From Flaviaesturariibacter aridisoli (GTDB lineage: Bacteria > Bacteroidota > Bacteroidia > Chitinophagales > Chitinophagaceae), in NCBI RefSeq assembly GCF_004343705.1, contig NZ_SKFH01000006.1, positions 62,001 through 126,000 of the forward strand: a stretch of DNA of 64,000 nt. The letters are read 5' to 3'. Positions within the stretch are counted from its first letter, which is position 1, and every line of letters starts with the position of its first letter. Both the position numbers and the translations under genes were made by a program. The notes below the pieces were generated by a model. That model searched no databases and was not told the origin of the DNA. It saw only the letters and a program-made list of their open reading frames with translations. Below are positions 1 to 64,000 of the stretch, piece after piece.

Positions 1-112
1 CTACCGGGGGCGCGAGATTCAGGCCGGTGAAGTGCCTGGCGATGCGGTCGTTGTAAAAAACGCACTCGGCGTTGTTCAGGTCGCGGGGGTCGAGGCGGAG
101 CAGTTCGTTCAT
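1..112 (-). CDS. N-terminus of an unidentified protein (cut by window edge)
   Basis: The minus strand opens with ATG at 112 and stays open for 37 codons to the window edge, reading MNELLRLDPRDLNNAECVFY and onward. The codon use is as GC-rich as that of the confirmed genes. I do not recognise the family from this fragment. The gene is incomplete because it continues beyond position 1. The gene-free stretch that follows would hold its promoter, and I see no clear TAnnTTTG box there. Confidence 0.55.
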   Translation of the reverse strand, partial: MNELLRLDPRDLNNAECVFYNDRIARHFTGLNLAPPV

Positions 113-546
113 GGTTTAGTTTTCTACCAAGTTACAGTAGCCGAAGCACCGGTACAAGAGCCCGCCGGCAGTTGTGGAAAACGCGTGCATAGCCGGAACG
201 CCTCCTCCAAGGGCATTTCATAACCCATTGATCCCCAGTACGGATAGCTCCGTCCATCTTTATTTCAGACCTGTCGGAAGCCCCGGAAGCCCCGGAATTT
301 TTCTTTTCGCCCCTTCCGGAAGCCCCGGAAGGGGCGCCCGGAAATTTTTGACGGCTGCCGGATGCCCCGACAGGGCCGCCCATTTCCCGGGGAGGGCTCC
401 CGGATGTGGGGGCAGGTTCGAAAAGATTCCGGGCGGGCTCGAACGGGGGGGAGGAGATTGCGGAAAACTTCGGGAAAAGGCATTTCCAACGGTTGATTTT
501 TACAAGCTTTTGAAAGAGTGGAATGAGTAACGCGGTTCAGACTCGC
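113..546. other. Gene-free GC-rich stretch
   Basis: No frame here looks coding on either strand. The open frames are short and overlap, and none has a recognisable signal or motif. The stretch carries several copies of the short motif GGAAGCCCCGGAA between about 279 and 335, giving self-complementary segments. Otherwise I see nothing specific. Confidence 0.5.
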
Positions 547-549
547 TTA

Positions 550-859
550 GAGGCTGTCTAAATAATTCGTTGAAAGTGCGTTAGTAGCGAACCGTCCCGA
601 AGGGACGGAATATCGGTAGCCCCGGGTGCAACCCGGGGTTAAATGCGGGTAGGTTAACCGCGCACCCTGTAGGGGTGCCACCGCGTCGAACGGGCCCTCC
701 CTGGGGCTTAAGCCCCAGGGATAAAGTGGCGCCCCTACAGGGCGCGCCATCTCACCCCGGCTCACGCTACCCCGGGTTACACCCGGGGCTACCAACATGC
801 TGCCTCTTCGAGGCAGTACTTACCATCGGGTAATCAACCACTTAATTTTAGACAGTCTC
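550..859. mobile_element. 310-bp MITE-like element with inverted ends and 3-bp duplication
   Basis: The ends are inverted copies: GAGGCTGTCTAAA at 550-562 and TTTAGACAGTCTC at 847-859, with one mismatch. Both are flanked by TTA (547-549 and 860-862), consistent with a 3-bp target duplication such as some IS5-group elements make. The inside encodes no transposase. Instead it is packed with short palindromes: CGTCCCGAAGGGACG near 593, CCCCGGGTGCAACCCGGGG near 620, CTGGGGCTTAAGCCCCAG near 701, and CCCCGGGTTACACCCGGGG near 770. The boundaries are seen directly. Classing it as a non-autonomous transposon derivative is inference. Confidence 0.55.
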
Positions 860-973
860 TTAGAACAGCCTGGGCCGCGCTCCCGTTCCCGCCGGCAATC
901 CGTATTTTGGCGGCTGCAACCAGGACACAGCTGCCGGCAAAGGCAGTTGTATTTGCTACATCAAACATGCCCC

Positions 974-1399
974 ATGGTTTCTAATCTTTCTTCGATCTTC
1001 ATCAACGCCTCCAAAGAGCGTGTGTGGAACGTCATTTCCAATCCCGCCCTGGTCAAGGGCTGGCAGTACGGCAGCGAGCTGATCACCAGCTGGGAGCCCG
1101 GCACGCCCATCCGCTTTCGCACGCCCTGGCAGGGACAGGTATTCGAGCAATGGGGCACGGTGCGGGCGTTTCGCCCGCACGAGGAGCTGTCGTACAGCCT
1201 CTTCGCCCCGCGCGCGGGCCTGGACGACCAACCCGAAAATTATTTCGTGATGATCTATCGCCTTGAAGAAGCGGACGGCGGCACGAAGCTGACCATCCTC
1301 CAGGAAGACGGCCGTTCCGTGGCGGTGCAAAAGGAGCCCGAAGGGGAGGAGAACCCGGTGCTCCAGGCGCTGAAGGGCCTCGCCGAAGCGGCCCGCTGA
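974..1399 (+). CDS. SRPBCC/AHSA1-like domain protein
   Basis: A 141-residue protein that looks like a single SRPBCC (START/Bet v1-like) domain, the helix-grip fold that binds hydrophobic ligands. Near the N-terminus it has the family pattern INASKERVWNVISNPALVK, followed by a run resembling AHSA1 proteins (W-G-T-V-R and F-R-P-H-E-E-L-S-Y). I chose ATG 974 because the domain starts within a few residues of it; the frame is open further upstream but that part has no domain character. No catalytic role can be assigned. It sits alone after the MITE-like element, 38 bp before the next gene. Confidence 0.75.
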   Translation: MVSNLSSIFINASKERVWNVISNPALVKGWQYGSELITSWEPGTPIRFRTPWQGQVFEQWGTVRAFRPHEELSYSLFAPRAGLDDQPENYFVMIYRLEEADGGTKLTILQEDGRSVAVQKEPEGEENPVLQALKGLAEAAR

Positions 1400-1437
1400 T
1401 CCGAATTCGTTACCTTGTTCCGGATAAAACCCCGCGC

Positions 1438-1884
1438 ATGAAATTCCTGTATCTCCTCATCGCCGCTCTCTTCCTCGGCTCCTGCAACTGGTTCAAGCAA
1501 AAGACCAAAGACACCGTCAACAAAACCGGCGAGGTGGTGGGGAAGGCGGGCTCGGAGTTCGTCAACGGCGTTTCGAAAGGCGTCGAAAAAAGCTTTGAGA
1601 ACGCCGTGGTCGTATCAGACGCCCTGAAGGGCGAAGGCCTGCGCACGGGCAAGGTGCTGATCAACGGCACCGACAGCACATCCGACAACATCGTAACGGC
1701 CTACCTGATCTTCGACAAAGACCTGTCGCAGGTGCTTACGGTGAAAGTGTTCACGGCGGGCGGACAGGAATACGGCCGCGTGTCGCAACCGGTGACGGGC
1801 AAGCGCAACGAGGCCCGCTATGTCGACTTCGTGTTCGACAAGCGTACCAACATCGACGGCAAGGGAACAATCACCATGGAATAA
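1438..1884 (+). CDS. Small lipoprotein of unknown function
   Basis: A 148-residue predicted lipoprotein. A short signal segment ends in the lipobox LGSC, with Cys near residue 16, so the mature protein should be anchored in the outer or inner membrane. Residues 18-55 are Lys/Gly/Val-rich and amphipathic (the KTKDTVNKTGEVVGKAGSEF region). A beta-rich C-terminal domain follows, containing LIFDKDLSQVLTVKVF. I do not recognise a named family. It is in the same direction as its neighbours, 50 bp before the permease gene. Confidence 0.7.
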   Translation: MKFLYLLIAALFLGSCNWFKQKTKDTVNKTGEVVGKAGSEFVNGVSKGVEKSFENAVVVSDALKGEGLRTGKVLINGTDSTSDNIVTAYLIFDKDLSQVLTVKVFTAGGQEYGRVSQPVTGKRNEARYVDFVFDKRTNIDGKGTITME

Positions 1885-1934
1885 TCGGGACCTTTTCCCC
1901 GCATCGGCTATATTTAGCCCTCAGTGCCCGCCCT

Positions 1935-3317
1935 ATGACCCCGCCCAAGCCCGGACTCCGCCTCTTCGATTTTACCATGATCGTCGTCTCGCTCGTGATC
2001 GGGATGGGCATCTTCCGCACGCCGGTCAACGTGGCGCGCGATGCGCCCTCGGCGGGCGTTTTCTTCGCCGTGTGGGTTGCCGGCGGCGTGGTGGCACTGT
2101 GCGGGGCGCTGACCTACGCCGAGATCGGCTCGCGCCTGCCCGTTACGGGCGGTTACTACAAGGTCTTTTCCTATGCCTATCATCCCTCCGTGGCTTTTGC
2201 CATCAACTGCGTCATCCTCGTGTCGAATGCCGCCTCGCTGGCCGGCGTAGCCCTGATCGGGGGCGAATATATTTCGGCGGTCGTTGGTCCGGTGATCGGC
2301 GGCCCGCTGGCGGCGAGCAAGGCGCTGCAGATGGCCATCGCCGTGGGCGCCATCGCGCTTTTTTACGGGATCAACCTGCTTGGCCTGAAGCTCAGCGCCC
2401 GCACGCAAAGCGCGCTCATGATCATCAAGATCACGCTCATCCTGCTGCTGATCCTGCCCTTGTTCCTGACCAAAGAGGCCTCGCCCGCCGTGCTGGCCAC
2501 GGCGCAGTCGGTGACGCTGAGCCCCACGATGAACCAGTACCTGCTGGCCTTCGGCAGCGGCCTCGTGGCGGTATCGTTCACTTATGGCGGCTACCAGCAA
2601 ACGATCAACTTCGGCGCCGAGGTGCGGCAGCCGGCGCGCAACCTGCCGCGTGGCATCTTCCTGGGCATCGCCCTCATCATTACGCTGTACCTGGCCATCA
2701 ACTGGGCCTACGTGCACGTCATCGGCTTCGACAACCTGAAGGCCATGGGCCACCAGGAGCAAAGTCCCAACATCGCCGCCTTGATGGCCGCCCGCGTGTT
2801 CGGGCCGCAGGCGGAGCGGGTGCTGTCGGTATTCCTGTTCCTGGGGGTGCTGGGCTACGTCAATGCCCTGCTGCTCTCCAACCCGCGGGTGATGTATGCC
2901 ATGAGCGAAGACGGCATCCTGCCGCCGGCCTTCCGCCGCCGCCACCCGCGCACGGGAGTTCTGGTGGTTTCCCTCACTATATTTGCCGTCCTTTGCATGC
3001 TCATCGTGGGCTGGGCCCAGAAGTTCGAGACTGTTCTGGGTTTCTCCATTTTCCTCGATTGCTTTGGAATGATACTTTCCGCCGGCAGCATCTTTTTGCT
3101 TCGGCGACGCACCCGACACCTGGACGAAACCGGGATTTTTAAAATGAAAGCGTACCCCCTGCAACCGGTGCTCTTCATTTTTGCGTATTTATTTGTAGCT
3201 ATCAGCCTGCTGAAGCAGCAGACCGAATTGTGCCTCATCGGCATCGGGGTTATGAGTTTGTTCATCGGGCTCTATTTCCTCGTCTTCGGCAAGGCTAAAA
3301 CGTCAATGGATGTCTGA
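1935..3317 (+). CDS. APC-superfamily amino acid permease
   Basis: A 460-residue integral membrane protein with about 12 hydrophobic segments and no signal peptide, the usual size and layout of APC (amino acid-polyamine-organocation) transporters. The first helix carries the family hallmark, a glycine-rich break in GMGIFRTP, and the third and sixth helices contain further unwound Gly-rich spots. It probably imports or exchanges amino acids across the inner membrane; the substrate cannot be read from sequence. A near-consensus -7 box, TATATTTA, lies at 1909-1916. Its last 8 bases overlap the start of the next gene, so the two are probably translated together. Confidence 0.85.
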   Translation: MTPPKPGLRLFDFTMIVVSLVIGMGIFRTPVNVARDAPSAGVFFAVWVAGGVVALCGALTYAEIGSRLPVTGGYYKVFSYAYHPSVAFAINCVILVSNAASLAGVALIGGEYISAVVGPVIGGPLAASKALQMAIAVGAIALFYGINLLGLKLSARTQSALMIIKITLILLLILPLFLTKEASPAVLATAQSVTLSPTMNQYLLAFGSGLVAVSFTYGGYQQTINFGAEVRQPARNLPRGIFLGIALIITLYLAINWAYVHVIGFDNLKAMGHQEQSPNIAALMAARVFGPQAERVLSVFLFLGVLGYVNALLLSNPRVMYAMSEDGILPPAFRRRHPRTGVLVVSLTIFAVLCMLIVGWAQKFETVLGFSIFLDCFGMILSAGSIFLLRRRTRHLDETGIFKMKAYPLQPVLFIFAYLFVAISLLKQQTELCLIGIGVMSLFIGLYFLVFGKAKTSMDV

Positions 3318-3642
3318 AGAAACACAAAGCCAACCCAACCCAGGATCGTCGCGCCGCCACCGCAGCAGCGGGGGCAGCAGTCGTCACAGCCGCTCCCGCC
3401 ACGGCCGGAGCCGCAGCAACGGCAGCTCGCGCCGCGGCTCCTCCGACAGCAAGACCAAGAACAGCTTTACGCTCGGCCAGGCCCTCCTGCTCCTCTGGAG
3501 CGCCGCCACCCTGGGCACGCTGCTTTACCTGATCAACGACGTGCACCGCGCGCCGCTGCCCGCCATCGCCGCCCTCACCGGCGCGGCCCTGCTGGGGCTG
3601 CTGTTCTTTTTCCGCGGGCTGCGCAAGAAAAAACGCAAGTAA
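3310..3642 (+). CDS. Small Arg/Ser-rich membrane protein
   Basis: A 110-residue protein in two parts. Residues 1-50 are a low-complexity Ser/Arg/Gly/His stretch with RS and RSR repeats. Two hydrophobic segments follow, at about 57-74 and 80-98, with a Lys/Arg tail (LRKKKRK). It looks like an inner-membrane hairpin with a highly basic tail, possibly binding nucleic acid or phospholipid, but that is inference. It overlaps the permease gene by 8 bp, and its stop codon shares one base with the next start (TAATG), so a three-gene transcriptional unit is likely. I recognise no family. Confidence 0.6.
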   Translation: MSEETQSQPNPGSSRRHRSSGGSSRHSRSRHGRSRSNGSSRRGSSDSKTKNSFTLGQALLLLWSAATLGTLLYLINDVHRAPLPAIAALTGAALLGLLFFFRGLRKKKRK

Positions 3643-4802
3643 TGGAGCTGTCGGAGATCCTCAACGAGCTGGGGGAGGACCGGTCGCTCTATTTCAACGC
3701 GGTGGCGCCACCCCTCCTGCAAACGAGCAACTTCGCCTTCCCCACGGTGGCCGCGCTACGCAGTGCCTTCGCCGATGAAATGGGCGGCTACATTTACAGC
3801 CGCGGCCTCAACCCCACCGTGGACATCCTGCGCAAAAAGCTGGCGGCCCTCGACGGCGCCGAAGACGCGCTCCTGTTTGCCAACGGCGCCGCGGCCATCT
3901 TCGCCGGCGTGCTGCCCTTCGTGAAGAAGGGCGATCACATCCTGTCGGTACGAAGCCCCTACAGCTGGGCGCAAAAGACGTTTGACCAGATCCTCCCGCG
4001 CTTCGGTATCGAAACGACCTATATCGATGGTACGGACATCCGTCAGTTTGAAGAAGCGCTGCGTCCCCATACGACGTTCATCTACCTCGAGTCGCCCAAC
4101 TCCTGGAACTTCGCCCTCCAGCCCCTCGCCGAAGTAGCTGCGCTGGCGCGGGCCCGCGGCATCGTGACCCTCATCGACAACAGCTACTGCACGCCGCTGC
4201 ACCAGCGGCCCCACGAGCTGGGCATCGACCTGTGCATGCAAACGGCCACCAAGTACATCGGCGGCCACAGCGACACGCTCGGCGGCGTGCTCACGGGCAC
4301 GCACGAACGCATCCGCCGCATTTTCGAGCTCGACTACCTGGCCATCGGCTCGGGCCTGTCGCCCTTCAACGCCTGGCTGCTGCTCCGTGGGCTGCGCACG
4401 CTGCCCGTGCGCCTCGAGCGCATCAGCCGCAGCGCGGCCACCGTGCTGGCCTGGCTGAAGGCCCACCCGAAGGTGGACCGCGTGCTCTATCCCCTCGATC
4501 CGGACTTCCCCCAATACGACCTTGCCCGGAAGCAAATGAGCGGCGCCGGCGGACTCTTTACATGCACGCTGAAAGGCGGAACGCCGGAGCGCATCACGCG
4601 TTTCTGCGAGGCGCTGCGGCACTTCCTGATGGCCGTCAGCTGGGGCGGCCACGAATCGCTCATTCTGCCCAAATGCGCCGGCATCGACCCTGCTGCCTTC
4701 GATCCGTCCAACATGGAACACCAGTACATCCGGATGTATGTGGGGCTGGAGGAACCCGAATACCTGATCCGGGACCTGGAGGGGGCGCTGGCCCTCGTTT
4801 GA
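3642..4802 (+). CDS. Trans-sulfuration family PLP enzyme (Cys/Met metabolism)
   Basis: A 386-residue fold-type I PLP enzyme of the Cys/Met metabolism family (cystathionine gamma-synthase, cystathionine lyases, methionine gamma-lyase). Diagnostic stretches are Y-S-R-G-L-N-P-T near residue 55 (substrate/PLP loop), ANGAAAIFAG (PLP phosphate region), and TATKYIGGHSDTLGG, which contains the Lys that forms the Schiff base. Family length is normally 380-400. The exact reaction cannot be decided from sequence; a gamma-synthase or lyase role in homocysteine/cysteine/methionine interconversion is the family expectation. The start overlaps the previous stop by one base. A heptamer-repeat/hairpin element begins directly at its stop codon. 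Confidence 0.85.
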   Translation: MELSEILNELGEDRSLYFNAVAPPLLQTSNFAFPTVAALRSAFADEMGGYIYSRGLNPTVDILRKKLAALDGAEDALLFANGAAAIFAGVLPFVKKGDHILSVRSPYSWAQKTFDQILPRFGIETTYIDGTDIRQFEEALRPHTTFIYLESPNSWNFALQPLAEVAALARARGIVTLIDNSYCTPLHQRPHELGIDLCMQTATKYIGGHSDTLGGVLTGTHERIRRIFELDYLAIGSGLSPFNAWLLLRGLRTLPVRLERISRSAATVLAWLKAHPKVDRVLYPLDPDFPQYDLARKQMSGAGGLFTCTLKGGTPERITRFCEALRHFLMAVSWGGHESLILPKCAGIDPAAFDPSNMEHQYIRMYVGLEEPEYLIRDLEGALALV

Positions 4803-4812
4803 GGCGCGGGAT

Positions 4813-4936
4813 GCGTGAGGCGTCCGGCGTGAAGCGTGAGGTCGCCATGCACCATACTAAAAGAACGGAAGCCGTTGGCATCCGTTCTTCGATGACCGGC
4901 GTAAGCCGCTCACGCCGGACGCCTCACGCTTCACGA
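4813..4936. repeat. Mirror-arranged GTGAGGC-type repeat around a hairpin
   Basis: The left arm (4813-4841) reads GTGAGGCGTCCGGCGTGA and onward. The right arm (4909-4936) is its inverted copy. Between them is the hairpin AAGAACGGAAGCC-GTT-GGCATCCGTTCTT at 4861-4889. The same hairpin recurs near 26434 and 33747, and heptamer arms recur at six gaps in the window. Confidence 0.8.
4861..4889. terminator. Hairpin, probable bidirectional terminator
   Basis: A 13-bp stem with one mismatch and a 3-base loop, flanked by AA and TT. It follows the trans-sulfuration gene and belongs to a family of near-identical hairpins in this window. Confidence 0.55.
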
Positions 4937-4980
4937 ACCCGATTGCCGATTCCCGATCCAAATCTCCTACTTTTACTCCC

Positions 4981-6411
4981 ATGAAAAAGCCAATCAGCTG
5001 CTTCCTGGGGCTTCTGCTCGGCCTGCTGGCCCAGGGGCAGGAGCAGTGGGACCTCCGGCGCTGCGTGGACTGGGCGCTGGCCAACAACATTTCGGTAAAG
5101 CAACAGGATGTGCAGGCCCGCCTTGCGCAACTTACCTACGAGCAGGCGAAGTTGTCGCAGTATCCCAGCCTCAACCTCAGTACCAACTACGGGTACAGCA
5201 CCGGCCGCTCCATCGACCCCACCACCAACTCTTTTACCGACAACTCCAACTTCTTCAGCCAGCCCGCGTTGCAGTCATCGGTAGACCTGTTCAACTTCTT
5301 CGCAAAGCGCAACCTCATTGCCGCCAACCGCATCGAGTCGATGGCGGCGCGGTCTTTTGTGGACAAGGTGAAGAACGACATCGCCCTCAACGTGGCTACC
5401 ACGTACCTCACGGTGCTGCAGGCCCGCCAGCAGGTGCAGATCCTGCGGCTCAAGCAAACGCAGACGGGGGCGCAGCTCGAGCTTACCCGCAAGCAGGTGG
5501 CCGCCGGCGCCCTCCCCGAGCTCAACGCCGCCCAGATCGAGGCGCAGCTGGCGCAGGACAGCGCCAACGTGGTGAATGCGAAGACCACCGAGATCCAGAC
5601 CCTCTTCAACCTGAAGGCCCTCCTCGCCCTCGATGCGGCCCAGCCCTTCGACGTGGTGACGCCGCCGGTAGAACTTATTCCCGTGGAGCCGCTCGGCGCC
5701 CTGCAGCCCGACGCCGTTTACCAGTCGGCCCTGCAAAACCTGCCGCAGCAGCGCTACAATGCCCTGCGCATCCAGGCGGCGCAGAAGAACGTGGCCGCCA
5801 CCCGCGGCGCTATGTACCCGACGATCAGCGCCGGCGCCGGCGTGCAAAGCAACTACGCCGACGTGTATACCCGCTTTCGCCAGGTAGGCACCACCGACAA
5901 AACCACCTTTATCGGCAACGTCAACGGCAACGGGGCGCCGGTGTATTTCCAGCAAACCGGCGTACCGGTGCTGGAGCCTTACAACCCCACCTATTTCTCC
6001 CAGATCGGCAGCAACCTCCGCGAATACGTAGTGCTGCAGCTCAACGTGCCGATCTTCAACGGCGGGCAGGCCCGCACGGCCTGGAAGCGCTCCCAGCTGA
6101 ACCTGCAGAACCTGCAGCTGCAGCAGACCGGCGACAGCCTGACCATCAAGCAGGATATTTATAAAGCTTATGCGGACGCCGTCAATGCACTGGAGAAATT
6201 CAATGCCGCGGGCAAGGCCGTGGACGCCAACCAGCGTGCCTACGACTTCGCGTCCAAGCGGTCGGCGATCGGCCTCCTGAGCACCTTCGAGCTGCTCACG
6301 GCCCAAACAAACCTGTTCACCGCGCAGCTCCAACGCTCGTCGGCGCAATTCGAATACGTTTTCCGCATCAAGCTGCTCGAATTTTATAAAGGGCAGGGAC
6401 TGAAACTTTAA
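4981..6411 (+). CDS. TolC-family outer membrane efflux protein
   Basis: A 476-residue outer membrane channel protein. An N-terminal signal peptide (KKPISCFLGLLLGLLAQGQ) is followed at once by the family opening W-D-L-R-R-C-V-D-W-A-L-A-N-N. Two OEP domains of long Gln/Ala/Leu-rich helices follow, with V-L-Q-A-R-Q-Q-V-Q-I-L around residue 150 and the matching second half near 380-440. TolC trimers form the exit duct for tripartite efflux or type I secretion systems. The adaptor gene follows after 123 bp, but no inner-membrane pump gene is nearby. A near-consensus -7 box, TACTTTTA, lies just before the ATG. Confidence 0.9.
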   Translation: MKKPISCFLGLLLGLLAQGQEQWDLRRCVDWALANNISVKQQDVQARLAQLTYEQAKLSQYPSLNLSTNYGYSTGRSIDPTTNSFTDNSNFFSQPALQSSVDLFNFFAKRNLIAANRIESMAARSFVDKVKNDIALNVATTYLTVLQARQQVQILRLKQTQTGAQLELTRKQVAAGALPELNAAQIEAQLAQDSANVVNAKTTEIQTLFNLKALLALDAAQPFDVVTPPVELIPVEPLGALQPDAVYQSALQNLPQQRYNALRIQAAQKNVAATRGAMYPTISAGAGVQSNYADVYTRFRQVGTTDKTTFIGNVNGNGAPVYFQQTGVPVLEPYNPTYFSQIGSNLREYVVLQLNVPIFNGGQARTAWKRSQLNLQNLQLQQTGDSLTIKQDIYKAYADAVNALEKFNAAGKAVDANQRAYDFASKRSAIGLLSTFELLTAQTNLFTAQLQRSSAQFEYVFRIKLLEFYKGQGLKL

Positions 6412-6417
6412 ATACCG

Positions 6418-6526
6418 TTTGGGGTTTGTAGTTTGGAGTTTGTCGTTCCTTCGGCGGCAACACGATCTTCCATAACTGTTCAGATCTTTTTCAACTACAG
6501 ACCACAAACGACAAACCACAAACTTT
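6418..6526. repeat. Inverted pair of TTTGTAG/TTTGTGG heptamer tracts
   Basis: The left tract (6418-6445) repeats GTTTGGGG, TTTGTAG, TTTGGAG and TTTGTCG. The right tract (6493-6526) is the complementary version (ACTACAG, ACCACAAACG, ACAAACCACAAA). The pair lies between tolC and the adaptor gene. The same heptamer family recurs at 30674-30714 and 39301-39331. Confidence 0.7.
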
Positions 6527-6534
6527 GAACTCTT

Positions 6535-7902
6535 ATGAGTAAAACTGTAAAATGGCTCCTCATCGGCGTGGTAGCGCTCGTGCTGGTGCTGGTGATCGTG
6601 TCGGCCGTAACGGGCAATAAGGATAAAGGCACCAAAGTGGCCGTGGAAAAAGTAACGACGCGCAGCATCACCGAAACCGTAAATGCTTCGGGCAAGATCT
6701 ACCCTGAGGTGGAGGTAAAGGTGAGTTCCGACATTTCGGGAGAGATCACCGCGCTCAATGTGCAGGAAGGCGACAGCGTGGTGAAAGGCCAGGTGCTGGC
6801 CCGCATCTTCGCCGACATATACTCCGCCCAGCGCGACCAGGCGCAGGCGCAGGTATCGCAGTCGCAGGCCCAGGTGGCCAACTCCTCGGCCGCCATCGCC
6901 GCGCTCAACGCGCAGCTGGAGCAGGACCGCAAAAACTATAACCGCTACAAGCAGCTCCACGACGACAAGGTGATCTCCGACGCGGAGCTGGAGCAATACG
7001 CTACGAAGCTGCGCTCGTCGCAGTCGCAGTACGACGCCGCCGTGCAGGGCATCCGGGCCGGCCAGGCCGGTGTGCAGGGCTCGCGCACGCAGCTCCAGAT
7101 GGCCAACAAGAACCTCGCCCGCGCTACCATCGTGGCCCCGATGAACGGCATCGTGTCGCAGCTCAACGTAAAGCTCGGCGAACGCGTAGTGGGCACGGCA
7201 CAGATGGCCGGCACCGAAATGCTCCGCGTGGCCAACATGGGCTCGCTCGAAGTACGCGTGGATGTAGGGGAGAACGACGTGGTGAAAGTGCACGTGGGCG
7301 ACAGCGCAGACGTGCAGGTGGATGCCTACAACACCCGCAAGTTTCGTGGTGTAGTGACGCAGATCGCCGCCAGCACCAATAAGACGGGCGGCGCCACCGC
7401 TACCAACGACGTGACCAACTACGAAGTGCACATCCGCCTCGATCCCGCTTCCTATGCCGACCTGATGGATCCCGCGCACCCGCGCAGCTTTCCTTTCCGC
7501 CCCGGTATGAACGCTTCCGCCGACATCAAAACGCGCCGACGCAGCGACGTGCTGGCCATCCCCATCACCGCCGTGGCTGCCCGCGTAAAAGGCAGCGACA
7601 AGAACCTCGACGACAAGAAGAAAGAGAACAAGAAGGACGACGAGGCCGGCATCGACCAGGAGTCGGAAGCCGCGCCCACCGACGAACTGGAAGAAGTGGT
7701 GTTCGTGCTCACCAAAGACAACAAGGTGGAAAAACGCGTGGTGACCACCGGCATCCAGGACATCAACCATATCGAAGTGCTCAGCGGCATCAAGGCCGGC
7801 GAGCAGGTGGTGACGGCGCCCTTCAACGCGATCAGCAAGAACCTCAAGAACGGCGACGCCGTGCAGGTGGTAGCGAAAGAAAAATTATTCGACAAGAAAT
7901 AA
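6535..7902 (+). CDS. HlyD/MacA-type periplasmic adaptor of an efflux system
   Basis: A 455-residue membrane fusion protein. One N-terminal transmembrane helix (about 6-27) is followed by the beta-barrel/lipoyl region (about 45-85, E-I-T-A-L-N-V-Q-E-G-D-S-V-V-K-G-Q-V). A Gln/Ala-rich alpha-helical hairpin (about 95-185) has an unusually regular AQAQVSQSQAQV pattern. A second lipoyl half (A-P-M-N-G-I-V) and a barrel domain follow. Residues of about 350-385 are a highly charged Lys/Glu/Asp insert that looks disordered. It should bridge an inner-membrane transporter to the upstream TolC, but no MacB/RND gene is present. The gpsA gene starts 4 bp downstream, an unrelated function. Confidence 0.88.
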   Translation: MSKTVKWLLIGVVALVLVLVIVSAVTGNKDKGTKVAVEKVTTRSITETVNASGKIYPEVEVKVSSDISGEITALNVQEGDSVVKGQVLARIFADIYSAQRDQAQAQVSQSQAQVANSSAAIAALNAQLEQDRKNYNRYKQLHDDKVISDAELEQYATKLRSSQSQYDAAVQGIRAGQAGVQGSRTQLQMANKNLARATIVAPMNGIVSQLNVKLGERVVGTAQMAGTEMLRVANMGSLEVRVDVGENDVVKVHVGDSADVQVDAYNTRKFRGVVTQIAASTNKTGGATATNDVTNYEVHIRLDPASYADLMDPAHPRSFPFRPGMNASADIKTRRRSDVLAIPITAVAARVKGSDKNLDDKKKENKKDDEAGIDQESEAAPTDELEEVVFVLTKDNKVEKRVVTTGIQDINHIEVLSGIKAGEQVVTAPFNAISKNLKNGDAVQVVAKEKLFDKK

Positions 7903-7906
7903 GCCC

Positions 7907-8953
7907 ATGTCCGTACCGACGACATATGGCGTGATCGGCAGCGGCAGCTGGGCGACCGCGCTCGTGAAGATTTTGACCGATAACGGCCACCGCATCCACT
8001 GGTGGGTGCGCAATGACAAGCAGAGCGACTACATACAGCGCCGCCGCCACAACCCGCAATACCTCCCGACGGCTTACCTCGATGTGTCGAAGCTGCACAT
8101 CGCAGGCGACGTGAACGAGGTGGTGCGCGCCGCCGACGTGCTGGTACTGGCCGTGCCTTCGGCCTATATCACCGAAGTGCTCGACCAGGTGGACCCCGGG
8201 CTGTTGCGCACGCGCAAGGTGATGTCGGCAATCAAAGGCATCGTGCCCGGTCCCGACGTGCTGCTCAACGAATACCTGGCGGAACGCTTCGGCCTGCCGC
8301 TGGAGAACTATTTCGCGGTGCTGGGTCCCTGTCACGCCGAGGAAGTGGCCGCGGAGAAGCTGTCGTACCTCACCTTTTCGGGCGTGGACGATGCCATGAC
8401 GGCGCAGATCGCCGAAGACTTCCGTTCGCCCTACATCAACACGGTAACCAACCACGATATCCTCGGCGTGCAGTACGCCGCGGTGCTGAAGAACATCTAT
8501 GCCCTCGGTGCAGGCATCGCCCATGGCCTCGAATACGGCGACAATTTCCTGAGTGTATACATCGCCAACAGCGCAGACGAGATGGCTAATTTCCTGCAGC
8601 AGGCCGGCGTGGAGCACATCGAGGTGGGCAAGCACCAGCCGCTGGCGGGCGCACAGCGCCGCGACATCAACTATGCCGCCTCCGTGTACCTCGGCGACCT
8701 GCTGGTAACCTGCTATTCGTTGTACAGCCGCAACCGAACCTTCGGCGCCATGATCGGCAAAGGCTATACGGTGCAGTCGGCGCAGCTCGAGATGAACATG
8801 GTGGCCGAAGGCTACAACGCCTGCAAGTGCATGTTTCACATCAACGCGCGCATCGGCGCCGACATGCCCATTGCCGAAACGATCTACCGCATTCTGTGGG
8901 AAAAGCTGTCGCCGGCCGAGGGTTTTGAAACGATCGAGGCGGTGCTGGTATAG
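7907..8953 (+). CDS. gpsA: NAD(P)H-dependent glycerol-3-phosphate dehydrogenase
   Basis: A 348-residue enzyme that reduces dihydroxyacetone phosphate to sn-glycerol-3-phosphate for phospholipid synthesis in the cytoplasm. The N-terminal Rossmann motif GSGSWATAL is at about 11-19. A-I-K-G-I-V (near 105) and G-P-C-H-A-E-E-V-A (near 140) are characteristic. The catalytic Lys is in the A-V-L-K-N-I-Y-A-L-G-A-G segment. The C-terminal helical domain has the N-R-T-F-G-A-M-I-G-K-G motif that holds glycerol phosphate. The length is typical (330-350). It begins 4 bp after the efflux adaptor and is probably cotranscribed. Confidence 0.93.
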   Translation: MSVPTTYGVIGSGSWATALVKILTDNGHRIHWWVRNDKQSDYIQRRRHNPQYLPTAYLDVSKLHIAGDVNEVVRAADVLVLAVPSAYITEVLDQVDPGLLRTRKVMSAIKGIVPGPDVLLNEYLAERFGLPLENYFAVLGPCHAEEVAAEKLSYLTFSGVDDAMTAQIAEDFRSPYINTVTNHDILGVQYAAVLKNIYALGAGIAHGLEYGDNFLSVYIANSADEMANFLQQAGVEHIEVGKHQPLAGAQRRDINYAASVYLGDLLVTCYSLYSRNRTFGAMIGKGYTVQSAQLEMNMVAEGYNACKCMFHINARIGADMPIAETIYRILWEKLSPAEGFETIEAVLV

Positions 8954-9039
8954 GAACGTTCAGAAAGTCGAGGGAGTGCCGGAAAGTGGTTGATGCGACC
9001 TCGTACGCCGGGCTCTAAAGCCCCAAACTGTTTCGCTGC

Positions 9040-10485
9040 ATGCTCTTCAGCTCTCTGTCCTTCGCTTACTTTCTGCCGGTCGTGTTCGCGCTGTACTGGC
9101 TGCTGGCGCGGCGGGGTGCGGAAGCGCAGAACCTGCTGTTGCTGGCGGCGAGCTGGTATTTCTACAGTTGCTGGGACCCGCGCTTCCTGGGGCTGCTGCT
9201 TTTTTCAACACTCCTCGATTACGGCTCGGGCCTGCGGATCGCCGCGGCAGCGAAGCCGCGGGTGCGCAAGGCCTGGCTCGTGCTCAGCGTGGGCGTGAAC
9301 CTGGCCTTCCTGGCGCTGTTCAAATACTACGACTTCTTCATCGCCTCCTTCGCCGCGGCACTGAGCCGCGTGGGCATTCATGCCGATCCGCCGCTGCTCC
9401 ACGTGCTGTTGCCGGTGGGCATTTCGTTTTACACCTTTCACGGCCTGTCGTATGTGATCGACTGCTACCGCGGCAGCATCCGCCCCGAGCGCCATTTTGT
9501 TTCCTACGCGCTGTTCGTTTCGTTCTTCCCGCTGCTCGTAGCGGGCCCTATCGAGCGGGCCACCCACCTGCTGCCGCAATTAAAAACACCCCGACGCTTC
9601 CGGTACGAAGATGCGGCCGAAGGACTGCGGCAGATGCTGTGGGGCTTCTTTAAGAAAGTCGTCGTGGCCGACAACTGTGCGCATTATGTGAACCTGGTGT
9701 TTTCCGGCGAAAGCCATTACTCGGGCAGCCAGCACGCACTGGGCGCCCTGTTTTTCGCCATCCAGATCTACAGCGATTTTTCGGGCTATTCCGACATCGC
9801 GCTCGGCACCGCCCGCCTTTTCGGCATCGACCTGTTGCGCAACTTTGCCCATCCCTACTTTTCGCGCGACATCGCGGAATTCTGGCGCCGCTGGCACATC
9901 TCGCTTTCCAGCTGGTTTCGCGACTATCTCTACATTCCCCTCGGCGGCAGCCGCCATGGCCGCGCCCGAGCGATCCGGAACACCTTTATCATCTTCCTCG
10001 TCAGCGGCCTCTGGCACGGCGCCAACTGGACCTTCCTGGCCTGGGGCGGCCTGCACGCCCTTTTCTTCCTGCCGCTGCTGCTGGCCGGCCGCAACCGCGT
10101 GCACCTTTCCGTGGTCGCATCGGGCCGGCTCCTTCCCTCACTCTCCGACATGGCGCGCATGACCGGCACCTTTGCCCTCGTGACGCTGGCCTGGGTCTTC
10201 TTCCGGGCGGCCAGCATCGGCGACGCGCTCCGCTACCTGCGCCACACGTTTGTGCGTTCGCTGCTGTCGTTTCCGGGTATGCCGCCGATGGCACAGGTGA
10301 CCCTGCTGCTATCGGCCTTCCTGTTCGGTGTGGAATGGCTCGGGCGGGAGCGGCCATTTGCTCTCGCCGGCTTCGGCAGCCGTTGGCCGCGGCTTGCACG
10401 CTGGAGCTTTTACGCGTTGCTGCTCTTTATCATCGGGATGTACATGGTGACAGAGGAGCAACCGTTTTTGTACTTTCAATTCTGA
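9040..10485 (+). CDS. MBOAT-family O-acyltransferase (AlgI/DltB-like)
   Basis: A 481-residue polytopic membrane protein of the MBOAT family. The conserved block F-W-R-R-W-H-I-S-L-S-S-W-F-R-D-Y (near 287-302) and I-P-L-G-G-S precede the invariant histidine in V-S-G-L-W-H-G-A-N-W (near 330). AlgI/DltB-type members move acyl groups across the inner membrane for O-acetylation of exopolysaccharide, peptidoglycan or teichoic acid. The next gene starts one base after its stop and encodes a periplasmic SGNH-like protein, the usual partner that transfers the acyl group. The substrate polymer is not evident from the neighbourhood. Confidence 0.9.
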   Translation: MLFSSLSFAYFLPVVFALYWLLARRGAEAQNLLLLAASWYFYSCWDPRFLGLLLFSTLLDYGSGLRIAAAAKPRVRKAWLVLSVGVNLAFLALFKYYDFFIASFAAALSRVGIHADPPLLHVLLPVGISFYTFHGLSYVIDCYRGSIRPERHFVSYALFVSFFPLLVAGPIERATHLLPQLKTPRRFRYEDAAEGLRQMLWGFFKKVVVADNCAHYVNLVFSGESHYSGSQHALGALFFAIQIYSDFSGYSDIALGTARLFGIDLLRNFAHPYFSRDIAEFWRRWHISLSSWFRDYLYIPLGGSRHGRARAIRNTFIIFLVSGLWHGANWTFLAWGGLHALFFLPLLLAGRNRVHLSVVASGRLLPSLSDMARMTGTFALVTLAWVFFRAASIGDALRYLRHTFVRSLLSFPGMPPMAQVTLLLSAFLFGVEWLGRERPFALAGFGSRWPRLARWSFYALLLFIIGMYMVTEEQPFLYFQF

Positions 10486-10486
10486 C

Positions 10487-11458
10487 ATGGCGCGCTTCCT
10501 GAAACATATCGTCCTCTTTTTGCTGTTCGCCGGTGCCGTGTATTTGTGCTTGTTGTATGCCGCAGGCATTTTCATCCCTCAACACCTCCAGAAGAACCTG
10601 TATCGGCAGCCCATCCGGAGTTCTTTCGTCCGCGAGCGGATTCATGAAGTTTCGGACTACCGCCAGGCCGACCTGCTTATCGTTGGTCCTTCGCTCGCGC
10701 ACCGTGGGATCGACCCGCGCGTTTTTCGGGAAAGAGGGTACCGGGCGTTGCTGCTGACCTGCGGCGGGCAAACACCCGTGCAGGCCCGGATCTTTTTGGA
10801 GCGGTACCTGGATTCGGTGCAGCCAAAGCGCGTGCTGTTGGTCGTTTATCCCGAATTGTACGTCAAAGACCGGATCGAGCCGAGCATCGACCTGTTGTTG
10901 AGCGACCGGGTGGACGGTGCCATCTGGCGAACGGCGCTGTTGCATAAAAACCTGCGCGTGGTCAACACGTTGCTCTATACGACAATGCGCCAATGGTCGG
11001 GGGCGCAACCGCCGGCGCTTCGCAGCGGAAATGAAGATGACGTGTACATTCCCGGCGGTATGCAACAAAGGCGTGTGCTTACCTACAACCAGGACCTGCC
11101 CACCGCCTGCATACCCGGACCAGGGCTGCCGCTAAACCCGATGTACCTGGAGGAGCTCGACGCTTGTCTCGCCTTGCTGCGAAGCAGAAATGTTCCGGTT
11201 CTGCTGCTTCAAATGCCACAAGCCCGGGCACGCTACCAATGTTACCGGTACAAGGAGGAGGTGGATTCGCTTTTTCATTCCCGCGCGTCCTACTGGAACC
11301 TCAACGGGCAGGTTGCGCTCGACGACAGTCTCGACTTTTACGATAATGCACACCTGAACGCGAGGGGTGCGCGCACGTTCACCGGGGTGCTATGCACCGA
11401 TCTGGAGCGCGCCGGTTACTTGAAACACGGAAATCTGCAGGTCGCGAAGGGGAAGTAA
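10487..11458 (+). CDS. SGNH/AlgX-like periplasmic acyltransferase partner
   Basis: A 323-residue protein with one N-terminal transmembrane helix (about 5-26) and a periplasmic domain. I-V-G-P-S-L-A-H-R-G-I-D-P (near 67-79) resembles block I of SGNH hydrolases with the nucleophile Ser. The C-terminal Y-D-N-A-H-L-N-A-R-G-A (near 286-296) matches the D-x-x-H block V. In DltD, PatB and AlgJ/X-type proteins this fold transfers acyl groups delivered by an MBOAT partner. Coupling to the MBOAT gene (one base between them) supports that role. Overall similarity to any one family is low, so the exact subfamily is open. Confidence 0.7.
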   Translation: MARFLKHIVLFLLFAGAVYLCLLYAAGIFIPQHLQKNLYRQPIRSSFVRERIHEVSDYRQADLLIVGPSLAHRGIDPRVFRERGYRALLLTCGGQTPVQARIFLERYLDSVQPKRVLLVVYPELYVKDRIEPSIDLLLSDRVDGAIWRTALLHKNLRVVNTLLYTTMRQWSGAQPPALRSGNEDDVYIPGGMQQRRVLTYNQDLPTACIPGPGLPLNPMYLEELDACLALLRSRNVPVLLLQMPQARARYQCYRYKEEVDSLFHSRASYWNLNGQVALDDSLDFYDNAHLNARGARTFTGVLCTDLERAGYLKHGNLQVAKGK

Positions 11459-11528
11459 AATTCACCGCAAAGAACGCATTCACGGTTTCCGGTTTACCAA
11501 TAAACGAATAAGCCAATTGACCAGTCCG

Positions 11529-12653
11529 CTACACGAACAACTCCGCGGCCAGTCCGTCGGCGCGCAGCATGCCTTCGTCGGTCAGTGCATAGCCGCTGGG
11601 CGTTTCCCGCACCAGGCCCTCCCGTAGAAATACGGACAGGCGTGCTTCGATGTCCTTGCGTTCGGAATTTGTTGCCGCGGTGTTTACACGGGAGCGGTCG
11701 ATGCCTTCGATGGTGCGGAGCGAGATCATGAAGTATTCGTTGAGACGTTGGGCACGCGTCAGCGCCTCGCTTTCCTGCGGCGCGCGGCCCTCTTTGAGGG
11801 CGCGGATGTACGCCGTGTTGTTGGCGATGTTCCAGGAGCGTTCGGTGCCGTTGAAGGAGTGCGCCGAAGGGCCGAGGCCGAGGTAGGGGAGACCTTTCCA
11901 GTAGCTGGAGTTGTGGCGGCTACGCATCCCCGGCTTCGCGAAGTTGGAGACCTCGTAGTGCTCGTACCCCCCCGCTTTCAGCCACTGCATCAGGAGCAGG
12001 AACTGGCGCGCCTGCTGCTCGTTGTCGACGTCGGTCTTCTGCCGCTTTTCGATCTGCTTGTGCAGTGGTGTTTTTTCTTCCACCGTCAGTGCATAGCAGG
12101 AGAGGTGGGGCACGCCATAGCCGGTAGCGATGCGCACGTTTTCTTCCCAGCGCTCGTCGGAGAGGAGGGGCGAGCCGTAAATAAGGTCGATACTGAGGTT
12201 GTTTAGGCCGGCGGCGAGGCTGTCTTCAATGCATTGCCGCGCGTGCGCCGCCGTGTGGGCGCGGTTCATCCAGCGCAATTCGTCTTCAAAAAACGACTGC
12301 GTGCCGATGGACAGGCGGTTGACGCCCGCTCCCTTCCAGGCGCGCAGGCGCTCGGGCGTGATGTCGTCGGGGTTGGCCTCGAGCGTGATTTCGGCGTCGG
12401 CGGTGAGCGGAAACTGGCGGCGCAGCGTGTCGAGGAGGCCATTGAGTTCCGCGTCGCTGAGGAGACTGGGCGTTCCGCCACCGAAGTACACCGTTTCCAC
12501 GGGCGCTCCGGCGAGGTACGGCGTGCGCAGGACGGCTTCCTGCTGCAGCGCCGTCACGAGTTCCGGCTTGTAGCGCAGGGAGGTACTGAAGTGGAAATTG
12601 CAATAGTGACAGCCCTGCTTACAAAAGGGGATATGCAAATAAATTCCGGCCAA
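11529..12653 (-). CDS. hemW: HemW-like radical SAM protein (haem chaperone)
   Basis: A 374-residue radical SAM enzyme. The cluster motif C-K-Q-G-C-H-Y-C lies in HIPFCKQGCHYCNFH at the very N-terminus, followed by Y-F-G-G-G-T-P-S and the glycine-rich SAM site. HemW family members (formerly called oxygen-independent coproporphyrinogen oxidase-like) bind haem and help insert it into respiratory proteins. No in-frame ATG precedes the domain. TTG at 12653 gives the usual family start, AGIYLHIPFC. An in-frame TTG at 12704 would add 17 residues of no family character. It diverges from the Omp85 gene with 51 bp between the chosen starts. Confidence 0.88.
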   Translation of the reverse strand: MAGIYLHIPFCKQGCHYCNFHFSTSLRYKPELVTALQQEAVLRTPYLAGAPVETVYFGGGTPSLLSDAELNGLLDTLRRQFPLTADAEITLEANPDDITPERLRAWKGAGVNRLSIGTQSFFEDELRWMNRAHTAAHARQCIEDSLAAGLNNLSIDLIYGSPLLSDERWEENVRIATGYGVPHLSCYALTVEEKTPLHKQIEKRQKTDVDNEQQARQFLLLMQWLKAGGYEHYEVSNFAKPGMRSRHNSSYWKGLPYLGLGPSAHSFNGTERSWNIANNTAYIRALKEGRAPQESEALTRAQRLNEYFMISLRTIEGIDRSRVNTAATNSERKDIEARLSVFLREGLVRETPSGYALTDEGMLRADGLAAELFV

Positions 12654-12704
12654 CGGCGTTCTGGATTGAATACTTTTACAAACGTGCGGACGAAGGTACA
12701 GCAA

Positions 12705-14465
12705 ATGCTTGCGGCGCTGGTGTTAATGCTGGTTGCTACCGGCCTGCGGGCTCAATACGGGTTGCGGTATGTGATCGCCGATTCGGCCGCGCATGCTGCG
12801 TTGCCGCCACTCAGCGCCTCTTTCGGTAATGCCGCCGCCGCCGCTGCCTATGCCCGCGCGCTGCCTGCCACGCTGCAGGGCCGCGGCTACGTAACCGCCT
12901 CCCTCGACAGCCTGCGGCTCGATTCGGCCTCCGGCACCGCCTGGATCTTTCTCGGTGCGGCCTACCGCTGGGCCCGCCTCAGCACCCGCCCCGAAGACGC
13001 CGACCTGTACGGCGCCCTGCGCTGGAACGCGGGCTCCTTTAATGGCGCCGTGCTCGACTTCCCGCGCCTCCGCAGCCTGCAGGAGCGCCTGCTCGACCGC
13101 CTTGAAGACAACGGCTATCCCTTCGCCCGTGTGTACCTCGACTCGGTGCGGATCGGCGGTGATTCGGTCAGCGCCCTGCTGCGGGTAGACCGCGGGATGC
13201 GCTATCTCATCGACTCCATCCGCGTTTACGGCGACCTTAAGATCTCCAACGAGCTGCTGCAGCGGCACCTCGAGCTGCCCAACGGAACGCCCTACAGCCG
13301 GCGCCGCCTGCAGGCGGTAGACAAGCGCCTCGCCGAGCTGCCTTACGTGCAGGTGGAACGCCCGTCCGACCTGACGATGCTCAATACCGGCTCCATCCTC
13401 AACGTATACCTCAAAGCCAAGCGCAACAGCCAGGTGAACGCCCTCGTTGGCTTCCTGCCCAACCCCGACGCGGGTGCCGCGAAAAAGCTGCTGGTGACCG
13501 GCGAGGCCAACCTGCTGCTGCGCAACGGCTTTGGCGGCGGTGAAACCATCGGGCTCAACTGGCAGCAGCTCCAGCAAAGCTCGCCGCGCCTCCACCTGCT
13601 ATTTGAGCAGCCCTATTTTCTCCGCAGCCCGCTGGGCTTCGGCGTCGACTTCGAGATGTTCCGTAAAGACACCACCTTCCTCAACCTCACCTTCGACCTG
13701 ACGGCCCGCTACCGCAGCGGCAAAGGGGTGGCAAGCCTTTTCTTCCAGCGTCGCTCTTCGGTGGTAAACGGGGTGAACGTGCAGCAGGTGCTGGCACAGC
13801 GCCGCCTGCCGGTGGAGGCCGACGTAGCCTCCAATAACCTCGGCGCCGGCTACGACTGGAACGGCACCGACTACCGTTTCAATCCCCGCCGCGGCTCCGA
13901 ATTCAAGATCACCGCCTCCGCAGGCATCAAGAAGCTGCGGCCGAGCACGCAGGTGGTGGAGCTCAAAGACCCGGGCGACCCGGCCTTTTCGTTTGCGAAG
14001 CTGTACGATACGGTGAAGCTGCGTACGTACCAGTTCCGCGTGTTGCTTTCCGGGGCCCACTACTTCCCGCTCGGCCGGCAGAGCACATTGCGGACGGCGA
14101 TCAACGCCGGTGCCTTCGCGAGCGGCTCCGTGTACCGCAATGAGCTCTTCCAGGTGGGCGGCTACAAGCTCCTTCGCGGCTTCGACGAGGAAAGTGAATA
14201 CCTGTCGCAATATGCCATTACCACCGCGGAGTTCCGCTACCTTATCGGGCAGAATTCGCACTTCTTCGTATTCGCCGACGGCGGCTGGGGGCGGCAGCCC
14301 GAGCCGGTGAATGCCAACCGTTTTTACCTCGGCACCGGTTTGGGCATTTCGCTGGAAACAAAGGCCGGCATTTTCAACCTGGCCTGGGCTATCGGCCGCC
14401 GCGACGACGTACCGTTCAACCTGCGGAAGAGCAAGGTGCATTTGGGCTACGTCTCTTATTTCTAG
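12705..14465 (+). CDS. Omp85/BamA-superfamily outer membrane protein
   Basis: A 586-residue outer membrane protein with an N-terminal signal peptide (LAALVLMLVATGLRAQ). POTRA-like repeats lie between about 120 and 250; the R-Y-L-I-D-S-I-R-V-Y-G-D-L-K-I-S stretch is typical of a POTRA beginning. A C-terminal 16-strand-type barrel follows. The hallmark loop-6 motif appears as G-G-Y-K-L-L-R-G-F-D-E-E (near 490), and the chain ends in Y-V-S-Y-F, the aromatic terminal signature. It is shorter than canonical BamA (five POTRAs), so it is a TamA/BamA-like paralogue for protein or lipid insertion. ATG 12705 is chosen because the signal peptide begins there. Confidence 0.85.
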   Translation: MLAALVLMLVATGLRAQYGLRYVIADSAAHAALPPLSASFGNAAAAAAYARALPATLQGRGYVTASLDSLRLDSASGTAWIFLGAAYRWARLSTRPEDADLYGALRWNAGSFNGAVLDFPRLRSLQERLLDRLEDNGYPFARVYLDSVRIGGDSVSALLRVDRGMRYLIDSIRVYGDLKISNELLQRHLELPNGTPYSRRRLQAVDKRLAELPYVQVERPSDLTMLNTGSILNVYLKAKRNSQVNALVGFLPNPDAGAAKKLLVTGEANLLLRNGFGGGETIGLNWQQLQQSSPRLHLLFEQPYFLRSPLGFGVDFEMFRKDTTFLNLTFDLTARYRSGKGVASLFFQRRSSVVNGVNVQQVLAQRRLPVEADVASNNLGAGYDWNGTDYRFNPRRGSEFKITASAGIKKLRPSTQVVELKDPGDPAFSFAKLYDTVKLRTYQFRVLLSGAHYFPLGRQSTLRTAINAGAFASGSVYRNELFQVGGYKLLRGFDEESEYLSQYAITTAEFRYLIGQNSHFFVFADGGWGRQPEPVNANRFYLGTGLGISLETKAGIFNLAWAIGRRDDVPFNLRKSKVHLGYVSYF

Positions 14466-14477
14466 CCGCAGGTTCCG

Positions 14478-14578
14478 TCAGCCGTGAGCCCGCAACACGC
14501 GGTAAAAACATAGGCAGAATGAATCCGTTTGCCATTAAACGAGCCGGCGCTCACGGTTCACGGCTCACGCTTCACGAT
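14478..14578. repeat. Heptamer repeat pair (GTGAGCC / TCACGGT type)
   Basis: A single left copy (CAGCCGTGAGCC at 14480-14490) is followed by the right tract GCTCACGGTTCACGGCTCACGCTTCACG at 14548-14576. The tract belongs to the same family as the elements near 4813, 26377, 29751, 33571 and 62485. It ends immediately before the -33 element of the DUF4271 promoter. Confidence 0.65.
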
Positions 14579-14607
14579 TGGCGATTGACAAATCGCGAGT
14601 ACATTTG
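14578..14607 (+). promoter_or_regulatory. Bacteroidota-type promoter for DUF4271 gene
   Basis: TTG at 14578-14580, a 19-bp spacer, then a perfect TAnnTTTG box (TACATTTG, 14600-14607). The start codon is 9 bp downstream. Confidence 0.65.
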
Positions 14608-14616
14608 CTCCATCCC

Positions 14617-15543
14617 ATGAAAAGCGGTCGCTCCATTTGCCTGATCCTGATGCTGTTGGCCGGCCTATGCGCCGGTGCTCAGCCGCGCGACAGCCGCTCC
14701 CTGCCCGTTGACACGGCCCGCTTCTCCGTCCTTGATTCGCTGGGCAACCCGATCGCCGATACCCTGCGCCGCGACACCTTTCAGCTCCCGCCGTTGCTGG
14801 TAACGCCGCAGCGCTTTGACAGCGTCGTGTGGACGCGGCACCCGTTCATTTCCTTTCAAAACCCCGTCCGCCTGCGAGAGTCGGTGCACGTGACCGAAGG
14901 CAAGGAGTCGCTTTTTTACACGTCGATGGGCCTGCTGCTGCTGCTGGCCATTGCCCGGAGCGGCTTTCCACGCTACCTCGCCGACTTGTTCCGGCTATTC
15001 TTCCGCGCCAACCTGCGGCAGCGGCAAGCGAAGGAGCAACTGCAGCAGTCGCCGATGCCTTCGCTGTATATGAACGTGCTGTATTTCGGTGTGGGAGCGC
15101 TTTTCCTGAATCTGCTGTTCCGCCGCTTCGGGCTGGCCGGCGGTTGGGGCTTCTGGCCGCTTTTCGGCTACACGGCGGCGGGGCTCGCGGCCCTGTACCT
15201 CGGCAAGTTCATCGTGCTGCGCCTGGTGGGCTGGATCCTTCGCGTGCCGGGGCCGGCGGAGGCGTATGTGTTCATCGTGTTCACGGCCAACAAGATCCTG
15301 GCCATGCTGCTGCTGCCTTTCGTGGTGCTGCTGGCCTTTACCGAGGGCGCGCTCAACCAGGTGGCACTTACCCTCGCGCTGACGTTGGCCGGCGGCGTAT
15401 TTGCCTACCGCTACTTCCTGTCGTATACCACCGTGCAGCGACAGGTGCGGCTGCCGTTCTTCCATTTCGTGCTCTACCTGGTGGCCTTCGAGCTGGTGCC
15501 GTTGCTGCTGATTAACAAACTGTTGTTCCGCGTATTAGGGTAA
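14617..15543 (+). CDS. DUF4271 membrane protein
   Basis: A 308-residue protein matching what I know as DUF4271, a Bacteroidota-specific membrane family. A signal-like hydrophobic N-terminus (ICLILMLLAGLCAGAQ) is followed by a roughly 80-residue periplasmic segment, then about six transmembrane helices from residue 105 to the end. Its biochemical role is unknown. In this window it directly precedes hemD and the gld genes, an arrangement I recall from other Bacteroidota, so a link to the cell envelope is plausible but unproven. ATG 14617 is chosen for the signal segment and for its position just after a perfect promoter box. Confidence 0.75.
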   Translation: MKSGRSICLILMLLAGLCAGAQPRDSRSLPVDTARFSVLDSLGNPIADTLRRDTFQLPPLLVTPQRFDSVVWTRHPFISFQNPVRLRESVHVTEGKESLFYTSMGLLLLLAIARSGFPRYLADLFRLFFRANLRQRQAKEQLQQSPMPSLYMNVLYFGVGALFLNLLFRRFGLAGGWGFWPLFGYTAAGLAALYLGKFIVLRLVGWILRVPGPAEAYVFIVFTANKILAMLLLPFVVLLAFTEGALNQVALTLALTLAGGVFAYRYFLSYTTVQRQVRLPFFHFVLYLVAFELVPLLLINKLLFRVLG

Positions 15544-15549
15544 AATACG

Positions 15550-15557
15550 TACCTTTG
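15550..15557 (+). promoter_or_regulatory. -7 promoter box for hemD
   Basis: Perfect TACCTTTG (TAnnTTTG) box 22 bp before the hemD ATG. I see no well-spaced -33 TTG. Confidence 0.5.
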
Positions 15558-15579
15558 CCGTACATTAGGTTACCTATTT

Positions 15580-16380
15580 ATGGTGAAAAACGAGGTTTCA
15601 AAGGCAGGTGCGAAGGCCAAAGCCGGTATGCGGATCCTGATCACACAGCCTAAGCCGGAAAGTGACAAATCCCCTTATTTTGAGCTCAGCCGTAAATACG
15701 GCGTTTCCTTAGACTTCCAGCCCTTCATTCAGCTCGACCCGATCCCCGCGAAGGAATTCCGGAAGCAAAAGATCGATATCCAGGCGCACAGCGCAGTCAT
15801 CCTCACCAGCCGCAACGCCATCGACCACTTCTTCCGCACCTGCGAGGAAATGCGGGTGGCCGTATCGCAGGATACGAAGTATTTCTGCATCACCGAGGCC
15901 GTTGCCCTCTACCTTCAAAAATTCATTCTCTACCGCAAGCGCAAGGTTTTCTATGGTGCCGACGGCTCCAACAAAAGCCTGTTCGACGTCATCAACAAGC
16001 ACAAGAGCAACGAGAAGTTTCTCTATGTATGCTCCGAGAACCAGCAAGACTCCGAGATCACCGGCTGGCTGAAGTCCAATGGCTGCGACTTCTCCCTGGC
16101 GTTCATGTACCGCACCGTCAGCCGCGACGTGAAGGAATTGCTGACGGCCAACGAGTTTGACGTCATCTGCTTTTTCACCCCCAGCGGTGTCAAAAGCCTT
16201 TTCGACAACCGGCCCGACTTCCGCCAGAACGGAACGGTGATCGGCGCCTTTGGGTCCAATACGTCGAAGGCTGTGGAGGAATCCGGGCTGGAGCTGGGCA
16301 TCAAGGCCCCGCAGCCGCAGGCGCCCTCGATGGTGTCGGCCCTGGATCAATTCCTGGCCGCTACATTCAAGAAAAAATAA
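15580..16380 (+). CDS. hemD: Uroporphyrinogen-III synthase
   Basis: A 266-residue cytoplasmic enzyme that cyclises hydroxymethylbilane to uroporphyrinogen III in haem and corrinoid synthesis. The family is poorly conserved. The characteristic pattern is present: two alternating alpha/beta halves, T-S-R-N-A-I-D-H-F-F (near 71-80) and F-F-T-P-S-G-V-K-S-L-F (near 199-209), the usual loop segments lining the cleft. A basic 20-residue N-terminal extension precedes the fold. It has its own promoter box and ends with a strong terminator, so it appears separate from gldK although neighbouring. Confidence 0.85.
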   Translation: MVKNEVSKAGAKAKAGMRILITQPKPESDKSPYFELSRKYGVSLDFQPFIQLDPIPAKEFRKQKIDIQAHSAVILTSRNAIDHFFRTCEEMRVAVSQDTKYFCITEAVALYLQKFILYRKRKVFYGADGSNKSLFDVINKHKSNEKFLYVCSENQQDSEITGWLKSNGCDFSLAFMYRTVSRDVKELLTANEFDVICFFTPSGVKSLFDNRPDFRQNGTVIGAFGSNTSKAVEESGLELGIKAPQPQAPSMVSALDQFLAATFKKK

Positions 16381-16404
16381 CCGCGCGTACGCATTCCGAT
16401 AACA

Positions 16405-16427
16405 GAAAGGCCGCACTGCGGCCTTTC
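16405..16427 (+). terminator. Terminator after hemD
   Basis: Stem GAAAGGCCGC / GCGGCCTTTC with a 3-base loop, 24 bp after the hemD stop. It separates hemD from the gld transcription unit. Confidence 0.7.
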
Positions 16428-16605
16428 CCCATTCCTGCATAGGGCAATTCATCTGAAGTTTTGTTGCTTTCACCGGAATAGGTCCGGAAAAGTTAAAAAA
16501 TAATACAATAATTGCAGTAGCAAGCCGTTTAAGACGGTACGCCTAAAGGGCTTGCAGATGAAAAAAATAAGTTGTAACCTTGTGCGGTCAATTTTATCAA
16601 AAGCT

Positions 16606-16613
16606 TATATTTG
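16606..16613 (+). promoter_or_regulatory. -7 promoter box for the gldKLMN unit
   Basis: Perfect TATATTTG 16 bp before the gldK ATG. A TTG at 16580-16582 lies 23 bp upstream, at the upper end of the spacing reported for flavobacterial promoters. Confidence 0.6.
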
Positions 16614-16629
16614 CCCAATACCCTCGTGT

Positions 16630-17928
16630 ATGACAATGAAAAACCATTACGTTGCGATTCTCGCAGCTGCTTCTTTCGCGCTGGTAAGCTGCGGTGGCAG
16701 TAAAAAAGGTGGCGCCCTGCCCAATGACGGACAGGTCCACGGTGTCGCCCCTGGCGGCAAGTTTACGCCTAAACGTCCTCCCGGCATGGTCTACGTACCT
16801 CAGGGCACCTTCCACATGGGTCCCTCCGACGAAGATCCGGCCTACGCCTTCAGTGCCCGCAACCGCTCGGTCTCGATCAGCGGTTTCTGGATGGACGCCA
16901 CCGAAATTACCAACAACCAGTATCGTCAGTTCACCAAGTGGGTCACCGACTCGATCGTAGCCAAGAAACTAGGCTATGTGAAGAGCGGCACCGACGGAAA
17001 TGAGTACGTTGACTGGGCCAAGATGAAAACCATGAAGTGGGGCGACCCCAAAGTGGTGGAACAGCTCGGCCAGACGGACATCATCCTGTCGCCGGAAGAC
17101 CGCATCTACGGCAAGAAGGAGCTGGACGCCAACAAGATCGTCTACCAGTTCGAAGCCTACGACTACGGTGAGGCCGCCAAGCGTGAGAACGCCGCCAAGC
17201 CCCGCTCGCAGTTCATCCGCAAGTACCCCATCCGTGTCTACCCCGACACGCTGGTGTGGATCCGCGACTTCTCTTATTCCTACAACGAACCCATGGCCAA
17301 GCGCTACTTCGCGCACCCCGCCTTCGGCAACTACCCCCTGGTGGGTGTGAGCTGGAAGCAGGCCGAGGCTTTCTGTAACTGGCGTACGCACTACCTGAAC
17401 TCCTTCCTCGAGTCGAAGAAGCAGGCCCAGGAGTCCGACTTCCGCCTGCCTACCGAAGCGCAGTGGGAATACGCCGCCCGCGGTGGCCGCTCCCAGTCGA
17501 TGTTCCCCTGGGGCAACTACTACCTGCGTAACAAGAAAGGCTGCCTGCTGGCCAACTTCAAGCCCGGCCGCGGCAACTACCCCGAGGACGGCGGTTTCTA
17601 CACCGTACGCGCCGACGCTTACTGGCCCAACGACTTCGGCCTGTACAACATGTCGGGCAACGTAGCCGAATGGACTTCCTCGATCTACTACGAGGGTGGC
17701 TATACCTTCCAGCACGACATGAACCCCGACGTTCGCTGGAATGCCAAAGAAACCGATCCCCCGAAGATGAAGCGTAAAGTGATCCGCGGTGGATCCTGGA
17801 AAGATGTAGGCTACTACCTGCAGACCAGCACCCGCACCTATGAATACCAGGATTCTGCCAAGTCCTACATTGGCTTCCGCTCCGTGATCGACCTGCCCGC
17901 CATGTCTGGCCGCGGTCGCCGCAAATAA
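16630..17928 (+). CDS. gldK: GldK, type IX secretion/gliding lipoprotein
   Basis: A 432-residue lipoprotein, the lipid-anchored half of the GldK-GldN ring at the inner face of the outer membrane in the type IX secretion system. The signal peptide ends in lipobox LVSC (Cys21). The rest is an FGE-sulfatase-like fold: P-P-G-M-V-Y-V-P-Q-G-T-F-H-M-G, A-T-E-I-T-N-N-Q-Y, L-P-T-E-A-Q-W-E-Y-A-A-R-G-G and V-I-R-G-G-S-W. GldJ shares this fold. I call GldK because gldL, gldM and gldN follow immediately. ATG 16630 is chosen for the signal peptide. The next gene is 117 bp downstream, with a hairpin in between. Confidence 0.95.
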   Translation: MTMKNHYVAILAAASFALVSCGGSKKGGALPNDGQVHGVAPGGKFTPKRPPGMVYVPQGTFHMGPSDEDPAYAFSARNRSVSISGFWMDATEITNNQYRQFTKWVTDSIVAKKLGYVKSGTDGNEYVDWAKMKTMKWGDPKVVEQLGQTDIILSPEDRIYGKKELDANKIVYQFEAYDYGEAAKRENAAKPRSQFIRKYPIRVYPDTLVWIRDFSYSYNEPMAKRYFAHPAFGNYPLVGVSWKQAEAFCNWRTHYLNSFLESKKQAQESDFRLPTEAQWEYAARGGRSQSMFPWGNYYLRNKKGCLLANFKPGRGNYPEDGGFYTVRADAYWPNDFGLYNMSGNVAEWTSSIYYEGGYTFQHDMNPDVRWNAKETDPPKMKRKVIRGGSWKDVGYYLQTSTRTYEYQDSAKSYIGFRSVIDLPAMSGRGRRK

Positions 17929-17959
17929 TTCTTTTCTATTTCCTACCACTTTATTCAAT

Positions 17960-18000
17960 AAACAGAAGACAGCTTTCGTTAGTAAGGCTGCCTTCTGTTT
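17960..18000 (+). terminator. Imperfect hairpin between gldK and gldL
   Basis: AAACAGAAGACAGC pairs with GCTGCCTTCTGTTT (one mismatch) across a roughly 11-base loop. A run of six T follows only after 11 bases. It could act as a partial terminator or mRNA-stabilising hairpin that sets the GldK:GldL ratio. Confidence 0.5.
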
Positions 18001-18045
18001 CCAATTCTAACTTTTTTAACCAACCATTTCTAAAAGAACAATTTT

Positions 18046-18822
18046 ATGGCAGCTGCTATTCCTCCTAAAGTAAGCAAGTATGTAGACGTAGTCGTATCGA
18101 TCGCTGCGGCGCTTGTTATCTATGGTGCCCTTCAGAAAATCCTTCACTCGCCTACGGCTGACCTCTGGCTGAAGATCGGTCTGTATACAGAAGCAGTGGT
18201 GTTCCTGATCTACGGTGTCCTTTACATCATTTACCCTGCCGTTGGCGACGCTTCGCACAGCGAAGAGCTGCTGGTGGAGACCGCCGGCGCCAAGGGTGCT
18301 CCCGGCACGGTACACGCACTCGACAAGGCTATGGCCCAGGCCGACATCACGCCCCAGAACCTGAACCTGCTGGGCGAGAACTTCAAGAAGCTCAACACGA
18401 CCCTCACGAACATGAACCAGATCGCCGACGTAGTGAAAGTGACCGGCGACTATACCACCCGCACCCAGGAAGTGGCCAACGCCCTTTCGAAAGTGAAGGA
18501 TGCCTACCTGGGCGCCGCCAACTCGGTCAGCGCATTCAACCAGTCGACCGAAGGCGCCAAGGTGTTCAACGAGCAAATGCAGGTGCTGTCGAAGAACCTT
18601 TCTTCGCTCAACACGATGTACGAGCTCGAGCTGAAAGCCGGCAACAACAACATCCAGGCCCTCAACAGCTACTACGGTAAGCTCGCCGAGACCGCCAAGA
18701 CGATGAACAGCTCGGCCGAAGACGCCAAGAAAGTACAGGAGCAGATCGCAGGCCTCGCCGGAAACCTGACCCGCCTCAACACGGTGTACGGCAACATGCT
18801 GAGCGCCATGCAGGGCCGCTAA
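18046..18822 (+). CDS. gldL: GldL, inner-membrane motor protein of type IX secretion
   Basis: A 258-residue inner-membrane protein that forms, with GldM, the proton-driven motor for type IX secretion and gliding. Two transmembrane helices are evident (about 12-33 and 40-63). Glu49, in K-I-G-L-Y-T-E-A-V-V, sits exactly where the functionally essential TMH2 glutamate lies in Flavobacterium johnsoniae GldL. The remaining roughly 190 residues are helical and cytoplasmic, rich in N-L-N-L-L-G-E-N-F-K-K-L type repeats. The gene follows gldK after 117 bp and precedes gldM by 61 bp. Confidence 0.95.
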   Translation: MAAAIPPKVSKYVDVVVSIAAALVIYGALQKILHSPTADLWLKIGLYTEAVVFLIYGVLYIIYPAVGDASHSEELLVETAGAKGAPGTVHALDKAMAQADITPQNLNLLGENFKKLNTTLTNMNQIADVVKVTGDYTTRTQEVANALSKVKDAYLGAANSVSAFNQSTEGAKVFNEQMQVLSKNLSSLNTMYELELKAGNNNIQALNSYYGKLAETAKTMNSSAEDAKKVQEQIAGLAGNLTRLNTVYGNMLSAMQGR

Positions 18823-18883
18823 TGGCGCCTTCCGCAAACCGAAAACCACTTTCAACAAACCGACCTTAAATTTTTGACCCGAT

Positions 18884-20443
18884 ATGGCACTACCTAAAGA
18901 GCCACGGCAAAAGATGATCAACCTGATGTACCTGGTGCTGACAGCCCTGCTGGCACTGAACGTCTCGGCTGAGATTCTTAACGCCTTTAAAACAGTTGAC
19001 CGAAGCCTCACCGAAACCAATGCCACGATGGCGGTTTCTACGAACACGATCATGACCTCTTTCGAAGACAAGCTGAAAGAGTCTGAAACGGCTGCCAAAG
19101 CGGCTATCTGGAAACCCAAAGCCGACCAGGCTGTGGCCCTTTCCAAGGAGATGTTCGATTACATCGACGCCGCCAAGAAGCAGATCCTGAAGAACGCCGG
19201 TTTCGACCCTACCCGTAAGAAAGACGGCCAGCCCGATTCTACCTACAAGGAAGACAACCAGGACGTTGCCACCCACTACATGATCGAAGAAGGCAAGGGC
19301 AAGGAAATGCTCGCCCGCCTGCAGGATTATAAGAACAAGATGACCGCCCTCGGTGCCGGTGACGCTGCCATTCAGACCCAGATCGCTGGTTTCCTGAAGC
19401 AGATCAACCTCGAAACGCCGAAAACAAAGGCCGGTGCGAAGGATTGGCAGACCGCCTACTTCCACATGGTGCCGACGGTTGCCGCTATCACGATCCTGTC
19501 GAAGTTCCAGAACGACATCCGCACGGCAGAAAACCGTACCGTATCCCTGTTCCACGAGCAGGTAGGTAAAGTAGCCGTTCGTTACGACAAGTTCGCCGCC
19601 ATCGTAGGCCAGAACACCAACTACGTTATGCCGGGTCAGGAAGTAGAGATCAGCGCCGGTGTAGGTGCCTTCTCGTCCGCCGCCCGTCCCACCATCACCA
19701 TCGCCGGCCAGGGCGCTCCCCTGGGCGAAGATGGCCAGGCCAAGCTCAAAGTACAGGGCGGTGGTCTCGGTAAGCATACCGTTCCCGTTGTGATCTCCTT
19801 CATGGACCAGGACGGCAAAATGCAAACGGTTAACAAGACGGTTGAATACACGGTAGGTCAGGCCAACGCCTCGATCGCCCTCGACAAGATGAACGTGATG
19901 TACATCGGTGTAGACAACTCCGTGACCATTGCCGCCAGCGGCGGTGGCGACGACCGCGTATCGGCTTCCATCTCCGGCGGCGGCGGCTCGCTCAACAAAG
20001 TCGGCCCCGGCAAGTACGTGGCCCGCGTAAGCTCGGTAACCGACGATTGTAAGATCACGGTAACCGTAGACGGCAAAGTGGCCGGTGTATCCCAGTTCCG
20101 CGTTCGTACCATCCCCGACCCGGTTGCTACCGTAGGTGGTGTGGCTTCGGGCGAGAACATGAACGCCGGTACCTTCAAGAACCAGGCTGGTGTGGGTGCT
20201 TACATCAAGGACTTCCCCCTGGACCTGAAATACACGGTAACCTCGTTCACCATTTCCGCTGACGACGAGAACGGCGATATCATCGACGCTCCCTGCCAGG
20301 GCAACACGTTCAACAACGCGAAGGCCCAGCAGATCCTCCGCAGCCTGAAATCCGGCAGCATGGTAACGATCGACCAGATCCGCGCTATGGGCCCTGATGG
20401 CCGAGGTCGTAAACTTCCTTCGCTCGTTTATTATATCAAGTAA
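18884..20443 (+). CDS. gldM: GldM, periplasm-spanning motor shaft
   Basis: A 519-residue protein with one N-terminal transmembrane helix (M-I-N-L-M-Y-L-V-L-T-A-L-L-A-L-N-V, about 11-30) packed against GldL, and a long periplasmic part. That part comprises a helical D1 domain (to about residue 220) and three Ig-like/beta domains (D2-D4) reaching the GldK-GldN ring. The length matches the family (510-530). It transmits torque from the inner membrane to the outer membrane translocon. It lies between gldL and gldN with a 16-bp gap to gldN. Confidence 0.95.
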   Translation: MALPKEPRQKMINLMYLVLTALLALNVSAEILNAFKTVDRSLTETNATMAVSTNTIMTSFEDKLKESETAAKAAIWKPKADQAVALSKEMFDYIDAAKKQILKNAGFDPTRKKDGQPDSTYKEDNQDVATHYMIEEGKGKEMLARLQDYKNKMTALGAGDAAIQTQIAGFLKQINLETPKTKAGAKDWQTAYFHMVPTVAAITILSKFQNDIRTAENRTVSLFHEQVGKVAVRYDKFAAIVGQNTNYVMPGQEVEISAGVGAFSSAARPTITIAGQGAPLGEDGQAKLKVQGGGLGKHTVPVVISFMDQDGKMQTVNKTVEYTVGQANASIALDKMNVMYIGVDNSVTIAASGGGDDRVSASISGGGGSLNKVGPGKYVARVSSVTDDCKITVTVDGKVAGVSQFRVRTIPDPVATVGGVASGENMNAGTFKNQAGVGAYIKDFPLDLKYTVTSFTISADDENGDIIDAPCQGNTFNNAKAQQILRSLKSGSMVTIDQIRAMGPDGRGRKLPSLVYYIK

Positions 20444-20459
20444 TAACCTACCAGTTCAT

Positions 20460-21509
20460 ATGAAAAACCTTGTCCTAAAGGCTTCGTTCTTCCTGCTGTT
20501 GCTGAGTTTCGCAGCCGCCGACGCGAATGCGCAGCGCCCCTCGCGCCGCCGCAACAACAATCCGCCGGCCACTAACAACGCCAACAGCGGCACGGAGACC
20601 AGCGAGCAGGTCAACCAGACCCGCCCTCCTTCGGGGTACAATCCCTACGGCAACATTCCGATCGAGAAAGACTCGACCGGTGCCTCCGATACGGCTGTAA
20701 AGGCGTCGCTGCGTAACGACAATGCCTACGACAAGTCGGCCCTCAACGACCGGACGCCGCTCAACTACGAGCACCTGCGTTGGGACGATGCCCTCTTCGC
20801 CGAGAAGGTATGGCGCGAGATCGACCTGCGTGAGAAGATCAACCAGAGCTTCCGCTACGCAGCCGACGAGAACAACGGCAGCCAGCTGTTCATGAACATC
20901 CTGCTGAAGGCTGTGAACACCGGCCAGGTTACCGCTTTCTCCGACGAGCGCTTCACCACGCCGATGACCCTGGCTGAAGTACAGCAACTCACCGCCGGCC
21001 AGACTGATACCGTTCCGGTAACGGATATCAACGACCCGAACAAGGTGGTCAAGTACAAGGTAACCTCCGCGCAGTTCGACGCCAAGACGGTGATGAAGCT
21101 GCGTATCAAAGAGGAATGGGTGTTCGACCGCGAAGCCAGCCGGATGTTTGTCCGCATCCTGGGTATCTGCCCCTTGAAGTCGCGCGAAATGCCCGCCGGA
21201 CCCGGTGGCCGCCCCGGCCAGGTGTCCGACGCATCGACCCCGATGTTCTGGCTCTACTACCCCGACCTGCGCCCCATCCTGGCCCGCTACGAAGTGTACA
21301 ACCCCAAGAACATGGGCGCCAGCCGCATGACCTGGGAAGAACTCTTCGAAGCCCGGATGTTCAGCTCCTACATCACCAAGTCGACGCTCGACAACCCTGG
21401 CAACAAGAACGTGCGCCAGATGATCAAGGACCCGATCCTGGCCCTGCTGGAAGGCGACAACATCAAAGAACGCATCTTCAACTACGAGCAAGACCTGTGG
21501 TCTTACTAA
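20460..21509 (+). CDS. gldN: GldN, type IX secretion ring protein
   Basis: A 349-residue periplasmic protein with a signal peptide ending near A-D-A-N-A (residue 25). A low-complexity Arg/Asn/Pro linker (about 27-60) precedes the conserved GldN/PorN domain: W-R-E-I-D-L-R-E-K-I-N-Q, I-K-E-E-W-V-F-D-R-E and M-F-W-L-Y-Y-P-D. GldN forms the ring with GldK that contacts GldM. ATG 20460 is chosen because the signal peptide starts there; the longer open frame overlaps gldM. It is the last gene before a strong terminator. I see no gldO duplicate. Confidence 0.95.
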   Translation: MKNLVLKASFFLLLLSFAAADANAQRPSRRRNNNPPATNNANSGTETSEQVNQTRPPSGYNPYGNIPIEKDSTGASDTAVKASLRNDNAYDKSALNDRTPLNYEHLRWDDALFAEKVWREIDLREKINQSFRYAADENNGSQLFMNILLKAVNTGQVTAFSDERFTTPMTLAEVQQLTAGQTDTVPVTDINDPNKVVKYKVTSAQFDAKTVMKLRIKEEWVFDREASRMFVRILGICPLKSREMPAGPGGRPGQVSDASTPMFWLYYPDLRPILARYEVYNPKNMGASRMTWEELFEARMFSSYITKSTLDNPGNKNVRQMIKDPILALLEGDNIKERIFNYEQDLWSY

Positions 21510-21522
21510 TAGGCTTAATCGC

Positions 21523-21560
21523 AAAGAAAAAGTCCCTTGGAAACAGGGGACTTTTTCTTT
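21523..21560 (+). terminator. Strong terminator after gldN
   Basis: AAAGAAAAAGTCCC and GGGACTTTTTCTTT form a perfect 14-bp stem beginning 14 bp after the gldN stop. It is A/T-rich on both sides, so it may work in both directions. Confidence 0.8.
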
Positions 21561-21849
21561 GCCGGCACGTAAAAAACTCAAAATATTTCCGTGGTCTTTA
21601 CCGTATTTATCGGATAAAGTATTGTATTTTTACTCCGGTTTTTCATAGGATATTGGATTTTAAAACGGGGCCGGATTTCCATCCAGCCCTTTTTCATTTT
21701 ACCCCTCGCCGGAGCGAAAGCATGCAGTTGCGAAGCCTCGGGACCGCAAGCGGGATACGCGGATTGGTTATGATTCCTTATGATTTTATTCGCGGTGAAA
21801 TGAAAATCTGCGCAAATCTCATTCATCCTAAGAATCTGCGTTCCTTCTT
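21561..21849. other. Gene-free stretch between gldN and uvrC
   Basis: AT-richer than its surroundings, with no convincing coding frame. Near the end (21809-21845) is a dispersed repeat, CAAATCTCATTC followed by AAGAATCTGCGT, whose inverted near-copy lies at 29646-29680. Confidence 0.5.
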
Positions 21850-23679
21850 TTAATCAGATGCAGACTCCGATGCCTCATCGTCGCGGTTGAAATAGGCCCG
21901 CACGATCTTCGCCTTCCCCACACCAATCACCCTGGCCAGGTCCTCGAGCGACTGGCGACGCACACCGGCCACGCTGCGGAAGGTTTTGAGCAGCGTTTGC
22001 GCGGTGCTGCTGCCGATCCCTTTGATGTCCTCGAGTTCGTTCTTGAAGGTGCCTTTGCTGCGCTTGTTGCGGTGGCTCGACACGCCGTGGTTGTGCACTT
22101 CGTCGCGGATGCGGCGGATGAGCAGTAGCCCCTCGCTGTTGTAGGGGAGCTTCAGCGATTCCTTGTCGCCCACGAAGAACAGTTCTTCTTCGTTCTTGGC
22201 CAGGCCCACCAGCGTCATGCGTCCCTGCAGGCCCAACTCCTCGATCGCCTCCTGGGCGGCGCCTAACTGCCCCTTGCCGCCGTCGATGATCACGAGTTGC
22301 GGTAGGTCCTCGCCTTCGTTCACGAGGCGGCGGTAGCGGCGATAGACGCCTTCCTTCATGGCGGCGAAGTCGTTGTTCTTGCCTTCCAGCGTCTTCAGGT
22401 TGAAGATCCGGTAGTCCTTCCGACTGGGTTCTCCGTTCCGGAAGCAAACCATTGCGGAAACGGGAAAGGAGCCATGAAAATGCGAGTTATCGAAACATTC
22501 GATGTGCACGGGCACGTCGGGGAGTGTCAGGTCTTCCTGGATGCGTAGCAACACCGGGTACTTGCTCGGTTTCGTACCCACATTGAGCCGCTCCTTGGCA
22601 CGCTGCTCGTTCACGAAATACTGAACGTTCTTTTCCGACAGCTCCAGCAGCTTTTTCTTTTCACCGGCTTTGGGTACGGTCAACACCACCTTCGGCTCGT
22701 CGTATTCGATCGGAAAGGGCACCACGATCTCGTGGGCACTGCTGTTGAAAGTGGAGCGGAGCTGCCCGATGGAAAAGGAAAGGATTTCTTCCACGGTTTC
22801 ATCCAGCTGCGCCTCTACACGCAGGGTCTTTGTTTGCACGATGGCCCCGTTTTCCAGCATCAGGTAATTCACGTAGGCAATCGATTCTTCTTTCTGGATC
22901 GAGAACACGTCGAGGCCGTCCACCTGGTTGTTCACTACGATCGAACGCGACTGGTATTGCTCGAGGAACTTAAGCTTGCGGTGCACCGCTTCGGCCTTTT
23001 CGAATTCGAGGGCTTCGGCGTGGGCCTTCATTTCTTTCCTGAAATACTGGAACACGGGCGAGAGCTGTCCTTTCAGAAGGTTTTTTACCTGTGCGATGTT
23101 CTCGTCGTAGTCTTCCATCGACTGGCGTGCCTCGCAAGGGCCTTTGCAGTTGCCGAGGTGGTATTCAAGGCAGATCTTGAACTTGCCCTTCTCGATATTG
23201 CGAGGCGTGAGGTTGAGCGGGCAGGTGCGCAGCGGGATGGTCTGCTTGATGAAGTTGAGCAGGTCGCGCACGCGGCCGACCGACGTATAGGGGCCGAAGT
23301 ACTGCGACCCATCCTCGATCCGCTGGCGGGTGAGGTACACCCGCGGGAAGGGCTCGTTGCGGATCACGATCCAGGGATAGGCCTTGTCGTCTTTGAGGTT
23401 GATGTTGAACAGCGGCTGAAACTGCTTGATCAGCGAGTTTTCGAGCAGGAAGGCGTCGTGTTCGGAGTTTACGATGGTAAACTCGATGCGGCGGATGCGG
23501 CGCACGAGCTCGTGGGTCTTGTAGCTGTGGTCGTTCTTGGTGAAGTAGGAGGAGACGCGCTTGCGGATGTGCTTGGCCTTGCCCACGTAGAGCAGGTTGC
23601 CGTTCACGTCGTAGTATTTGTAGATCCCGGGTTCCTGCGGCAGCGTCGGGGCGATCTTCTGAAATTCTTCCTGGGTCAT
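21850..23679 (-). CDS. uvrC: Excinuclease ABC subunit C
   Basis: A 609-residue nuclease of nucleotide excision repair that makes both incisions around a UvrAB-marked lesion. In order it has: the GIY-YIG domain (P-G-I-Y-K-Y-Y and L-Y-V-G-K-A, about 16-34); a Cys-containing segment (C-L-E-Y-H-L-G-N-C-K-G-P-C near 170); a UVR motif (E-F-E-K-A-E-A-V-H-R near 225); the RNase H-like C-terminal nuclease (E-C-F-D-N-S-H, V-I-I-D-G-G-K-G-Q-L); and tandem helix-hairpin-helix motifs at the end. Length is typical. It starts 11 bp after the preceding lipoprotein gene. Confidence 0.96.
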   Translation of the reverse strand: MTQEEFQKIAPTLPQEPGIYKYYDVNGNLLYVGKAKHIRKRVSSYFTKNDHSYKTHELVRRIRRIEFTIVNSEHDAFLLENSLIKQFQPLFNINLKDDKAYPWIVIRNEPFPRVYLTRQRIEDGSQYFGPYTSVGRVRDLLNFIKQTIPLRTCPLNLTPRNIEKGKFKICLEYHLGNCKGPCEARQSMEDYDENIAQVKNLLKGQLSPVFQYFRKEMKAHAEALEFEKAEAVHRKLKFLEQYQSRSIVVNNQVDGLDVFSIQKEESIAYVNYLMLENGAIVQTKTLRVEAQLDETVEEILSFSIGQLRSTFNSSAHEIVVPFPIEYDEPKVVLTVPKAGEKKKLLELSEKNVQYFVNEQRAKERLNVGTKPSKYPVLLRIQEDLTLPDVPVHIECFDNSHFHGSFPVSAMVCFRNGEPSRKDYRIFNLKTLEGKNNDFAAMKEGVYRRYRRLVNEGEDLPQLVIIDGGKGQLGAAQEAIEELGLQGRMTLVGLAKNEEELFFVGDKESLKLPYNSEGLLLIRRIRDEVHNHGVSSHRNKRSKGTFKNELEDIKGIGSSTAQTLLKTFRSVAGVRRQSLEDLARVIGVGKAKIVRAYFNRDDEASESASD

Positions 23680-23690
23680 GTTGCGGCTCC

Positions 23691-24272
23691 TTATCGGCTA
23701 ACGCTGGTAAAATCGTTCCAGAGTACTTCGGTGCGGCGTATCCGCTCAGTGCCACCGGGGCCGGGAACGCTTTCAGAGATCTGGAAATGGTCGTTGGTGG
23801 TCCACACGAGGTTGCGGTGCACCGAGTAGTCGCCCTGCTTTTCGTAGTAGTCGAAGATGAGGGTCTTGACGAGGCCGCCGCCCTCATTGGGGTCGATGAG
23901 CACCTGCTGGCGCTGCAGCGGGGCTTCGGGGTCTTTGGCCGTATAAAAAAGCACAACGCGGTTCAGCGTTTCGTCGAAGAGGTTTTGCTCGGTGTAGCCC
24001 TTCCGCTGGTCAGGGGAAGCAATGTCGGGCAATTGCAGGAAGGGCGCGGCTTCCCTCCGGAACTGTTCGCGGGAGATGGAGCTCGTGTCGGAGCGGCCGT
24101 TGAAGTGAACGATCTTTCGGATGTTGTAGAGCCCCGTATCCACGTCGCGCACCTGGCTCTTGATGAACGAGAGGGCCTTGAAGGGCTCGGAGTTGTCGGG
24201 GGCAGGTTCTTCCTTCCGGTCGCGGCAGGCCACCAGCAGCAGCATTGTCCAACCGAGCAGCAGGTATTTCAT
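23691..24272 (-). CDS. Lipoprotein of unknown function, upstream of uvrC
   Basis: A 193-residue predicted lipoprotein: M-K-Y-L-L-L-G-W-T-M-L-L-L-V-A-C with lipobox Cys16. The rest is a soluble beta-rich domain with no motif I recognise. I chose ATG 24272 because the signal peptide begins there and a perfect -7 box (TAATTTTG on the minus strand) sits 5 bp upstream. It is followed 11 bp later by uvrC, so the two are likely cotranscribed although their functions seem unrelated. Confidence 0.7.
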   Translation of the reverse strand: MKYLLLGWTMLLLVACRDRKEEPAPDNSEPFKALSFIKSQVRDVDTGLYNIRKIVHFNGRSDTSSISREQFRREAAPFLQLPDIASPDQRKGYTEQNLFDETLNRVVLFYTAKDPEAPLQRQQVLIDPNEGGGLVKTLIFDYYEKQGDYSVHRNLVWTTNDHFQISESVPGPGGTERIRRTEVLWNDFTSVSR

Positions 24273-24277
24273 AGCTC

Positions 24278-24285
24278 CAAAATTA
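24278..24285 (-). promoter_or_regulatory. -7 promoter box for lipoprotein-uvrC unit
   Basis: The minus strand reads TAATTTTG, a perfect TAnnTTTG box, only 5 bp before the ATG at 24272. This implies a very short or absent leader. Confidence 0.5.
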
Positions 24286-24352
24286 GGGATCAACGAACGA
24301 TCCCGGCCAGGGGCCGGGATCGGATACATTCGGGACAGAAATCGCGTCATCG

Positions 24353-25711
24353 TCAGTGCGCTCCTTTGTTGAGCGAAACACCCACACGGAGGCCGAAGTC
24401 GAACAGGTTTTCCTTCACGGGGTATTTGCTCACGAAGCTCGACATGAGCTGGTAGCGTACCTGAGGGCCCACTTGCCAGGCCAGCTTGCCGGTGGAGTAG
24501 CCTACGTACGTGGAAAGGGCGGTATTGACGTTCCAGCGGCGAACGAGCCAGGGCACTTCCGCGTAGGTCTTGTAATCGGTGGAAAGCATATACACGCGGT
24601 CACTGAGGACGTAGGTGGGCTGGATGGTACTGGTGATGCCGAACTGGGTACGGCTATTTCCGGCGATCTTCAGCTCCAGGCCGATGGGTGCCGACACCTG
24701 GAAGTACATGTTCTGGAGTTTTTCCTTGCTGCCGCCGCCGTCGATGTTGCTGTAGGGTGTGCTGCGCTGCGTGGAGCCGCCGCCGTTATAAGCCATCGTG
24801 GCCGTTTGCGGGGCGTAGTTGTCGAAGGCCTGCACCTGGTAGCGGCTGACGTTGAACTGCACGCCGCCCTGGATCTTCAGGTTGCGGGCTACGGCGTACT
24901 TGGCCGAGAGGCCAACTTCAAGGCCGATGCTGGGTTTGTGCGTCACGGCATCGTTGATGTTGTAAAGGGCCATCGTACTCGGGTCGGCGTTGGCCTGGGG
25001 CACGGTCTGTGTAAAGTCTTTATTCTCGGTCAGCGAGCGGTAGCTGAGGGTGGGCGTTACAAAGAACTGAACGCTGAGGCGGTCTTCGGGAGCGAGGCGG
25101 GCCAGCAGGGCATTGCGGTCGGCGGCCGTGGCGTTGTTGTTCTGGGCGCGGAGGCCGGTGGCGGGCTCGGCAAGCGAGGCGTCGGTATACATCCGGTCGA
25201 GGTCATCGGAGCCGTTGCGGCGTTCCGAAATCGAGGAGCCGTGCGCGTTGGAATGAATAGGCCCGGAAGCGGACTGCCCTGCGCGGGAGCCGTTGCGGAA
25301 GCGGGTCACGCGGGCCGTGGCGGCGTTGTTGGCGCCGGTGCCGCTGGTATTATTGCCATTCTGCAGTTCGGAGGCGCCGGTTGCGAAGACGGCGCCCGAT
25401 GCCAACCTGCCCGTGCTGGGGGCGGTTTCGGTGCCGGCGGCTTCGGTGCTGTTGCCGCCGCCGCTGTTGCCTTCGCCGGCCTGCTGGTAGCCCAGCGGGG
25501 TTGAATCGGGCGAAGCCTGCTGGGTTAGGAGGTAGCCCGATACGGAAGCCGCCAGCAGGAAGAAGCCGGTGAACCAGCCGATGCGGCGGTTGCGGCGCTT
25601 CAGGTTGTCTGAAATGCCCTTCCACACTTTGTCGGAAGGGCGCATCTGAAACCGGTCTGCGTTCTGTTTCAGAAAGTCTTCCAACGAATCATCTGTAAAT
25701 TTTCGCCTCAT
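24353..25711 (-). CDS. Membrane-anchored protein with barrel-like C-terminus, sigma-factor partner
   Basis: A 452-residue protein. Residues 1-43 are charged and cytoplasmic-looking (F-T-D-D-S-L-E-D-F-L-K-Q-N). One transmembrane helix (44-62) follows, then a roughly 150-residue Ser/Asn/Gly/Thr-rich linker. The C-terminal domain of about 220 residues has alternating outer-membrane-barrel-like strands (L-G-L-R-V-G-V-S-L-N-K). It lies 23 bp downstream of an ECF sigma factor gene, where anti-sigma factors are usually found. I infer that the N-terminal tail may bind the sigma factor. A helix-anchored protein carrying a barrel-like domain is odd topologically. ATG 25711 is chosen because the longer frame would overlap the sigma gene. 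Confidence 0.65.
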   Translation of the reverse strand: MRRKFTDDSLEDFLKQNADRFQMRPSDKVWKGISDNLKRRNRRIGWFTGFFLLAASVSGYLLTQQASPDSTPLGYQQAGEGNSGGGNSTEAAGTETAPSTGRLASGAVFATGASELQNGNNTSGTGANNAATARVTRFRNGSRAGQSASGPIHSNAHGSSISERRNGSDDLDRMYTDASLAEPATGLRAQNNNATAADRNALLARLAPEDRLSVQFFVTPTLSYRSLTENKDFTQTVPQANADPSTMALYNINDAVTHKPSIGLEVGLSAKYAVARNLKIQGGVQFNVSRYQVQAFDNYAPQTATMAYNGGGSTQRSTPYSNIDGGGSKEKLQNMYFQVSAPIGLELKIAGNSRTQFGITSTIQPTYVLSDRVYMLSTDYKTYAEVPWLVRRWNVNTALSTYVGYSTGKLAWQVGPQVRYQLMSSFVSKYPVKENLFDFGLRVGVSLNKGAH

Positions 25712-25734
25712 GGTATTTCGTCTAAAGCAAGCGG

Positions 25735-26310
25735 TTATCGCCTGGCAGCCACGGACATCCATTCGGAAGAGCGGGGCACCAGGATATTTTTCTTTTTTAA
25801 AATGTCTTCCAGCATCGCCTTGGCCCGGGTATACTGACTTCGGCTGGTGCTTTCTTCAATGTCGAGCATGTCGGAGATCTCGCGGTGCGAGAAACCTTCG
25901 AGCGCAAAGAGGTTCAGCACCGTACGGTAACCGATCGGCAGCAGGCGGATGCATTCCACCACCTCTTTGGCCTGCATGATGGAGGGGATCGCGTCCTCGC
26001 GCACCTGCAGGGTATTGGCATGGATCAGGTCCACGCTCTCATTGAATTTCTTGTTTTTCTTGAGGATGTTGATGCAGGTATGCACCATAATACGCCGGAT
26101 CCAGCCTTCCAGCGAACCGCGGTTCTCAAAGCTGCGGATCTGCGAAAAGACCTTGATGAATCCTTCCTGCAGCATATCCTCGGCATCCTCCCGGTTATGG
26201 GCATAACGGTAGCACACGCCGAGCATTTTGGAGCTGAACCGGAGGTACAGTTCCTTCTGCGCCGAAGCGTTGTTTTTTAAACATCCGTGTAAGAGGTCTT
26301 CCTCGGTCAT
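25735..26310 (-). CDS. ECF-type RNA polymerase sigma factor
   Basis: A 191-residue sigma-70 family member with only regions 2 and 4. Region 2: L-Y-L-R-F-S-S-K-M-L-G-V-C-Y-R-Y and D-A-E-D-M-L-Q-E-G-F-I-K-V-F (about 22-60). Region 4: L-P-I-G-Y-R-T-V-L-N-L-F-A-L-E-G-F-S-H-R-E-I and the recognition helix S-T-S-R-S-Q-Y-T-R-A-K (about 125-170). It directs RNA polymerase to a specialised promoter set, probably controlled by the protein encoded 23 bp downstream. The promoter region contains heptamer repeats. The regulon cannot be read here. Confidence 0.92.
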   Translation of the reverse strand: MTEEDLLHGCLKNNASAQKELYLRFSSKMLGVCYRYAHNREDAEDMLQEGFIKVFSQIRSFENRGSLEGWIRRIMVHTCINILKKNKKFNESVDLIHANTLQVREDAIPSIMQAKEVVECIRLLPIGYRTVLNLFALEGFSHREISDMLDIEESTSRSQYTRAKAMLEDILKKKNILVPRSSEWMSVAARR

Positions 26311-26376
26311 AAGCTTCCGTGTGGTGTGCCTGTAAGTTAGACAATTGCCGTCGGGAAATGCTGCATGGGGCGAAAA

Positions 26377-26541
26377 AAATCGTGAGGCGTGAGGCGTGAG
26401 GCGTCAGACGTGAGCCCGCAATGCGCGGCGACGAAGAACGGATGCCGCAGGCATCCGTTCTTTCTTGGAGACTCCTCACGCCTCACGCCTCACGCCTCAC
26501 GGCTGACGCCTCACGCCTCACGCCTCACGCCCTCACGCCCT
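26377..26541. repeat. TCACGCC heptamer array around a perfect hairpin
   Basis: The left arm (26380-26411) is GTGAGGC repeated with two variants. The right arm (26469-26540) is about ten TCACGCC units. Between them the hairpin AAGAACGGATGCC-GCA-GGCATCCGTTCTT (26434-26462) has a perfect 13-bp stem. The stop codon of the haem-binding protein gene is supplied by the last heptamer. Confidence 0.85.
26434..26462. terminator. Hairpin, probable terminator
   Basis: Perfect 13-bp stem with a 3-base loop and flanking T/A tracts, downstream of the minus-strand haem-binding protein gene. Near-identical to the hairpins at 4861 and 33747. Confidence 0.55.
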
Positions 26542-27014
26542 CAGTCCGTATCGGGCTTCGTGCTGTCGGCAGCCAGGCGCTGCACATCGTGGGCCCAGGC
26601 AATGAGCGTGCTGCGTTCCTGGGCGGTCAGCACGGCGTCCTTGTGGATCCAGGTATAGGAATCCAGCGGCATCTCGCCCTTTTCCACCTGCTCGGCCGCT
26701 TCCTTCATTTTCTTGGACTGCCGGCGGTGGGTGTAGCCGGCAAACTCGTCGAAGTTGAGCCCGCGTTTGCCTTCGTTCACGTGGCGCTCGAGCCACCAGC
26801 CCACGGGCTGGATGTTGCTGTACCAAGGGTAGCGGGTGTTGTTGGAATGGCAGTCGTAGCAGGCCTTTTCCAGGATGCCCTGCACCGGTGCGGGCACAGG
26901 GTAGGCGCGCCCGATACTGGCGGTTTGCGTTCCGGGGTGCAGGTTCCGCTCCGGCCTGATGAATTGAATGATGACCAGAATGGCGGCGATGATCAGTAAA
27001 ATACGTTTACCCAT
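26541..27014 (-). CDS. Haem-binding domain protein (single CxxCH)
   Basis: A 157-residue protein with one N-terminal membrane helix (about 4-19) and one cytochrome-c-type haem site, C-Y-D-C-H at 52-56. W-Y-S-N-I-Q-P-V-G-W-W-L follows, a pattern I associate with the Haem_bd family of Bacteroidota. It should be a membrane-anchored periplasmic haem protein; possible redox or sensing roles are inference. It diverges from nothing obvious: gpmI ends 59 bp away on the same strand and transcribes toward it. Confidence 0.85.
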   Translation of the reverse strand: MGKRILLIIAAILVIIQFIRPERNLHPGTQTASIGRAYPVPAPVQGILEKACYDCHSNNTRYPWYSNIQPVGWWLERHVNEGKRGLNFDEFAGYTHRRQSKKMKEAAEQVEKGEMPLDSYTWIHKDAVLTAQERSTLIAWAHDVQRLAADSTKPDTD

Positions 27015-27073
27015 GATGGTGAATTTACAGCACTAAAGTTCCTGCACAGTTGCAAAAGCACTCCTGATTTTAC

Positions 27074-28603
27074 TCAGGCCGGGTCGATGAGCAATTGACC
27101 GGTCATTTCGGCGGGCACCGGCAATCCCATCATGCTCAGGATGGTGGGGGCGATGTCGCCGAGCTTGCCTGGCCGCAGCGTTCCCTTCCAGTCTTTGTCG
27201 ATCACGAAGAGGGGCACCGGGTTGGTGGTATGGGCCGTATTGGGCGAGCCGTCGGCGTTGATCATATAGTCGGAGTTGCCGTGGTCGGCAGTGAGAAACA
27301 CGGTATAGCCGTTGGCCAGCGCCGTAGTAACCACGCGGGCCACGCAGCTGTCGACGGTTTCCACGGCGCGGATCACCGCTTCCCAGACGCCGGTATGGCC
27401 AACCATGTCGGCATTGGCGAAGTTGAGGCACACGAAGGAAGCCTCCCCGCGCGCCAGCTCGGCAACGATGGCATCGGTGATGGGCACGGCGCTCATTTCG
27501 GGCTGCAGGTCATAGGTGGCCACCTTGGGCGACGGCACCATGATCCGCTGCTCGCCTTCGAAGGGCTGCTCGCGGCCGCCGCTGAAGAAGAAAGTGACGT
27601 GCGGGTATTTTTCGGTCTCGGCAATGCGGATCTGCTTCAGGCCGGCGGCGCTGATCACCTCGCCGATCGTGTTGTTGAGGTTGTCGTTGTGAAAGAGCAC
27701 CTGCACGCCCTGGAAGGTGGCGTCGTACTCGGTCATCGTTGCATAATGAAGCTTCAGCGGGTGCATACCGTAGGTGGGAAATTCGGTCTGCGTCAGCGCG
27801 CGGGTGATCTCGCGGCAACGGTCGGTGCGGAAGTTGAAGCAAAGAACGGCATCGCCTTCTTTGATCGTCGCCACCGGCGCCCCGTTGCGCAGGATGGCCG
27901 TGGGGAGGATGAACTCGTCGGTGACGTTGTTCTGGTAGGATGCGGTGATCGCCTCGAGGGCGGAATGGGCGCTTTCGCCCCGCCCGTGCACGAGTACGTC
28001 ATACGCCTTTTGCACACGCTCCCAGCGGTTGTCGCGGTCCATGGCGTAGTAGCGGCCGCTCACGGTGGCGATGGTGCCCACAGAGCCCGCCGCATGTTCT
28101 TCGATCTCTTTAATATAGTTGTAGCCGCCTTTCGGGTCGGTGTCGCGGCCGTCGGTAAAGGCGTGGATGTACACCTCGCGGAGCCCCTGTTCCCGGCAGA
28201 TATCCAGCAGCGCCATCAGGTGGCGGCTGTGGGAGTGTACGCCGCCGTCGCTCACGAGGCCCATCAGGTGCAGCGGCTTGCCGTTGCTGCGGGCATAGCT
28301 GATCAGGGCGAGAAGGGTTTCGTTGCGGGCCAGCTCGCCGTCGCGCACGGCCACGTTGATGCGTTGCAGCTCCTGGTATACGATGCGGCCGGCGCCGAGG
28401 TTCAGGTGACCCACCTCGGAGTTGCCCATCTGGCCTTCGGGCAGGCCCACGGGCTCGCCGCAGGTAACGAGGGTCGTGTGCGGGTATTGGCTGTACAGCG
28501 AATCGACAAAGGGCGTGTTGGCGGCCTGGATGGCGTCGGCGCTTTCGACCTGGCCGAGGCCCCAGCCGTCCATGATCACGAGGGCTACTTTATGTTGCGG
28601 CAT
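27074..28603 (-). CDS. gpmI: 2,3-bisphosphoglycerate-independent phosphoglycerate mutase
   Basis: A 509-residue metal-dependent enzyme that interconverts 3- and 2-phosphoglycerate in glycolysis/gluconeogenesis. The N-terminus V-A-L-V-I-M-D-G-W-G holds the first metal aspartate. M-G-N-S-E-V-G-H-L-N-L-G-A-G contains the serine that is transiently phosphorylated (near 61). The insertion domain has H-S-H-S-R-H-L. The C-terminal T-A-D-H-G-N-S-D-Y-M provides further metal ligands. Length is exactly as expected (505-515). A perfect -7 box lies on its strand just upstream. Confidence 0.96.
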   Translation of the reverse strand: MPQHKVALVIMDGWGLGQVESADAIQAANTPFVDSLYSQYPHTTLVTCGEPVGLPEGQMGNSEVGHLNLGAGRIVYQELQRINVAVRDGELARNETLLALISYARSNGKPLHLMGLVSDGGVHSHSRHLMALLDICREQGLREVYIHAFTDGRDTDPKGGYNYIKEIEEHAAGSVGTIATVSGRYYAMDRDNRWERVQKAYDVLVHGRGESAHSALEAITASYQNNVTDEFILPTAILRNGAPVATIKEGDAVLCFNFRTDRCREITRALTQTEFPTYGMHPLKLHYATMTEYDATFQGVQVLFHNDNLNNTIGEVISAAGLKQIRIAETEKYPHVTFFFSGGREQPFEGEQRIMVPSPKVATYDLQPEMSAVPITDAIVAELARGEASFVCLNFANADMVGHTGVWEAVIRAVETVDSCVARVVTTALANGYTVFLTADHGNSDYMINADGSPNTAHTTNPVPLFVIDKDWKGTLRPGKLGDIAPTILSMMGLPVPAEMTGQLLIDPA

Positions 28604-28625
28604 AGATTTCTTTTTCCGTAAGGCG

Positions 28626-28633
28626 CAAAGCTA
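28626..28633 (-). promoter_or_regulatory. -7 promoter box for gpmI
   Basis: The minus strand reads TAGCTTTG (perfect TAnnTTTG), 22 bp before the gpmI ATG. Confidence 0.5.
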
Positions 28634-28728
28634 CCAAATCGCAAAGGTTTTGTTTATTTTAGTCCCTCAAAGCCCATCCCATCCAACTGGCACCATTTTA
28701 GCCAAGAGGCGGGCGAAAACCATCCACT

Positions 28729-29106
28729 ATGAAAAAACTATTACTCTTTAGTCTTGCGTTGGTGGCGCTCTTTTCCTTCCGGGTCCTGAGCGGCCTGGAC
28801 GATGTGATCGGCGCCCTGCGCAGCGGCAACGCCACCGAGCTGGCCCGCTACATCGACGACAACGTGGAGATCTCGCTGCCCGACAAGGCCGACCGCTACA
28901 GCCGCTCGCAGGCCACCATGGTGCTGCAGGACTTCTTCGCCAACAACGGCGTGAAGAGCTTCGAGCTGAAGCACAAGGGCGACAATGGTGGCAACCAGTT
29001 CTGCATCGGCACCCTGCTGACGCGCTCGGGTTCGTACCGCACCACGGTGTACCTCTCCAGCCGCAACGGAAAGCAACTCGTTCGCGAGATCCGCTTCCAG
29101 CAATAG
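28729..29106 (+). CDS. DUF4783 periplasmic protein
   Basis: A 125-residue secreted protein: signal peptide L-L-L-F-S-L-A-L-V-A-L-F-S-F, then a compact NTF2-like/SnoaL-type alpha-beta domain. Typical features are L-R-S-G-N-A-T-E-L-A-R-Y-I-D-D-N-V-E-I and D-F-F-A-N-N-G-V-K-S-F. This is the Bacteroidota family I know as DUF4783, of unknown function and often encoded near nadC. Here nadC lies 703 bp downstream, beyond a repeat-rich gap. Confidence 0.75.
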   Translation: MKKLLLFSLALVALFSFRVLSGLDDVIGALRSGNATELARYIDDNVEISLPDKADRYSRSQATMVLQDFFANNGVKSFELKHKGDNGGNQFCIGTLLTRSGSYRTTVYLSSRNGKQLVREIRFQQ

Positions 29107-29297
29107 CCCCACCCCGGCCCTCCCCGAAGGGGAGGGAGAATAGATCCACCCCAAAAAGACAGACCACCATCCATCCCGGCCCCGAAAGGGGCCTTTTTCG
29201 TGGCCCCACCCCTAACCCTCTTGCCCCAAGGGAGGGGGGATGAGTTGTGTACCTTTTAAAAACAGGCGCTCTTGTGTTTCTATAAGCCGCTTTTTCT
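29107..29297. repeat. CCCTCCCC/GGGGAGGG repeats and hairpin
   Basis: Two G/C-rich inverted segments occur (CCCTCCCCGAAGGGGAGGG at about 29120-29138; CCCCTAACCC with GGGAGGGGGG near 29210-29240), separated by the hairpin GGCCCC-GAAA-GGGGCC-TTTTT (29178-29198). Similar segments recur at 31395-31430. I see no coding potential. Confidence 0.6.
29178..29198 (+). terminator. Terminator downstream of DUF4783 gene
   Basis: Six-bp GC stem with GAAA tetraloop and T5 tail. Confidence 0.65.
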
Positions 29298-29570
29298 CTT
29301 GTAAGGCTTACAAACCCGGTTGTAAGAAATGACAACCCACTTTGTACGCTTCACAAACCCGGTTTCTCAATTGGAAATCCACTTTGTACGGCTTACAAAC
29401 CCGGTCGGCAGTTTCGACAATGAACTTTGTACGTTTTACAAACCCGATCGCAGAATCGACAATCCACTTTGTACGCCTTACAAACCTGATTGTTTGTTTT
29501 GACAACCCACTTTGTAAGACGTACAAACCCTATTGTGAAAAATGAAAACCCGGTTTGTATTGTTTACAAA
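29298..29570. repeat. Seven TTTGTA-N5-TACAAA dyads at 42-43 bp spacing
   Basis: Dyads start at 29298, 29341, 29383, 29426, 29468, 29511 and 29554, with spacings of 43, 42, 43, 42, 43 and 43. Five match TTTGTA-N5-TACAAA perfectly; the first two each have one change. The spacers of about 26 bp begin CCCGGT and end CAAYCCAC around a variable centre of about 8-10 bp. In some spacers the variable flanks still form an inner inverted repeat (GGTTGT/ACAACC in the first). The period is not a multiple of three, and frames crossing it lack protein character. The array could be a multi-operator or a structured RNA; neither is shown. Confidence 0.9.
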
Positions 29571-29809
29571 GCCTTCCGCAAAAAAAAAGCGCTGAAAGGC
29601 CCCTTTTTCGTGAATGGCTAGACCGGCAAGCAGAGAGAAAGTACGCAGATTCTTATGATGATTGAGATTGGCGCATGGTCCAACAAGCTCACCTTGACAA
29701 TTGTCAGCCTGAGCGTAGCTGAAGGTTGCGCCCATCTAAAAATTTGCGCGCTCACGCTTCACGGCTCACGCCTCACGACTTCCGGCACGCTATTGTTTAC
29801 CTTCGCTGC
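29571..29809. other. Gene-free leader upstream of nadC
   Basis: No coding frame. It contains the inverted near-copy of the dispersed AAGAATCTGCGT repeat (29646-29680), a TCAGCCTGAGCGTAGCTGAA segment of a kind common between Bacteroidota genes (29705-29724), and a short TCACGCT heptamer tract (29751-29779) immediately upstream of nadC. Confidence 0.55.
29751..29779. repeat. Short TCACGCC-type heptamer tract
   Basis: Four units (CTCACGCT, TCACGGC, TCACGCC, TCACGAC) 31 bp before the nadC ATG. Confidence 0.7.
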
Positions 29810-30673
29810 ATGATCCCTGACTTCGACAACCAGTTGTACAAGCTGATCGATAACGCCCTGCAGGAAGACGTCGGCGATGGCGACCACTCCACCCTGTGCT
29901 GTATTCCCGCCGACGCAAAGGGAAAGGCCGTGCTCAAGATCAAGCAGGAAGGCATCCTGGCCGGGCTCGACGTAGCCGAAAAGATCTTCCGCCACCAGTA
30001 TCCCGCCGCAGTGTTTACCCGCTTCAAGGCCGACGGCGATGCGATGACGGTGGGGGAGAAGGCCTTCGAGGTGGACGCGCCTGTGCATACCATCCTGCAG
30101 TGCGAGCGCCTCGTGCTCAATTGCATGCAACGCATGAGCGGCATCGCTACCCTCACCCGTAGTTATACGGAACTGCTCGAAGGCTACCAGACGAAGCTGC
30201 TCGACACGCGCAAGACGACGCCCAACTTCCGCCTGCTCGAAAAGGAGGCCGTGCGCATCGGCGGCGGTGTCAACCATCGCTTTGGGCTCTTTGATATGAT
30301 CATGCTCAAAGACAACCACATCGATTATGCCGGCGGCATCGAGGCGGCCGTGGAGCGCGCCGCCGACTACGTTCAGCGCTACCGCCCCGACCTGAAGATC
30401 GAGGTGGAAACGCGCTCGCTCGACGATGTGCGCACCGTACTCCGCATCGGCGGCGGCAAAGTATTCCGCGTCATGCTCGACAACTTTACGCCGCAACTGG
30501 TGAAAGAGGCCGTTGACCTCATCGGCGGCACCTTCGAGACGGAAGCTTCCGGCGGCATCAACCGGGACACCATCCGCGACTATGCGGCCGCAGGCGTGGA
30601 CTATGTATCCGTGGGCGGGCTCATTCACCAGGCACAGAGCCTTGACCTGAGCTTGAAGGCAGTGGTCGTCTAG
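29810..30673 (+). CDS. nadC: Nicotinate-nucleotide pyrophosphorylase (carboxylating)
   Basis: A 287-residue enzyme that converts quinolinate and PRPP to nicotinate mononucleotide in NAD synthesis. Characteristic segments: E-D-V-G-D-G-D-H-S-T near 18; L-D-T-R-K-T-T-P-N-F-R near 130, whose Arg and Lys bind quinolinate/PRPP; K-D-N-H-I-D; E-V-E-T-R-S-L-D-D; and A-S-G-G-I-N-R-D-T-I. Length is typical (280-300). ATG 29810 is chosen because the conserved fold begins immediately and upstream sequence is repeat. Together with nadE near 35 kb, the window holds two NAD-pathway genes. Confidence 0.95.
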   Translation: MIPDFDNQLYKLIDNALQEDVGDGDHSTLCCIPADAKGKAVLKIKQEGILAGLDVAEKIFRHQYPAAVFTRFKADGDAMTVGEKAFEVDAPVHTILQCERLVLNCMQRMSGIATLTRSYTELLEGYQTKLLDTRKTTPNFRLLEKEAVRIGGGVNHRFGLFDMIMLKDNHIDYAGGIEAAVERAADYVQRYRPDLKIEVETRSLDDVRTVLRIGGGKVFRVMLDNFTPQLVKEAVDLIGGTFETEASGGINRDTIRDYAAAGVDYVSVGGLIHQAQSLDLSLKAVVV

Positions 30674-30714
30674 TTTGTGGTTTGGGGTTTGTCGTTTGTA
30701 GTTTAGTTTGCAGC
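30674..30714. repeat. TTTGTGG/TTTGTAG heptamer tract
   Basis: Units TTTGTGG, TTTGGGG, TTTGTCG, TTTGTAG, TTTAGTTTG run from the nadC stop codon to the next gene. Same family as the tracts at 6418-6526 and 39301-39331. Confidence 0.65.
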
Positions 30715-30718
30715 AGTC

Positions 30719-31063
30719 ATGAGCAAGAAGAAACCCGATAAAAGCGGCTTCGTGTACAGCACGGACCCGAATTTCCAGTTCCAGCCCGAGGAGGGCGGGG
30801 CTGCAGAAACGCTGCCGCCCGCCAGCCAGAAGCTGCGCGTGATGCTCGAAAAGCGCGGCGGCAAGCCCACCACGGTCGTCTTTGGCTTCGTGGGCACCCC
30901 GGCCGACCTCGAAGAGCTGGGTAAAAAACTCAAGGGTTTTTGCGGCACCGGCGGCTCCGTCAAAGACGGCGAAGCCCTGGTGCAGGGCGACCAGCGCGAA
31001 AAGGTGATCGGCTGGCTGCTGAAGAACGGTTATACCGGAACGAAAAAAAGCGGTGGCGGATGA
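30719..31063 (+). CDS. SUI1/eIF1-like translation factor (YciH family)
   Basis: A 114-residue protein with a disordered N-terminal third and a SUI1/eIF1 domain (about 38-110). The core shows L-R-V-M-L-E-K-R-G-G-K-P-T-T-V-V-F-G-F, L-K-G-F-C-G-T-G-G-S-V-K-D-G-E and V-I-G-W-L-L-K-N-G-Y. In bacteria YciH-type proteins are thought to act on initiation-codon fidelity or stress-time translation; here that is inferred from the family. The stop overlaps the start of the next gene (ATGA), indicating translational coupling. Confidence 0.88.
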   Translation: MSKKKPDKSGFVYSTDPNFQFQPEEGGAAETLPPASQKLRVMLEKRGGKPTTVVFGFVGTPADLEELGKKLKGFCGTGGSVKDGEALVQGDQREKVIGWLLKNGYTGTKKSGGG

Positions 31064-31278
31064 ACGAGCTCAAGCAAATGGCAATCACCCTGCTCTTCCT
31101 GGCCGTAGCGGCCATCGTTTTGCTGCAGGCGGCCCTGTCGCTGCGGCAGCTCGCCCACGGCTTTCGCCACGACGACGTGCGCAAGCAGCGCAATTCCGTT
31201 TACATGATCGCCCTTTGCTTCATGGCGCTGGTGCTCCTGTACCGGTTCTGGTTCTGGCTGATGTGGCAGATGGATTAG
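31060..31278 (+). CDS. Tiny two-helix membrane protein
   Basis: A 72-residue protein with two hydrophobic helices (about 6-28 and 46-66) joined by a basic loop (F-R-H-D-D-V-R-K-Q-R-N). It starts inside the stop codon of the SUI1 gene (ATGA overlap), so translation is probably coupled. No family is recognised. The hydrophobic pattern and GC-rich third positions support a real gene. A perfect bidirectional terminator follows at 31360. Confidence 0.65.
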   Translation: MNELKQMAITLLFLAVAAIVLLQAALSLRQLAHGFRHDDVRKQRNSVYMIALCFMALVLLYRFWFWLMWQMD

Positions 31279-31359
31279 CCCCCTGTCCCCCGAAGGGGGC
31301 ACTTAGGTTGAAGATTCCTTACTACGACAAGCTTACTTTAAATCATTGCTTCATTAAGC

Positions 31360-31396
31360 AAAAAGCCCGGATCGCAAAGCGATCCGGGCTTTTTTA
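31360..31396. terminator. Bidirectional terminator
   Basis: AAAAAGCCCGGATCGC and GCGATCCGGGCTTTTT pair perfectly across a 2-base loop. It separates the converging SUI1/membrane-protein pair and icd. Confidence 0.85.
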
Positions 31397-31437
31397 TTCC
31401 CCTTCCCCTCGGGAAGGGGCTAGGGGATGGGCCGGGC

Positions 31438-32889
31438 CTACTGGCCCTGTGCCAGGCTGTACGACTTCTTCCCGTCCCACATATTGAGCAGCTCGGTGGA
31501 GCAAATCTTGAAGTCGGCGGTGAGGCGCTTCAGGAGCTCCAGTATGTCGGTCTGGGTAACGGCCTCCTCGCCCACGCTTTCGAAACGACAAGTATACTGG
31601 TTGACGAGGTTGGTGTATACCGAGCCTTTGGGCCATACCTGCGTGCCGCGGTTGGAGATGGTCACGAGCTTGAACAGGTCGCCGGTGTGCTGGAGGCATT
31701 TGCGGGCCACCTCGTCGTGGTTCTCGGAGCTTTCGATGAAGACGTCGGCGCCGATGATCTTTTCCTCGCTGATCTCGCGGCTCACCATCATGGTGTTGTG
31801 CTCGAGGCGGCATACGGCGGCCGTTCCGGGCACGTTGGCCAGGCTGGGCTTCATGCCCTGCTCGGGCACGCGGCCGAAGTTGGCGATGATGGCTGCTGCA
31901 AACTCGGTGGTGTTGGCGGCCGGCTTGGAGCGGTCGCCGAAGTCGCCGGTGCGGATGCCCTGCTCGAGGGTATAGAGGAGCGCGTTTTCGATAACAGCGG
32001 CGTTTTCGCGGAAGCCGAGGTGACGCAGCATGGCCAGGCCCGACAGCAGCAGGGCCGTGGGGTTGGCGATGTTCTTCCCGGCGATGTCGGGGGCGGTGCC
32101 GTGCACGGCCTCGAAGATGGAGATGTGGTCGCCGATGTTGGCCGAAGGGGCAAAGCCGAGCCCGCCCACGAGACCGGCGCAGAGGTCGGAGATGATGTCG
32201 CCCTGGAGGTTGGTCATCACGATCACGTCGTACTGGTCGGGCTTCACCACGAGCTGCATGGCGAGGTCATCCACGATCTTGTCGTCGGCGTTGAGGTCGG
32301 GGTATTCCTTGGCTACCTCGTAGAAGCAGTCGAGAAAGAGGCCGTCGGTGAGCTTCATGATGTTGGCCTTGTGGCCGCAGGTGATGCGGCGGGCGCCCTT
32401 TTTCTGGGCCATGTCGAAGGCGTAGCGGATCACCTGCATCGAGCCGGGGCGGGTGATGAAGCGGCGGGAGAGGGCCACGTCGTGGGTGAGCATGTGCTCG
32501 ATGCCGCCGTAGGTGTCCTCGATGTTTTCGCGCACGATGGTGATGTCGATGGGGATGCCGGCCTTGGAGAAAACGGTGTCCACACCGTGCAGGGTCTGGA
32601 AGGTGCGTTTGTTGGCGTAGGTGTTCCAGGTCTTGCGGGCCGTCACGTTCACGCTCTTGACGCCTTTGCCCTTTGGTGTCTCCATGGGGCCTTTAAAGAG
32701 GATGCCGAGGCGTTCGATGGTGGCCTGCGCCTCGGGCGTCATGCCATTGGAGTACCCTTTATCGAAGACCCATTTACCCATTTCCACAGTTTCGTATTCC
32801 AGGTCCACTTTATTGGCGGCAAAGATGCTCAATACGGCGTCCATGATCTCCGGTCCGATCCCATCTCCTTTGGCTACAGCGATTTTCAT
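31438..32889 (-). CDS. icd: Isocitrate dehydrogenase, Thermus-type long form
   Basis: A 483-residue enzyme that oxidatively decarboxylates isocitrate to 2-oxoglutarate, probably with NADP. Family motifs: G-D-G-I-G-P-E-I at the N-terminus, the substrate region [21 protein letters not shown] near 118, the metal-binding N-L-Q-G-D-I-I-S-D, and [18 protein letters not shown]-terminal domain of about 140 residues beyond the normal end resembles the extension in Thermus thermophilus-type IDH. A minus-strand promoter box lies about 125 bp upstream, implying a leader of about 118 bases with a GC hairpin. Confidence 0.93.
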
Positions 32890-33014
32890 GATCTAAACTT
32901 TTGGTTTTTAACGGAAAAGGGCCCGGCAACGGCCCGCCCGGAGGGGCCGGGTGCCACCTGCCGCGCCTTTCGCGACGGCTTCTTTCCCCGTTGGTTGGGT
33001 ATATTTTGTGCCCG

Positions 33015-33022
33015 CAAAATTA
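33015..33022 (-). promoter_or_regulatory. -7 promoter box for icd
   Basis: The minus strand reads TAATTTTG. If used, the leader is about 118 bases and contains the CCCGGC...GCCGGG hairpin around 32929-32952. Confidence 0.4.
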
Positions 33023-33103
33023 GGAGTGGGGAATCTATTGTACGAAGGCCTTTTCCCGGAATTATTGGTACCGGGTTTGAATAAGTTAATTTAAACTTGT
33101 AGT

Positions 33104-33490
33104 ATGGTATCCAAAATATCAGAGGGGGTGAAAATCAGCGTGGAGACATTCTACCAACAAGACTATTCAAACCCGCTCCAATCGGAGTTCATGTTTGCCT
33201 ACCGCATCACCATCGAAAACAACAACTCGTTCCCGGTGAAGCTGCTCAGCCGTCACTGGTACATTTTCGACTCCGACGGTGAATACCGCGAGGTGGAAGG
33301 CGAAGGCGTGGTGGGCATGCAGCCCGTCATCAACGCCCACGATGAGTACCAGTACGTGAGCGGATGCAACCTCCACACCGAGATGGGCCGGATGCACGGC
33401 ACCTACCTGATGGAGAACCTGCACACGAAGCAGTTGTTTGAAGTGAACATCCCGGCGTTCGAGATGATCACCCCCTTCAAGTACAACTAA
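33104..33490 (+). CDS. apaG: ApaG-domain protein
   Basis: A 128-residue protein spanning one ApaG (DUF525) fold, an Ig/fibronectin-like beta sandwich. Characteristic segments: F-A-Y-R-I-T-I-E-N-N, V-K-L-L-S-R-H-W-Y-I-F-D-S-D-G, V-E-G-E-G-V-V-G-M-Q-P and G-R-M-H-G-T-Y-L-M. The family is named for an Escherichia coli gene linked to Co/Mg resistance, but its molecular role is not established. It stands alone between divergent icd and a repeat-rich gap. Confidence 0.92.
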   Translation: MVSKISEGVKISVETFYQQDYSNPLQSEFMFAYRITIENNNSFPVKLLSRHWYIFDSDGEYREVEGEGVVGMQPVINAHDEYQYVSGCNLHTEMGRMHGTYLMENLHTKQLFEVNIPAFEMITPFKYN

Positions 33491-33570
33491 GCTCCGGTTG
33501 CTGACACCTCCTTCCGACGGCCCGCCCACCGGAACGGATACCTGCAAAGTCGACGTTAACTATGGATACC

Positions 33571-33825
33571 TATAAAGGAGCGTGCTCCGTGAATCGTGCA
33601 CCTGGGCTGTAAGCCGGGTGCACGGCTCACGAACCACGAAGAGCCCCTGCCTCCGGTGGGGGCTTTCCTTTTCGTGAGCCGTGAGCCGTGAGCCGTGAAA
33701 CCCATTTTCGGCCCTTCCTGAAGAAAGGAAAGCCTACCTACCAATGAAGAACGGAAGCCTTGGGCCTCCGTTCTTTCGTAATCAGGCTTAAGCGCTCACG
33801 GCTCACGGCTCACGCCGCCCGATTA
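33571..33825. repeat. Composite heptamer/hairpin element
   Basis: It contains GTGAATC...GGCTCACG units (33581-33630), a hairpin AGCCCC/GGGGGCT (33642-33664), four GTGAGCC units (33674-33700), the hairpin AAGAACGGAAGCC-TTG-GGCCTCCGTTCTT (33747-33775), and TCACGGC units (33795-33814) abutting the end of gldB. No coding frame is convincing. With 33491-33570, which shows nothing specific, it fills the gap between apaG and gldB. Confidence 0.75.
33747..33775. terminator. Hairpin, probable terminator of gldB
   Basis: Third copy of the AAGAACGGA-family hairpin, with one stem mismatch, followed by T/A runs on both strands. Confidence 0.55.
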
Positions 33826-34833
33826 CTTCGGCTTGTACCGGCTCTCTTCATACACCGTCTTCGCCGGCGTGGCGAGGATTTCTTTCAGGCTCAGCTTGTC
33901 GTGGCGGGCAGCGTAGGCCTGCACGATGCGCCAGCCCAGCCAGGGGCCGAGGTTGCCGGGCGCCTCTTCGGGCAAACCCTGGGTGAAGGGCGCTTCCCCG
34001 ATATAGGTCTGCAGCGTCACCGGGTCGATGCTGTAAAGGTTTTCGTTGCGGAGCAGCTGCGTCCAGATGTTGCCTTCGTTTTTCGCGATAAACTGGTGCT
34101 GGGCGCCCGTGTAGCCCGTCTTCAGCGAGTCGGGGGCGTCGGGCAGCAAGTGGTCGAGCAGGTACAGCTGCTTGCCTTTCTCCACCAATTGCTCCAGCAG
34201 CGGCCGGCCGGTGCTCAGGTCGGGGTAGAGCTCATTCACCACGTTCTTCATTGCCGTCGGAGCGATGTACTCGCGGTCGAAGCGGCGCGAGATGTACAGC
34301 GGATAGATCTGCTGCACATCGGGGGCGCTGTATACCGAGAAGTTCTTTCCCGCGAAAGCCTGCAGGCCCACGGCGATATAGTCGGTGCTGATGGCCGTCC
34401 ATTCGGCATCCAGCGGACCGATGAAGGTGACGAGGCGGCGCGGTACCGCGTAGTCGGGGTAATAGTATTTTACATAGCGGTAGCCTTCTTCGAGGTCCTT
34501 GCGCACATCGTCGAAGTCGCGGTACTTGCGGTCGATGCTGTCGTAGATGGGCCGGTAATCGCGGAGCATGTAACGCACCACGAGCTGCCCGTTGCTGTCG
34601 GCGGGATTGATGCCGAGCACCTGGTTCACGAAGTCGCCGTAAAAAGCGGGGTGCCCATTGCGCAGCGCGGCAAGACCCGCAGCCACCTTATTGGAATCGA
34701 TGCGGAAAAAGTCGCGTTCGAAGCGATCGGTTTCGAGCGACACCTTGATCTTCGAAATGTCGGGGTGCCGGTCGTCGTGGCGGCAGGCGGCGAAGAGCAT
34801 CAAAATTGCAAGAAAGAAGAAGGGACGCGTCAT
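33823..34833 (-). CDS. gldB: GldB-like gliding motility lipoprotein
   Basis: A 336-residue lipoprotein with signal sequence and lipobox L-F-A-A-C (Cys17). The mature chain matches GldB in its opening, V-S-L-E-T-D-R-F-E-R-D-F-F, and in later segments (F-Y-G-D-F-V, Y-R-Y-V-K-Y-Y-Y-P-D-Y, F-I-G-P-L-D). GldB is needed for gliding in Flavobacterium johnsoniae, but its exact action is not known. It faces nadE divergently, an association I recall in other Bacteroidota. The gldC partner seen in Flavobacterium is not present here. Confidence 0.85.
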   Translation of the reverse strand: MTRPFFFLAILMLFAACRHDDRHPDISKIKVSLETDRFERDFFRIDSNKVAAGLAALRNGHPAFYGDFVNQVLGINPADSNGQLVVRYMLRDYRPIYDSIDRKYRDFDDVRKDLEEGYRYVKYYYPDYAVPRRLVTFIGPLDAEWTAISTDYIAVGLQAFAGKNFSVYSAPDVQQIYPLYISRRFDREYIAPTAMKNVVNELYPDLSTGRPLLEQLVEKGKQLYLLDHLLPDAPDSLKTGYTGAQHQFIAKNEGNIWTQLLRNENLYSIDPVTLQTYIGEAPFTQGLPEEAPGNLGPWLGWRIVQAYAARHDKLSLKEILATPAKTVYEESRYKPK

Positions 34834-34967
34834 GGGCTTTTCCGGAACTTTGCGGCAATTTAGCCAAGGTTCTTAAGGTTCTGATGGTTCTTAAGGTTTT
34901 TAGGGTTTTGCGCTTCGGCTACGCTCAGCGTGACACATTGGTTTTGTCATCCTGAGGATTGCCCAAG

Positions 34968-35000
34968 GACCAATTAACCAATAGACCAATTAACTAATTC
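34968..35000. repeat. ACCAATTA-type heptamer tract
   Basis: Units GACCAAT, TAACCAA, TAGACCAA, TTAACTAA lie immediately before the nadE ATG. The same family occurs at 39414-39444. Confidence 0.6.
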
Positions 35001-35002
35001 AC

Positions 35003-36703
35003 ATGAAGATCTACCTCGCGCAGCAGAATTATCATATCGGCAACTTCACCGCCAACGTGGCGAAAATAAAGGAAGGCATTGATGCGGCCCGCGGTGCCGG
35101 CGCCGACCTGGCGGTGTTTTCGGAGCTGTGCGTGTGCGGTTATCCCCCGCGCGACTTTCTCGAGTTCAACGACTTTATCCGCCAGAGCTACGAAGCGCTG
35201 GAAGAACTGGCAGCCTATGCCGGCGACCTCGGCGTGCTGGTCGGCGCACCCGCCCGCAACCCGCAGAAAGCGGGTAAGGACCTGTTCAACGCCGCCTTCC
35301 TGCTGCACGATGGAGCGATCAGGGCCGAAGTGCACAAGACCCTTTTGCCCACCTACGACGTGTTTGACGAGAACCGCTACTTCGAGCCGGCCTTTTCGTG
35401 GAAGTGTATCGACTTCAACGGCCACAAGCTGGCGGTGACCATCTGCGAGGATATCTGGAACCTCGGCGACAACCCCACCTACCGCGAAACGCCGATGGAG
35501 CACCTGATCCGGGAGCGCCCCGACGTGCTGGTCAACCTGTCGGCATCGCCCTACAATTTTGCACAGGATACCGTGCGCCGCTCGATCGTGGAAGCGCATA
35601 CGGTGAAATACGGGCTGCCGATGCTTTATTGCAATACGGTCGGCTCGCAAACCGAGATCGTTTTCGACGGCGGTTCGGTGGTGTACGACTGCAACGGGCA
35701 ACTGGTGCGCGAGCTGGCTTTCTTTAAGGAAGACGGCGCGCTCTTCGACCTGGACGATTTGAAGAAAAAGGCAGCGACGCCGGCGGTTGCGCACAAGTAT
35801 TATTATTCGGCCGTGGAAGTGGGCCGCGACACCGATACGCTCCATTACCTCACCGACGAAAAGAACATCAGCGAGATCCACGACGCCCTCATCCTGGGCA
35901 TCCGCGACTACTTCGGCAAGATGGGCTTTAGCAAAGCGACCCTCGGCGCCTCCGGCGGCATCGACAGTGCCGTGGTGCAGGCCCTTGCCGTGGAAGCTCT
36001 TGGCAAAGACGCGGTGCACGTGCTGCTGCTGCCCTCCGAATATTCCACCGATCATTCCGTGGCCGACGCCGTCAAGCTGAGCGAGAACCTGGGCAACCGG
36101 CACGACATCATTCCCATCGCACCGGTTTACCATGCGCTCCTTACGTCGCTGAAGCCCATCTTCGGCGACCGCCCGTTCAGCGTGGCCGAGGAAAACCTGC
36201 AAAGCCGAACCCGCGGCAACCTGCTCATGGGGCTGGCCAATAAGTTCGGCTACATCCTGCTTAATACCTCCAACAAAAGCGAGCTGGCCACGGGCTATGG
36301 AACCCTGTACGGCGATATGGCCGGCGGACTTTCCGTACTCGGCGACCTGTACAAGATGCAGGTGTTCGCTCTCGCGCGCTACATCAACCGCAACGAAGAG
36401 GTCATCCCCAATAACGTCCTTGTAAAGCCGCCGAGCGCCGAGCTCCGCCCCGGGCAGAAAGACTCCGACTCGCTCCCCGACTACGAAGTGCTCGACCGCG
36501 TGCTGTACCAATACATCGAGCTCCGCCAGGGGCCCCGCGAGATCATCGCCCAGGGCTTCGACGAGTCGCTGGTGAACCGCATCCTGCGGCTGGTAAATAT
36601 GAACGAATACAAGCGCGCGCAATTTTGTCCCATCATCCGTGTATCGGCGAAGGCATTCGGGGTGGGACGGAGATTGCCGATCGTGGCGAAGTACCTCGGG
36701 TAA
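35003..36703 (+). CDS. nadE: Glutamine-hydrolysing NAD+ synthase
   Basis: A 566-residue two-domain enzyme that amidates nicotinate adenine dinucleotide to NAD. Residues 1 to about 260 are a nitrilase-fold glutaminase: E-L-C-V-C-G-Y-P-P-R-D (Glu), K-T-L-L-P-T-Y-D-V-F-D-E (Lys) and V-T-I-C-E-D-I-W-N (nucleophile Cys). Residues of about 290-566 are the synthetase with ATP-pyrophosphatase loop G-A-S-G-G-I-D-S-A and S-N-K-S-E-L-A-T-G-Y. The fused form is normal in this phylum. ATG 35003 directly follows a heptamer tract. Confidence 0.96.
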   Translation: MKIYLAQQNYHIGNFTANVAKIKEGIDAARGAGADLAVFSELCVCGYPPRDFLEFNDFIRQSYEALEELAAYAGDLGVLVGAPARNPQKAGKDLFNAAFLLHDGAIRAEVHKTLLPTYDVFDENRYFEPAFSWKCIDFNGHKLAVTICEDIWNLGDNPTYRETPMEHLIRERPDVLVNLSASPYNFAQDTVRRSIVEAHTVKYGLPMLYCNTVGSQTEIVFDGGSVVYDCNGQLVRELAFFKEDGALFDLDDLKKKAATPAVAHKYYYSAVEVGRDTDTLHYLTDEKNISEIHDALILGIRDYFGKMGFSKATLGASGGIDSAVVQALAVEALGKDAVHVLLLPSEYSTDHSVADAVKLSENLGNRHDIIPIAPVYHALLTSLKPIFGDRPFSVAEENLQSRTRGNLLMGLANKFGYILLNTSNKSELATGYGTLYGDMAGGLSVLGDLYKMQVFALARYINRNEEVIPNNVLVKPPSAELRPGQKDSDSLPDYEVLDRVLYQYIELRQGPREIIAQGFDESLVNRILRLVNMNEYKRAQFCPIIRVSAKAFGVGRRLPIVAKYLG

Positions 36704-36724
36704 CAAGGTTGTGAAGAAAAAGAA

Positions 36725-36895
36725 GGTTCGGAACCGCTAAGAGAAGAAGAAAAGAAGTTGGTACGCTAAGAGACGCATCATATGCGTCTTCTAAAAACAA
36801 TAGAAACGTCCCGCCATCGGCGGGACGTTTCATATCTCTTCGCGAATACCTTATTCTCTTTTTTTCTTTGCGGTGAAAAACCTTCTTTCCCTTCG
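36725..36895. repeat. Dispersed hairpin-centred element, copy 1
   Basis: In order it holds GAACCGCTAAGAGA (36731), a short AGACGCAT/ATGCGTCT dyad (36771-36789), the AACGTCCCGCC hairpin (36803-36831), and CGCGAATACCTTATTCTC (36840-36858). The same parts occur in inverted orientation at 58126-58250. Confidence 0.7.
36803..36831. terminator. Terminator between nadE and lipoprotein gene
   Basis: GAAACGTCCCGCC-ATC-GGCGGGACGTTTC: perfect 13-bp stem in the convergent gap. Its sister copy is at 58176-58207. Confidence 0.75.
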
Positions 36896-36903
36896 CCTCC
36901 ATA

Positions 36904-37704
36904 TTAGAGCCGGTAACGCAGTAATTGCGCGGAATGTTGCACGCCGCTGGAGTCGCGCTGTGCCATTTCGATGACGCCCACATCTTTGGCGAGGTAGAAA
37001 TCGATCTGCGCGTCAACGGCAGGAATGGGCAGCGGCACCGGCACCGGCACGGTCACGCCGATCTTTGGTTTGCCCTGCACGTGCTGCACCTTACTATAGG
37101 TGGTGCCCAGCACCGTGCGGGTGGCGTCCTTTTCCAGGTAGGTATACTCGATGCCGGCGTACACACGCAGGTTGAAAACAAGCGGCGCTGTGCCGAAGGG
37201 GATCGTGATCGCCGTAAGCGTATCCAGCCAGGCGGAACCCTGGGCATTGTTGGATTGGAGCACCGTCGCATACAGCACATCGGGGATCAGCAATGAATTA
37301 GGATCCGCGGGTACGGGCAGCAGGGAATCCAGCAGCGGCGCCATCAGCTGGCGGATCGAGTCGGCATTTAGGCCCAGCTCCGACAACGGGAAGGCGAGGC
37401 GGTAGTCGCCGGCGGCGCAGCTGTATAGAAGACCGCGGCCAATGCCCGGGATGGCGCTCACCTGCGCGAAGGGCACACCGTTGACCGTGGTGTCGTTCCT
37501 AAGAAAGACCGGTCCGCCGAGCGTATCGGTGCCGTCTACGAGGTAGGTGAATTCCGAGGAATCGCAGAAGGGCAGGTACGTGCAGGAAACACAGCGGCGT
37601 GTCGTCGGTGGTAGGCCACCCCCTTCGAAGCTGAGCTCTTTCTGGCAGCTTTGCAGCAGTAACAGTCCCAGCAGCACGGTAGTCGCAAGCAGCAGGTTCC
37701 TCAT
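36904..37704 (-). CDS. Cys-rich lipoprotein of unknown function
   Basis: A 266-residue lipoprotein with lipobox L-Q-S-C (Cys20). A Cys-rich head, C-V-S-C-T-Y-L-P-F-C (near 38-47), is followed by beta-rich sequence with a proline-rich patch (V-P-V-P-V-P-L-P-I-P). I do not recognise a named family, though this C-x-x-C-x-Y-x-P-x-C head is one I associate with Bacteroidota lipoproteins. It follows the next upstream lipoprotein gene by 2 bp, so the pair is an operon. Confidence 0.7.
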   Translation of the reverse strand: MRNLLLATTVLLGLLLLQSCQKELSFEGGGLPPTTRRCVSCTYLPFCDSSEFTYLVDGTDTLGGPVFLRNDTTVNGVPFAQVSAIPGIGRGLLYSCAAGDYRLAFPLSELGLNADSIRQLMAPLLDSLLPVPADPNSLLIPDVLYATVLQSNNAQGSAWLDTLTAITIPFGTAPLVFNLRVYAGIEYTYLEKDATRTVLGTTYSKVQHVQGKPKIGVTVPVPVPLPIPAVDAQIDFYLAKDVGVIEMAQRDSSGVQHSAQLLRYRL

Positions 37705-37706
37705 AG

Positions 37707-38213
37707 TCAGTGTTTCATGCTGATGATCAGCGAGGCGGTGATGGGTTGCGCCACGAGCGGGTCGGGCACAAGCGTGTCGCGCGATACGGTAAGCACCCGG
37801 TTATCGAGGTAGTTGATCCGCAGGCGCCCGCCGATGCCGAACAGCTTGGTGCCGGTCACGGTGAGGGCCTGGTCGTTGTCGGCCAGCGACCACGCAAAGG
37901 GTGCGTGGACGGCCACATTGGTGTCGCAGCGGTGGGTGCTGTCGTAGGCGTCGCCGCTGCCGTTGGGCAGGAACGTATAGGCGTTGTCGAATACGCAGTC
38001 GGCCATCGTACCGGGCTGGATGTACTGGTCGGCGTCGCCGTCGCGATCGAGGTCGAGGGCGGCCCACTCGAAGGTCCAGGTAGTATCGGTGAGCCAGCCG
38101 CGGCGCAATTGCTGGTCGTAGCTGAGGCTCGTGTCGGCTTCTTTCCGGCAGGCGGCGAAGGCCAGAAGGCCCGCCAGCAGGGCGGTTGCCCGGATCGGTG
38201 TCATACGTTTCAT
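37707..38213 (-). CDS. Lipoprotein of unknown function
   Basis: A 168-residue lipoprotein with lipobox A-F-A-A-C (Cys22 from the first Met; Met4 is an alternative start). The mature part contains L-D-L-D-R-D-G-D-A-D, an Asp-rich loop resembling calcium-binding repeats, and a lipocalin-like beta pattern with two Cys that could pair. No family is assigned with confidence. It is cotranscribed with the lipoprotein gene 2 bp downstream. Confidence 0.65.
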   Translation of the reverse strand: MKRMTPIRATALLAGLLAFAACRKEADTSLSYDQQLRRGWLTDTTWTFEWAALDLDRDGDADQYIQPGTMADCVFDNAYTFLPNGSGDAYDSTHRCDTNVAVHAPFAWSLADNDQALTVTGTKLFGIGGRLRINYLDNRVLTVSRDTLVPDPLVAQPITASLIISMKH

Positions 38214-38293
38214 GCCCGGTAAAGATAACCCTTATCGACGGCCCGGCCATAACGGCCCGTCATTTGCTGAGTGTCGCTTCGTAATTTGGCACC

Positions 38294-39295
38294 ATGGTAC
38301 AATCCTCCGAAGAGATCCGGCAGCTTAACGAACGCATCACCTACGCGGCGCGCTTTATTGATACCCTTCGCCGCGAGGTGGGCAAGGTCATTATCGGGCA
38401 ACCCTACATGCTCGATCGCCTCCTTATCGGGATGCTGAGCAACGGCCACGTGTTGCTGGAAGGCGTGCCGGGGCTCGCAAAGACGCTGACCATCAAATCG
38501 CTGGCACAGGCCATCCAGGCCCAGTTCAGCCGCATCCAGTTCACCCCCGACCTGCTGCCGGCCGACGTCATCGGCACCATGATCTACAACCAGCAGCGGG
38601 CTGACTTCGTGGTGCGCAAGGGCCCCATCTTCGCCAACCTGATCCTCGCCGACGAGATCAACCGCGCCCCGGCCAAGGTGCAGAGCGCCCTGCTGGAAGC
38701 GATGCAGGAGCGGCAGGTGACCATCGGCGACCAGACCTATAAGCTCGACGAGCCCTTCCTGGTGCTGGCCACCCAGAACCCGCTGGAGCAGGAGGGTACC
38801 TACCCGCTGCCCGAGGCGCAGGTGGACCGCTTCCTGATGAAAGTCGTAGTGGGTTATCCCACCCGGGAGGAGGAGCAGCTCATTATCCGCCAGCAGGTGG
38901 CCGGCTCCGCGCCGCCGCGCGTGGAGCCCGTGGTGGCGCTGCAGGAGGTGCTGGAAGCACGCCGCCTCGTGCGCCAGGTGTACCTCGACGAAAAGGTGGA
39001 GCAATACATCCTCGACATCGTGTTCGCCACCCGCGACCCGAAAGCATCCGGGCTCAGCAACCTCGATGGGCTGATCTCGTATGGTTCCTCGCCGCGCGGC
39101 TCCATCAACCTGGCCATCGCCGCCAAGGCGCAGGCCTTCCTCAACCATCGCGGCTTCGTCATCCCCGAAGACATCCGCGCCATCTGCACCGACGTGCTCC
39201 GCCACCGCATCGGCATCACCTACGAAGCCGAAGCGGAGAACATCACGTCCGAGATGGTCATTGAGCAGATTCTTAAGGCCGTTCCGCTGCCTTAA
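38294..39295 (+). CDS. MoxR-type AAA+ ATPase
   Basis: A 333-residue AAA+ ATPase of the MoxR family. Walker A is in L-E-G-V-P-G-L-A-K-T (near 53-62). Walker B is in L-I-L-A-D-E-I-N-R-A-P (near 115-125), followed by A-T-Q-N-P sensor 1 and L-P-E-A-Q-V-D-R-F. MoxR proteins act with VWA-domain partners as chaperone-like systems at the membrane. The three following genes encode those partners. The gap to DUF58 is 165 bp and carries heptamer tracts. Confidence 0.93.
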   Translation: MVQSSEEIRQLNERITYAARFIDTLRREVGKVIIGQPYMLDRLLIGMLSNGHVLLEGVPGLAKTLTIKSLAQAIQAQFSRIQFTPDLLPADVIGTMIYNQQRADFVVRKGPIFANLILADEINRAPAKVQSALLEAMQERQVTIGDQTYKLDEPFLVLATQNPLEQEGTYPLPEAQVDRFLMKVVVGYPTREEEQLIIRQQVAGSAPPRVEPVVALQEVLEARRLVRQVYLDEKVEQYILDIVFATRDPKASGLSNLDGLISYGSSPRGSINLAIAAKAQAFLNHRGFVIPEDIRAICTDVLRHRIGITYEAEAENITSEMVIEQILKAVPLP

Positions 39296-39300
39296 GAGAA

Positions 39301-39444
39301 GTTTGTAGTTTGTAGTTTGTGGTTTGTAGTTGGCTTTAGGCTCCAATAAAAGAAGCGTTCACCCGCAGGTTTTATGTTCGATTTACAAAAGAATTTTTGA
39401 GCTGTAAACGCCCTTACCAATTAACCAATAGACCAATTTACCAT
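39301..39444. repeat. Two heptamer tracts between moxR and DUF58 gene
   Basis: TTTGTAG/TTTGTGG units occupy 39301-39331, and TTACCAATTAACCAATAGA-type units occupy 39413-39444. They are two different 7-bp families in one 165-bp gap. Confidence 0.6.
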
Positions 39445-39460
39445 TAAACGTATCCCTCAC

Positions 39461-40336
39461 TTGCTGACGACTGCCGACATATTGAAAAAGGTCCGGATCC
39501 TGGAGATCAAGAGCAAGAAGCTGACGAGCGACCTGTTTACGGGTGAATACCACAGTGCGTTCAAGGGCCGTGGAATGTCGTTCAAGGAAGTGCGCGAATA
39601 CGCTGCCGGCGACGATGTGCGTTTTATCGACTGGAACGTGTCGGCGCGCTTCGGCCATGCCTTCAGCAAGCTGTTCGAAGAGGAGCGTGAGCTCACCGTG
39701 ATGCTGCTCATCGACGTGAGCGCTTCGTCGCTGTTCGGTACCACGAATACCAACAAGCGCGAGCTTGCCACCGAGATCGCGGCGGTGCTGGCGTTTTCGG
39801 CCATCAACAACGGCGACAAGGTGGGCGCCATCCTGTACAGCGACCGCATCGAAAAATACATTCCCCCGAAAAAGGGACGGCAGCAGGTACTGTTCCTCGT
39901 GCGCACACTGCTGACGCTGGAGGCCAAAGGCAAGGGCACCGACCTCGATAAGGCCCTGCGCTATTTCAACAATACCCGCCGCCAGAGCAGTATTTCCTTT
40001 GTGCTCAGCGATTTTCTCGACAGCAATTACGCCGACGCCCTGCGCGTGGTAAGTAACCGCCACGACGTGGTGGGCATCAAGATCTACGACCGCCTCGACC
40101 AGACCCTCCCCGACGTGGGCCTGCTCGAAGTGGAAGACCTCGAGACCGGGCGCCGTCAATTGGTAGACACGGGCAACGCGTTCGTGCGCTACGAATACGA
40201 GCAGGAGTTTTTCAAGATCACCGAATATGCCAACACGCAATTCAAAAAAGCAGGCTCCGACCTGCTGCACCTGCGCACCGATGAAGACTATGTAAAAGTG
40301 TTGCAGCGATTCTTCATAAGCCGCGTCCGCCCATGA
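39461..40336 (+). CDS. DUF58 (VWA-like) protein of the MoxR/Bat operon
   Basis: A 291-residue protein of the DUF58 family. The signature E-Y-H-S-A-F-K-G-R-G-M-S-F and Y-A-A-G-D-D-V-R-F-I-D-W is near 28-55. A degenerate VWA metal site L-I-D-V-S-A-S-S is near 83-90. There is no membrane helix. The start must be TTG 39461: it gives the usual family opening, T-A-D-I-L-K-K-V-R, and no ATG is available before the conserved block. It probably works with MoxR and the VWA protein downstream. Its stop overlaps the next start by 4 bp. Confidence 0.88.
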   Translation: MLTTADILKKVRILEIKSKKLTSDLFTGEYHSAFKGRGMSFKEVREYAAGDDVRFIDWNVSARFGHAFSKLFEEERELTVMLLIDVSASSLFGTTNTNKRELATEIAAVLAFSAINNGDKVGAILYSDRIEKYIPPKKGRQQVLFLVRTLLTLEAKGKGTDLDKALRYFNNTRRQSSISFVLSDFLDSNYADALRVVSNRHDVVGIKIYDRLDQTLPDVGLLEVEDLETGRRQLVDTGNAFVRYEYEQEFFKITEYANTQFKKAGSDLLHLRTDEDYVKVLQRFFISRVRP

Positions 40337-41199
40337 TCCGATACCTGTTCCTGCTCCTGACCACCTGTATGTGCGGGGCCCTCGCGGCCCAGCCGGGAAC
40401 CTTGTCGGTCAAGGCGAGCAAGCAAACGATTCTCATCGGCGAGCCGCTGGAGCTGGAGGTGGCCGTGACGGCCGCCGGCCCCGTGGCGCCGGTGGCGCTC
40501 GACAGCCTCCCCTTCTTTGAGGTGCTCGAAACGCGCGCGGCCGACACGGTGCGCCAGGGCAGTAATTATACGGTACGCCAGGTCTGGGTGCTTACGAGCT
40601 GGGACAGCGGCCTGCGCCGCATTCCGCCGATCCCCTACGCCGGCCGCGCCTCGCAGGCCATTCCTATCGCGGTGCGCTTTTCGTCGCCCTTCGACAAGAA
40701 CGCCCCCTACCACGACATCAAGGACGTGGAGAATGTGGAAGTGCCGGCGCGCAATACCTGGATCTGGTACGTAGTGCTTGCCATCCTGCTGGCAGGCATC
40801 GCACTGCTGCTCTTCCCGCGCCATAAGGGCGAAGCCGCCAAAGTGGTGCGCGTGGACGAGCATTATTACAAGAAAGTGCTGCAGCAATTGCAGGCCCTGC
40901 AGCAGGACGAGGCGCGGCGCCGCGAGCCGAAGCAGTATTACACCGACCTCGTAAAGATCTTTCGCGGCTACCTGTTGCGCCGCAAGGGTTATTATTCGGA
41001 TGCCGACACCAGCACGGACCTCGTGCAGCGCCTGCCGCAGTGGCGGGTGCCGGCCTCGCTGCAGGAAGAGCTTCGGGCTACTTTACAGGAAAGCGACCTG
41101 GTGAAATTTGCCAAGCTGCAACCCGGCGGCACCGCGATGGATGCTGCCGTTCAAACCCTAAAACGCGCCGTCGTGGCCCTGGAGGAGCATAGCCGATGA
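40333..41199 (+). CDS. BatD-like membrane protein
   Basis: A 288-residue protein with a signal peptide (Y-L-F-L-L-L-T-T-C-M-C-G-A-L-A), a periplasmic Ig-like domain of about 115 residues (S-V-K-A-S-K-Q-T-I-L-I-G-E-P-L-E-L), one transmembrane helix (about 141-160) and a roughly 120-residue helical cytoplasmic tail. Position and layout match the BatD-type component of Bacteroidota aerotolerance (Bat) operons, though it is far shorter than full-length BatD. It is coupled by 4-bp overlaps to the genes on both sides. Confidence 0.75.
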   Translation: MIRYLFLLLTTCMCGALAAQPGTLSVKASKQTILIGEPLELEVAVTAAGPVAPVALDSLPFFEVLETRAADTVRQGSNYTVRQVWVLTSWDSGLRRIPPIPYAGRASQAIPIAVRFSSPFDKNAPYHDIKDVENVEVPARNTWIWYVVLAILLAGIALLLFPRHKGEAAKVVRVDEHYYKKVLQQLQALQQDEARRREPKQYYTDLVKIFRGYLLRRKGYYSDADTSTDLVQRLPQWRVPASLQEELRATLQESDLVKFAKLQPGGTAMDAAVQTLKRAVVALEEHSR

Positions 41200-42182
41200 T
41201 CTACGATTGGTTGCAACAACTGAGCTTCGCCTATACCTGGGTGCTGCCCTTCCTGGGGCTGGTGCCCGTGCTGGCCATCCTGTGGACGCGCAGCCGGCAG
41301 GGACGGCGCCCCGCGCTAAGGGTGTCGACGGCCGCCGTGTTCCGTGTGCGCTCGGCCAAGGCCGGCTGGCTCTTCCTGCTGCCGCTGCTGCGCACCCTCG
41401 CCGGCCTCCTGCTCGTGGCGGCGCTGGCGCGGCCGCAGGTGCGCGACGTGCAAAAGCGCTTCCAGGGGAACGGGATTTCCATTGTGCTTTGTATGGACGT
41501 GAGTGGCTCCATGGCTACGCCCGACTTTACCCCCTACCGCCTGGCGGTGGCCAAGGAAGTGGCGATGGATTTTGTGCGCGCGCGCCCCGTAGACCAGATC
41601 GGGCTCGTGGTTTTTGCGGGCGAATCGTTCACGCAATTCCCGATTTCCACCGACCACGAAGCACTGCTGGAGCAGATCAAAAGCCTGCGCCCCGACATGC
41701 TGCAACGCGGAACACTCATCGGGGAGGGGCTGGCCAACTCGGTGGCGCGCCTCAAAGACGTACCCGGAAAGAGCAAGGTGGTGGTGCTGCTTACCGACGG
41801 CAGCGAGGAAGCACCGCCGACCCGCATCATCGATCCCGAAACGGCCATCGGCATCGCCCGCGCCAAGGGCGTCAAGGTATATACCATCGGCCTCAACTCG
41901 GGCACCATCATGGCGCCCGACGGGCAGCGCCCCGCGCCCGGCATCGACGAAGGCCTCCTGCAGCGGATGGCGGCCGCCACCGGCGGGGCTTACTTCCGCG
42001 CCCGCGACAAGCAGGCCCTCGAGGGTGTGTATGCCCGCATCAACGTACTCGAAAAAAGCGACGTGCAGGTGGTCAACCGCACGCGCTACCACGAAGAGTA
42101 TCACTGGTTCCTGCTCGGCGCGTTATTTTTTCTGCTCCTGGAAGGGCTGCTGCGCTATACTTTATTCCGTACTTTGCCCTGA
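41196..42182 (+). CDS. BatA-like VWA membrane protein
   Basis: A 328-residue protein with two N-terminal membrane helices (about 12-32 and 58-75), a VWA domain (about 90-290) and a C-terminal helix (about 305-322). The metal-ion-dependent adhesion site is intact: C-M-D-V-S-G-S-M (near 98-105), the Thr in the G-T-L-I-G-E-G-L segment, and L-L-T-D-G-S-E-E. It corresponds to BatA of the Bat operon. The usual BatB and TPR-containing BatC do not follow; instead rsgA starts 2 bp after the stop. Confidence 0.88.
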   Translation: MIYDWLQQLSFAYTWVLPFLGLVPVLAILWTRSRQGRRPALRVSTAAVFRVRSAKAGWLFLLPLLRTLAGLLLVAALARPQVRDVQKRFQGNGISIVLCMDVSGSMATPDFTPYRLAVAKEVAMDFVRARPVDQIGLVVFAGESFTQFPISTDHEALLEQIKSLRPDMLQRGTLIGEGLANSVARLKDVPGKSKVVVLLTDGSEEAPPTRIIDPETAIGIARAKGVKVYTIGLNSGTIMAPDGQRPAPGIDEGLLQRMAAATGGAYFRARDKQALEGVYARINVLEKSDVQVVNRTRYHEEYHWFLLGALFFLLLEGLLRYTLFRTLP

Positions 42183-42184
42183 TC

Positions 42185-43108
42185 ATGGAAGGCGTTGTGT
42201 ACAAATCGACAGGAAGCTGGTACTCGGTGAAAGACGCCGATGGCCGCTGGTGGAAGGCCCGGCTGAAGGGCACGTTCAAGCAGAACGGCCTTACCTCCAC
42301 CAACCCCATCGCCGTGGGCGACCACGTGTCGATCGAACCGGAGAACGAAGGTGAGGATACCGCCACCATTACCGCCATCCACGACCGCGAGAACCACATC
42401 AACCGCCTGTCGCCTAAGGGGCGCCACCAGCAGCACATCGTGGCGGCCAATGTAGACCAGTCGCTGCTTATCGCCACCCTGCGCGATCCCCGTACTTCTA
42501 CGGGTTTCCTCGACCGGTTTCTCGTTACCTGCGAGCTCTACCACGTGCCGGCGATCCTCCTGTTCAACAAGGCCGACCTGTATGGCGACAAGGAATGGGA
42601 TCTCTTTGCCGAGCTGGAGGCCATCTATTCCGAAATCGGCTACGTTGTGAAGCTCATCTCGCTGGTGGAAGGCAAGGGTGTGGACGAAGTTCAGCAGCTG
42701 CTGCTGGGCAAAACGACCCTCGTGAGCGGGCACAGCGGCGTGGGGAAAAGCTCGTTCATCAACGCGGTGCTGGGCACGGCCATCAAAACGCAGGATGTGA
42801 GCGGCTGGAGCGGTAAAGGGCAGCACACGACCACCTTTGCCGAGATGTACGACCTGCCCGCTGGAGGCGCCATCATCGATACGCCCGGACTGAAAGAGTT
42901 CGGGCTCGTTAACGTGAAGAAGGCCGAGCTGAGCGGCTACTTCCCCGAAATGCGCGCGCGCCTTAACGACTGCCAGTTCAACAACTGCCTGCACCTCAAC
43001 GAGCCCGGCTGCGCTATCAAGGAAGCGGTGCGCAACGGCGAGATCTCCGAGGAGCGCTACGTCAACTACGCCACCATCCTTGATACAATCGACGAGAAGA
43101 ATTACTAG
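42185..43108 (+). CDS. rsgA: Ribosome small-subunit-dependent GTPase A
   Basis: A 307-residue circularly permuted GTPase that checks late 30S ribosome assembly. An OB-fold (about 1-70) is followed by the permuted order G4 (F-N-K-A-D) then G1 (G-H-S-G-V-G-K-S-S) then G3 (D-T-P-G), and a C-terminal zinc knuckle (C-Q-F-N-N-C, H-L-N, C). ATG 42185 is chosen because the OB-fold begins there; an open frame extending upstream runs out of frame through the VWA gene and is spurious. It is 2 bp after the VWA gene. Confidence 0.95.
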   Translation: MEGVVYKSTGSWYSVKDADGRWWKARLKGTFKQNGLTSTNPIAVGDHVSIEPENEGEDTATITAIHDRENHINRLSPKGRHQQHIVAANVDQSLLIATLRDPRTSTGFLDRFLVTCELYHVPAILLFNKADLYGDKEWDLFAELEAIYSEIGYVVKLISLVEGKGVDEVQQLLLGKTTLVSGHSGVGKSSFINAVLGTAIKTQDVSGWSGKGQHTTTFAEMYDLPAGGAIIDTPGLKEFGLVNVKKAELSGYFPEMRARLNDCQFNNCLHLNEPGCAIKEAVRNGEISEERYVNYATILDTIDEKNY

Positions 43109-43190
43109 CCACGGGCCCTGCAGCCGGGCTTTGAATGTCTTCGGCAGCAGCACGCACCGCTCCCGATCACGCATGTTTACTGCCGGGTCT

Positions 43191-43224
43191 AACACCAACC
43201 AATAGCCGTACCGGTGTTTTTTTT
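43191..43224 (+). terminator. Possible weak terminator after rsgA
   Basis: AACACC/GGTGTT six-bp stem with a 16-base loop, then a run of T. Confidence 0.4.
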
Positions 43225-43331
43225 ATGCGCCTGCTGCGCAACGTCTCTGGCATTGGGGTACATTTAGAAACCATCCCCCGCAACGAATCTTTTCGGATCG
43301 AAACCCTGTTTTTAACCAAAATCGTTGTGTT

Positions 43332-44603
43332 ATGTCTATGCATTTGCTGGATTCAGTCAAAGCCCTGTTCAACCAGGAAGTGGTGAGCAGAACCGCGTCC
43401 TCACTCGGAGAAAATGAAAGCGGTGTTCACAAGGCGCTCTCCGGTATCATTCCCCTTATTTTCGGCGGTGTTTTGTCCCGCACCCATTCGGGCGATGCCT
43501 CCGGCGCGCTGGATATAGCCAGGGGCGCGGCCCAGGGCGGACTGATGAATACGTTACGCGGGCTGGCCGGTGGCGACGTTCAGTCGCTCATTTCCCGGGG
43601 CATGGACATGGTTCGCGGCCTTTTCGGTACCCATACGTCCGCGCTCAGCCAGGCCGTTGCCGGTCATGCCGGCATCAAGGAAGCATCAGCGGGTACGCTG
43701 TTGTCGCTCGTGGCGCCCGTAGCCCTCGGTAAGCTGGGCGAGCATGCGGTAGAACACAATATGAACGCCTCGGCCTTTTCATCGTTCATGGATAGTCACA
43801 AAAGCGATATCGCCAGTGCGCTGCCGGCGGGCCTGAGCCTGGCTTCCATCCCGGGCCTGAGCGACTACCGCTCCTGGGGAACAACAACGGCTACGCGAAC
43901 GGCCGACCGGCCGCAGGGAAGTACGGTCCGTGCCGACCGCAGCGTATCGGATGTAAAGCCGGGTGGCAACCGCTGGCTCTGGCCGCTCCTCATCATCGGG
44001 GCCGCCGTGCTGTTGTGGTATTTGTTGGGAAGGGGTTGCAACAACCGCGAAACGGGCAGCCGCTACGAGGATACAACCACCACCCGCACAACAACGCCGG
44101 TGGCTATGGATACCGCCCGCACTGCTGCCCCCGCCGGGCGTACCTCAACGCGGGTTCGGCTGGCCAACGGCACGGAATTGAATGCCTATGCCGGCGGCGT
44201 CGAGGAACAATTGGTGAATTGCCTGAACGATGCGTCCTGCAAGGCCGGCAAAGACAAGTGGTTTGATTTCGACAACATTAATTTCGAAGTAGGCAGTGCG
44301 ACGCTGACGGCGCAAAGCCAGGACCAGGTACGGAATATCGCAGCCATCCTCAATGCCTACCCGGCTGCGCATGTGAAAGTAGGTGGGTATACCGATAAAA
44401 CCGGCGATGCGGCTGCCAATAAGAAGTTGAGCCAGCAGCGGGCCGATGCGGTGCTGAACGCAATCAAAACAGCGGGTGGCAATTCGGCCCAATTAACGGG
44501 CGCCGAAGGCTATGGATCTGAGTTTGCAAAAGTACCGGCCACGGCCAGCGATGAAGAGCGGCGACAAGACCGCCGCATTGCGCTGCAGCTGAATGCGAAG
44601 TAA
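43332..44603 (+). CDS. DUF937-OmpA fusion protein
   Basis: A 423-residue protein. Residues 1 to about 170 match DUF937: L-L-D-S-V-K-A-L-F, then K-A-L-S-G-I-I-P-L-I-F-G-G and G-T-L-L-S-L-V-A-P-V-A-L-G-K-L. A variable linker leads to a transmembrane helix (about 216-231). A second linker of Thr/Arg leads to an OmpA-like peptidoglycan-binding domain (about 305-423) with Y-P-A-A-H-V-K-V-G-G-Y-T-D-K-T-G and L-S-Q-Q-R-A-D-A-V. The helix would anchor the OmpA part in the periplasm while DUF937 stays cytoplasmic. Met3 is an alternative start. Confidence 0.85.
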   Translation: MSMHLLDSVKALFNQEVVSRTASSLGENESGVHKALSGIIPLIFGGVLSRTHSGDASGALDIARGAAQGGLMNTLRGLAGGDVQSLISRGMDMVRGLFGTHTSALSQAVAGHAGIKEASAGTLLSLVAPVALGKLGEHAVEHNMNASAFSSFMDSHKSDIASALPAGLSLASIPGLSDYRSWGTTTATRTADRPQGSTVRADRSVSDVKPGGNRWLWPLLIIGAAVLLWYLLGRGCNNRETGSRYEDTTTTRTTTPVAMDTARTAAPAGRTSTRVRLANGTELNAYAGGVEEQLVNCLNDASCKAGKDKWFDFDNINFEVGSATLTAQSQDQVRNIAAILNAYPAAHVKVGGYTDKTGDAAANKKLSQQRADAVLNAIKTAGGNSAQLTGAEGYGSEFAKVPATASDEERRQDRRIALQLNAK

Positions 44604-44636
44604 GCCGATCACCTGCGTACGCAACAACGATTCTGC

Positions 44637-44665
44637 GATCCCGGCCCTGCGCCGGGATCTTTTTT
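44637..44665 (+). terminator. Terminator after DUF937-OmpA gene
   Basis: GATCCCGGC/GCCGGGATC stem, 5-base loop and T6 tail, 33 bp past the stop. Confidence 0.8.
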
Positions 44666-44692
44666 GGAGTGCCGGGCGCAGGGCCGGAATGT

Positions 44693-45016
44693 TTAGTTTC
44701 TGAGGTCCACCGTCATCAGCTTTCCTTCCAGCACAGAGGCGAGTTCCACCACGGCTTCATTGGCGCGGCGCGAGGCTTCGTTCAGCTGCGTCGGGAAGAG
44801 GGAAATGCCGTTGTAGATGCTGTAGCAAAGCGTGAGCAGGTGCTTGCCGAAGGAGAAGTTCCAGTTGATGGCGTCGAATTCGTCTTCTTTCTGGGTAAAG
44901 GATACGTTGAGGTCGGAAGACAGGATGTCGGCTACGAGGTAAAAGCGCTTGAGGCCGCCGTCGTCGTCGATAACGGCTTCCGTGCATCCCAGTGCGGTGC
45001 GTAAGGTCAGGCTCAT
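44693..45016 (-). CDS. Conserved-looking small cytoplasmic protein
   Basis: A 107-residue acidic protein without signal peptide or membrane segment. It mixes beta-like (T-E-A-V-I-D-D-D-G-G-L-K-R-F-Y-L-V-A-D) and helical (L-L-T-L-C-Y-S-I-Y-N) regions. I do not recognise the family. Coding is supported by the clean frame and composition. Next on the same strand is a small lipoprotein gene 79 bp upstream. Confidence 0.55.
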   Translation of the reverse strand: MSLTLRTALGCTEAVIDDDGGLKRFYLVADILSSDLNVSFTQKEDEFDAINWNFSFGKHLLTLCYSIYNGISLFPTQLNEASRRANEAVVELASVLEGKLMTVDLRN

Positions 45017-45095
45017 GTCAGGGGCGGTTTTTAGTAAGACGCCAAAAGCGCGTCAGTAGCTGCATTGTCGCAAACTTTGTGCCCGGCCGTAGAAC

Positions 45096-45284
45096 CTAGT
45101 AATCGTAGCTTTTGGGTCCCCGCCATTTGGCCTTCTTTTTCGGCGGCTCGTTGAGCAGCTTTTCCGCGCCCACATTGCGCCCGTCGCTGGGGCAGCCCTC
45201 GCCCTTTTTCTTGAACACGCTGCAGGAGGAGGCCAGCACCAAAACGGCAACGGCGAAAAGAAGGGGACGGGTCGGGTTTCTCAT
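45096..45284 (-). CDS. Very small lipoprotein
   Basis: A 62-residue lipoprotein: signal helix L-L-F-A-V-A-V-L-V-L, lipobox A-S-S-C (Cys21), then only about 40 mature residues with a second Cys and a Lys/Pro-rich patch (E-P-P-K-K-K-A-K-W-R). No family is known to me. ATG 45284 is chosen for the signal peptide; the frame is open further upstream but overlaps the carbonic anhydrase end region. Confidence 0.6.
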   Translation of the reverse strand: MRNPTRPLLFAVAVLVLASSCSVFKKKGEGCPSDGRNVGAEKLLNEPPKKKAKWRGPKSYDY

Positions 45285-45354
45285 ATCCGGAAGGTTTGAA
45301 CCCCGAATTTCGGAAGAATTCCCCAAAAAGGCCGAAGATGCCGGCCGGCGCCGG

Positions 45355-45918
45355 TCAGACCTGGGGTGAACCCGCATTTCCGCCGGCCCGCTCCGCCTCG
45401 TTGACGCTGCTGAACCAGGCCGAGTAGCGCAGGTAGTTGTTGGCGATGCGCTGTATTTCGCCTTCGAGCAAGTGCTCCGGCAGGTCCTTTACTTTTTTGG
45501 CGGGCACGCCTGCGTAGATCGACGCTCCCTCGCACACCGTCCCTTCCAGCACCACTGCGCCGGCGGCAATAATAGTGCGGGAATGCACCACGGCGTTGTC
45601 CATCACGATGGCGCCCATCCCGATCAGCACATCGTCGTGCACCGTACAACCGTGCACGATGGCGTTGTGCCCGATCGATACGTTGTTACCGACGACCGTT
45701 CTCGTTTTCTGGAACGTGGCGTGGAGCACCGCCCCGTCCTGCACATTCACCCGGTTGCCGAGGCGGATGCTGTTGACGTCGCCGCGGATCACGGCGTTGA
45801 ACCAGATGCTGCATTCATGCCCCATGACCACGTCGCCCACGATGGTGGCGTTGGGCGCAATGAAACAGTTTTCGCCCCATACCGGGGTTTTGTCTTCGAC
45901 CGGAAGTATCAGTGCCAT
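45355..45918 (-). CDS. Gamma-carbonic anhydrase family protein
   Basis: A 187-residue left-handed beta-helix protein built of hexapeptide repeats (I-A-P-N-A-T, I-V-G-D-V-V). It has the gamma-class metal ligands in V-L-H-A-T and in the pair H-N-A-I-V-H. The family includes Cam-type carbonic anhydrases and YrdA-like proteins, many of which have no measured activity. The active-site histidines are kept here, so metal binding is likely and catalysis is uncertain. It diverges from the next gene with 86 bp between the starts. Confidence 0.9.
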   Translation of the reverse strand: MALILPVEDKTPVWGENCFIAPNATIVGDVVMGHECSIWFNAVIRGDVNSIRLGNRVNVQDGAVLHATFQKTRTVVGNNVSIGHNAIVHGCTVHDDVLIGMGAIVMDNAVVHSRTIIAAGAVVLEGTVCEGASIYAGVPAKKVKDLPEHLLEGEIQRIANNYLRYSAWFSSVNEAERAGGNAGSPQV

Positions 45919-45969
45919 ATACCGAGAAAATAACGAATTATAGAAAAGGCGCAAGTGAGTCGGAGGAGC

Positions 45970-45977
45970 TAACTTTG
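45970..45977 (+). promoter_or_regulatory. -7 promoter box for the 46005 gene
   Basis: Perfect TAACTTTG, 27 bp before the ATG. Confidence 0.45.
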
Positions 45978-46004
45978 CGCTCCGCAAAACACCAAACACA
46001 CCTT

Positions 46005-46925
46005 ATGAAACGAATGACTGTGCTGCTTGCCGGCCTCCTGATGGCCGCCGGCGCCTTTGCCCAACCGGCAGTGAAAGTAAAGAAAGATCAAGTGTACGTG
46101 AACGACAGCGCCGTCTGTCGCATCGAAAAGAAGAAGAAAGGATTCCTCGAGCCGGTGCCGGATTTCTTTGTCAGCACGCTCGATAAGCAGCCCGTGGCTG
46201 TTTTCGCCCACCAGTCGGCCGGGACCGGCCCTGATGGCGAGCCCAATACCTGGTTCCGCGTGACGTTTGCCGGTGCGCCGGATACCGTGGAGATCGAAAC
46301 GAAGCAATTCTATGCCTTCCATAAGAACGCACTGCTGCCGAAAGGCGAAGAGGCGCTGGCGGGCATCATCGCGAAATACGGATTTTTCCAGAACGGTGCC
46401 TTCAGCCCCGAGGGCGCTGCCCGCTTCAAAAAAGACTACCCCGTTGCCATCGGCAGCACCTACCTCGCCCGTGTAGCGCACGAGCGTGCCTGCATCGCCT
46501 CCTTCAATGAGCCGGTGAAAAGCGACGCCAGGCAGCTCGATGCCGTTACTGTGCAACTGCTCCAGGTGGATACGATCGGCCGCGACGTCCGTGTAACCTA
46601 CCGGGTGCAGCAGGGGGAAACCCAACTCGGCACCATCAGCGGCGAAGGCACGCTGAAAAGCTTCCGCAGCGAGTCCTCCGAATTTGACTTCAGCGGTGGT
46701 ATCATGAACCTCGATGGCGAAACGCCGCTGGCCTTCGAAGTACTGAACAACGGCGGCTGCGCCGTTGCCCGCTACACCGGCTCCGAGAAGTCGCTGACGA
46801 CACCCAAAGACAAAGTCACCTATCGCTACTCCAGCATCAAAAAGTACGGTCCGGCGAATTTCAGCACCCGCGTCGAGTACCTGCAGGCGATGGCGAAGCT
46901 CCTCGTTGCCGGCCGCTATTTATAA
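46005..46925 (+). CDS. Secreted protein of unknown function
   Basis: A 306-residue protein with a clear signal peptide (V-L-L-A-G-L-L-M-A-A-G-A-F-A-Q, cleavage after about residue 19). The mature chain begins V-K-V-K-K-D-Q-V-Y-V-N-D-S, a pattern frequent in periplasmic Bacteroidota proteins that start with a short beta-hairpin. No catalytic motif is evident. ATG 46005 is chosen for the signal peptide. A strong terminator follows. Confidence 0.7.
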   Translation: MKRMTVLLAGLLMAAGAFAQPAVKVKKDQVYVNDSAVCRIEKKKKGFLEPVPDFFVSTLDKQPVAVFAHQSAGTGPDGEPNTWFRVTFAGAPDTVEIETKQFYAFHKNALLPKGEEALAGIIAKYGFFQNGAFSPEGAARFKKDYPVAIGSTYLARVAHERACIASFNEPVKSDARQLDAVTVQLLQVDTIGRDVRVTYRVQQGETQLGTISGEGTLKSFRSESSEFDFSGGIMNLDGETPLAFEVLNNGGCAVARYTGSEKSLTTPKDKVTYRYSSIKKYGPANFSTRVEYLQAMAKLLVAGRYL

Positions 46926-46944
46926 TACGATTTAACCAGACTTC

Positions 46945-46970
46945 AAAAAGGCGCCCCCGGGCGCCTTTTT
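46945..46970. terminator. Terminator before aminotransferase gene
   Basis: AAAAAGGCGCCC-CC-GGGCGCCTTTTT: perfect 12-bp stem with A/T ends, 20 bp after the upstream stop. Confidence 0.85.
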
Positions 46971-46978
46971 GCGGCCCT

Positions 46979-46986
46979 TACTTTTG
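46979..46986 (+). promoter_or_regulatory. -7 promoter box 4 bp before the aminotransferase ATG
   Basis: Perfect TACTTTTG ending at 46986, with the ATG at 46991. Transcription would begin at or within the first codons, so the mRNA should be leaderless if this box is used. Confidence 0.45.
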
Positions 46987-46990
46987 CGGA

Positions 46991-48172
46991 ATGAACCTGC
47001 GCCAGCTTTTCCTGCAACACGTTGCCCAGACCTCCACTGCCCCCCTCGCCCTCGAGATCGTTAAAGCCGAGGGCTGCACCCTCTATGGCGCTGCCGGCGA
47101 AGAGTGGCTCGACCTGATCGGCGGCATTTCGGTGGCCAACGTGGGGCACCGCCACCCGGCCGTGCTGGAGGCCGTGCGCACCCAGCTCGATGCATACCTG
47201 CACGTGATGGTATACGGTGAGTTTGTTCAAAGCCCGCAGGTGCGCTATGCCGAAGCCCTCGCCGCCACGTTGCCCGAAACGCTGGGCAGCGTGTACTTTA
47301 CCAACTCGGGCGCCGAGGCGGTGGAGGGGGCGATGAAGCTCGCAAAGCGCGTGACGGGGCGAACGGAGATCGTGGCCTTCGAAGATTCGTACCACGGGTC
47401 CACGCAGGGCGCCCTCAGCATCATCGGCTCCGAATACTGGCGCAATGCCTACCGTCCGCTGCTGCCCGGCGTGCACCACGCGCGCTACAACGATCTTTCA
47501 GCGCTGGACCGTATTTCTACAGATACGGCCTGCGTCATCGCCGAAACCGTGCAGGCCGAGGCGGGGGTGCTGCCACCATCGAAGGAGTGGCTCCAGGCGC
47601 TGCGCGCCCGCTGCACCGAAACCGGCACCCTGCTGATCCTGGACGAGATACAGGCCGGCTTCGGCCGCACCGGCACCCTCTGGGCCTTTGAGGCCTACGG
47701 CGTCGTGCCCGATGTGCTGCTGCTCGGCAAAGCGTTGGGCGGCGGCATGCCGCTGGGCGCTTTCATTGCTTCCAAAGAGCATATGGACCACTTTGCCGAT
47801 GCGCCGGTCCTGGGGCATATCACTACCTTTGGCGGACACCCGGTTTGCTGCGCCGCCGGCCTCGCCGCCTTTGAAGCGCTGCGCCGCGAAGAACTGGCCG
47901 CGGGTGCCGCTGCCAAAGGCGCGCACTTCGAAGAATTGCTCCGCGATGTGCCCGGCGCCCGCGCGCTGCACCGCTGCGGCCTCTGGCTCGCCCTGCGCTT
48001 CGAATCCTTTGAGCACTGCAAGGCCGTCATCGACCGATGCATCGCCGCAGGAGTGCTCACCGACTGGTTTCTCTTTGCCTCCGACTGCTTGCGCATCTCG
48101 CCGCCGCTGACCATCAGCGAAGAGGAGATCCGCCGCGCCTGCACCGTTATCCGCGCTGCTGCCGAAGCCTGA
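46991..48172 (+). CDS. Class III PLP aminotransferase (acetylornithine/ornithine type)
   Basis: A 393-residue PLP enzyme of the class III aminotransferase family. Key segments: I-S-V-A-N-V-G-H-R-H-P near 50; Y-F-T-N-S-G-A-E-A-V-E-G-A (phosphate-binding); D-S-Y-H-G-S-T; I-L-D-E-I-Q-A-G-F-G-R-T-G (Asp holds the pyridine nitrogen); and L-L-L-G-K-A-L-G-G-G-M-P-L-G (Schiff-base Lys). Substrates could be acetylornithine, ornithine, GABA or another omega-amino compound; the sequence alone does not decide. No arginine-pathway gene is near. Confidence 0.88.
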   Translation: MNLRQLFLQHVAQTSTAPLALEIVKAEGCTLYGAAGEEWLDLIGGISVANVGHRHPAVLEAVRTQLDAYLHVMVYGEFVQSPQVRYAEALAATLPETLGSVYFTNSGAEAVEGAMKLAKRVTGRTEIVAFEDSYHGSTQGALSIIGSEYWRNAYRPLLPGVHHARYNDLSALDRISTDTACVIAETVQAEAGVLPPSKEWLQALRARCTETGTLLILDEIQAGFGRTGTLWAFEAYGVVPDVLLLGKALGGGMPLGAFIASKEHMDHFADAPVLGHITTFGGHPVCCAAGLAAFEALRREELAAGAAAKGAHFEELLRDVPGARALHRCGLWLALRFESFEHCKAVIDRCIAAGVLTDWFLFASDCLRISPPLTISEEEIRRACTVIRAAAEA

Positions 48173-48190
48173 TTGATATTATTTGCAAAT

Positions 48191-48198
48191 TATATTTG
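48191..48198 (+). promoter_or_regulatory. -7 promoter box for TraB/GumN gene
   Basis: Perfect TATATTTG, 26 bp before ATG 48225. Confidence 0.5.
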
Positions 48199-48224
48199 TA
48201 CTCGAAATTCCCGAACCACTGCTT

Positions 48225-51200
48225 ATGAGCTCCTTCTCCCTGCGCCTCCGTACTTCATTCTTACTGCTCTTAGTCGTTGCCGCCACGGCCGTTTCGGCCC
48301 AGACGGCGCCGTTGCCGAAAACGCTGCTCTGGCGCATCTCCGGCAAAGGACTAGCCCGCCCGAGCTATCTCTGGGGCACCGTGCACATCAAAGACCGCCG
48401 TGTATTCCGCTTTACCGATTCGCTGTACCGCTTCCTCGAAACCTCCGACGGCTACGCCATGGAGCTCGACCCTGAGGAGGCAACGGCCACGGTGGTGCGC
48501 TTCTACGCCGAAAAAGACACGACGCCCCTGCTGCGCGACCTGCTGTCGCCGGCAGATTTCAGGCGCGTAGGCCCGAAGCTCGAAAAGGAGCTCGGCATCG
48601 CCGCTGAAGCGATCACGCAGCGCCGCGCCTGGATGTACCTGCAGGACCATGCCGACCTCCCGGTGCGCAAGGACGATATGCCCGAAGCGATGGACGTTTA
48701 CCTATACACCATTGCGCGCAGCAAGCAAAAAGTGGTAACGGGTATCGAAGACCTCAAAGACCAGTTCGATCCGGCCGAGGAAATGAAGACCGTCCTCGAT
48801 GTTGAACGGCTGCTCAAACACAACCGGCACGAGATCGGCTATTACGAAGACCTCGTGCGGGTGTATGTGGCGCAGGACCTTAGTCGCGTGGAGAGGATGA
48901 CCGCCAGCGATACGGCCGGCATTGAAGAACTCGTGCGCCGCAACCGAAAGATGGCGCGCCGCCTCGACAGCCTCATGGCGCTCCGCCCGACTTTTTTCAC
49001 GATGGGAGCCGCGCACCTGCCCGGCAACGACGGGGTCATCTCCCTGCTGCGCGCCCGCGGCTTTACCGTAGAACCCGTGCTCGGTGGCCGCAAAATCGAT
49101 CCATCCGACTACCATTTCGAACGGTCACAGATCGGGTGGGTGCGCAGCCAGAACGACTCGGCGAGCTACTCGGTGGAAACACCCGGTGCCATCGCGCCCG
49201 TAGGCACGCCGCCCCCCGGTATGGCGATGAGCGTTCATGCTGATGTGCATACCGAGATCGCTTACTTCCTGATGGATTTTCTCGTCGGTGGCAACGACCC
49301 GATCGACAGCGTGATCGTGCAGCGCTTCGCCCTGCTGCGCCAGGGAAAGAAGAAGGCCGGCCCCATCCGCCGCCTGCTCGTCAACGGCCGCAGCGCATAC
49401 GAGATGCTGATGGAAGACGAGGAGAAAACGCACTACCGCGTGCGCGGCATCGGTAACGGTCCGGAGGTCATCCTGCTGATGATCGGCACCCAGGACGAGC
49501 GCGAACTCAAGAGCACCGATGCGGAGCGTTTTTTTGGCTCCCTGAAGATCCTGCGCACCCGCAGCCTGCCCCTTGCTGCAACCAGCAACGAGCCCTGGCA
49601 GGAATACAGCGACAGCACCCGCGGCTACAGCGTCCAGTTTCCCGGCGCACCCGAAAAAGACGCCGACATGCTGCAGCAACTCCGGGCTGTTGACGCCGGC
49701 AGCTGGCGCATCGAAACGCGATCCTGGTTCGATGCCACGAACGCCCGCTTCTATGTGCTTGCCGTGCGCGAAACGCTGCCGGGCTACATCATCACCGACC
49801 CGAATTCGATCATCGAGGAAGCCGTGACCAACCTCCAGGCCCGCCCCGGGATCAGCATCACCAACATCGATACCGTCCGCCGCGACAAGTACCCGCAAAT
49901 GCGTGTGAACGGCTTCAACCGCGCCGGCGGACTCAGTGTGCGCTACTTCCAGCTCGTGCGCGGCAACCGCGTGTACCTCCTGCTGACCACCACCAATTCC
50001 GGCGGGCCCGACTCCCTGCTGGCCGATCGATTCTTCCGGAGCTTCCGCCTGTTGCCGTATCCCACCGACCGCTGGACAACGCAGTCCGATTCGGCCCGCA
50101 GCTTCAGCAGCACGGCCCCGGCTCCTTTCGAGCGGAGCACAGAGACCCAAACTGCCGACGGCCTTTCGGTGCAATACGTGGCGCACGACAGTGTGCGCAA
50201 AACTTCTTTCTACGTGGATGTGCACCCCCTGTCGCGCTACCGCTGGTATACCTCCGACAGCGCATTTTTCAGGCGTTGGCGTGATACCTATTACCAGTAC
50301 GGCGATAGCGTGCTTTCCACCGTGCCCATAACCAACGGCACGGTACAAGGCTACGAATACCGCTTCCGCAATGAACTCAAGACGATCAGCACCCGCCGCC
50401 TGCGCATCCTGCCTTCCGGCGACTCGCTCTATATGCTGTACAGCTACCTCCCCGAGACCGAGGTTGAAGGCAATGGTGCCGACGCCTGCTTCCGCGACTT
50501 CCGCATTGCATCGCCCGGCCCCTTCGTGCGCGACCGTGGCAACGTGGCGCAACTGCTCGCGGCACTGCGCAGCAACGATACCACCGTTCGTACCCCCGCA
50601 GTAGCATTCCTCGAAGAAGCCGTCTTTGAAAAGAAAGACCTCCCGGCGCTGCAGGAAGCTTTGCTCGAACCTTACTTCGATTTCGATTCCACCGGCACCA
50701 CGATCCACGACCACCTGCTGAAGGCCGTAGGCGGAATGGACGATCCCTCTACGGCCACCTTCCTGCCGCAGGCTTATCGCCGCCTGGCGCCCAACAGCCC
50801 GGTGAAGCTTTCGCTGCTGGGGCTGCTCGCGCAACAACAGACCGATGCGGCCTACGACAGCCTCAAGGCACTGCTCCTGCTGGGACCGCCGCCGGCGGGC
50901 TACTCGTCGGTACTGAGTTCTGCGCTGACCGATTCGCTGGCGCTTACCCGGCGCCTCTTCCCGGAAGTGGCCGGACTGTTCCGCGACAGTATTTCTACGG
51001 ATTGGCTCCTGCCGGCTACGGCCCGCCTGCTCGACAGCGGACTGCTGAAAAAGAGCGACCTCGCTCCCTACAGCGCTCAACTGCTGCAGCAGGCAAAGAA
51101 CCGGGTGCACGCGCACATCGGGGGCAACGACAACTGGCTGCTGCGTATCAACAACGTAATCACCTTTCTCCAATACTGGAATGAGCCTGCCGGTAACACC

Positions 51201-51707
51201 CTGCTGCGCGCACTGCTCCGCGGCCCCGTTGGTTATCCACAGGTGAATGCCGTGGAAGCGCTGCTTCGCAACAAGCAGCCGCTCGTTGTAGCCGATGTGC
51301 TGCCGCTGGCCGCCGACCGCGGCACCCGCCCCGCGCTGTATACGGCGCTGCAGGGACTCAAGCGTGCCGATCTTTTCCCGGTCAAATACCGCAACCAGTC
51401 TTCCTTCGCGGAGAGTGCCGTATACTCGGCCGCCAATGATGAATACGAACTGAAACGCTCTGTGTTCGTAGGCACCCGCGATGAGCTGGTGAATGGACGA
51501 AAGCGTCGCTTCTACCTGTATAAGGTCTTCTTTGTCGGCGACGACGCGAAAGCCGGCTATCCCGCCGTGGCCGGCCCGTTCAGCACCAACCCTGCCGAGC
51601 CGAGCAACGACGACGTTACGGCCCACGTGTCGTACGTAGCCTACAGCGCGAAAACGATGCAGGATTGCATCCGGGAGTTTATCGATGACGAATTGTCCGA
51701 CCAATAG
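48225..51707 (+). CDS. Large secreted TraB/GumN-domain multidomain protein
   Basis: A 1160-residue exported protein. The signal peptide ends near V-S-A-Q (25). A TraB/GumN (TIKI-like) domain spans about 30-300 with the paired GxxH motifs Y-L-W-G-T-V-H (48-54) and M-G-A-A-H-L-P-G, plus the A-M-E-L-D glutamate. Such motifs suggest a metal-dependent hydrolase, by analogy to TIKI proteases. Three roughly 150-residue modules follow (about 300-470, 475-640, 640-810), each starting with an S-Y-S-V-x-x-P-G or similar stretch. A helical, HEAT-like region runs to the end. ATG 48225 is chosen for the signal peptide. Confidence 0.75.
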   Translation: MSSFSLRLRTSFLLLLVVAATAVSAQTAPLPKTLLWRISGKGLARPSYLWGTVHIKDRRVFRFTDSLYRFLETSDGYAMELDPEEATATVVRFYAEKDTTPLLRDLLSPADFRRVGPKLEKELGIAAEAITQRRAWMYLQDHADLPVRKDDMPEAMDVYLYTIARSKQKVVTGIEDLKDQFDPAEEMKTVLDVERLLKHNRHEIGYYEDLVRVYVAQDLSRVERMTASDTAGIEELVRRNRKMARRLDSLMALRPTFFTMGAAHLPGNDGVISLLRARGFTVEPVLGGRKIDPSDYHFERSQIGWVRSQNDSASYSVETPGAIAPVGTPPPGMAMSVHADVHTEIAYFLMDFLVGGNDPIDSVIVQRFALLRQGKKKAGPIRRLLVNGRSAYEMLMEDEEKTHYRVRGIGNGPEVILLMIGTQDERELKSTDAERFFGSLKILRTRSLPLAATSNEPWQEYSDSTRGYSVQFPGAPEKDADMLQQLRAVDAGSWRIETRSWFDATNARFYVLAVRETLPGYIITDPNSIIEEAVTNLQARPGISITNIDTVRRDKYPQMRVNGFNRAGGLSVRYFQLVRGNRVYLLLTTTNSGGPDSLLADRFFRSFRLLPYPTDRWTTQSDSARSFSSTAPAPFERSTETQTADGLSVQYVAHDSVRKTSFYVDVHPLSRYRWYTSDSAFFRRWRDTYYQYGDSVLSTVPITNGTVQGYEYRFRNELKTISTRRLRILPSGDSLYMLYSYLPETEVEGNGADACFRDFRIASPGPFVRDRGNVAQLLAALRSNDTTVRTPAVAFLEEAVFEKKDLPALQEALLEPYFDFDSTGTTIHDHLLKAVGGMDDPSTATFLPQAYRRLAPNSPVKLSLLGLLAQQQTDAAYDSLKALLLLGPPPAGYSSVLSSALTDSLALTRRLFPEVAGLFRDSISTDWLLPATARLLDSGLLKKSDLAPYSAQLLQQAKNRVHAHIGGNDNWLLRINNVITFLQYWNEPAGNTLLRALLRGPVGYPQVNAVEALLRNKQPLVVADVLPLAADRGTRPALYTALQGLKRADLFPVKYRNQSSFAESAVYSAANDEYELKRSVFVGTRDELVNGRKRRFYLYKVFFVGDDAKAGYPAVAGPFSTNPAEPSNDDVTAHVSYVAYSAKTMQDCIREFIDDELSDQ

Positions 51708-51738
51708 CTGCCGGCGTACTTTTACGGAAAGGAATGTT

Positions 51739-52623
51739 ATGAAAAGCGCCGCGCGTTTCCTGTTGTGCTGCCTGCCGCTGTGGCTGGCCCTGCGTGCCGG
51801 CGCGCAGGGCGACTACCCGCCGACGCTCCTGTGGCGGATCTCGGGCGCCGGGCTGAATGCAGACTCCTACCTGTGGGGCACCATCCACCTGCAGGACCGC
51901 CGCGTATTCGCTTTTACCGACTCCCTGTATTATTTTCTGGACCAGACCCGCGCCTTTGCCATGGAGCTCGATCCTGAGCGGGCAGGGGCGGAGCTGTTGC
52001 CGTTCATGCTGGCGCAAGACACATCGGCCTTTGTGTATACCGTGCTTCCCGATTCGGTGTTTCGCAAGCTGGGTCCTGTGCTGGAGCGCGCGTTGAACAA
52101 GCCTGCACGGACCGTCCGGCGCAAGGAAGCCTGGCTCTATGCGCAGCTGCGACCCTACCGCCGGCGCCGCCCCGACGATATGGAGCAGCCGATGGACCTG
52201 TATCTACAGCAGTTGGCGCGCCGCGGGGGTAAGCCGGTGCTGGGCATCGAAGACCTTAGCGACCAGTTCAACCTCGAGGAAGTGCTCAGCGGCCCCTTCG
52301 ATACACAGGGCATTCTCGACAGCGAAGAGTCGGTGCGGGCGCAGACGGAGCAGTTGACCCAGCTGTACCTGCGGCAGGACCTGGCCGGCATCGAGCGACT
52401 CAGCTACGGCGACAGCTCGGAGTTTGTACGCAAGTTGCTGCGGCGCAACCGGAAGATGGCGGTACGTATGGACAGCATCGCGCGGCGGCAACCTACTTTT
52501 TTCGCCATCGGCGCCGGGCACCTGCCGGGCCCGGAAGGCGTGCTGGCGCTGTTGCGGCGGCGCGGCTTCAGCGTCACGCCGGTGCTCGGCGGACGTCCCA
52601 TCGAGCCGCGAACAGAACGGTAA
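51739..52623 (+). CDS. TraB/GumN-domain protein, paralogue of its neighbour
   Basis: A 294-residue secreted protein made of a signal peptide (F-L-L-C-C-L-P-L-W-L-A-L-R-A-G-A-Q) and a single TraB/GumN domain. It is closely similar to the N-terminal domain of the preceding gene: both read L-L-W-R-I-S-G-x-G-L, then Y-L-W-G-T-x-H and R-R-V-F-x-F-T-D-S-L-Y. Metal-site motifs G-T-I-H (47-50) and I-G-A-G-H-L-P-G are intact. It starts 31 bp after the larger gene, pointing to tandem duplication followed by domain gain or loss. It ends 73 bp before the next start, with a palindromic operator in between. Confidence 0.82.
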   Translation: MKSAARFLLCCLPLWLALRAGAQGDYPPTLLWRISGAGLNADSYLWGTIHLQDRRVFAFTDSLYYFLDQTRAFAMELDPERAGAELLPFMLAQDTSAFVYTVLPDSVFRKLGPVLERALNKPARTVRRKEAWLYAQLRPYRRRRPDDMEQPMDLYLQQLARRGGKPVLGIEDLSDQFNLEEVLSGPFDTQGILDSEESVRAQTEQLTQLYLRQDLAGIERLSYGDSSEFVRKLLRRNRKMAVRMDSIARRQPTFFAIGAGHLPGPEGVLALLRRRGFSVTPVLGGRPIEPRTER

Positions 52624-52672
52624 GTGAAAAATAGTTTGCGAAAAGTTTGGAATAGAGCGGGAAAGAGTATTT

Positions 52673-52689
52673 ACTTTGTAATGCAAAGT
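52673..52689. promoter_or_regulatory. Operator 1: ACTTTG-N5-CAAAGT
   Basis: Perfect 6+5+6 palindrome (ACTTTG-TAATG-CAAAGT) ending 7 bp before the ATG at 52697. It matches operator 2 in both half-sites, spacer length and distance to the start codon. It is the likely binding site for the HTH regulator encoded at 53332. Confidence 0.75.
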
Positions 52690-52696
52690 GCTTTTT

Positions 52697-53335
52697 ATGA
52701 ATGAGCAAACCCAATCCCTCGAGGCGATCCAGGACATCCGCCGCCTGATGAACCGCTCCAGCCGCTTTTTGTCGCTGAGCGGATTGAGCGGTATTGCCGC
52801 CGGCATCTGGGCGTTGGTGGGTGCTTTCGTGGCGGCGCGGCTTCTGGCACCCTACCACGGACGCCTGCTGAATACCTACCAGGTTCGTGAAGTAGAGGCG
52901 CTCATCTGGTCGCTGCTGCTGCTGGCGGGAGGCGTGTTTGCGCTGGCGCTGGCTTCCGCGTTCTTCTTTACCTGGCGCCGCGCGCGTCGCCGCGGGTTGC
53001 CCATCTGGGACCGCACCGCGCGCCAGCTTACCACCAACATACTCATCCCGCTCATCACGGGCGGCTTGGTCATCCTGTGGTTGCTGCAGCTTCGCCTGCC
53101 CGTGCTGGTGGCGCCGGTATGCCTCATCTTTTACGGTCTCGCGCTGGTGAATGCCAGTAAATATACGGTCAACGATATCCGTTACCTCGGTGTACTGGAG
53201 ATCCTGCTCGGCCTGATCAATACGCAGTACCTTGGCTACGGGCTTTATTTCTGGGCGCTCGGCTTCGGGCTGCTGCATATCGTATACGGTTTTATCATGT
53301 GGTGGAAAAACGAGCGTTCGGACAAGGAAGCATGA
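52697..53335 (+). CDS. Six-helix membrane protein, first gene of the HTH operon
   Basis: A 212-residue membrane protein with a soluble N-terminal 25 residues (E-A-I-Q-D-I-R-R-L-M-N-R-S-S) and about six transmembrane helices (about 27-48, 70-95, 112-130, 133-150, 158-175, 178-200). I do not recognise a named family beyond the pattern of Bacteroidota membrane proteins paired with a small HTH regulator. It overlaps the regulator gene by 4 bp (ATGA), so the two products are made together. Operator 1 lies directly upstream. Confidence 0.75.
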   Translation: MNEQTQSLEAIQDIRRLMNRSSRFLSLSGLSGIAAGIWALVGAFVAARLLAPYHGRLLNTYQVREVEALIWSLLLLAGGVFALALASAFFFTWRRARRRGLPIWDRTARQLTTNILIPLITGGLVILWLLQLRLPVLVAPVCLIFYGLALVNASKYTVNDIRYLGVLEILLGLINTQYLGYGLYFWALGFGLLHIVYGFIMWWKNERSDKEA

Positions 53336-53637
53336 GCCACAAGAATCCCATAGCAGGCCTCAATAAACTGTTCGATAACCGGATCCGCCTGGGTGTGATG
53401 AGCATTCTCGCGGTCAACGAGGAGGTAAGCTTCAACGACCTGAAGCAGTTGCTGGAAGTGACCGACGGCAACCTCGCCACGCACCTCGTAAGCCTGGAAG
53501 AGAACGGCCTGCTCAAGGTGCACAAGGGATTCATCGGGCGCAAAACCAACACCACCTATTCCATCACCAAAGCCGGGGAGAAGTCTTTCAACGACCACAT
53601 CCAGGCGCTCGAAAAAATGATCCGCGGTATCAAGTAA
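53332..53637 (+). CDS. Small winged-helix transcriptional regulator (HTH_27/ArsR-PadR-like)
   Basis: A 101-residue single-domain DNA-binding protein. F-D-N-R-I-R-L-G-V-M-S-I-L opens the winged helix. The helix-turn-helix is S-F-N-D-L-K-Q-L-L-E-V-T-D-G-N-L-A-T-H-L (about 33-52), and the wing is G-F-I-G-R-K-T-N-T-T-Y-S-I-T. It lacks any ligand domain or metal-binding Cys pairs, so it is probably a dimeric repressor controlled by something in its operon. Two matched 17-bp palindromes bracket it, one before its own operon and one before the next gene. Confidence 0.9.
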   Translation: MSHKNPIAGLNKLFDNRIRLGVMSILAVNEEVSFNDLKQLLEVTDGNLATHLVSLEENGLLKVHKGFIGRKTNTTYSITKAGEKSFNDHIQALEKMIRGIK

Positions 53638-53654
53638 TTTTTTTTTGCCCTTAC

Positions 53655-53671
53655 ACTTTGAAATACAAAGT
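53655..53671. promoter_or_regulatory. Operator 2: ACTTTG-N5-CAAAGT
   Basis: Perfect palindrome (ACTTTG-AAATA-CAAAGT) ending 7 bp before the ATG at 53679. The sequence after it (RCTTTTTATGA) is the same as after operator 1, indicating a duplicated control region. Confidence 0.75.
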
Positions 53672-53678
53672 ACTTTTT

Positions 53679-54188
53679 ATGAAAAATGAATTTCCCCTCC
53701 AACGCATCCGCCTTCGCCTCGCGCTCTTCATCGTTGCGCTCTTTGTCAGCGGCCTCACCGTGTGGCCCGCTGCTGCGGAGCTGCGCTTTGCCCTGCAGCT
53801 GGTGCCCGCCGGCAGCCCTGTGGCTGGCTGGCTGGGCCAGGTGCTGGCGGCCTATGAAGAAGTGAATGCAACACACGCTTTCCTCTACTATGGCTACGAC
53901 TGGCTTGCCTTCGCCCACCTCGTGCTGGCCGCACTTTTCATCGGCCCCTGGCGCGACCCGGTACGCAACCGCTGGGTACTTGAGTTCGGGATCGGGGCCT
54001 GCATCGCCATCTTTCCCCTTGCCTTTATTGCCGGCGGCCTGCGCGGCATCCCGTTCTGGTGGCAGCTGGTCGACTGCAGCTTCGGCGTCATCGGGCTCGT
54101 CGTGCTGTGGCCCTGCTACCGGGCGGTGCGCAACTATGAACGTGGACCCCAACATCGATACACCGAAACCCAAAATCAATACGCATGA
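53679..54188 (+). CDS. Four-helix membrane protein
   Basis: A 169-residue membrane protein with about four helices (about 9-30, 66-86, 98-118, 124-146) and the pattern Y-E-E-V-N-A-T-H-A-F-L-Y-Y-G-Y-D-W-L-A near residue 55. Its family is not recognised. It directly follows operator 2 and overlaps the radical SAM gene by 4 bp, so it is the first gene of the second transcription unit controlled by the HTH protein. Confidence 0.7.
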   Translation: MKNEFPLQRIRLRLALFIVALFVSGLTVWPAAAELRFALQLVPAGSPVAGWLGQVLAAYEEVNATHAFLYYGYDWLAFAHLVLAALFIGPWRDPVRNRWVLEFGIGACIAIFPLAFIAGGLRGIPFWWQLVDCSFGVIGLVVLWPCYRAVRNYERGPQHRYTETQNQYA

Positions 54189-55582
54189 AAATCAAGATGA
54201 TCCTGCCGGCATTGATGGAAGCCAAAAGCCCCTTCTGGCGACCGATCAAGTACTCGCTCTTCCCGCCCCTCGGCCTGGCCACACTCGCCGCTTTTACATC
54301 GCCTTCCGACGAGGTGGAGCTTTGCGACGAGCATGTGGAGGAAGTACGCAGCGACGATGCGCCTGATCTCGTGGTCATTCAGGTGTACATCACCAACGCG
54401 GCACGCGCCTACGAGCTGGCCGACAGCTACCGCAGGCGCGGCATACATGTGTGCCTCGGCGGACTGCATGTTACATCGCTGCCGCTCGAGGCAGGCGCCC
54501 ACGGCGACACCATTTTCATCGGGCCGGGAGAGGATACCTTCCCGGAATTCCTCAGCGACTTCCGTAATGGCTCGGCGAAGCGGGTGTATGTAAACCGTGA
54601 GTGCAGCCTGCAGGCCCTGCCGCCAGTGCGGCGCGACCTTATCCGGCGCGAGCGTTACCTCGTGCCCAACTCGCTCGTGGTGTCGAGGGGCTGCCCGCAC
54701 CACTGCAGCTTTTGTTATAAGGATGCTTTTTTCGAAGGCGGCCGATCGTTTTACACGCAACAGGTGGACGCGGCGCTGGCCGAAATAGACTGGCTGCCCG
54801 GCAGGCACCTGTATTTTCTCGATGACCACTTGCTGGGCAACCAGCGATTTGCTTCCTCCCTGTTTGCCGGTATGAGCGGGATGGGCCGGCTCTTCCAGGG
54901 GGCTTCCACCGTGGATGCGGTAGTGCGGGGCAACCTGATCGAACAGGCCGCACGTGCGGGGCTGCGCAGCACCTTCGTCGGGTTTGAAACCCTCAGCGCC
55001 GCCAACCTGGCGCAGGGCAACAAACGGCAGAACCTGGGCCGCGACTACGGCGAGGCCATCCGCCGCCTGCACGACCTGGGCATCATGATCAATGGTTCCT
55101 TCGTATTCGGACTCGATGACGATGGCCCCGACGTGTTTGCCCGCACCGTCGACTGGGCCGTGCAGCAAGGACTCACCACGGCCACTTTTCACATATTGAC
55201 GCCGTACCCCGGCACCCGCCTTTTTGCAGATATGGAAAAGGAAGGCCGCATCCTGCACCGCGACTGGAGCAAGTACGATACGCGGCAGGTAGTGTACCAG
55301 ACGCGCGGCCTCGATGCGGTGACGCTGAAGAAGGGATATGACCGCGCCTACAAAGACTTCTATTCCTGGCGGAACGTGTGGCGGGCCAGCGCGCAGCACG
55401 CCGCCTGGCGCGACCGTATCCGGCACTTTTCATATGCCGGCGGCTGGAAAAAGTTTGAGCCACTCTGGAACTTCCTGATAAAAACCGGTGGCCTGTCGCG
55501 CATGTTGCCACTGCTCGAATCCATCCTGTGTACCGAGGCGGGGAGCCGCAAGGAAGATCGCTTCCGTCCCGCCATCGCCTGA
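54185..55582 (+). CDS. B12-binding-type radical SAM protein
   Basis: A 465-residue protein. The N-terminal roughly 135 residues resemble a cobalamin-binding domain (F-P-P-L-G-L-A-T-L-A-A-F, L-G-G-L-H-V-T-S-L-P). The radical SAM core has cluster motif C-P-H-H-C-S-F-C (near 170) in V-V-S-R-G-C-P. T-F-V-G-F-E-T-L and F-V-F-G-L-D-D-D continue the core. The B12 domain lacks an obvious D-x-H-x-x-G, so cobalamin may be bound base-on or not at all. Reactions in this class include methylations and rearrangements on lipids or peptides. Its place among membrane proteins suggests a lipid-linked or membrane substrate. Confidence 0.85.
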   Translation: MKIKMILPALMEAKSPFWRPIKYSLFPPLGLATLAAFTSPSDEVELCDEHVEEVRSDDAPDLVVIQVYITNAARAYELADSYRRRGIHVCLGGLHVTSLPLEAGAHGDTIFIGPGEDTFPEFLSDFRNGSAKRVYVNRECSLQALPPVRRDLIRRERYLVPNSLVVSRGCPHHCSFCYKDAFFEGGRSFYTQQVDAALAEIDWLPGRHLYFLDDHLLGNQRFASSLFAGMSGMGRLFQGASTVDAVVRGNLIEQAARAGLRSTFVGFETLSAANLAQGNKRQNLGRDYGEAIRRLHDLGIMINGSFVFGLDDDGPDVFARTVDWAVQQGLTTATFHILTPYPGTRLFADMEKEGRILHRDWSKYDTRQVVYQTRGLDAVTLKKGYDRAYKDFYSWRNVWRASAQHAAWRDRIRHFSYAGGWKKFEPLWNFLIKTGGLSRMLPLLESILCTEAGSRKEDRFRPAIA

Positions 55583-55697
55583 ATCCCTGTCGTTGCCTGA
55601 ACCAATGTGCCCAGCCTTTCCAAACGCTGTGGCCGTCGCTGCTGCGTTGCCACATGCGGTTTTCTTAACCATCTTATCACCGGTCAAACATGACGCT

Positions 55698-56102
55698 ATG
55701 AACACCTTTCGCTTTGTACTCTACACCTGGTTGTGTACGGTCGTGGCTTACCCGCCTCTTGTGTTGCTCTTCGATGTGCTCACCCGTAGTAATACGGAAG
55801 GGCGCCTCTTCTTTCCGCTGCTTGCCGGCGCCTTTGTGCTCGGGATCCCGGGCTTACTGCTTGGCTGGCTTTCCCTGTCGCTGCTGCAGGTGCGGCGCCT
55901 GCCACTGCTGGTTCAATATTGCCTGTGGACGGGTGCCGTGCTGTTGCTGATCTACCTCACGCTGACGGTGCTCGGCGGGCCGCGCCTGCTCGATATCCAC
56001 GGCGAGCTGGCCCGCTTCGTACTACCGCTTTTCGGCGCCGCCATGCTGGTGCTGCTGCTGCGCTATCCCTACTTCCGCGAAATCCCTCTTAACGAATACT
56101 AA
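55698..56102 (+). CDS. Small four-helix membrane protein
   Basis: A 134-residue protein that is nearly all membrane: helices at about 5-25, 38-58, 72-94 and 105-122. It ends in a charged tail (Y-F-R-E-I-P-L-N-E-Y). No family is recognised. It lies 115 bp after the radical SAM gene and 10 bp before creD. The frame is open upstream, but ATG 55698 gives the membrane protein start. Confidence 0.65.
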   Translation: MNTFRFVLYTWLCTVVAYPPLVLLFDVLTRSNTEGRLFFPLLAGAFVLGIPGLLLGWLSLSLLQVRRLPLLVQYCLWTGAVLLLIYLTLTVLGGPRLLDIHGELARFVLPLFGAAMLVLLLRYPYFREIPLNEY

Positions 56103-56112
56103 ATCCACATGT

Positions 56113-57432
56113 ATGGTCTCCCATCTGAATGAGCAATCTTCCAAAAGCAAGATCCTGATCAAAGTCGCCGTCGTCGCCGTCATCATCCTCGTGCTCCTGC
56201 TGCCGGCATGGAAAATAGAGCAGCTGGTGTCCGAGCGCGAAGAGCGGCAAAAAGAAGCCGTGGCCGAAGTGAGCGACAAATGGGCCGGCCGGCAGCTGCT
56301 GGGCGGGCCGATGCTGGTGCTCCCGTACCTCATTCGCTATACCACCGCAGAGGGCAAGCAGATGCAGTCGCGGCACTACGCTTACTTCCTGCCCGCACGC
56401 CTCGACCTGAAGGCATCCGCCAGCCCGCAGGAGCGGCACCGCGGTATTTACAAAGTGATGCTGTATTCGGCACAGGTTGCCATGAGCGGGGAATTCGACA
56501 CCCCCGACCTGGCATTGCTGCATATCAGTCCCGATCAGGTGCTGTGGGGCGAAGCCTTTGTCAGCCTGCGCTTGTCGGATGTGCGCGGCCTAAACGAGGA
56601 GTTGAGCCTCAACTGGAACGGCCGGCGCCTCCTGTTTGCGCCTAACACGTCGCCGGATCCCTACAGCGATTCGTCGCTGGCCGCACCGCTGCCGCTGCAA
56701 GGCCCCTTTGACCTCGGGCACACGGTATTCTCCGGCAACCTGCAGCTGAATGGTTCGCAGCAACTGCTGTTCGCACCTCTGGGAAAGACCACGACCGTAG
56801 AACTACAGTCGTCGTGGCCGCACCCGAGCTTCAGCGGCACCGGCCTGCCGCAGCGGAGCAGCGTTACGCCGAAAGGCTTCACGGCTGCCTGGCGGAGCCT
56901 GGCCCACCGCCGCAATTTTCCGCAACAGTTCCGTGATGCCGACCGCATCGACAGCCGCACCTACGACCTGTCGGCTTCCGCCTTTGGCGTCGATCTGTTT
57001 GTGCCCGTAAATGCCTACCAGAAAACGCTGCGCTCGGTGAAGTACTGCCTGCTCTGCATCGTGCTCACGTTCACCGCGTTCTTCCTCATCGAGGTGGTGC
57101 ACAAGCGATCGGTGCACCCGTTCCAGTACGGACTGATCGGGCTGGCCCTGATCCTTTTTTACGCGCTGCTGCTCTCGTTCTCGGAGTATATCGGTTTCAA
57201 CCCCGCCTATGGGGTGGCTACGGTTGCCACAGTGGGCCTGATCGGCTGGTTTGTGCGGGGACTGCTTCAGTCGGGGCGCCTCAGCACCTTGCTGTCTGCC
57301 GTGCTGGTGCTGCTTTACGGCTACGTGTTTACCATTTTGCAGCTACAGGATTTTGCCCTCCTGCTGGGCAGTGTCGGACTTTTCTTCACCCTCGCCGTGG
57401 TCATGTATTTCTCACGGAAGATCAACTGGTAA
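56113..57432 (+). CDS. creD: CreD-family inner membrane protein
   Basis: A 439-residue protein of the CreD family. An N-terminal helix (about 16-36) is followed by the periplasmic domain with the family stretch W-A-G-R-Q-L-L-G-G-P-M-L-V-L-P-Y. A C-terminal block of about five or six helices (about 310-436) contains F-Q-Y-G-L-I-G-L-A-L-I-L-F-Y and G-F-N-P-A-Y. CreD is an envelope protein of unknown action, linked in Enterobacteria and Aeromonas to CreBC-type regulation. Here it lies in a Bacteroidota-type cluster headed by the HTH_27-like regulator, without a CreBC two-component pair. Confidence 0.92.
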   Translation: MVSHLNEQSSKSKILIKVAVVAVIILVLLLPAWKIEQLVSEREERQKEAVAEVSDKWAGRQLLGGPMLVLPYLIRYTTAEGKQMQSRHYAYFLPARLDLKASASPQERHRGIYKVMLYSAQVAMSGEFDTPDLALLHISPDQVLWGEAFVSLRLSDVRGLNEELSLNWNGRRLLFAPNTSPDPYSDSSLAAPLPLQGPFDLGHTVFSGNLQLNGSQQLLFAPLGKTTTVELQSSWPHPSFSGTGLPQRSSVTPKGFTAAWRSLAHRRNFPQQFRDADRIDSRTYDLSASAFGVDLFVPVNAYQKTLRSVKYCLLCIVLTFTAFFLIEVVHKRSVHPFQYGLIGLALILFYALLLSFSEYIGFNPAYGVATVATVGLIGWFVRGLLQSGRLSTLLSAVLVLLYGYVFTILQLQDFALLLGSVGLFFTLAVVMYFSRKINW

Positions 57433-57435
57433 CCC

Positions 57436-58125
57436 ATGCGTTTTTTCAACCGGATCGTTGCTGCCGTTCGTCGCCTTGACGCCGCCGAGCGGGTGCTGCT
57501 GGCCTCTATCGCTTTTCCCGCAGGCCTTTCCGCCTGGCGCTTTGCCTACAGCGGCAGCCGCTTTTTTCTTTTTCTCAACTGGAACCTGCTGCTGGCCCTC
57601 ATCCCTTTTCTCCTCACCCGGCAGCTGCTGCGCCGCGTCGATTGGATCGAAAGCCGTTGGGGCTTCCGCTTCCTGTTCGGGCTGTGGCTGCTGTTTCTCC
57701 CCAACACGTTTTACATCAGCACCGACCTGCTTCACCTGCGGCAGCGGCCCGGGCTTCCACTCTGGTACGACCTGGTGCTGTTGCTGGCCTTTGCCTGGAA
57801 CGGCTTGTTGCTGGGGGTACAATCGTTATGGCAGATGGAGCGCGTGCTGCTGGCGCGCTGGGGCTTGCGGCGCAGCTGGCTCTTCGTATTCCCGGTGCTC
57901 GCCCTGTGCAGCTTCGGGGTGTACATCGGCCGCTACCTGCGCTACAATAGCTGGGACCTGCTGCTGGCGCCGGGTGGCCTGGCCCGCGACCTGTTCGACC
58001 TTTTTCGTCATCCCTTCGCCAACCGCTTCGACTGGAGCATGATCGTGTGCTTCTTCGGGTTTCTCGTGCTGGTGTACGAATCGATGCGGCGCACGGCAGC
58101 AGAGAAAGGGCCAGGAGGCAATTAA
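57436..58125 (+). CDS. DUF1361 membrane protein
   Basis: A 229-residue polytopic protein that matches DUF1361: L-N-L-L-L-A-L-I-P-F-like helices (here L-N-W-N-L-L-L-A-L-I-P-F), then F-L-P-N-T-F-Y-I-S-T-D-L-L-H-L (near 92-107), G-V-Y-I-G-R-Y-L-R-Y-N-S-W-D near 162, and about seven helices. Function unknown. It starts 3 bp after creD and ends the cluster, before a strong hairpin terminator. Confidence 0.85.
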   Translation: MRFFNRIVAAVRRLDAAERVLLASIAFPAGLSAWRFAYSGSRFFLFLNWNLLLALIPFLLTRQLLRRVDWIESRWGFRFLFGLWLLFLPNTFYISTDLLHLRQRPGLPLWYDLVLLLAFAWNGLLLGVQSLWQMERVLLARWGLRRSWLFVFPVLALCSFGVYIGRYLRYNSWDLLLAPGGLARDLFDLFRHPFANRFDWSMIVCFFGFLVLVYESMRRTAAEKGPGGN

Positions 58126-58250
58126 GGTTTCTAACCACGAAGAAAAAAGAGAATACGGTATTCGCGATGCCATACAAAAACGTCCCGCCGAGAGGCGGGA
58201 CGTTTTTCTTTGCGTAACAACTTCGTTGCTTATTCTCTTAGCGGTTCAAA
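58126..58250. repeat. Dispersed hairpin-centred element, copy 2 (inverted)
   Basis: It holds AAAGAGAATACGGTATTCGCG (58147-58167), the AACGTCCCGCC hairpin (58176-58207), TTCTTTGCG, and TTCTCTTAGCGGTTC (58232-58246). Each part is the complement of one in the element at 36725-36895, in reverse order. Confidence 0.7.
58176..58207. terminator. Bidirectional terminator between DUF1361 and the 1162-residue gene
   Basis: AAAAACGTCCCGCC-GAGA-GGCGGGACGTTTTT: perfect 14-bp stem in the convergent gap. Confidence 0.85.
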
Positions 58251-58272
58251 ACGCTTCTTTCACTTTCGGCTC

Positions 58273-61200
58273 TTAAAAGTCCAGGCCCAGCGCGAAGTAC
58301 GACATCGGCTTGCCGCGGAAGAAGCCGTTCATTTCCCAGGCAATGTCCCAGCGGATGAAGTAGCCCAGCAGCGTGCTGCGCAGACCGAAGCCATAGCCGC
58401 CGGCGAAGGGTCCGATCCCGCCGGCCTTCAGGCGCACCGTGATCGGGTTGATACCGCTCGGGTCGCTGTACGTGCTGGTGGGGCGGGCGATGTTGGATAC
58501 GTCGCCGGTCCAGGCCGTGCCCAGGTCAAAGAACTGCACCGCCTGCAGGTTGCGCAGGAAGGCGTTGTTGATGGGACGGTTGAAGAAGGTGCTGAAGATC
58601 GGCGCGCGGAACTCCGAGTTGATCACCACGTTGTTGTTGCCGTTGGCAATGTTTTGCTTGAAGCCACGCATGTTCACCGCCAGGGTCTGGTAGGCATAGA
58701 ACTGGCTCTGGTCGGGCGCATTGGCCGGGTCGGCATTGAAGTAGCGGTAGCCCGTCACCTGCTGGGTGTTCGGGTCGATGATCTCGTTGCTCTTGAACTT
58801 GAGCCAGCCATCAACGCCGCCGAGGTAATACACCACTTTCTGCTCGGCAAAGGAGAAGTCGCCGGCGGCGCGCAGCGCCCAGATCACGTTGCGGTACAAT
58901 GGCTGGTAATGACGTGCGTCGAAGCCGGCGTTCATCATCGTGCGGCCGAAAGCCTGGCCACCTTTATCGAGGCGGCTGAAGTAATCGAAATACACCTTGT
59001 AGCGGAGACCGGTCCAGATGTTGGTGGCGGGGTTGAGCGTGTTGTCGTGCACGTACTCGATCGTGGCCTGGCCGAATACTTGTTTCTGGTCGGGGATCAG
59101 CAGCGACAGGCGGTTGAAGCCGGGCTCAGGCGTCGTGGAAACGATCACGCGGTCGAAGCGCGGGCCGACCGTGAGGCGCAGGCTGCGCACCTTGTCGAGC
59201 GCGAAGCGCAGGCGGCCGAGGTAGTAGTTGGAGTGCGTCTTTCCGGGGAAGCCTACCTGGAAGAAGTTGCCCGAGGTGTCGGCAAGGATCACGCCCACGT
59301 CGGCGCGGGCCGAGCTGCGGTAGTACGTGAAGCCCCAGTCGAGGCGGCGGCGGTAGTTGGTGAACTCGAACAGGATGTCGTTGTCGCGCAGGTTCGGCGC
59401 GATGCGGAAGCCGCCCGAGATCTTGTAGTCTTCAAACAGGTCGACGGTACCCATGCGGATGAGGCCGTTGATCTGGCTGCCGTTGGAGGGATTGATGGGC
59501 CCCGTGCCGCCGGTGTATTGCTGGTACTTGGCGGCAGCCAATACGGCGTTGTTGAAGCCGGCGGCTACATAGTCGGTAAAGAAGCGCGGCGGGCGGTATT
59601 CGTACAGCTTGGCGCGGCTCAGTACCGGCTCGGGAGCGATCACCTCGGTTTCGAACACCTGCCCCGGCGTTGTGGTCGGCTGCGCTGCCGCATTGGCGCT
59701 GTCGCGTTTGTCGTTGAACTCGCTCTGGAAGAAGTCCGTTTGCGTTTTACGTGTGGAGTCCACCGCGTTGGTCATGGTGTTGGTCTCGGTGGTACGGAGG
59801 CGGTCGCGCTCACGGAGCTTGCGCACGTATTCGGTGGGCGGTGTGCTCACGTTGCGGCGGCGCAGCGTGTTTTCATCCACCCGCAGGCGGTACAGGTTCT
59901 TGTATTCACCCTGCTGCACCACTTCGCTCACCAGTGTGTTGTCGCCGGCGGTGCGCGTTTCGATCAGTCCCGCCTGGTAGTTGGTGAGCGGGAACACGTA
60001 GGCCGAGTCGGAGCTCGTGGCAAAGTAACCCACCGAGTCGATGTCGGTCTTTTTCCACTCCTTCAACAGGCTGTCTACCTCTTTCGGGGCCGGGTTGCGC
60101 ATCACTTCATCGCCGATGAACACGAGCGTGTCGATGCCCGTCTTTTGCGTGGTGAAGAAGCCGGCGTAGCGGTTGTTGATGCCGTTCTCGTCGGAGGTGA
60201 AGGTGAAGTGCGTGTTGTTGTAGGGCGACGGGTTGCGGGCGTTGCCGAACTTCAGGTTGGTGAGCTGGGAGATCTGTTTGAATTCGCTTTTGTTCCAGTT
60301 GTCTACCAGGAAGATGTTGAAGCGCGGGCCGGGCATCGCCGTATCGCCGCCCGCTGCGTTGGCGGAAGGGCGGTTGGAGGCGAAGACGATACCCGTTTTG
60401 TTGGGGAAAGTCACAAAGGAAGGATCCAGGTCGTCAAACACGTCGTTGGTCACCTGCTCGTAGGTCATCTTGTCGATGTTGTACGTGTAGATATCGCTCT
60501 GGCCCGAGCGGACCGCGCTGACCACGAGCGTGTTGGAATTGAGCATGTACTTGATGTCCTGCACCTGGTCAAACTGGCTCCATTCCTGCTTCGAGATCTT
60601 GATGCGGTTCACCACGTCGTACACGAAGAATTTGAGCTTGCCTTTTTCCACGTATACCACGGCGAGGCGCGTGCCTTTGTTGTCCCAGGCCAGGATCGGC
60701 ATGTTGGGGTTGATCTCGTCTTCGCGGCTGCGGTGGCCGTAGGAGAGAAGCGTTTTGGTGTTCACGAAGTTCTCGTGCAGCACCACGCTGTATTTGCCTT
60801 GCTTGTATTCCGTTACCGCGTAGGTAAACGAGCGCGGCAGGGGGTTGGCGTTGAAGCGGATAAAGTCTTTCTTGCCCACTTCTTCCGTAACCGAGAGCTG
60901 GCCCTTGGGCACCACGCGGCGGCCGCGGATGTCTTTGTAGTAGATGTTGGGCATCTCCTGCATGAAGTCGCGCAGCACCTCCTTGAATTTCTTCTTGGCG
61001 ATCTTCTGCGTAGCGCTGTTCAGGTTGCGGTAGATGCGGGCGAGGTAGAGCAGGTAGGTAGGTTTCGTGGCGCCGTACTTGTTGCCGACGTAATACCAGA
61101 AAGCGTGGCCGGCGAGCTCCGGCTTTTCGAAAGCAAACTGGTAGAAGTTGTTGTACGAGCCGCCGAGCATGGCGTTCTTCAGCTGCTCGTCGAGCTCGGT

Positions 61201-61761
61201 GCTCCAGGGCTCGGCTGCGTAGGCGATGTAGCCGTCGGTGAGCCATTTGGGCAGGTCGAGCAGGGCCTGGTTGGCTGCGAATTCACCGAGGTCATCGCCG
61301 AAGAGGAGGTTCTGCACCAGCACCTGGGCGATGCCCTGGCGTACCTGGCGGCGCAGGTTGTTGCGGTTGGCGTCGTAATACACCACCATCTTGTTGTTCA
61401 CCAGCTTGGTGAGGCCACCGGTGCTTTGCCAGTCGATGCCCTGGCCGATGTTGGATTGCTGGAGATCGTCAAAGTTGTTGTACACCACCACGTTGGCGCG
61501 GCGTTGCATACCGTATTCCACGAACTCTTCCAGCTGCGGTAGCTCTTTCTCCGCAATCTGGGCCACGTACTTGCCCAGCTCGAGGCCGTTTTGGGAAAAG
61601 TAAGTGTTGAAGTTCTCGGTCTGGTAATATTTCCACTTGAATTTCTTGTACTGGACCCGGTTCTTCCCGTACTCCACGGTGTTGACCTGGGCCTGGCCAA
61701 GGAAAGGGAAAACGACACAGATCAGGACGGCCACGACGGCCCTCAGGCTCAGATGCTTCAT
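58273..61761 (-). CDS. Pseudo-peptidase/beta-propeller/outer membrane barrel protein
   Basis: A 1162-residue exported protein. After a signal peptide (to about 24), residues 35-260 align by eye with the peptidase-MA-like fold. However, where the H-E-x-x-H helix is expected the chain reads R-Q-G-I-A-Q (141-146), and the usual W-x-x-E-G becomes P-K-W-L-T-D-G (171-177). Residues of about 300-650 contain TolB/WD40-type repeats (F-A-S-N-R-P, F-T-S-D-E-N-G). About 760-1162 is a D15/Omp85-like barrel ending in A-L-G-L-D-F. Similar proteins in Bacteroidota are often labelled TolB-like. It probably sits in the outer membrane with a large periplasmic part. Confidence 0.7.
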   Translation of the reverse strand: MKHLSLRAVVAVLICVVFPFLGQAQVNTVEYGKNRVQYKKFKWKYYQTENFNTYFSQNGLELGKYVAQIAEKELPQLEEFVEYGMQRRANVVVYNNFDDLQQSNIGQGIDWQSTGGLTKLVNNKMVVYYDANRNNLRRQVRQGIAQVLVQNLLFGDDLGEFAANQALLDLPKWLTDGYIAYAAEPWSTELDEQLKNAMLGGSYNNFYQFAFEKPELAGHAFWYYVGNKYGATKPTYLLYLARIYRNLNSATQKIAKKKFKEVLRDFMQEMPNIYYKDIRGRRVVPKGQLSVTEEVGKKDFIRFNANPLPRSFTYAVTEYKQGKYSVVLHENFVNTKTLLSYGHRSREDEINPNMPILAWDNKGTRLAVVYVEKGKLKFFVYDVVNRIKISKQEWSQFDQVQDIKYMLNSNTLVVSAVRSGQSDIYTYNIDKMTYEQVTNDVFDDLDPSFVTFPNKTGIVFASNRPSANAAGGDTAMPGPRFNIFLVDNWNKSEFKQISQLTNLKFGNARNPSPYNNTHFTFTSDENGINNRYAGFFTTQKTGIDTLVFIGDEVMRNPAPKEVDSLLKEWKKTDIDSVGYFATSSDSAYVFPLTNYQAGLIETRTAGDNTLVSEVVQQGEYKNLYRLRVDENTLRRRNVSTPPTEYVRKLRERDRLRTTETNTMTNAVDSTRKTQTDFFQSEFNDKRDSANAAAQPTTTPGQVFETEVIAPEPVLSRAKLYEYRPPRFFTDYVAAGFNNAVLAAAKYQQYTGGTGPINPSNGSQINGLIRMGTVDLFEDYKISGGFRIAPNLRDNDILFEFTNYRRRLDWGFTYYRSSARADVGVILADTSGNFFQVGFPGKTHSNYYLGRLRFALDKVRSLRLTVGPRFDRVIVSTTPEPGFNRLSLLIPDQKQVFGQATIEYVHDNTLNPATNIWTGLRYKVYFDYFSRLDKGGQAFGRTMMNAGFDARHYQPLYRNVIWALRAAGDFSFAEQKVVYYLGGVDGWLKFKSNEIIDPNTQQVTGYRYFNADPANAPDQSQFYAYQTLAVNMRGFKQNIANGNNNVVINSEFRAPIFSTFFNRPINNAFLRNLQAVQFFDLGTAWTGDVSNIARPTSTYSDPSGINPITVRLKAGGIGPFAGGYGFGLRSTLLGYFIRWDIAWEMNGFFRGKPMSYFALGLDF

Positions 61762-61836
61762 AAAGTCAGGTTCAAATTCTGAAATAGGCGCTCGGCGAAT
61801 CGATTAAATTGCATTTAAAAATAGGGAAAAAGCAGT

Positions 61837-62481
61837 ATGCTTACCGTACACACCTTCACCTTCAACCCCGTTCAGGAGAACACCTATGTGGTGTACAACG
61901 AAAAGGGCGCCTGCTGTATTATCGACCCGGGATGCTATTTCGCTTCCGAAGAGCAGCAACTGGCCTCGTTTATCGAAGCTAACGGCCTCCAACCGGTGCT
62001 GCTGCTCAACACCCACTGCCACCTGGATCATATTTTCGGCAACCGCTATGTGCAGCAGAAGTGGGGCCTCGAGCTCCACCTCCACCGCGCCGAGCTGCCC
62101 GTGCTCGAACGCGGCCCGGCATCCGGCCAGCTCTGGCAGCTGCCTTTCGTCAACTACGACGGCCCGATGCACTACCTCGACGAGGGCGATTCTGTCCGCA
62201 TCGGCGACGACGAGCTCCAGGTGCTCTTTACCCCCGGCCATTCGCCGGGCCACATCTCCTTCTACTCGCCCACACAGCGCTTCCTCCTCTCCGGCGACGT
62301 GCTGTTCAACGGCTCCGTGGGCCGCACCGACCTTCCCGGCGGCGACTTCGCCATCCTCGAAGAAAGCATCCGCACCAAGCTGTATACGCTCCCCGAAGAC
62401 GTGATCGTGTATCCCGGCCACGGCGATACGACCACCATCGGCGACGAGCGGCGGGATAACCCGTTTGTGAAAATGCAATGA
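61837..62481 (+). CDS. MBL-fold hydrolase (glyoxalase II-like)
   Basis: A 214-residue metallo-beta-lactamase-fold hydrolase. The metal ligands are seen in T-H-C-H-L-D-H (near 59-65), P-G-H-S-P-G-H (near 134-140), G-D-V-L-F and Y-P-G-H-G-D. These are the pattern of short glyoxalase II-like and persulfide dioxygenase-like enzymes; the substrate cannot be fixed from sequence. It starts 75 bp from the divergent large gene. A heptamer-repeat element begins at its stop codon. Confidence 0.9.
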   Translation: MLTVHTFTFNPVQENTYVVYNEKGACCIIDPGCYFASEEQQLASFIEANGLQPVLLLNTHCHLDHIFGNRYVQQKWGLELHLHRAELPVLERGPASGQLWQLPFVNYDGPMHYLDEGDSVRIGDDELQVLFTPGHSPGHISFYSPTQRFLLSGDVLFNGSVGRTDLPGGDFAILEESIRTKLYTLPEDVIVYPGHGDTTTIGDERRDNPFVKMQ

Positions 62482-62484
62482 GCT

Positions 62485-62592
62485 CGTGAGGCGTGAAGCG
62501 TGAGGCGTGAGCGCTGACGCCGATCATCAACGCGCATTGCGATCTCACGCCTCACGCTTCACGCTTCACGCCTCACGCCTCACGCCTCACGC
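62485..62592. repeat. Mirror-arranged GTGAGGC heptamers
   Basis: The left arm is GTGAGGCGTGAAGCGTGAGG (62486-62505). The right arm is TCACGCC/TCACGCT units (62544-62592). The last units encode the C-terminal end and the stop codon of the alpha/beta hydrolase on the minus strand. Confidence 0.8.
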
Positions 62593-63474
62593 TCCCTGCC
62601 CGCTTCGCACCACCTGCAGAATTTCCTTTATGCAATGCACATACACCGACAGGTGGCCTTCGCCCGGCCGGTAGTGCATGGTTGCCCGCGGCGCGTATTG
62701 CTCAACGGCTTCGGCGTGGGCGCGGGCTACCGACATGTCGCGGGTGCCCCACCAGTAATGCACCGGCTGCGCGATCGCGGCCAGGCGGTACGGAAAGTGC
62801 GCGTAGTAGGCGCGCGCCTCCATGATGGGCCCCAGGGCGCCGCCCCGCGCTGCCTCACGCACGCTGCAGCGCGCCATCTGGCCGAGCGCGCCCGGACGGT
62901 CCAGCAAGTGGTAGTCCTCCCAGGGAAGGCCGCTGATGCCTTGCGGCGGCAGCCGTTTGGGGCCGTGGCGACGTACGGCGCGCAGCGCCGGGGCCAGCAG
63001 GAAAGGCGCATAGCGCGCCGCCCGGAAGTACCACTTGTTGCTCCCCATCTGCTGCAGGATCTCCTTGTCGAACGGGCGCGTAAAGCCGCATACGATGTGC
63101 ACGCTGCCGATCCGCTCCGGGAAGGCGGCCGCCATCGCCAGGGCATAGGGGCCGCCGCCCGACCAGCACAGCACCGGCAGCGGCGGCAGCCCGAGGGCGG
63201 CACACAGGTGTTCGGCGTCGTGGGCGAAGGAGCGGTAGCGCTCGCCCGGCCGGTAGCCGGATCCACCCATGCCCGGACGGTCGATCGAGATCAGCTGCAG
63301 GCCGGCTTCGGCCAGCAACGCGTCGAGGCGGTAGCCGAAGCCCTCCAGCAGGAGGGGCTCCAGCCGCGAGGAGGGCGTGCCGTGGAAATACAATACCGGT
63401 ACCGCCGCCGGGTCGCCGAAGCGGGCATAGCAAAGACGGCGTCCGTCGGGGAGGGTATGGAAAAGCTCGTGCAT
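62587..63474 (-). CDS. Alpha/beta hydrolase
   Basis: A 295-residue serine hydrolase fold. The oxyanion region Y-F-H-G-T-P-S-S-R is near 32. The nucleophile elbow reads L-C-W-S-G-G-G (near 114), with Cys at the usual first Gly. The acid is in Y-W-W-G-T-R-D-M-S near 245, and the catalytic His in G-E-G-H-L-S-V-Y near 273. Substrate unknown. I start at ATG 63474, where the domain begins. The frame is open for 65 more codons upstream, but that part is only the translated 43-bp repeat (Y-P-F-E-W-P-K and S-S-G-R-S). Confidence 0.88.
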   Translation of the reverse strand: MHELFHTLPDGRRLCYARFGDPAAVPVLYFHGTPSSRLEPLLLEGFGYRLDALLAEAGLQLISIDRPGMGGSGYRPGERYRSFAHDAEHLCAALGLPPLPVLCWSGGGPYALAMAAAFPERIGSVHIVCGFTRPFDKEILQQMGSNKWYFRAARYAPFLLAPALRAVRRHGPKRLPPQGISGLPWEDYHLLDRPGALGQMARCSVREAARGGALGPIMEARAYYAHFPYRLAAIAQPVHYWWGTRDMSVARAHAEAVEQYAPRATMHYRPGEGHLSVYVHCIKEILQVVRSGQGA

Positions 63475-63507
63475 CGGTAAGGAGCACACAAAAGGCGTTC
63501 CGCGCCC

Positions 63508-63695
63508 CTTCGACCACTCGAAGGGGTATGGGCAGCTCCTGCAGACGGTACTTCGACCACTCGAAGGGGTATTTGCAGCACCTGCGGAGGGTACTTCGGC
63601 CACTCGAAGGGGTATGCGCAGCACCTGCGGAGGGTACTTCGGCCACTCGAAGGGGTATGCGCAGGCCATGCAGAGGGTACTTCGACCACTCGAAG
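63508..63695. repeat. Five CTTCGR-CCAC-TCGAAG dyads at exact 43-bp spacing
   Basis: Dyads start at 63508, 63551, 63594, 63637 and 63680. Each 27-bp spacer reads GGGTAT, then a variable segment centred on GCAGNNCCTGC in most copies, then GGTA. The array fills the region between the start of the alpha/beta hydrolase gene and the end of the IS256-family element. Its 43-bp pitch equals that of the unrelated array at 29298. Confidence 0.9.
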
Positions 63696-63735
63696 GGGTA
63701 TCTGCGGTAATGTCAGCTAAACTGTGTCAGTTGGG

Positions 63736-64000
63736 TTATAAAGATATTGGCATTCGGTCGCCGAAGATGATTTTGAGTTGTTGTGCGCTTTGGGCCCAAT
63801 TGGGCAGGGGCATGGTCCATTTTCGTGCGATGCGCTCCTGTGCCAGGTAAATGAGCTTCAATAGCGCCATGTCATTGACGAAGGCTCCTTTTGTTTTGGT
63901 GACCTTGCGCAATTGCCGGTGATAGCCTTCGATGGTGTTGGTCGTATAGATCACCCGGCGTACGTGCTCCGGGTAATCGAAGAAGGTGGAGAGCTTATCC
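63736..64000 (-). mobile_element. IS256-family transposase, C-terminal part
   Basis: An open frame of 87 codons runs from the window edge to a TAA at 63736. It reads F-F-D-Y-P-E-H-V-R-R-V-I-Y-T-T-N-T-I-E-G, then R-Q-L-R-K-V-T-K-T-K-G-A-F and W-T-M-P-L-P-N-W-A. That is the highly conserved C-terminal block of mutator/IS256 transposases, including the last catalytic Glu in T-T-N-T-I-E. The N-terminus lies outside the window. The right end of the element, with C-T-G-T-G-T-C-A-type terminal bases, is probably within 63700-63735. Intactness cannot be judged here. Confidence 0.92.

Follow-up and report, generated by a model that had tools for sequence, protein, structure and literature searches.

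What do two palindromes with identical half-sites do in front of a set of membrane protein genes, and which protein reads them? The question arises in a 64,000-nucleotide stretch of the Flaviaesturariibacter aridisoli genome (the window), in which all features described here lie on the forward strand.

Two palindromes and the genes around them

A sequence-only reading had described two perfect palindromes with the same half-sites, each 7 bp ahead of a start codon, and on re-reading the coordinates this proved exact. Site 1 lies at 52673-52689 (ACTTTGTAATGCAAAGT) and site 2 at 53655-53671 (ACTTTGAAATACAAAGT); in both cases an ATG comes after a further 7 nt, at 52697 and 53679 respectively, and the 3' flanks are GCTTTTTATGA after site 1 and ACTTTTTATGA after site 2. 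Their common form, the 17-bp ACTTTG-N5-CAAAGT, had no match in 100 shuffles of the window sequence and is expected by chance 0.0026 times per 64 kb and 0.18 times per 4.37 Mb, according to a dinucleotide model derived from the window. The whole genome holds three exact copies: the scan ahead of genes that had been proposed earlier yielded one more, outside the window at C52:10541-10557, where an ABC ATPase gene begins 35 bp downstream of it and an ABC-2 permease gene comes next, an ABC-exporter operon.

The two sites had been taken to bracket a single winged-helix gene; that gene is present, and it shares the interval with a second. M1 (52697-53335) encodes a 212-aa helical membrane protein of no Pfam or NCBIfam family, with no match in a PDB fold search (best E 0.62), and its end overlaps by 4 nt the gene of the 101-aa winged-helix regulator, HTH (53332-53637). 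M1 accompanies the regulator in 134 of 135 loci, and locus L068 also lacks it. Beyond site 2 the array continues with M2 (53679-54188), a 169-aa membrane protein without a family in profile searches; a 465-aa radical SAM protein (PF04055) with a B12-binding domain (PF02310; 54185-55582), for which no NCBIfam subfamily reaches its cut-off; M3 (55698-56102), a membrane protein of about 134 aa, likewise without a family when searched from its second codon; CreD (56113-57432), assigned by the NCBIfam equivalog NF008712 (466.9 bits against a cut-off of 275) and by PF06123 (483.1 against 23); and a DUF1361 membrane protein (PF07099; 57436-58125). One account describes CreD as a regulated inner-membrane protein required for envelope integrity (PMC4689548). 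In the CreBC-CreD arrangement of Proteobacteria a two-component system acts on creD, whereas here we propose a one-component HTH_34 protein.

The regulator

The regulator had been labelled HTH_27, a family that it does not reach (PF13463, 16.4 bits; cut-off 22.2), and belongs instead to HTH_34 (PF13601), with 93.1 bits against a cut-off of 27 (E 1.2e-26). It also scores below the cut-offs for MarR (PF01047, 16.2 against 24.6) and PadR (PF03551, 17.8 against 27), although its fold is MarR-protein-like. The nearest solved fold is that of PH1061 (PDB 1ub9), an HTH_34/MarR-like protein (Foldseek E 1.4e-6, TM 0.81) that also matches in sequence (E 4e-10), both being winged helices of about 100 aa with a long C-terminal helix. 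In its PDB titles PH1061 is described only as a hypothetical protein or a regulator homologue, and literature searches found no operator for it. The small PadR-type regulator Rv3488 (5zhc, 5zi8, 7wh4) also resembles the regulator of the window in fold (Foldseek E 2.9e-5 to 2e-4); the latter differs in falling below the Pfam PadR cut-off. Among open-licence papers, none was found on the regulator or its regulon, and one held an unrelated mention of DUF1361. Small autoregulators adjoining membrane genes are a known design.

Site 1 overlaps a putative promoter

Upstream of M1 we find a putative promoter, P1 (52646-52678), composed of a -33-like TTTG (52646-52649) and a -7-like TTACTTTG (52671-52678) to which the left arm of site 1 contributes in part. 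The -7 consensus given in one source is TAnnTTTG at -12 to -5 (PMC9723704). Transcription would start near 52683, inside the palindrome. The predicted operator, taken as the palindrome with its conserved RCTTT flank (52673-52694), overlaps the regulator's own putative promoter, as is expected of an autoregulated one-component repressor.

Conservation was assessed across a non-redundant set of 123 loci that carry M1 and HTH as a pair, of which 20 (L110-L129) were picked partly for having sites. Site 1 is present with at most one mismatch in 117 of the 123, in comparison with 0 of 1500 shuffled site-1 regions, and the RCTTT flank accompanies it in 116 of the 117. A TTG lies at -28 to -21 of the palindrome in 102 of these; an exact TAnnTTTG is found in 25, and this imperfect -7 match counts against the repressor reading. 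Among the six loci without site 1, the sequence of L141 begins too late for testing, L171 carries a variant that is itself symmetric, and L059, L112, L116 and L117 lack the site in place and have an exact palindrome farther upstream. Site 2 is present, by the same measure, in 107 of the 123 loci. Leaving out L110-L129, so that loci are chosen by the regulator alone, site 1 is found in 100 of 103 and site 2 in 90 of 103. Hence the palindromes do recur ahead of orthologous clusters in relatives, where their absence would have spoken against operators.

Sites follow the regulator

Of 37 genomes with a regulator match of E<=1.1e-20 (our own included), 35 contain the extended site, against 0 of 21 others (Fisher p 7.6e-14); a reversed-pattern control gave 0 in all 58. 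In 73 genomes of a phylum draw (own genus to class), those with a strong match (n=52) hold a mean of 2.42 sites and the rest (n=21) 0.19, with 0.90 and 0.95 respectively for the control pattern. As a point against the repressor reading, one genome (G134) has a regulator about 70% identical yet no exact site, only two with one mismatch. A paralogue of about 30% identity has a site with at most one mismatch in 0 of 14 loci examined. The same regulator and its predicted sites are conserved widely in Bacteroidota. The earlier notion of a small winged-helix autoregulator with the palindromes as operators is thus strongly supported by conservation and co-occurrence, as judged from genome sequence; where it fell short was in the size of the regulon, which appears larger than described.

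Taken as a whole, these findings make it probable that the winged-helix HTH_34 protein acts as a dimer to repress its own M1-HTH transcript, the CreD operon and unlinked envelope operons. We infer that its dimer binds ACTTTG-N5-CAAAGT(RCTTT) and that, bound at site 1, it would block initiation of the M1-HTH transcript, since the left arm of the site overlaps the -7 box. Through site 2 it would govern the CreD operon downstream, and through further copies unlinked operons for the envelope, here the ABC-2 exporter; an envelope-related cue, possibly relayed by the membrane partner M1, would lift repression and so raise the whole set of membrane proteins. It is conceivable that the regulator activates rather than represses, as some winged-helix proteins do, or that another regulator owns the site. 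We nevertheless regard both as unlikely: a site over the -7 box would be poorly placed for activation, the families listed include no second type of regulator that turns up repeatedly, and none of the 21 genomes lacking an HTH orthologue carries the extended site. It is far more improbable that the palindrome acts as an RNA stem, whether a weak terminator or a leader element. An inverted repeat with T-rich sequence after it would suit a stem, as would the outer pair of L171, where a compensated change has put G-C in place of A-T; a symmetric protein site would account for that pair equally. However, in 33 of 107 loci the outer pair of site 2 is A-C, without compensation, the transcription start predicted for P1 falls inside site 1, and extended sites track the regulator gene. 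The pair counts are silent on compensation in general, loci with two changes having been filtered out; two loci have exactly two mismatches, one compensated and one (L173) not.

Unlinked sites and the wider regulon

Unlinked sites were examined at 31 loci, comprising 27 at exact sites among the matches listed, minus L083 (which duplicates a cluster site at the end of a contig), plus five, with G040:C15 left out. Among the matches listed, 19 of the 31 precede families that belong to the regulator's cluster elsewhere, including M2, radical SAM, diacylglycerol kinase, DUF2809 and exosortase N (family F10 was assigned by eye in L077, L078 and L084), and four look like chance matches. Against the repressor reading, the flank is missing at 8 of 29 unlinked exact sites; where an RCTT flank is present, TTG lies upstream in only 9 of 21 (8 of 20 without L083). 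The ABC site of our own genome has no TTG upstream.

Exosortase N (XrtN; TIGR04476/TIGR04477) lies in the regulator's cluster in four of seven XrtN-bearing relatives and in G031 follows an exact site of its own, so that XrtN/VIT genes would fit control through ACTTTG-N5-CAAAGT in five of the seven. The case of G022 is weak (its exact palindrome, 93 bp upstream, lacks the flank), and the contig of G044 is siteless and ends close by. XrtN had no match in the genome of the window.

Regulation in Bacteroidota is little studied, and an uncharacterised regulator family here gains a candidate regulon, together with a likely operator and its extended motif. This regulon would tie together CreD, DUF1361, DUF4153, DUF2809, diacylglycerol kinase, exosortase N and a B12 radical SAM enzyme, membrane proteins that have had no clear role in Bacteroidota so far.

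Site 2 and its T-run

That the second operon stands under an ordinary second operator, as had been supposed, is doubtful: site 2 does not show the promoter signature seen at site 1, and a T-run stands before it in fixed register. A T9 run (53638-53646) directly follows the HTH stop and ends 8 nt before operator 2, the palindrome with its ACTTT flank (53655-53676). Upstream of site 2, a run of at least six T is found in 101 of 107 loci (at least six A in two), and the gap from run to palindrome is exactly 8 nt in 94 of the 101. TTG, by comparison, is found in one of 107 and an exact TAnnTTTG in five. The composite of T-run, N8 and palindrome recurs in 86 of 396 genomes of a class draw and in 27 of 58 relatives, with a reversed control of 0. 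In 16 of 123 loci, a point against the repressor reading, the first 220 nt after the HTH stop contain no site 2; 15 of these show no T6 run within 60 nt, and in 14 an ATG lies at most 25 nt from the stop.

The T-run resembles the U-tract of a terminator whose hairpin has been lost in the compact form, since loci with a distant site 2 keep hairpins and compact ones do not. No hairpin precedes the T9 run of the window. In 93 compact loci none reaches -6 kcal/mol (shuffles, 13 of 465), with mean fold energies of -0.14 against -0.63 kcal/mol for shuffles. Eight loci with a run and a far site 2 (more than 25 nt from the stop) have weak hairpins (mean -3.16 against -0.33 kcal/mol), and L255-L257 have strong ones (-13.8 to -15.0 kcal/mol). 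Five single folds before the run gave z of 0.09, 0.28, 0.90, -0.64 and -2.56.

We keep two accounts of site 2 side by side. Site 2 may be an independent promoter-operator of the second operon with an atypical promoter, the T-run then marking where the M1-HTH transcript ends or serving as a promoter element; we give this a little short of an even chance. The ATG 7 nt past site 2 in the window leaves no space for any other promoter, sites ahead of unlinked M2 (L089) and radical SAM (L092) genes have TTG upstream, and in L255-L257 a T8 run and TTTG at the -33 position coexist; the scarcity of TTG and TAnnTTTG at site 2 itself speaks against it. Alternatively, site 2 may be a repressor-gated block to read-through, at which polymerase from P1 would stall and be released, whereas without repressor the whole array would be transcribed from P1. 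The geometry of a polymerase stalling at a bound repressor would put the 3' end of its RNA in the U-run. The 8-nt register, the near absence of TTG, the recurring composite and the hairpin-free run of compact loci, with hairpins where site 2 is far, would all suit such a block, as would the usual absence of the run where site 2 is missing; L075, moreover, pairs a TTG-bearing site with a T8-N8 site 67 bp on. Set against this are the TTTG of L255-L257, which fits a promoter, and the fixed spacing itself, most of which could reflect compactness alone because 81 of 107 copies of site 2 lie 15-18 nt from the stop. The gap varies among the eight loci that combine a run with a far site 2 (8 in three, 9 in three, 10 and 11), and three further far loci have no run. 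The read-through block is accordingly a tentative proposal, which we place clearly below an even chance.

The register of the T-run raises a new question, that of a repressor gating elongation. It is tempting to speculate, more guardedly still, that the composite lets the repressor gate elongation within the operon, forming a hairpin-free end to the regulator's own transcript. Loss of repressor would then allow the same polymerase to continue into the envelope genes, and in much of Bacteroidota a single small protein would govern initiation as well as elongation.

The T-run was also considered as a -33 element with RCTTTT as -7, and rejected because transcription would then begin past the ATG in the window. 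An Rfam scan of the window returned 0 families, and E. coli-type scans gave 2 promoters against a mean of 1.5 and 10 terminators against a mean of 7.8.

Paired palindromes around a winged-helix regulator gene

Within the window, two perfect ACTTTG-N5-CAAAGT palindromes each end 7 bp before a start codon, site 1 at 52673-52689 before the ATG at 52697 and site 2 at 53655-53671 before the ATG at 53679, and both run directly into RCTTTTTATGA, just as the sequence-only reading had described. The order is site 1, M1, HTH, site 2, M2, a B12-binding radical SAM gene, M3, CreD and DUF1361, where HTH is the 101-aa winged-helix regulator, proposed to repress its own operon, and M1 (212 aa, helical), M2 (169 aa) and M3 are membrane proteins without a family. 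None of 100 shuffles of the window contained an exact palindrome. Genome-wide, three exact copies were found against a chance expectation of 0.18 per 4.37-Mb genome (dinucleotide model): the window pair and C52:10541-10557, on contig C52 of the same genome, 35 bp before an ABC ATPase gene. The ABC-2 permease that comes next is 68% identical to a relative's permease. Searching the extended form of the motif with up to two mismatches added just two poorer sites. Near this ABC operon, a 603-aa ORF (L069:9641-11452) resembles, by eye, a B12-dependent radical SAM protein.

The regulator had been assigned to HTH_27, for which its score falls below the cut-off; it belongs instead with PF13601 HTH_34 (93.1 bits in a profile search, cut-off 27). 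Its closest solved structure is 1ub9, both by sequence (E 4e-10, the sole match at E<=0.01) and by fold (TM 0.81, predicted model with pLDDT 93). The predicted model of M1 is also good (pLDDT 88), and comparison with solved structures returned no match (best E 0.62). Adjoining HTH in 79/80 named loci, M1 suggests itself as a candidate partner on the membrane side.

Conservation of sites and co-occurrence with the regulator

Comparison of related clusters bears out both sites. Among 80 named loci, mostly from Chitinophagaceae (the closest a MAG at 92%; Flaviaesturariibacter flavus at 89%), 75 allow a test of site 1, and 74 of them carry it close to the start of M1 with no more than one mismatch, a level attained by 0/1500 shuffled site-1 regions; site 2 is found no farther than 60 nt from the HTH stop in 65/80. 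In 123 non-redundant loci (135 minus 11 duplicates and one lacking M1), at most one mismatch was seen at site 1 in 117 and at site 2 in 107; leaving out L110-L129, 20 loci chosen from a scan that showed the regulator and, mostly, the sites, the counts are 100/103 and 90/103. As for the six loci lacking site 1, L141 is not testable, L171 has a symmetric variant, and L059, L112, L116 and L117 carry an exact palindrome farther upstream. The RCTTT flank directly 3' of the palindrome is present in 116/117 at site 1 and 102/107 at site 2. Site 1 precedes the first ATG by 6-10 nt in 112/117; for site 2 this distance is variable.

The regulator was called (E<=1.1e-20) in 37 of 58 genomes, our own included; 35 of these also contain the extended pattern, against 0/21 of those lacking the regulator, and the reversed pattern matched in none of the 58. 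In the two exceptions, G006 and G014, the exact palindromes carry a different flank. In 73 genomes from own genus to class, taken from a 296-genome phylum draw, those with a strong HTH (n=52) average 2.42 exact sites, with at least one in 51, versus 0.19 in those without (n=21; one site in 4), the reversed control giving 0.90 and 0.95. G134 is a counterexample, with the regulator, no exact site and two one-mismatch sites alone. A second HTH_34-like paralogue (L096-L109), about 30% identical and with a different recognition helix, follows an apparent membrane-protein gene in several loci; no site with at most one mismatch was found in any of these 14 loci, and it is perhaps a parallel system.

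Two sites, possibly two modes of control

In a published flavobacterial map of transcription starts, the -7 box reads TAnnTTTG and spans -12 to -5 (PMC9723704). The left arm of site 1 yields TTACTTTG, and TTG occurs at -28 to -21 of the palindrome in 102/117 loci; the palindrome would thus overlap the start point and some of the -7 box, although exact TAnnTTTG is found in only 25/117. We infer that the regulator, bound at site 1, would repress by occluding the promoter.

At site 2, TTG was seen in 1/107 and exact TAnnTTTG in 5/107, and a run of at least six T is present in 101/107 (A6 in 2/107), 7 or 8 long in 93/101 and separated from the palindrome by exactly 8 nt in 94/101. Since the HTH stop and site 2 are mostly 15-18 nt apart (81/107), spacings to stop and palindrome are largely confounded; in 11 loci they are more than 25 nt apart, and in the eight of these where the run persists its gap to the palindrome is 8 nt in three, 9 in three, 10 in one and 11 in one. 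The composite T7-N8-ACTTTG-N5-CAAAG occurs in 27/58 relatives and 86/396 genomes of a class draw, its reversed control in neither set. No hairpin precedes the run in the 93 compact loci (mean -0.14 kcal/mol versus -0.63 in shuffles; folds at -6 kcal/mol or below in 0/93 versus 13/465). The eight distant loci have weak hairpins (-3.16 versus -0.33 kcal/mol), and strong ones (-13.8 to -15.0 kcal/mol) precede the run in L255-L257, unlinked composites from three genomes of a single genus.

In these respects the run resembles the U-tract of a terminator, in the compact form without a hairpin. With an operator 8 nt beyond, this invites the bold reading that bound repressor stands in for the hairpin. 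Against this reading, L255-L257 also carry a promoter-like TTTG at -33, and site 2 may be a plain promoter. In these three genomes the hairpin and a T8 run stand directly before the palindrome, the genes behind are YiiX-like (by eye) or Coq4-like, and the upstream gene of L256 differs from that of its companions.

A proposed wider regulon

Among the matches listed, thirty-one loci with sites outside the regulator's own locus were examined (26 of a first 27, L083 being dropped, plus five from a later set). Nineteen precede a family present in the regulator's cluster of another genome: small membrane protein family F10 (8), M2, radical SAM, the XrtN (exosortase N)-system VIT protein (2), diacylglycerol kinase, DUF2809 (2), F7, F12, F19 and F22. 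Four precede an ABC ATPase, four (L079, L087, L088, L223) other genes or no clear gene, and four (L071, L072, L081, L095) are apparent chance matches. TTG accompanies 9/21 unlinked sites with the flank (8/20 without L083).

Diacylglycerol kinase, exosortase N, DUF218 and the ABC-2 permease behind sites are, by name, membrane or envelope proteins, and Stenotrophomonas mutants in CreD show envelope defects (PMC4689548). Our best guess is that the regulon serves envelope maintenance or stress. An autoregulated winged-helix repressor is of a known kind; a search of open-licence papers found nothing on this regulator, motif or regulon, and, within that scope, the motif, its regulon and most notably the composite second site appear to be undescribed. 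XrtN and its VIT partner lie in the regulon's cluster or directly behind its sites in 5/7 XrtN-bearing relatives (L093, L045, L047, L048, L067), which may offer a way into how this sorting system is controlled.

Upstream of the cluster, the neighbouring ORFs 48183-51707 and 51736-52623 look alike, by eye, near their starts, the shorter encoding a TraB/PrgY/gumN protein (PF01963). Downstream, the cluster is bounded by a large convergent gene (58273-61761, minus strand) with weak, below-cut-off TolB-propeller matches, a homologue of which lies inside the locus in 52/80 named relatives.
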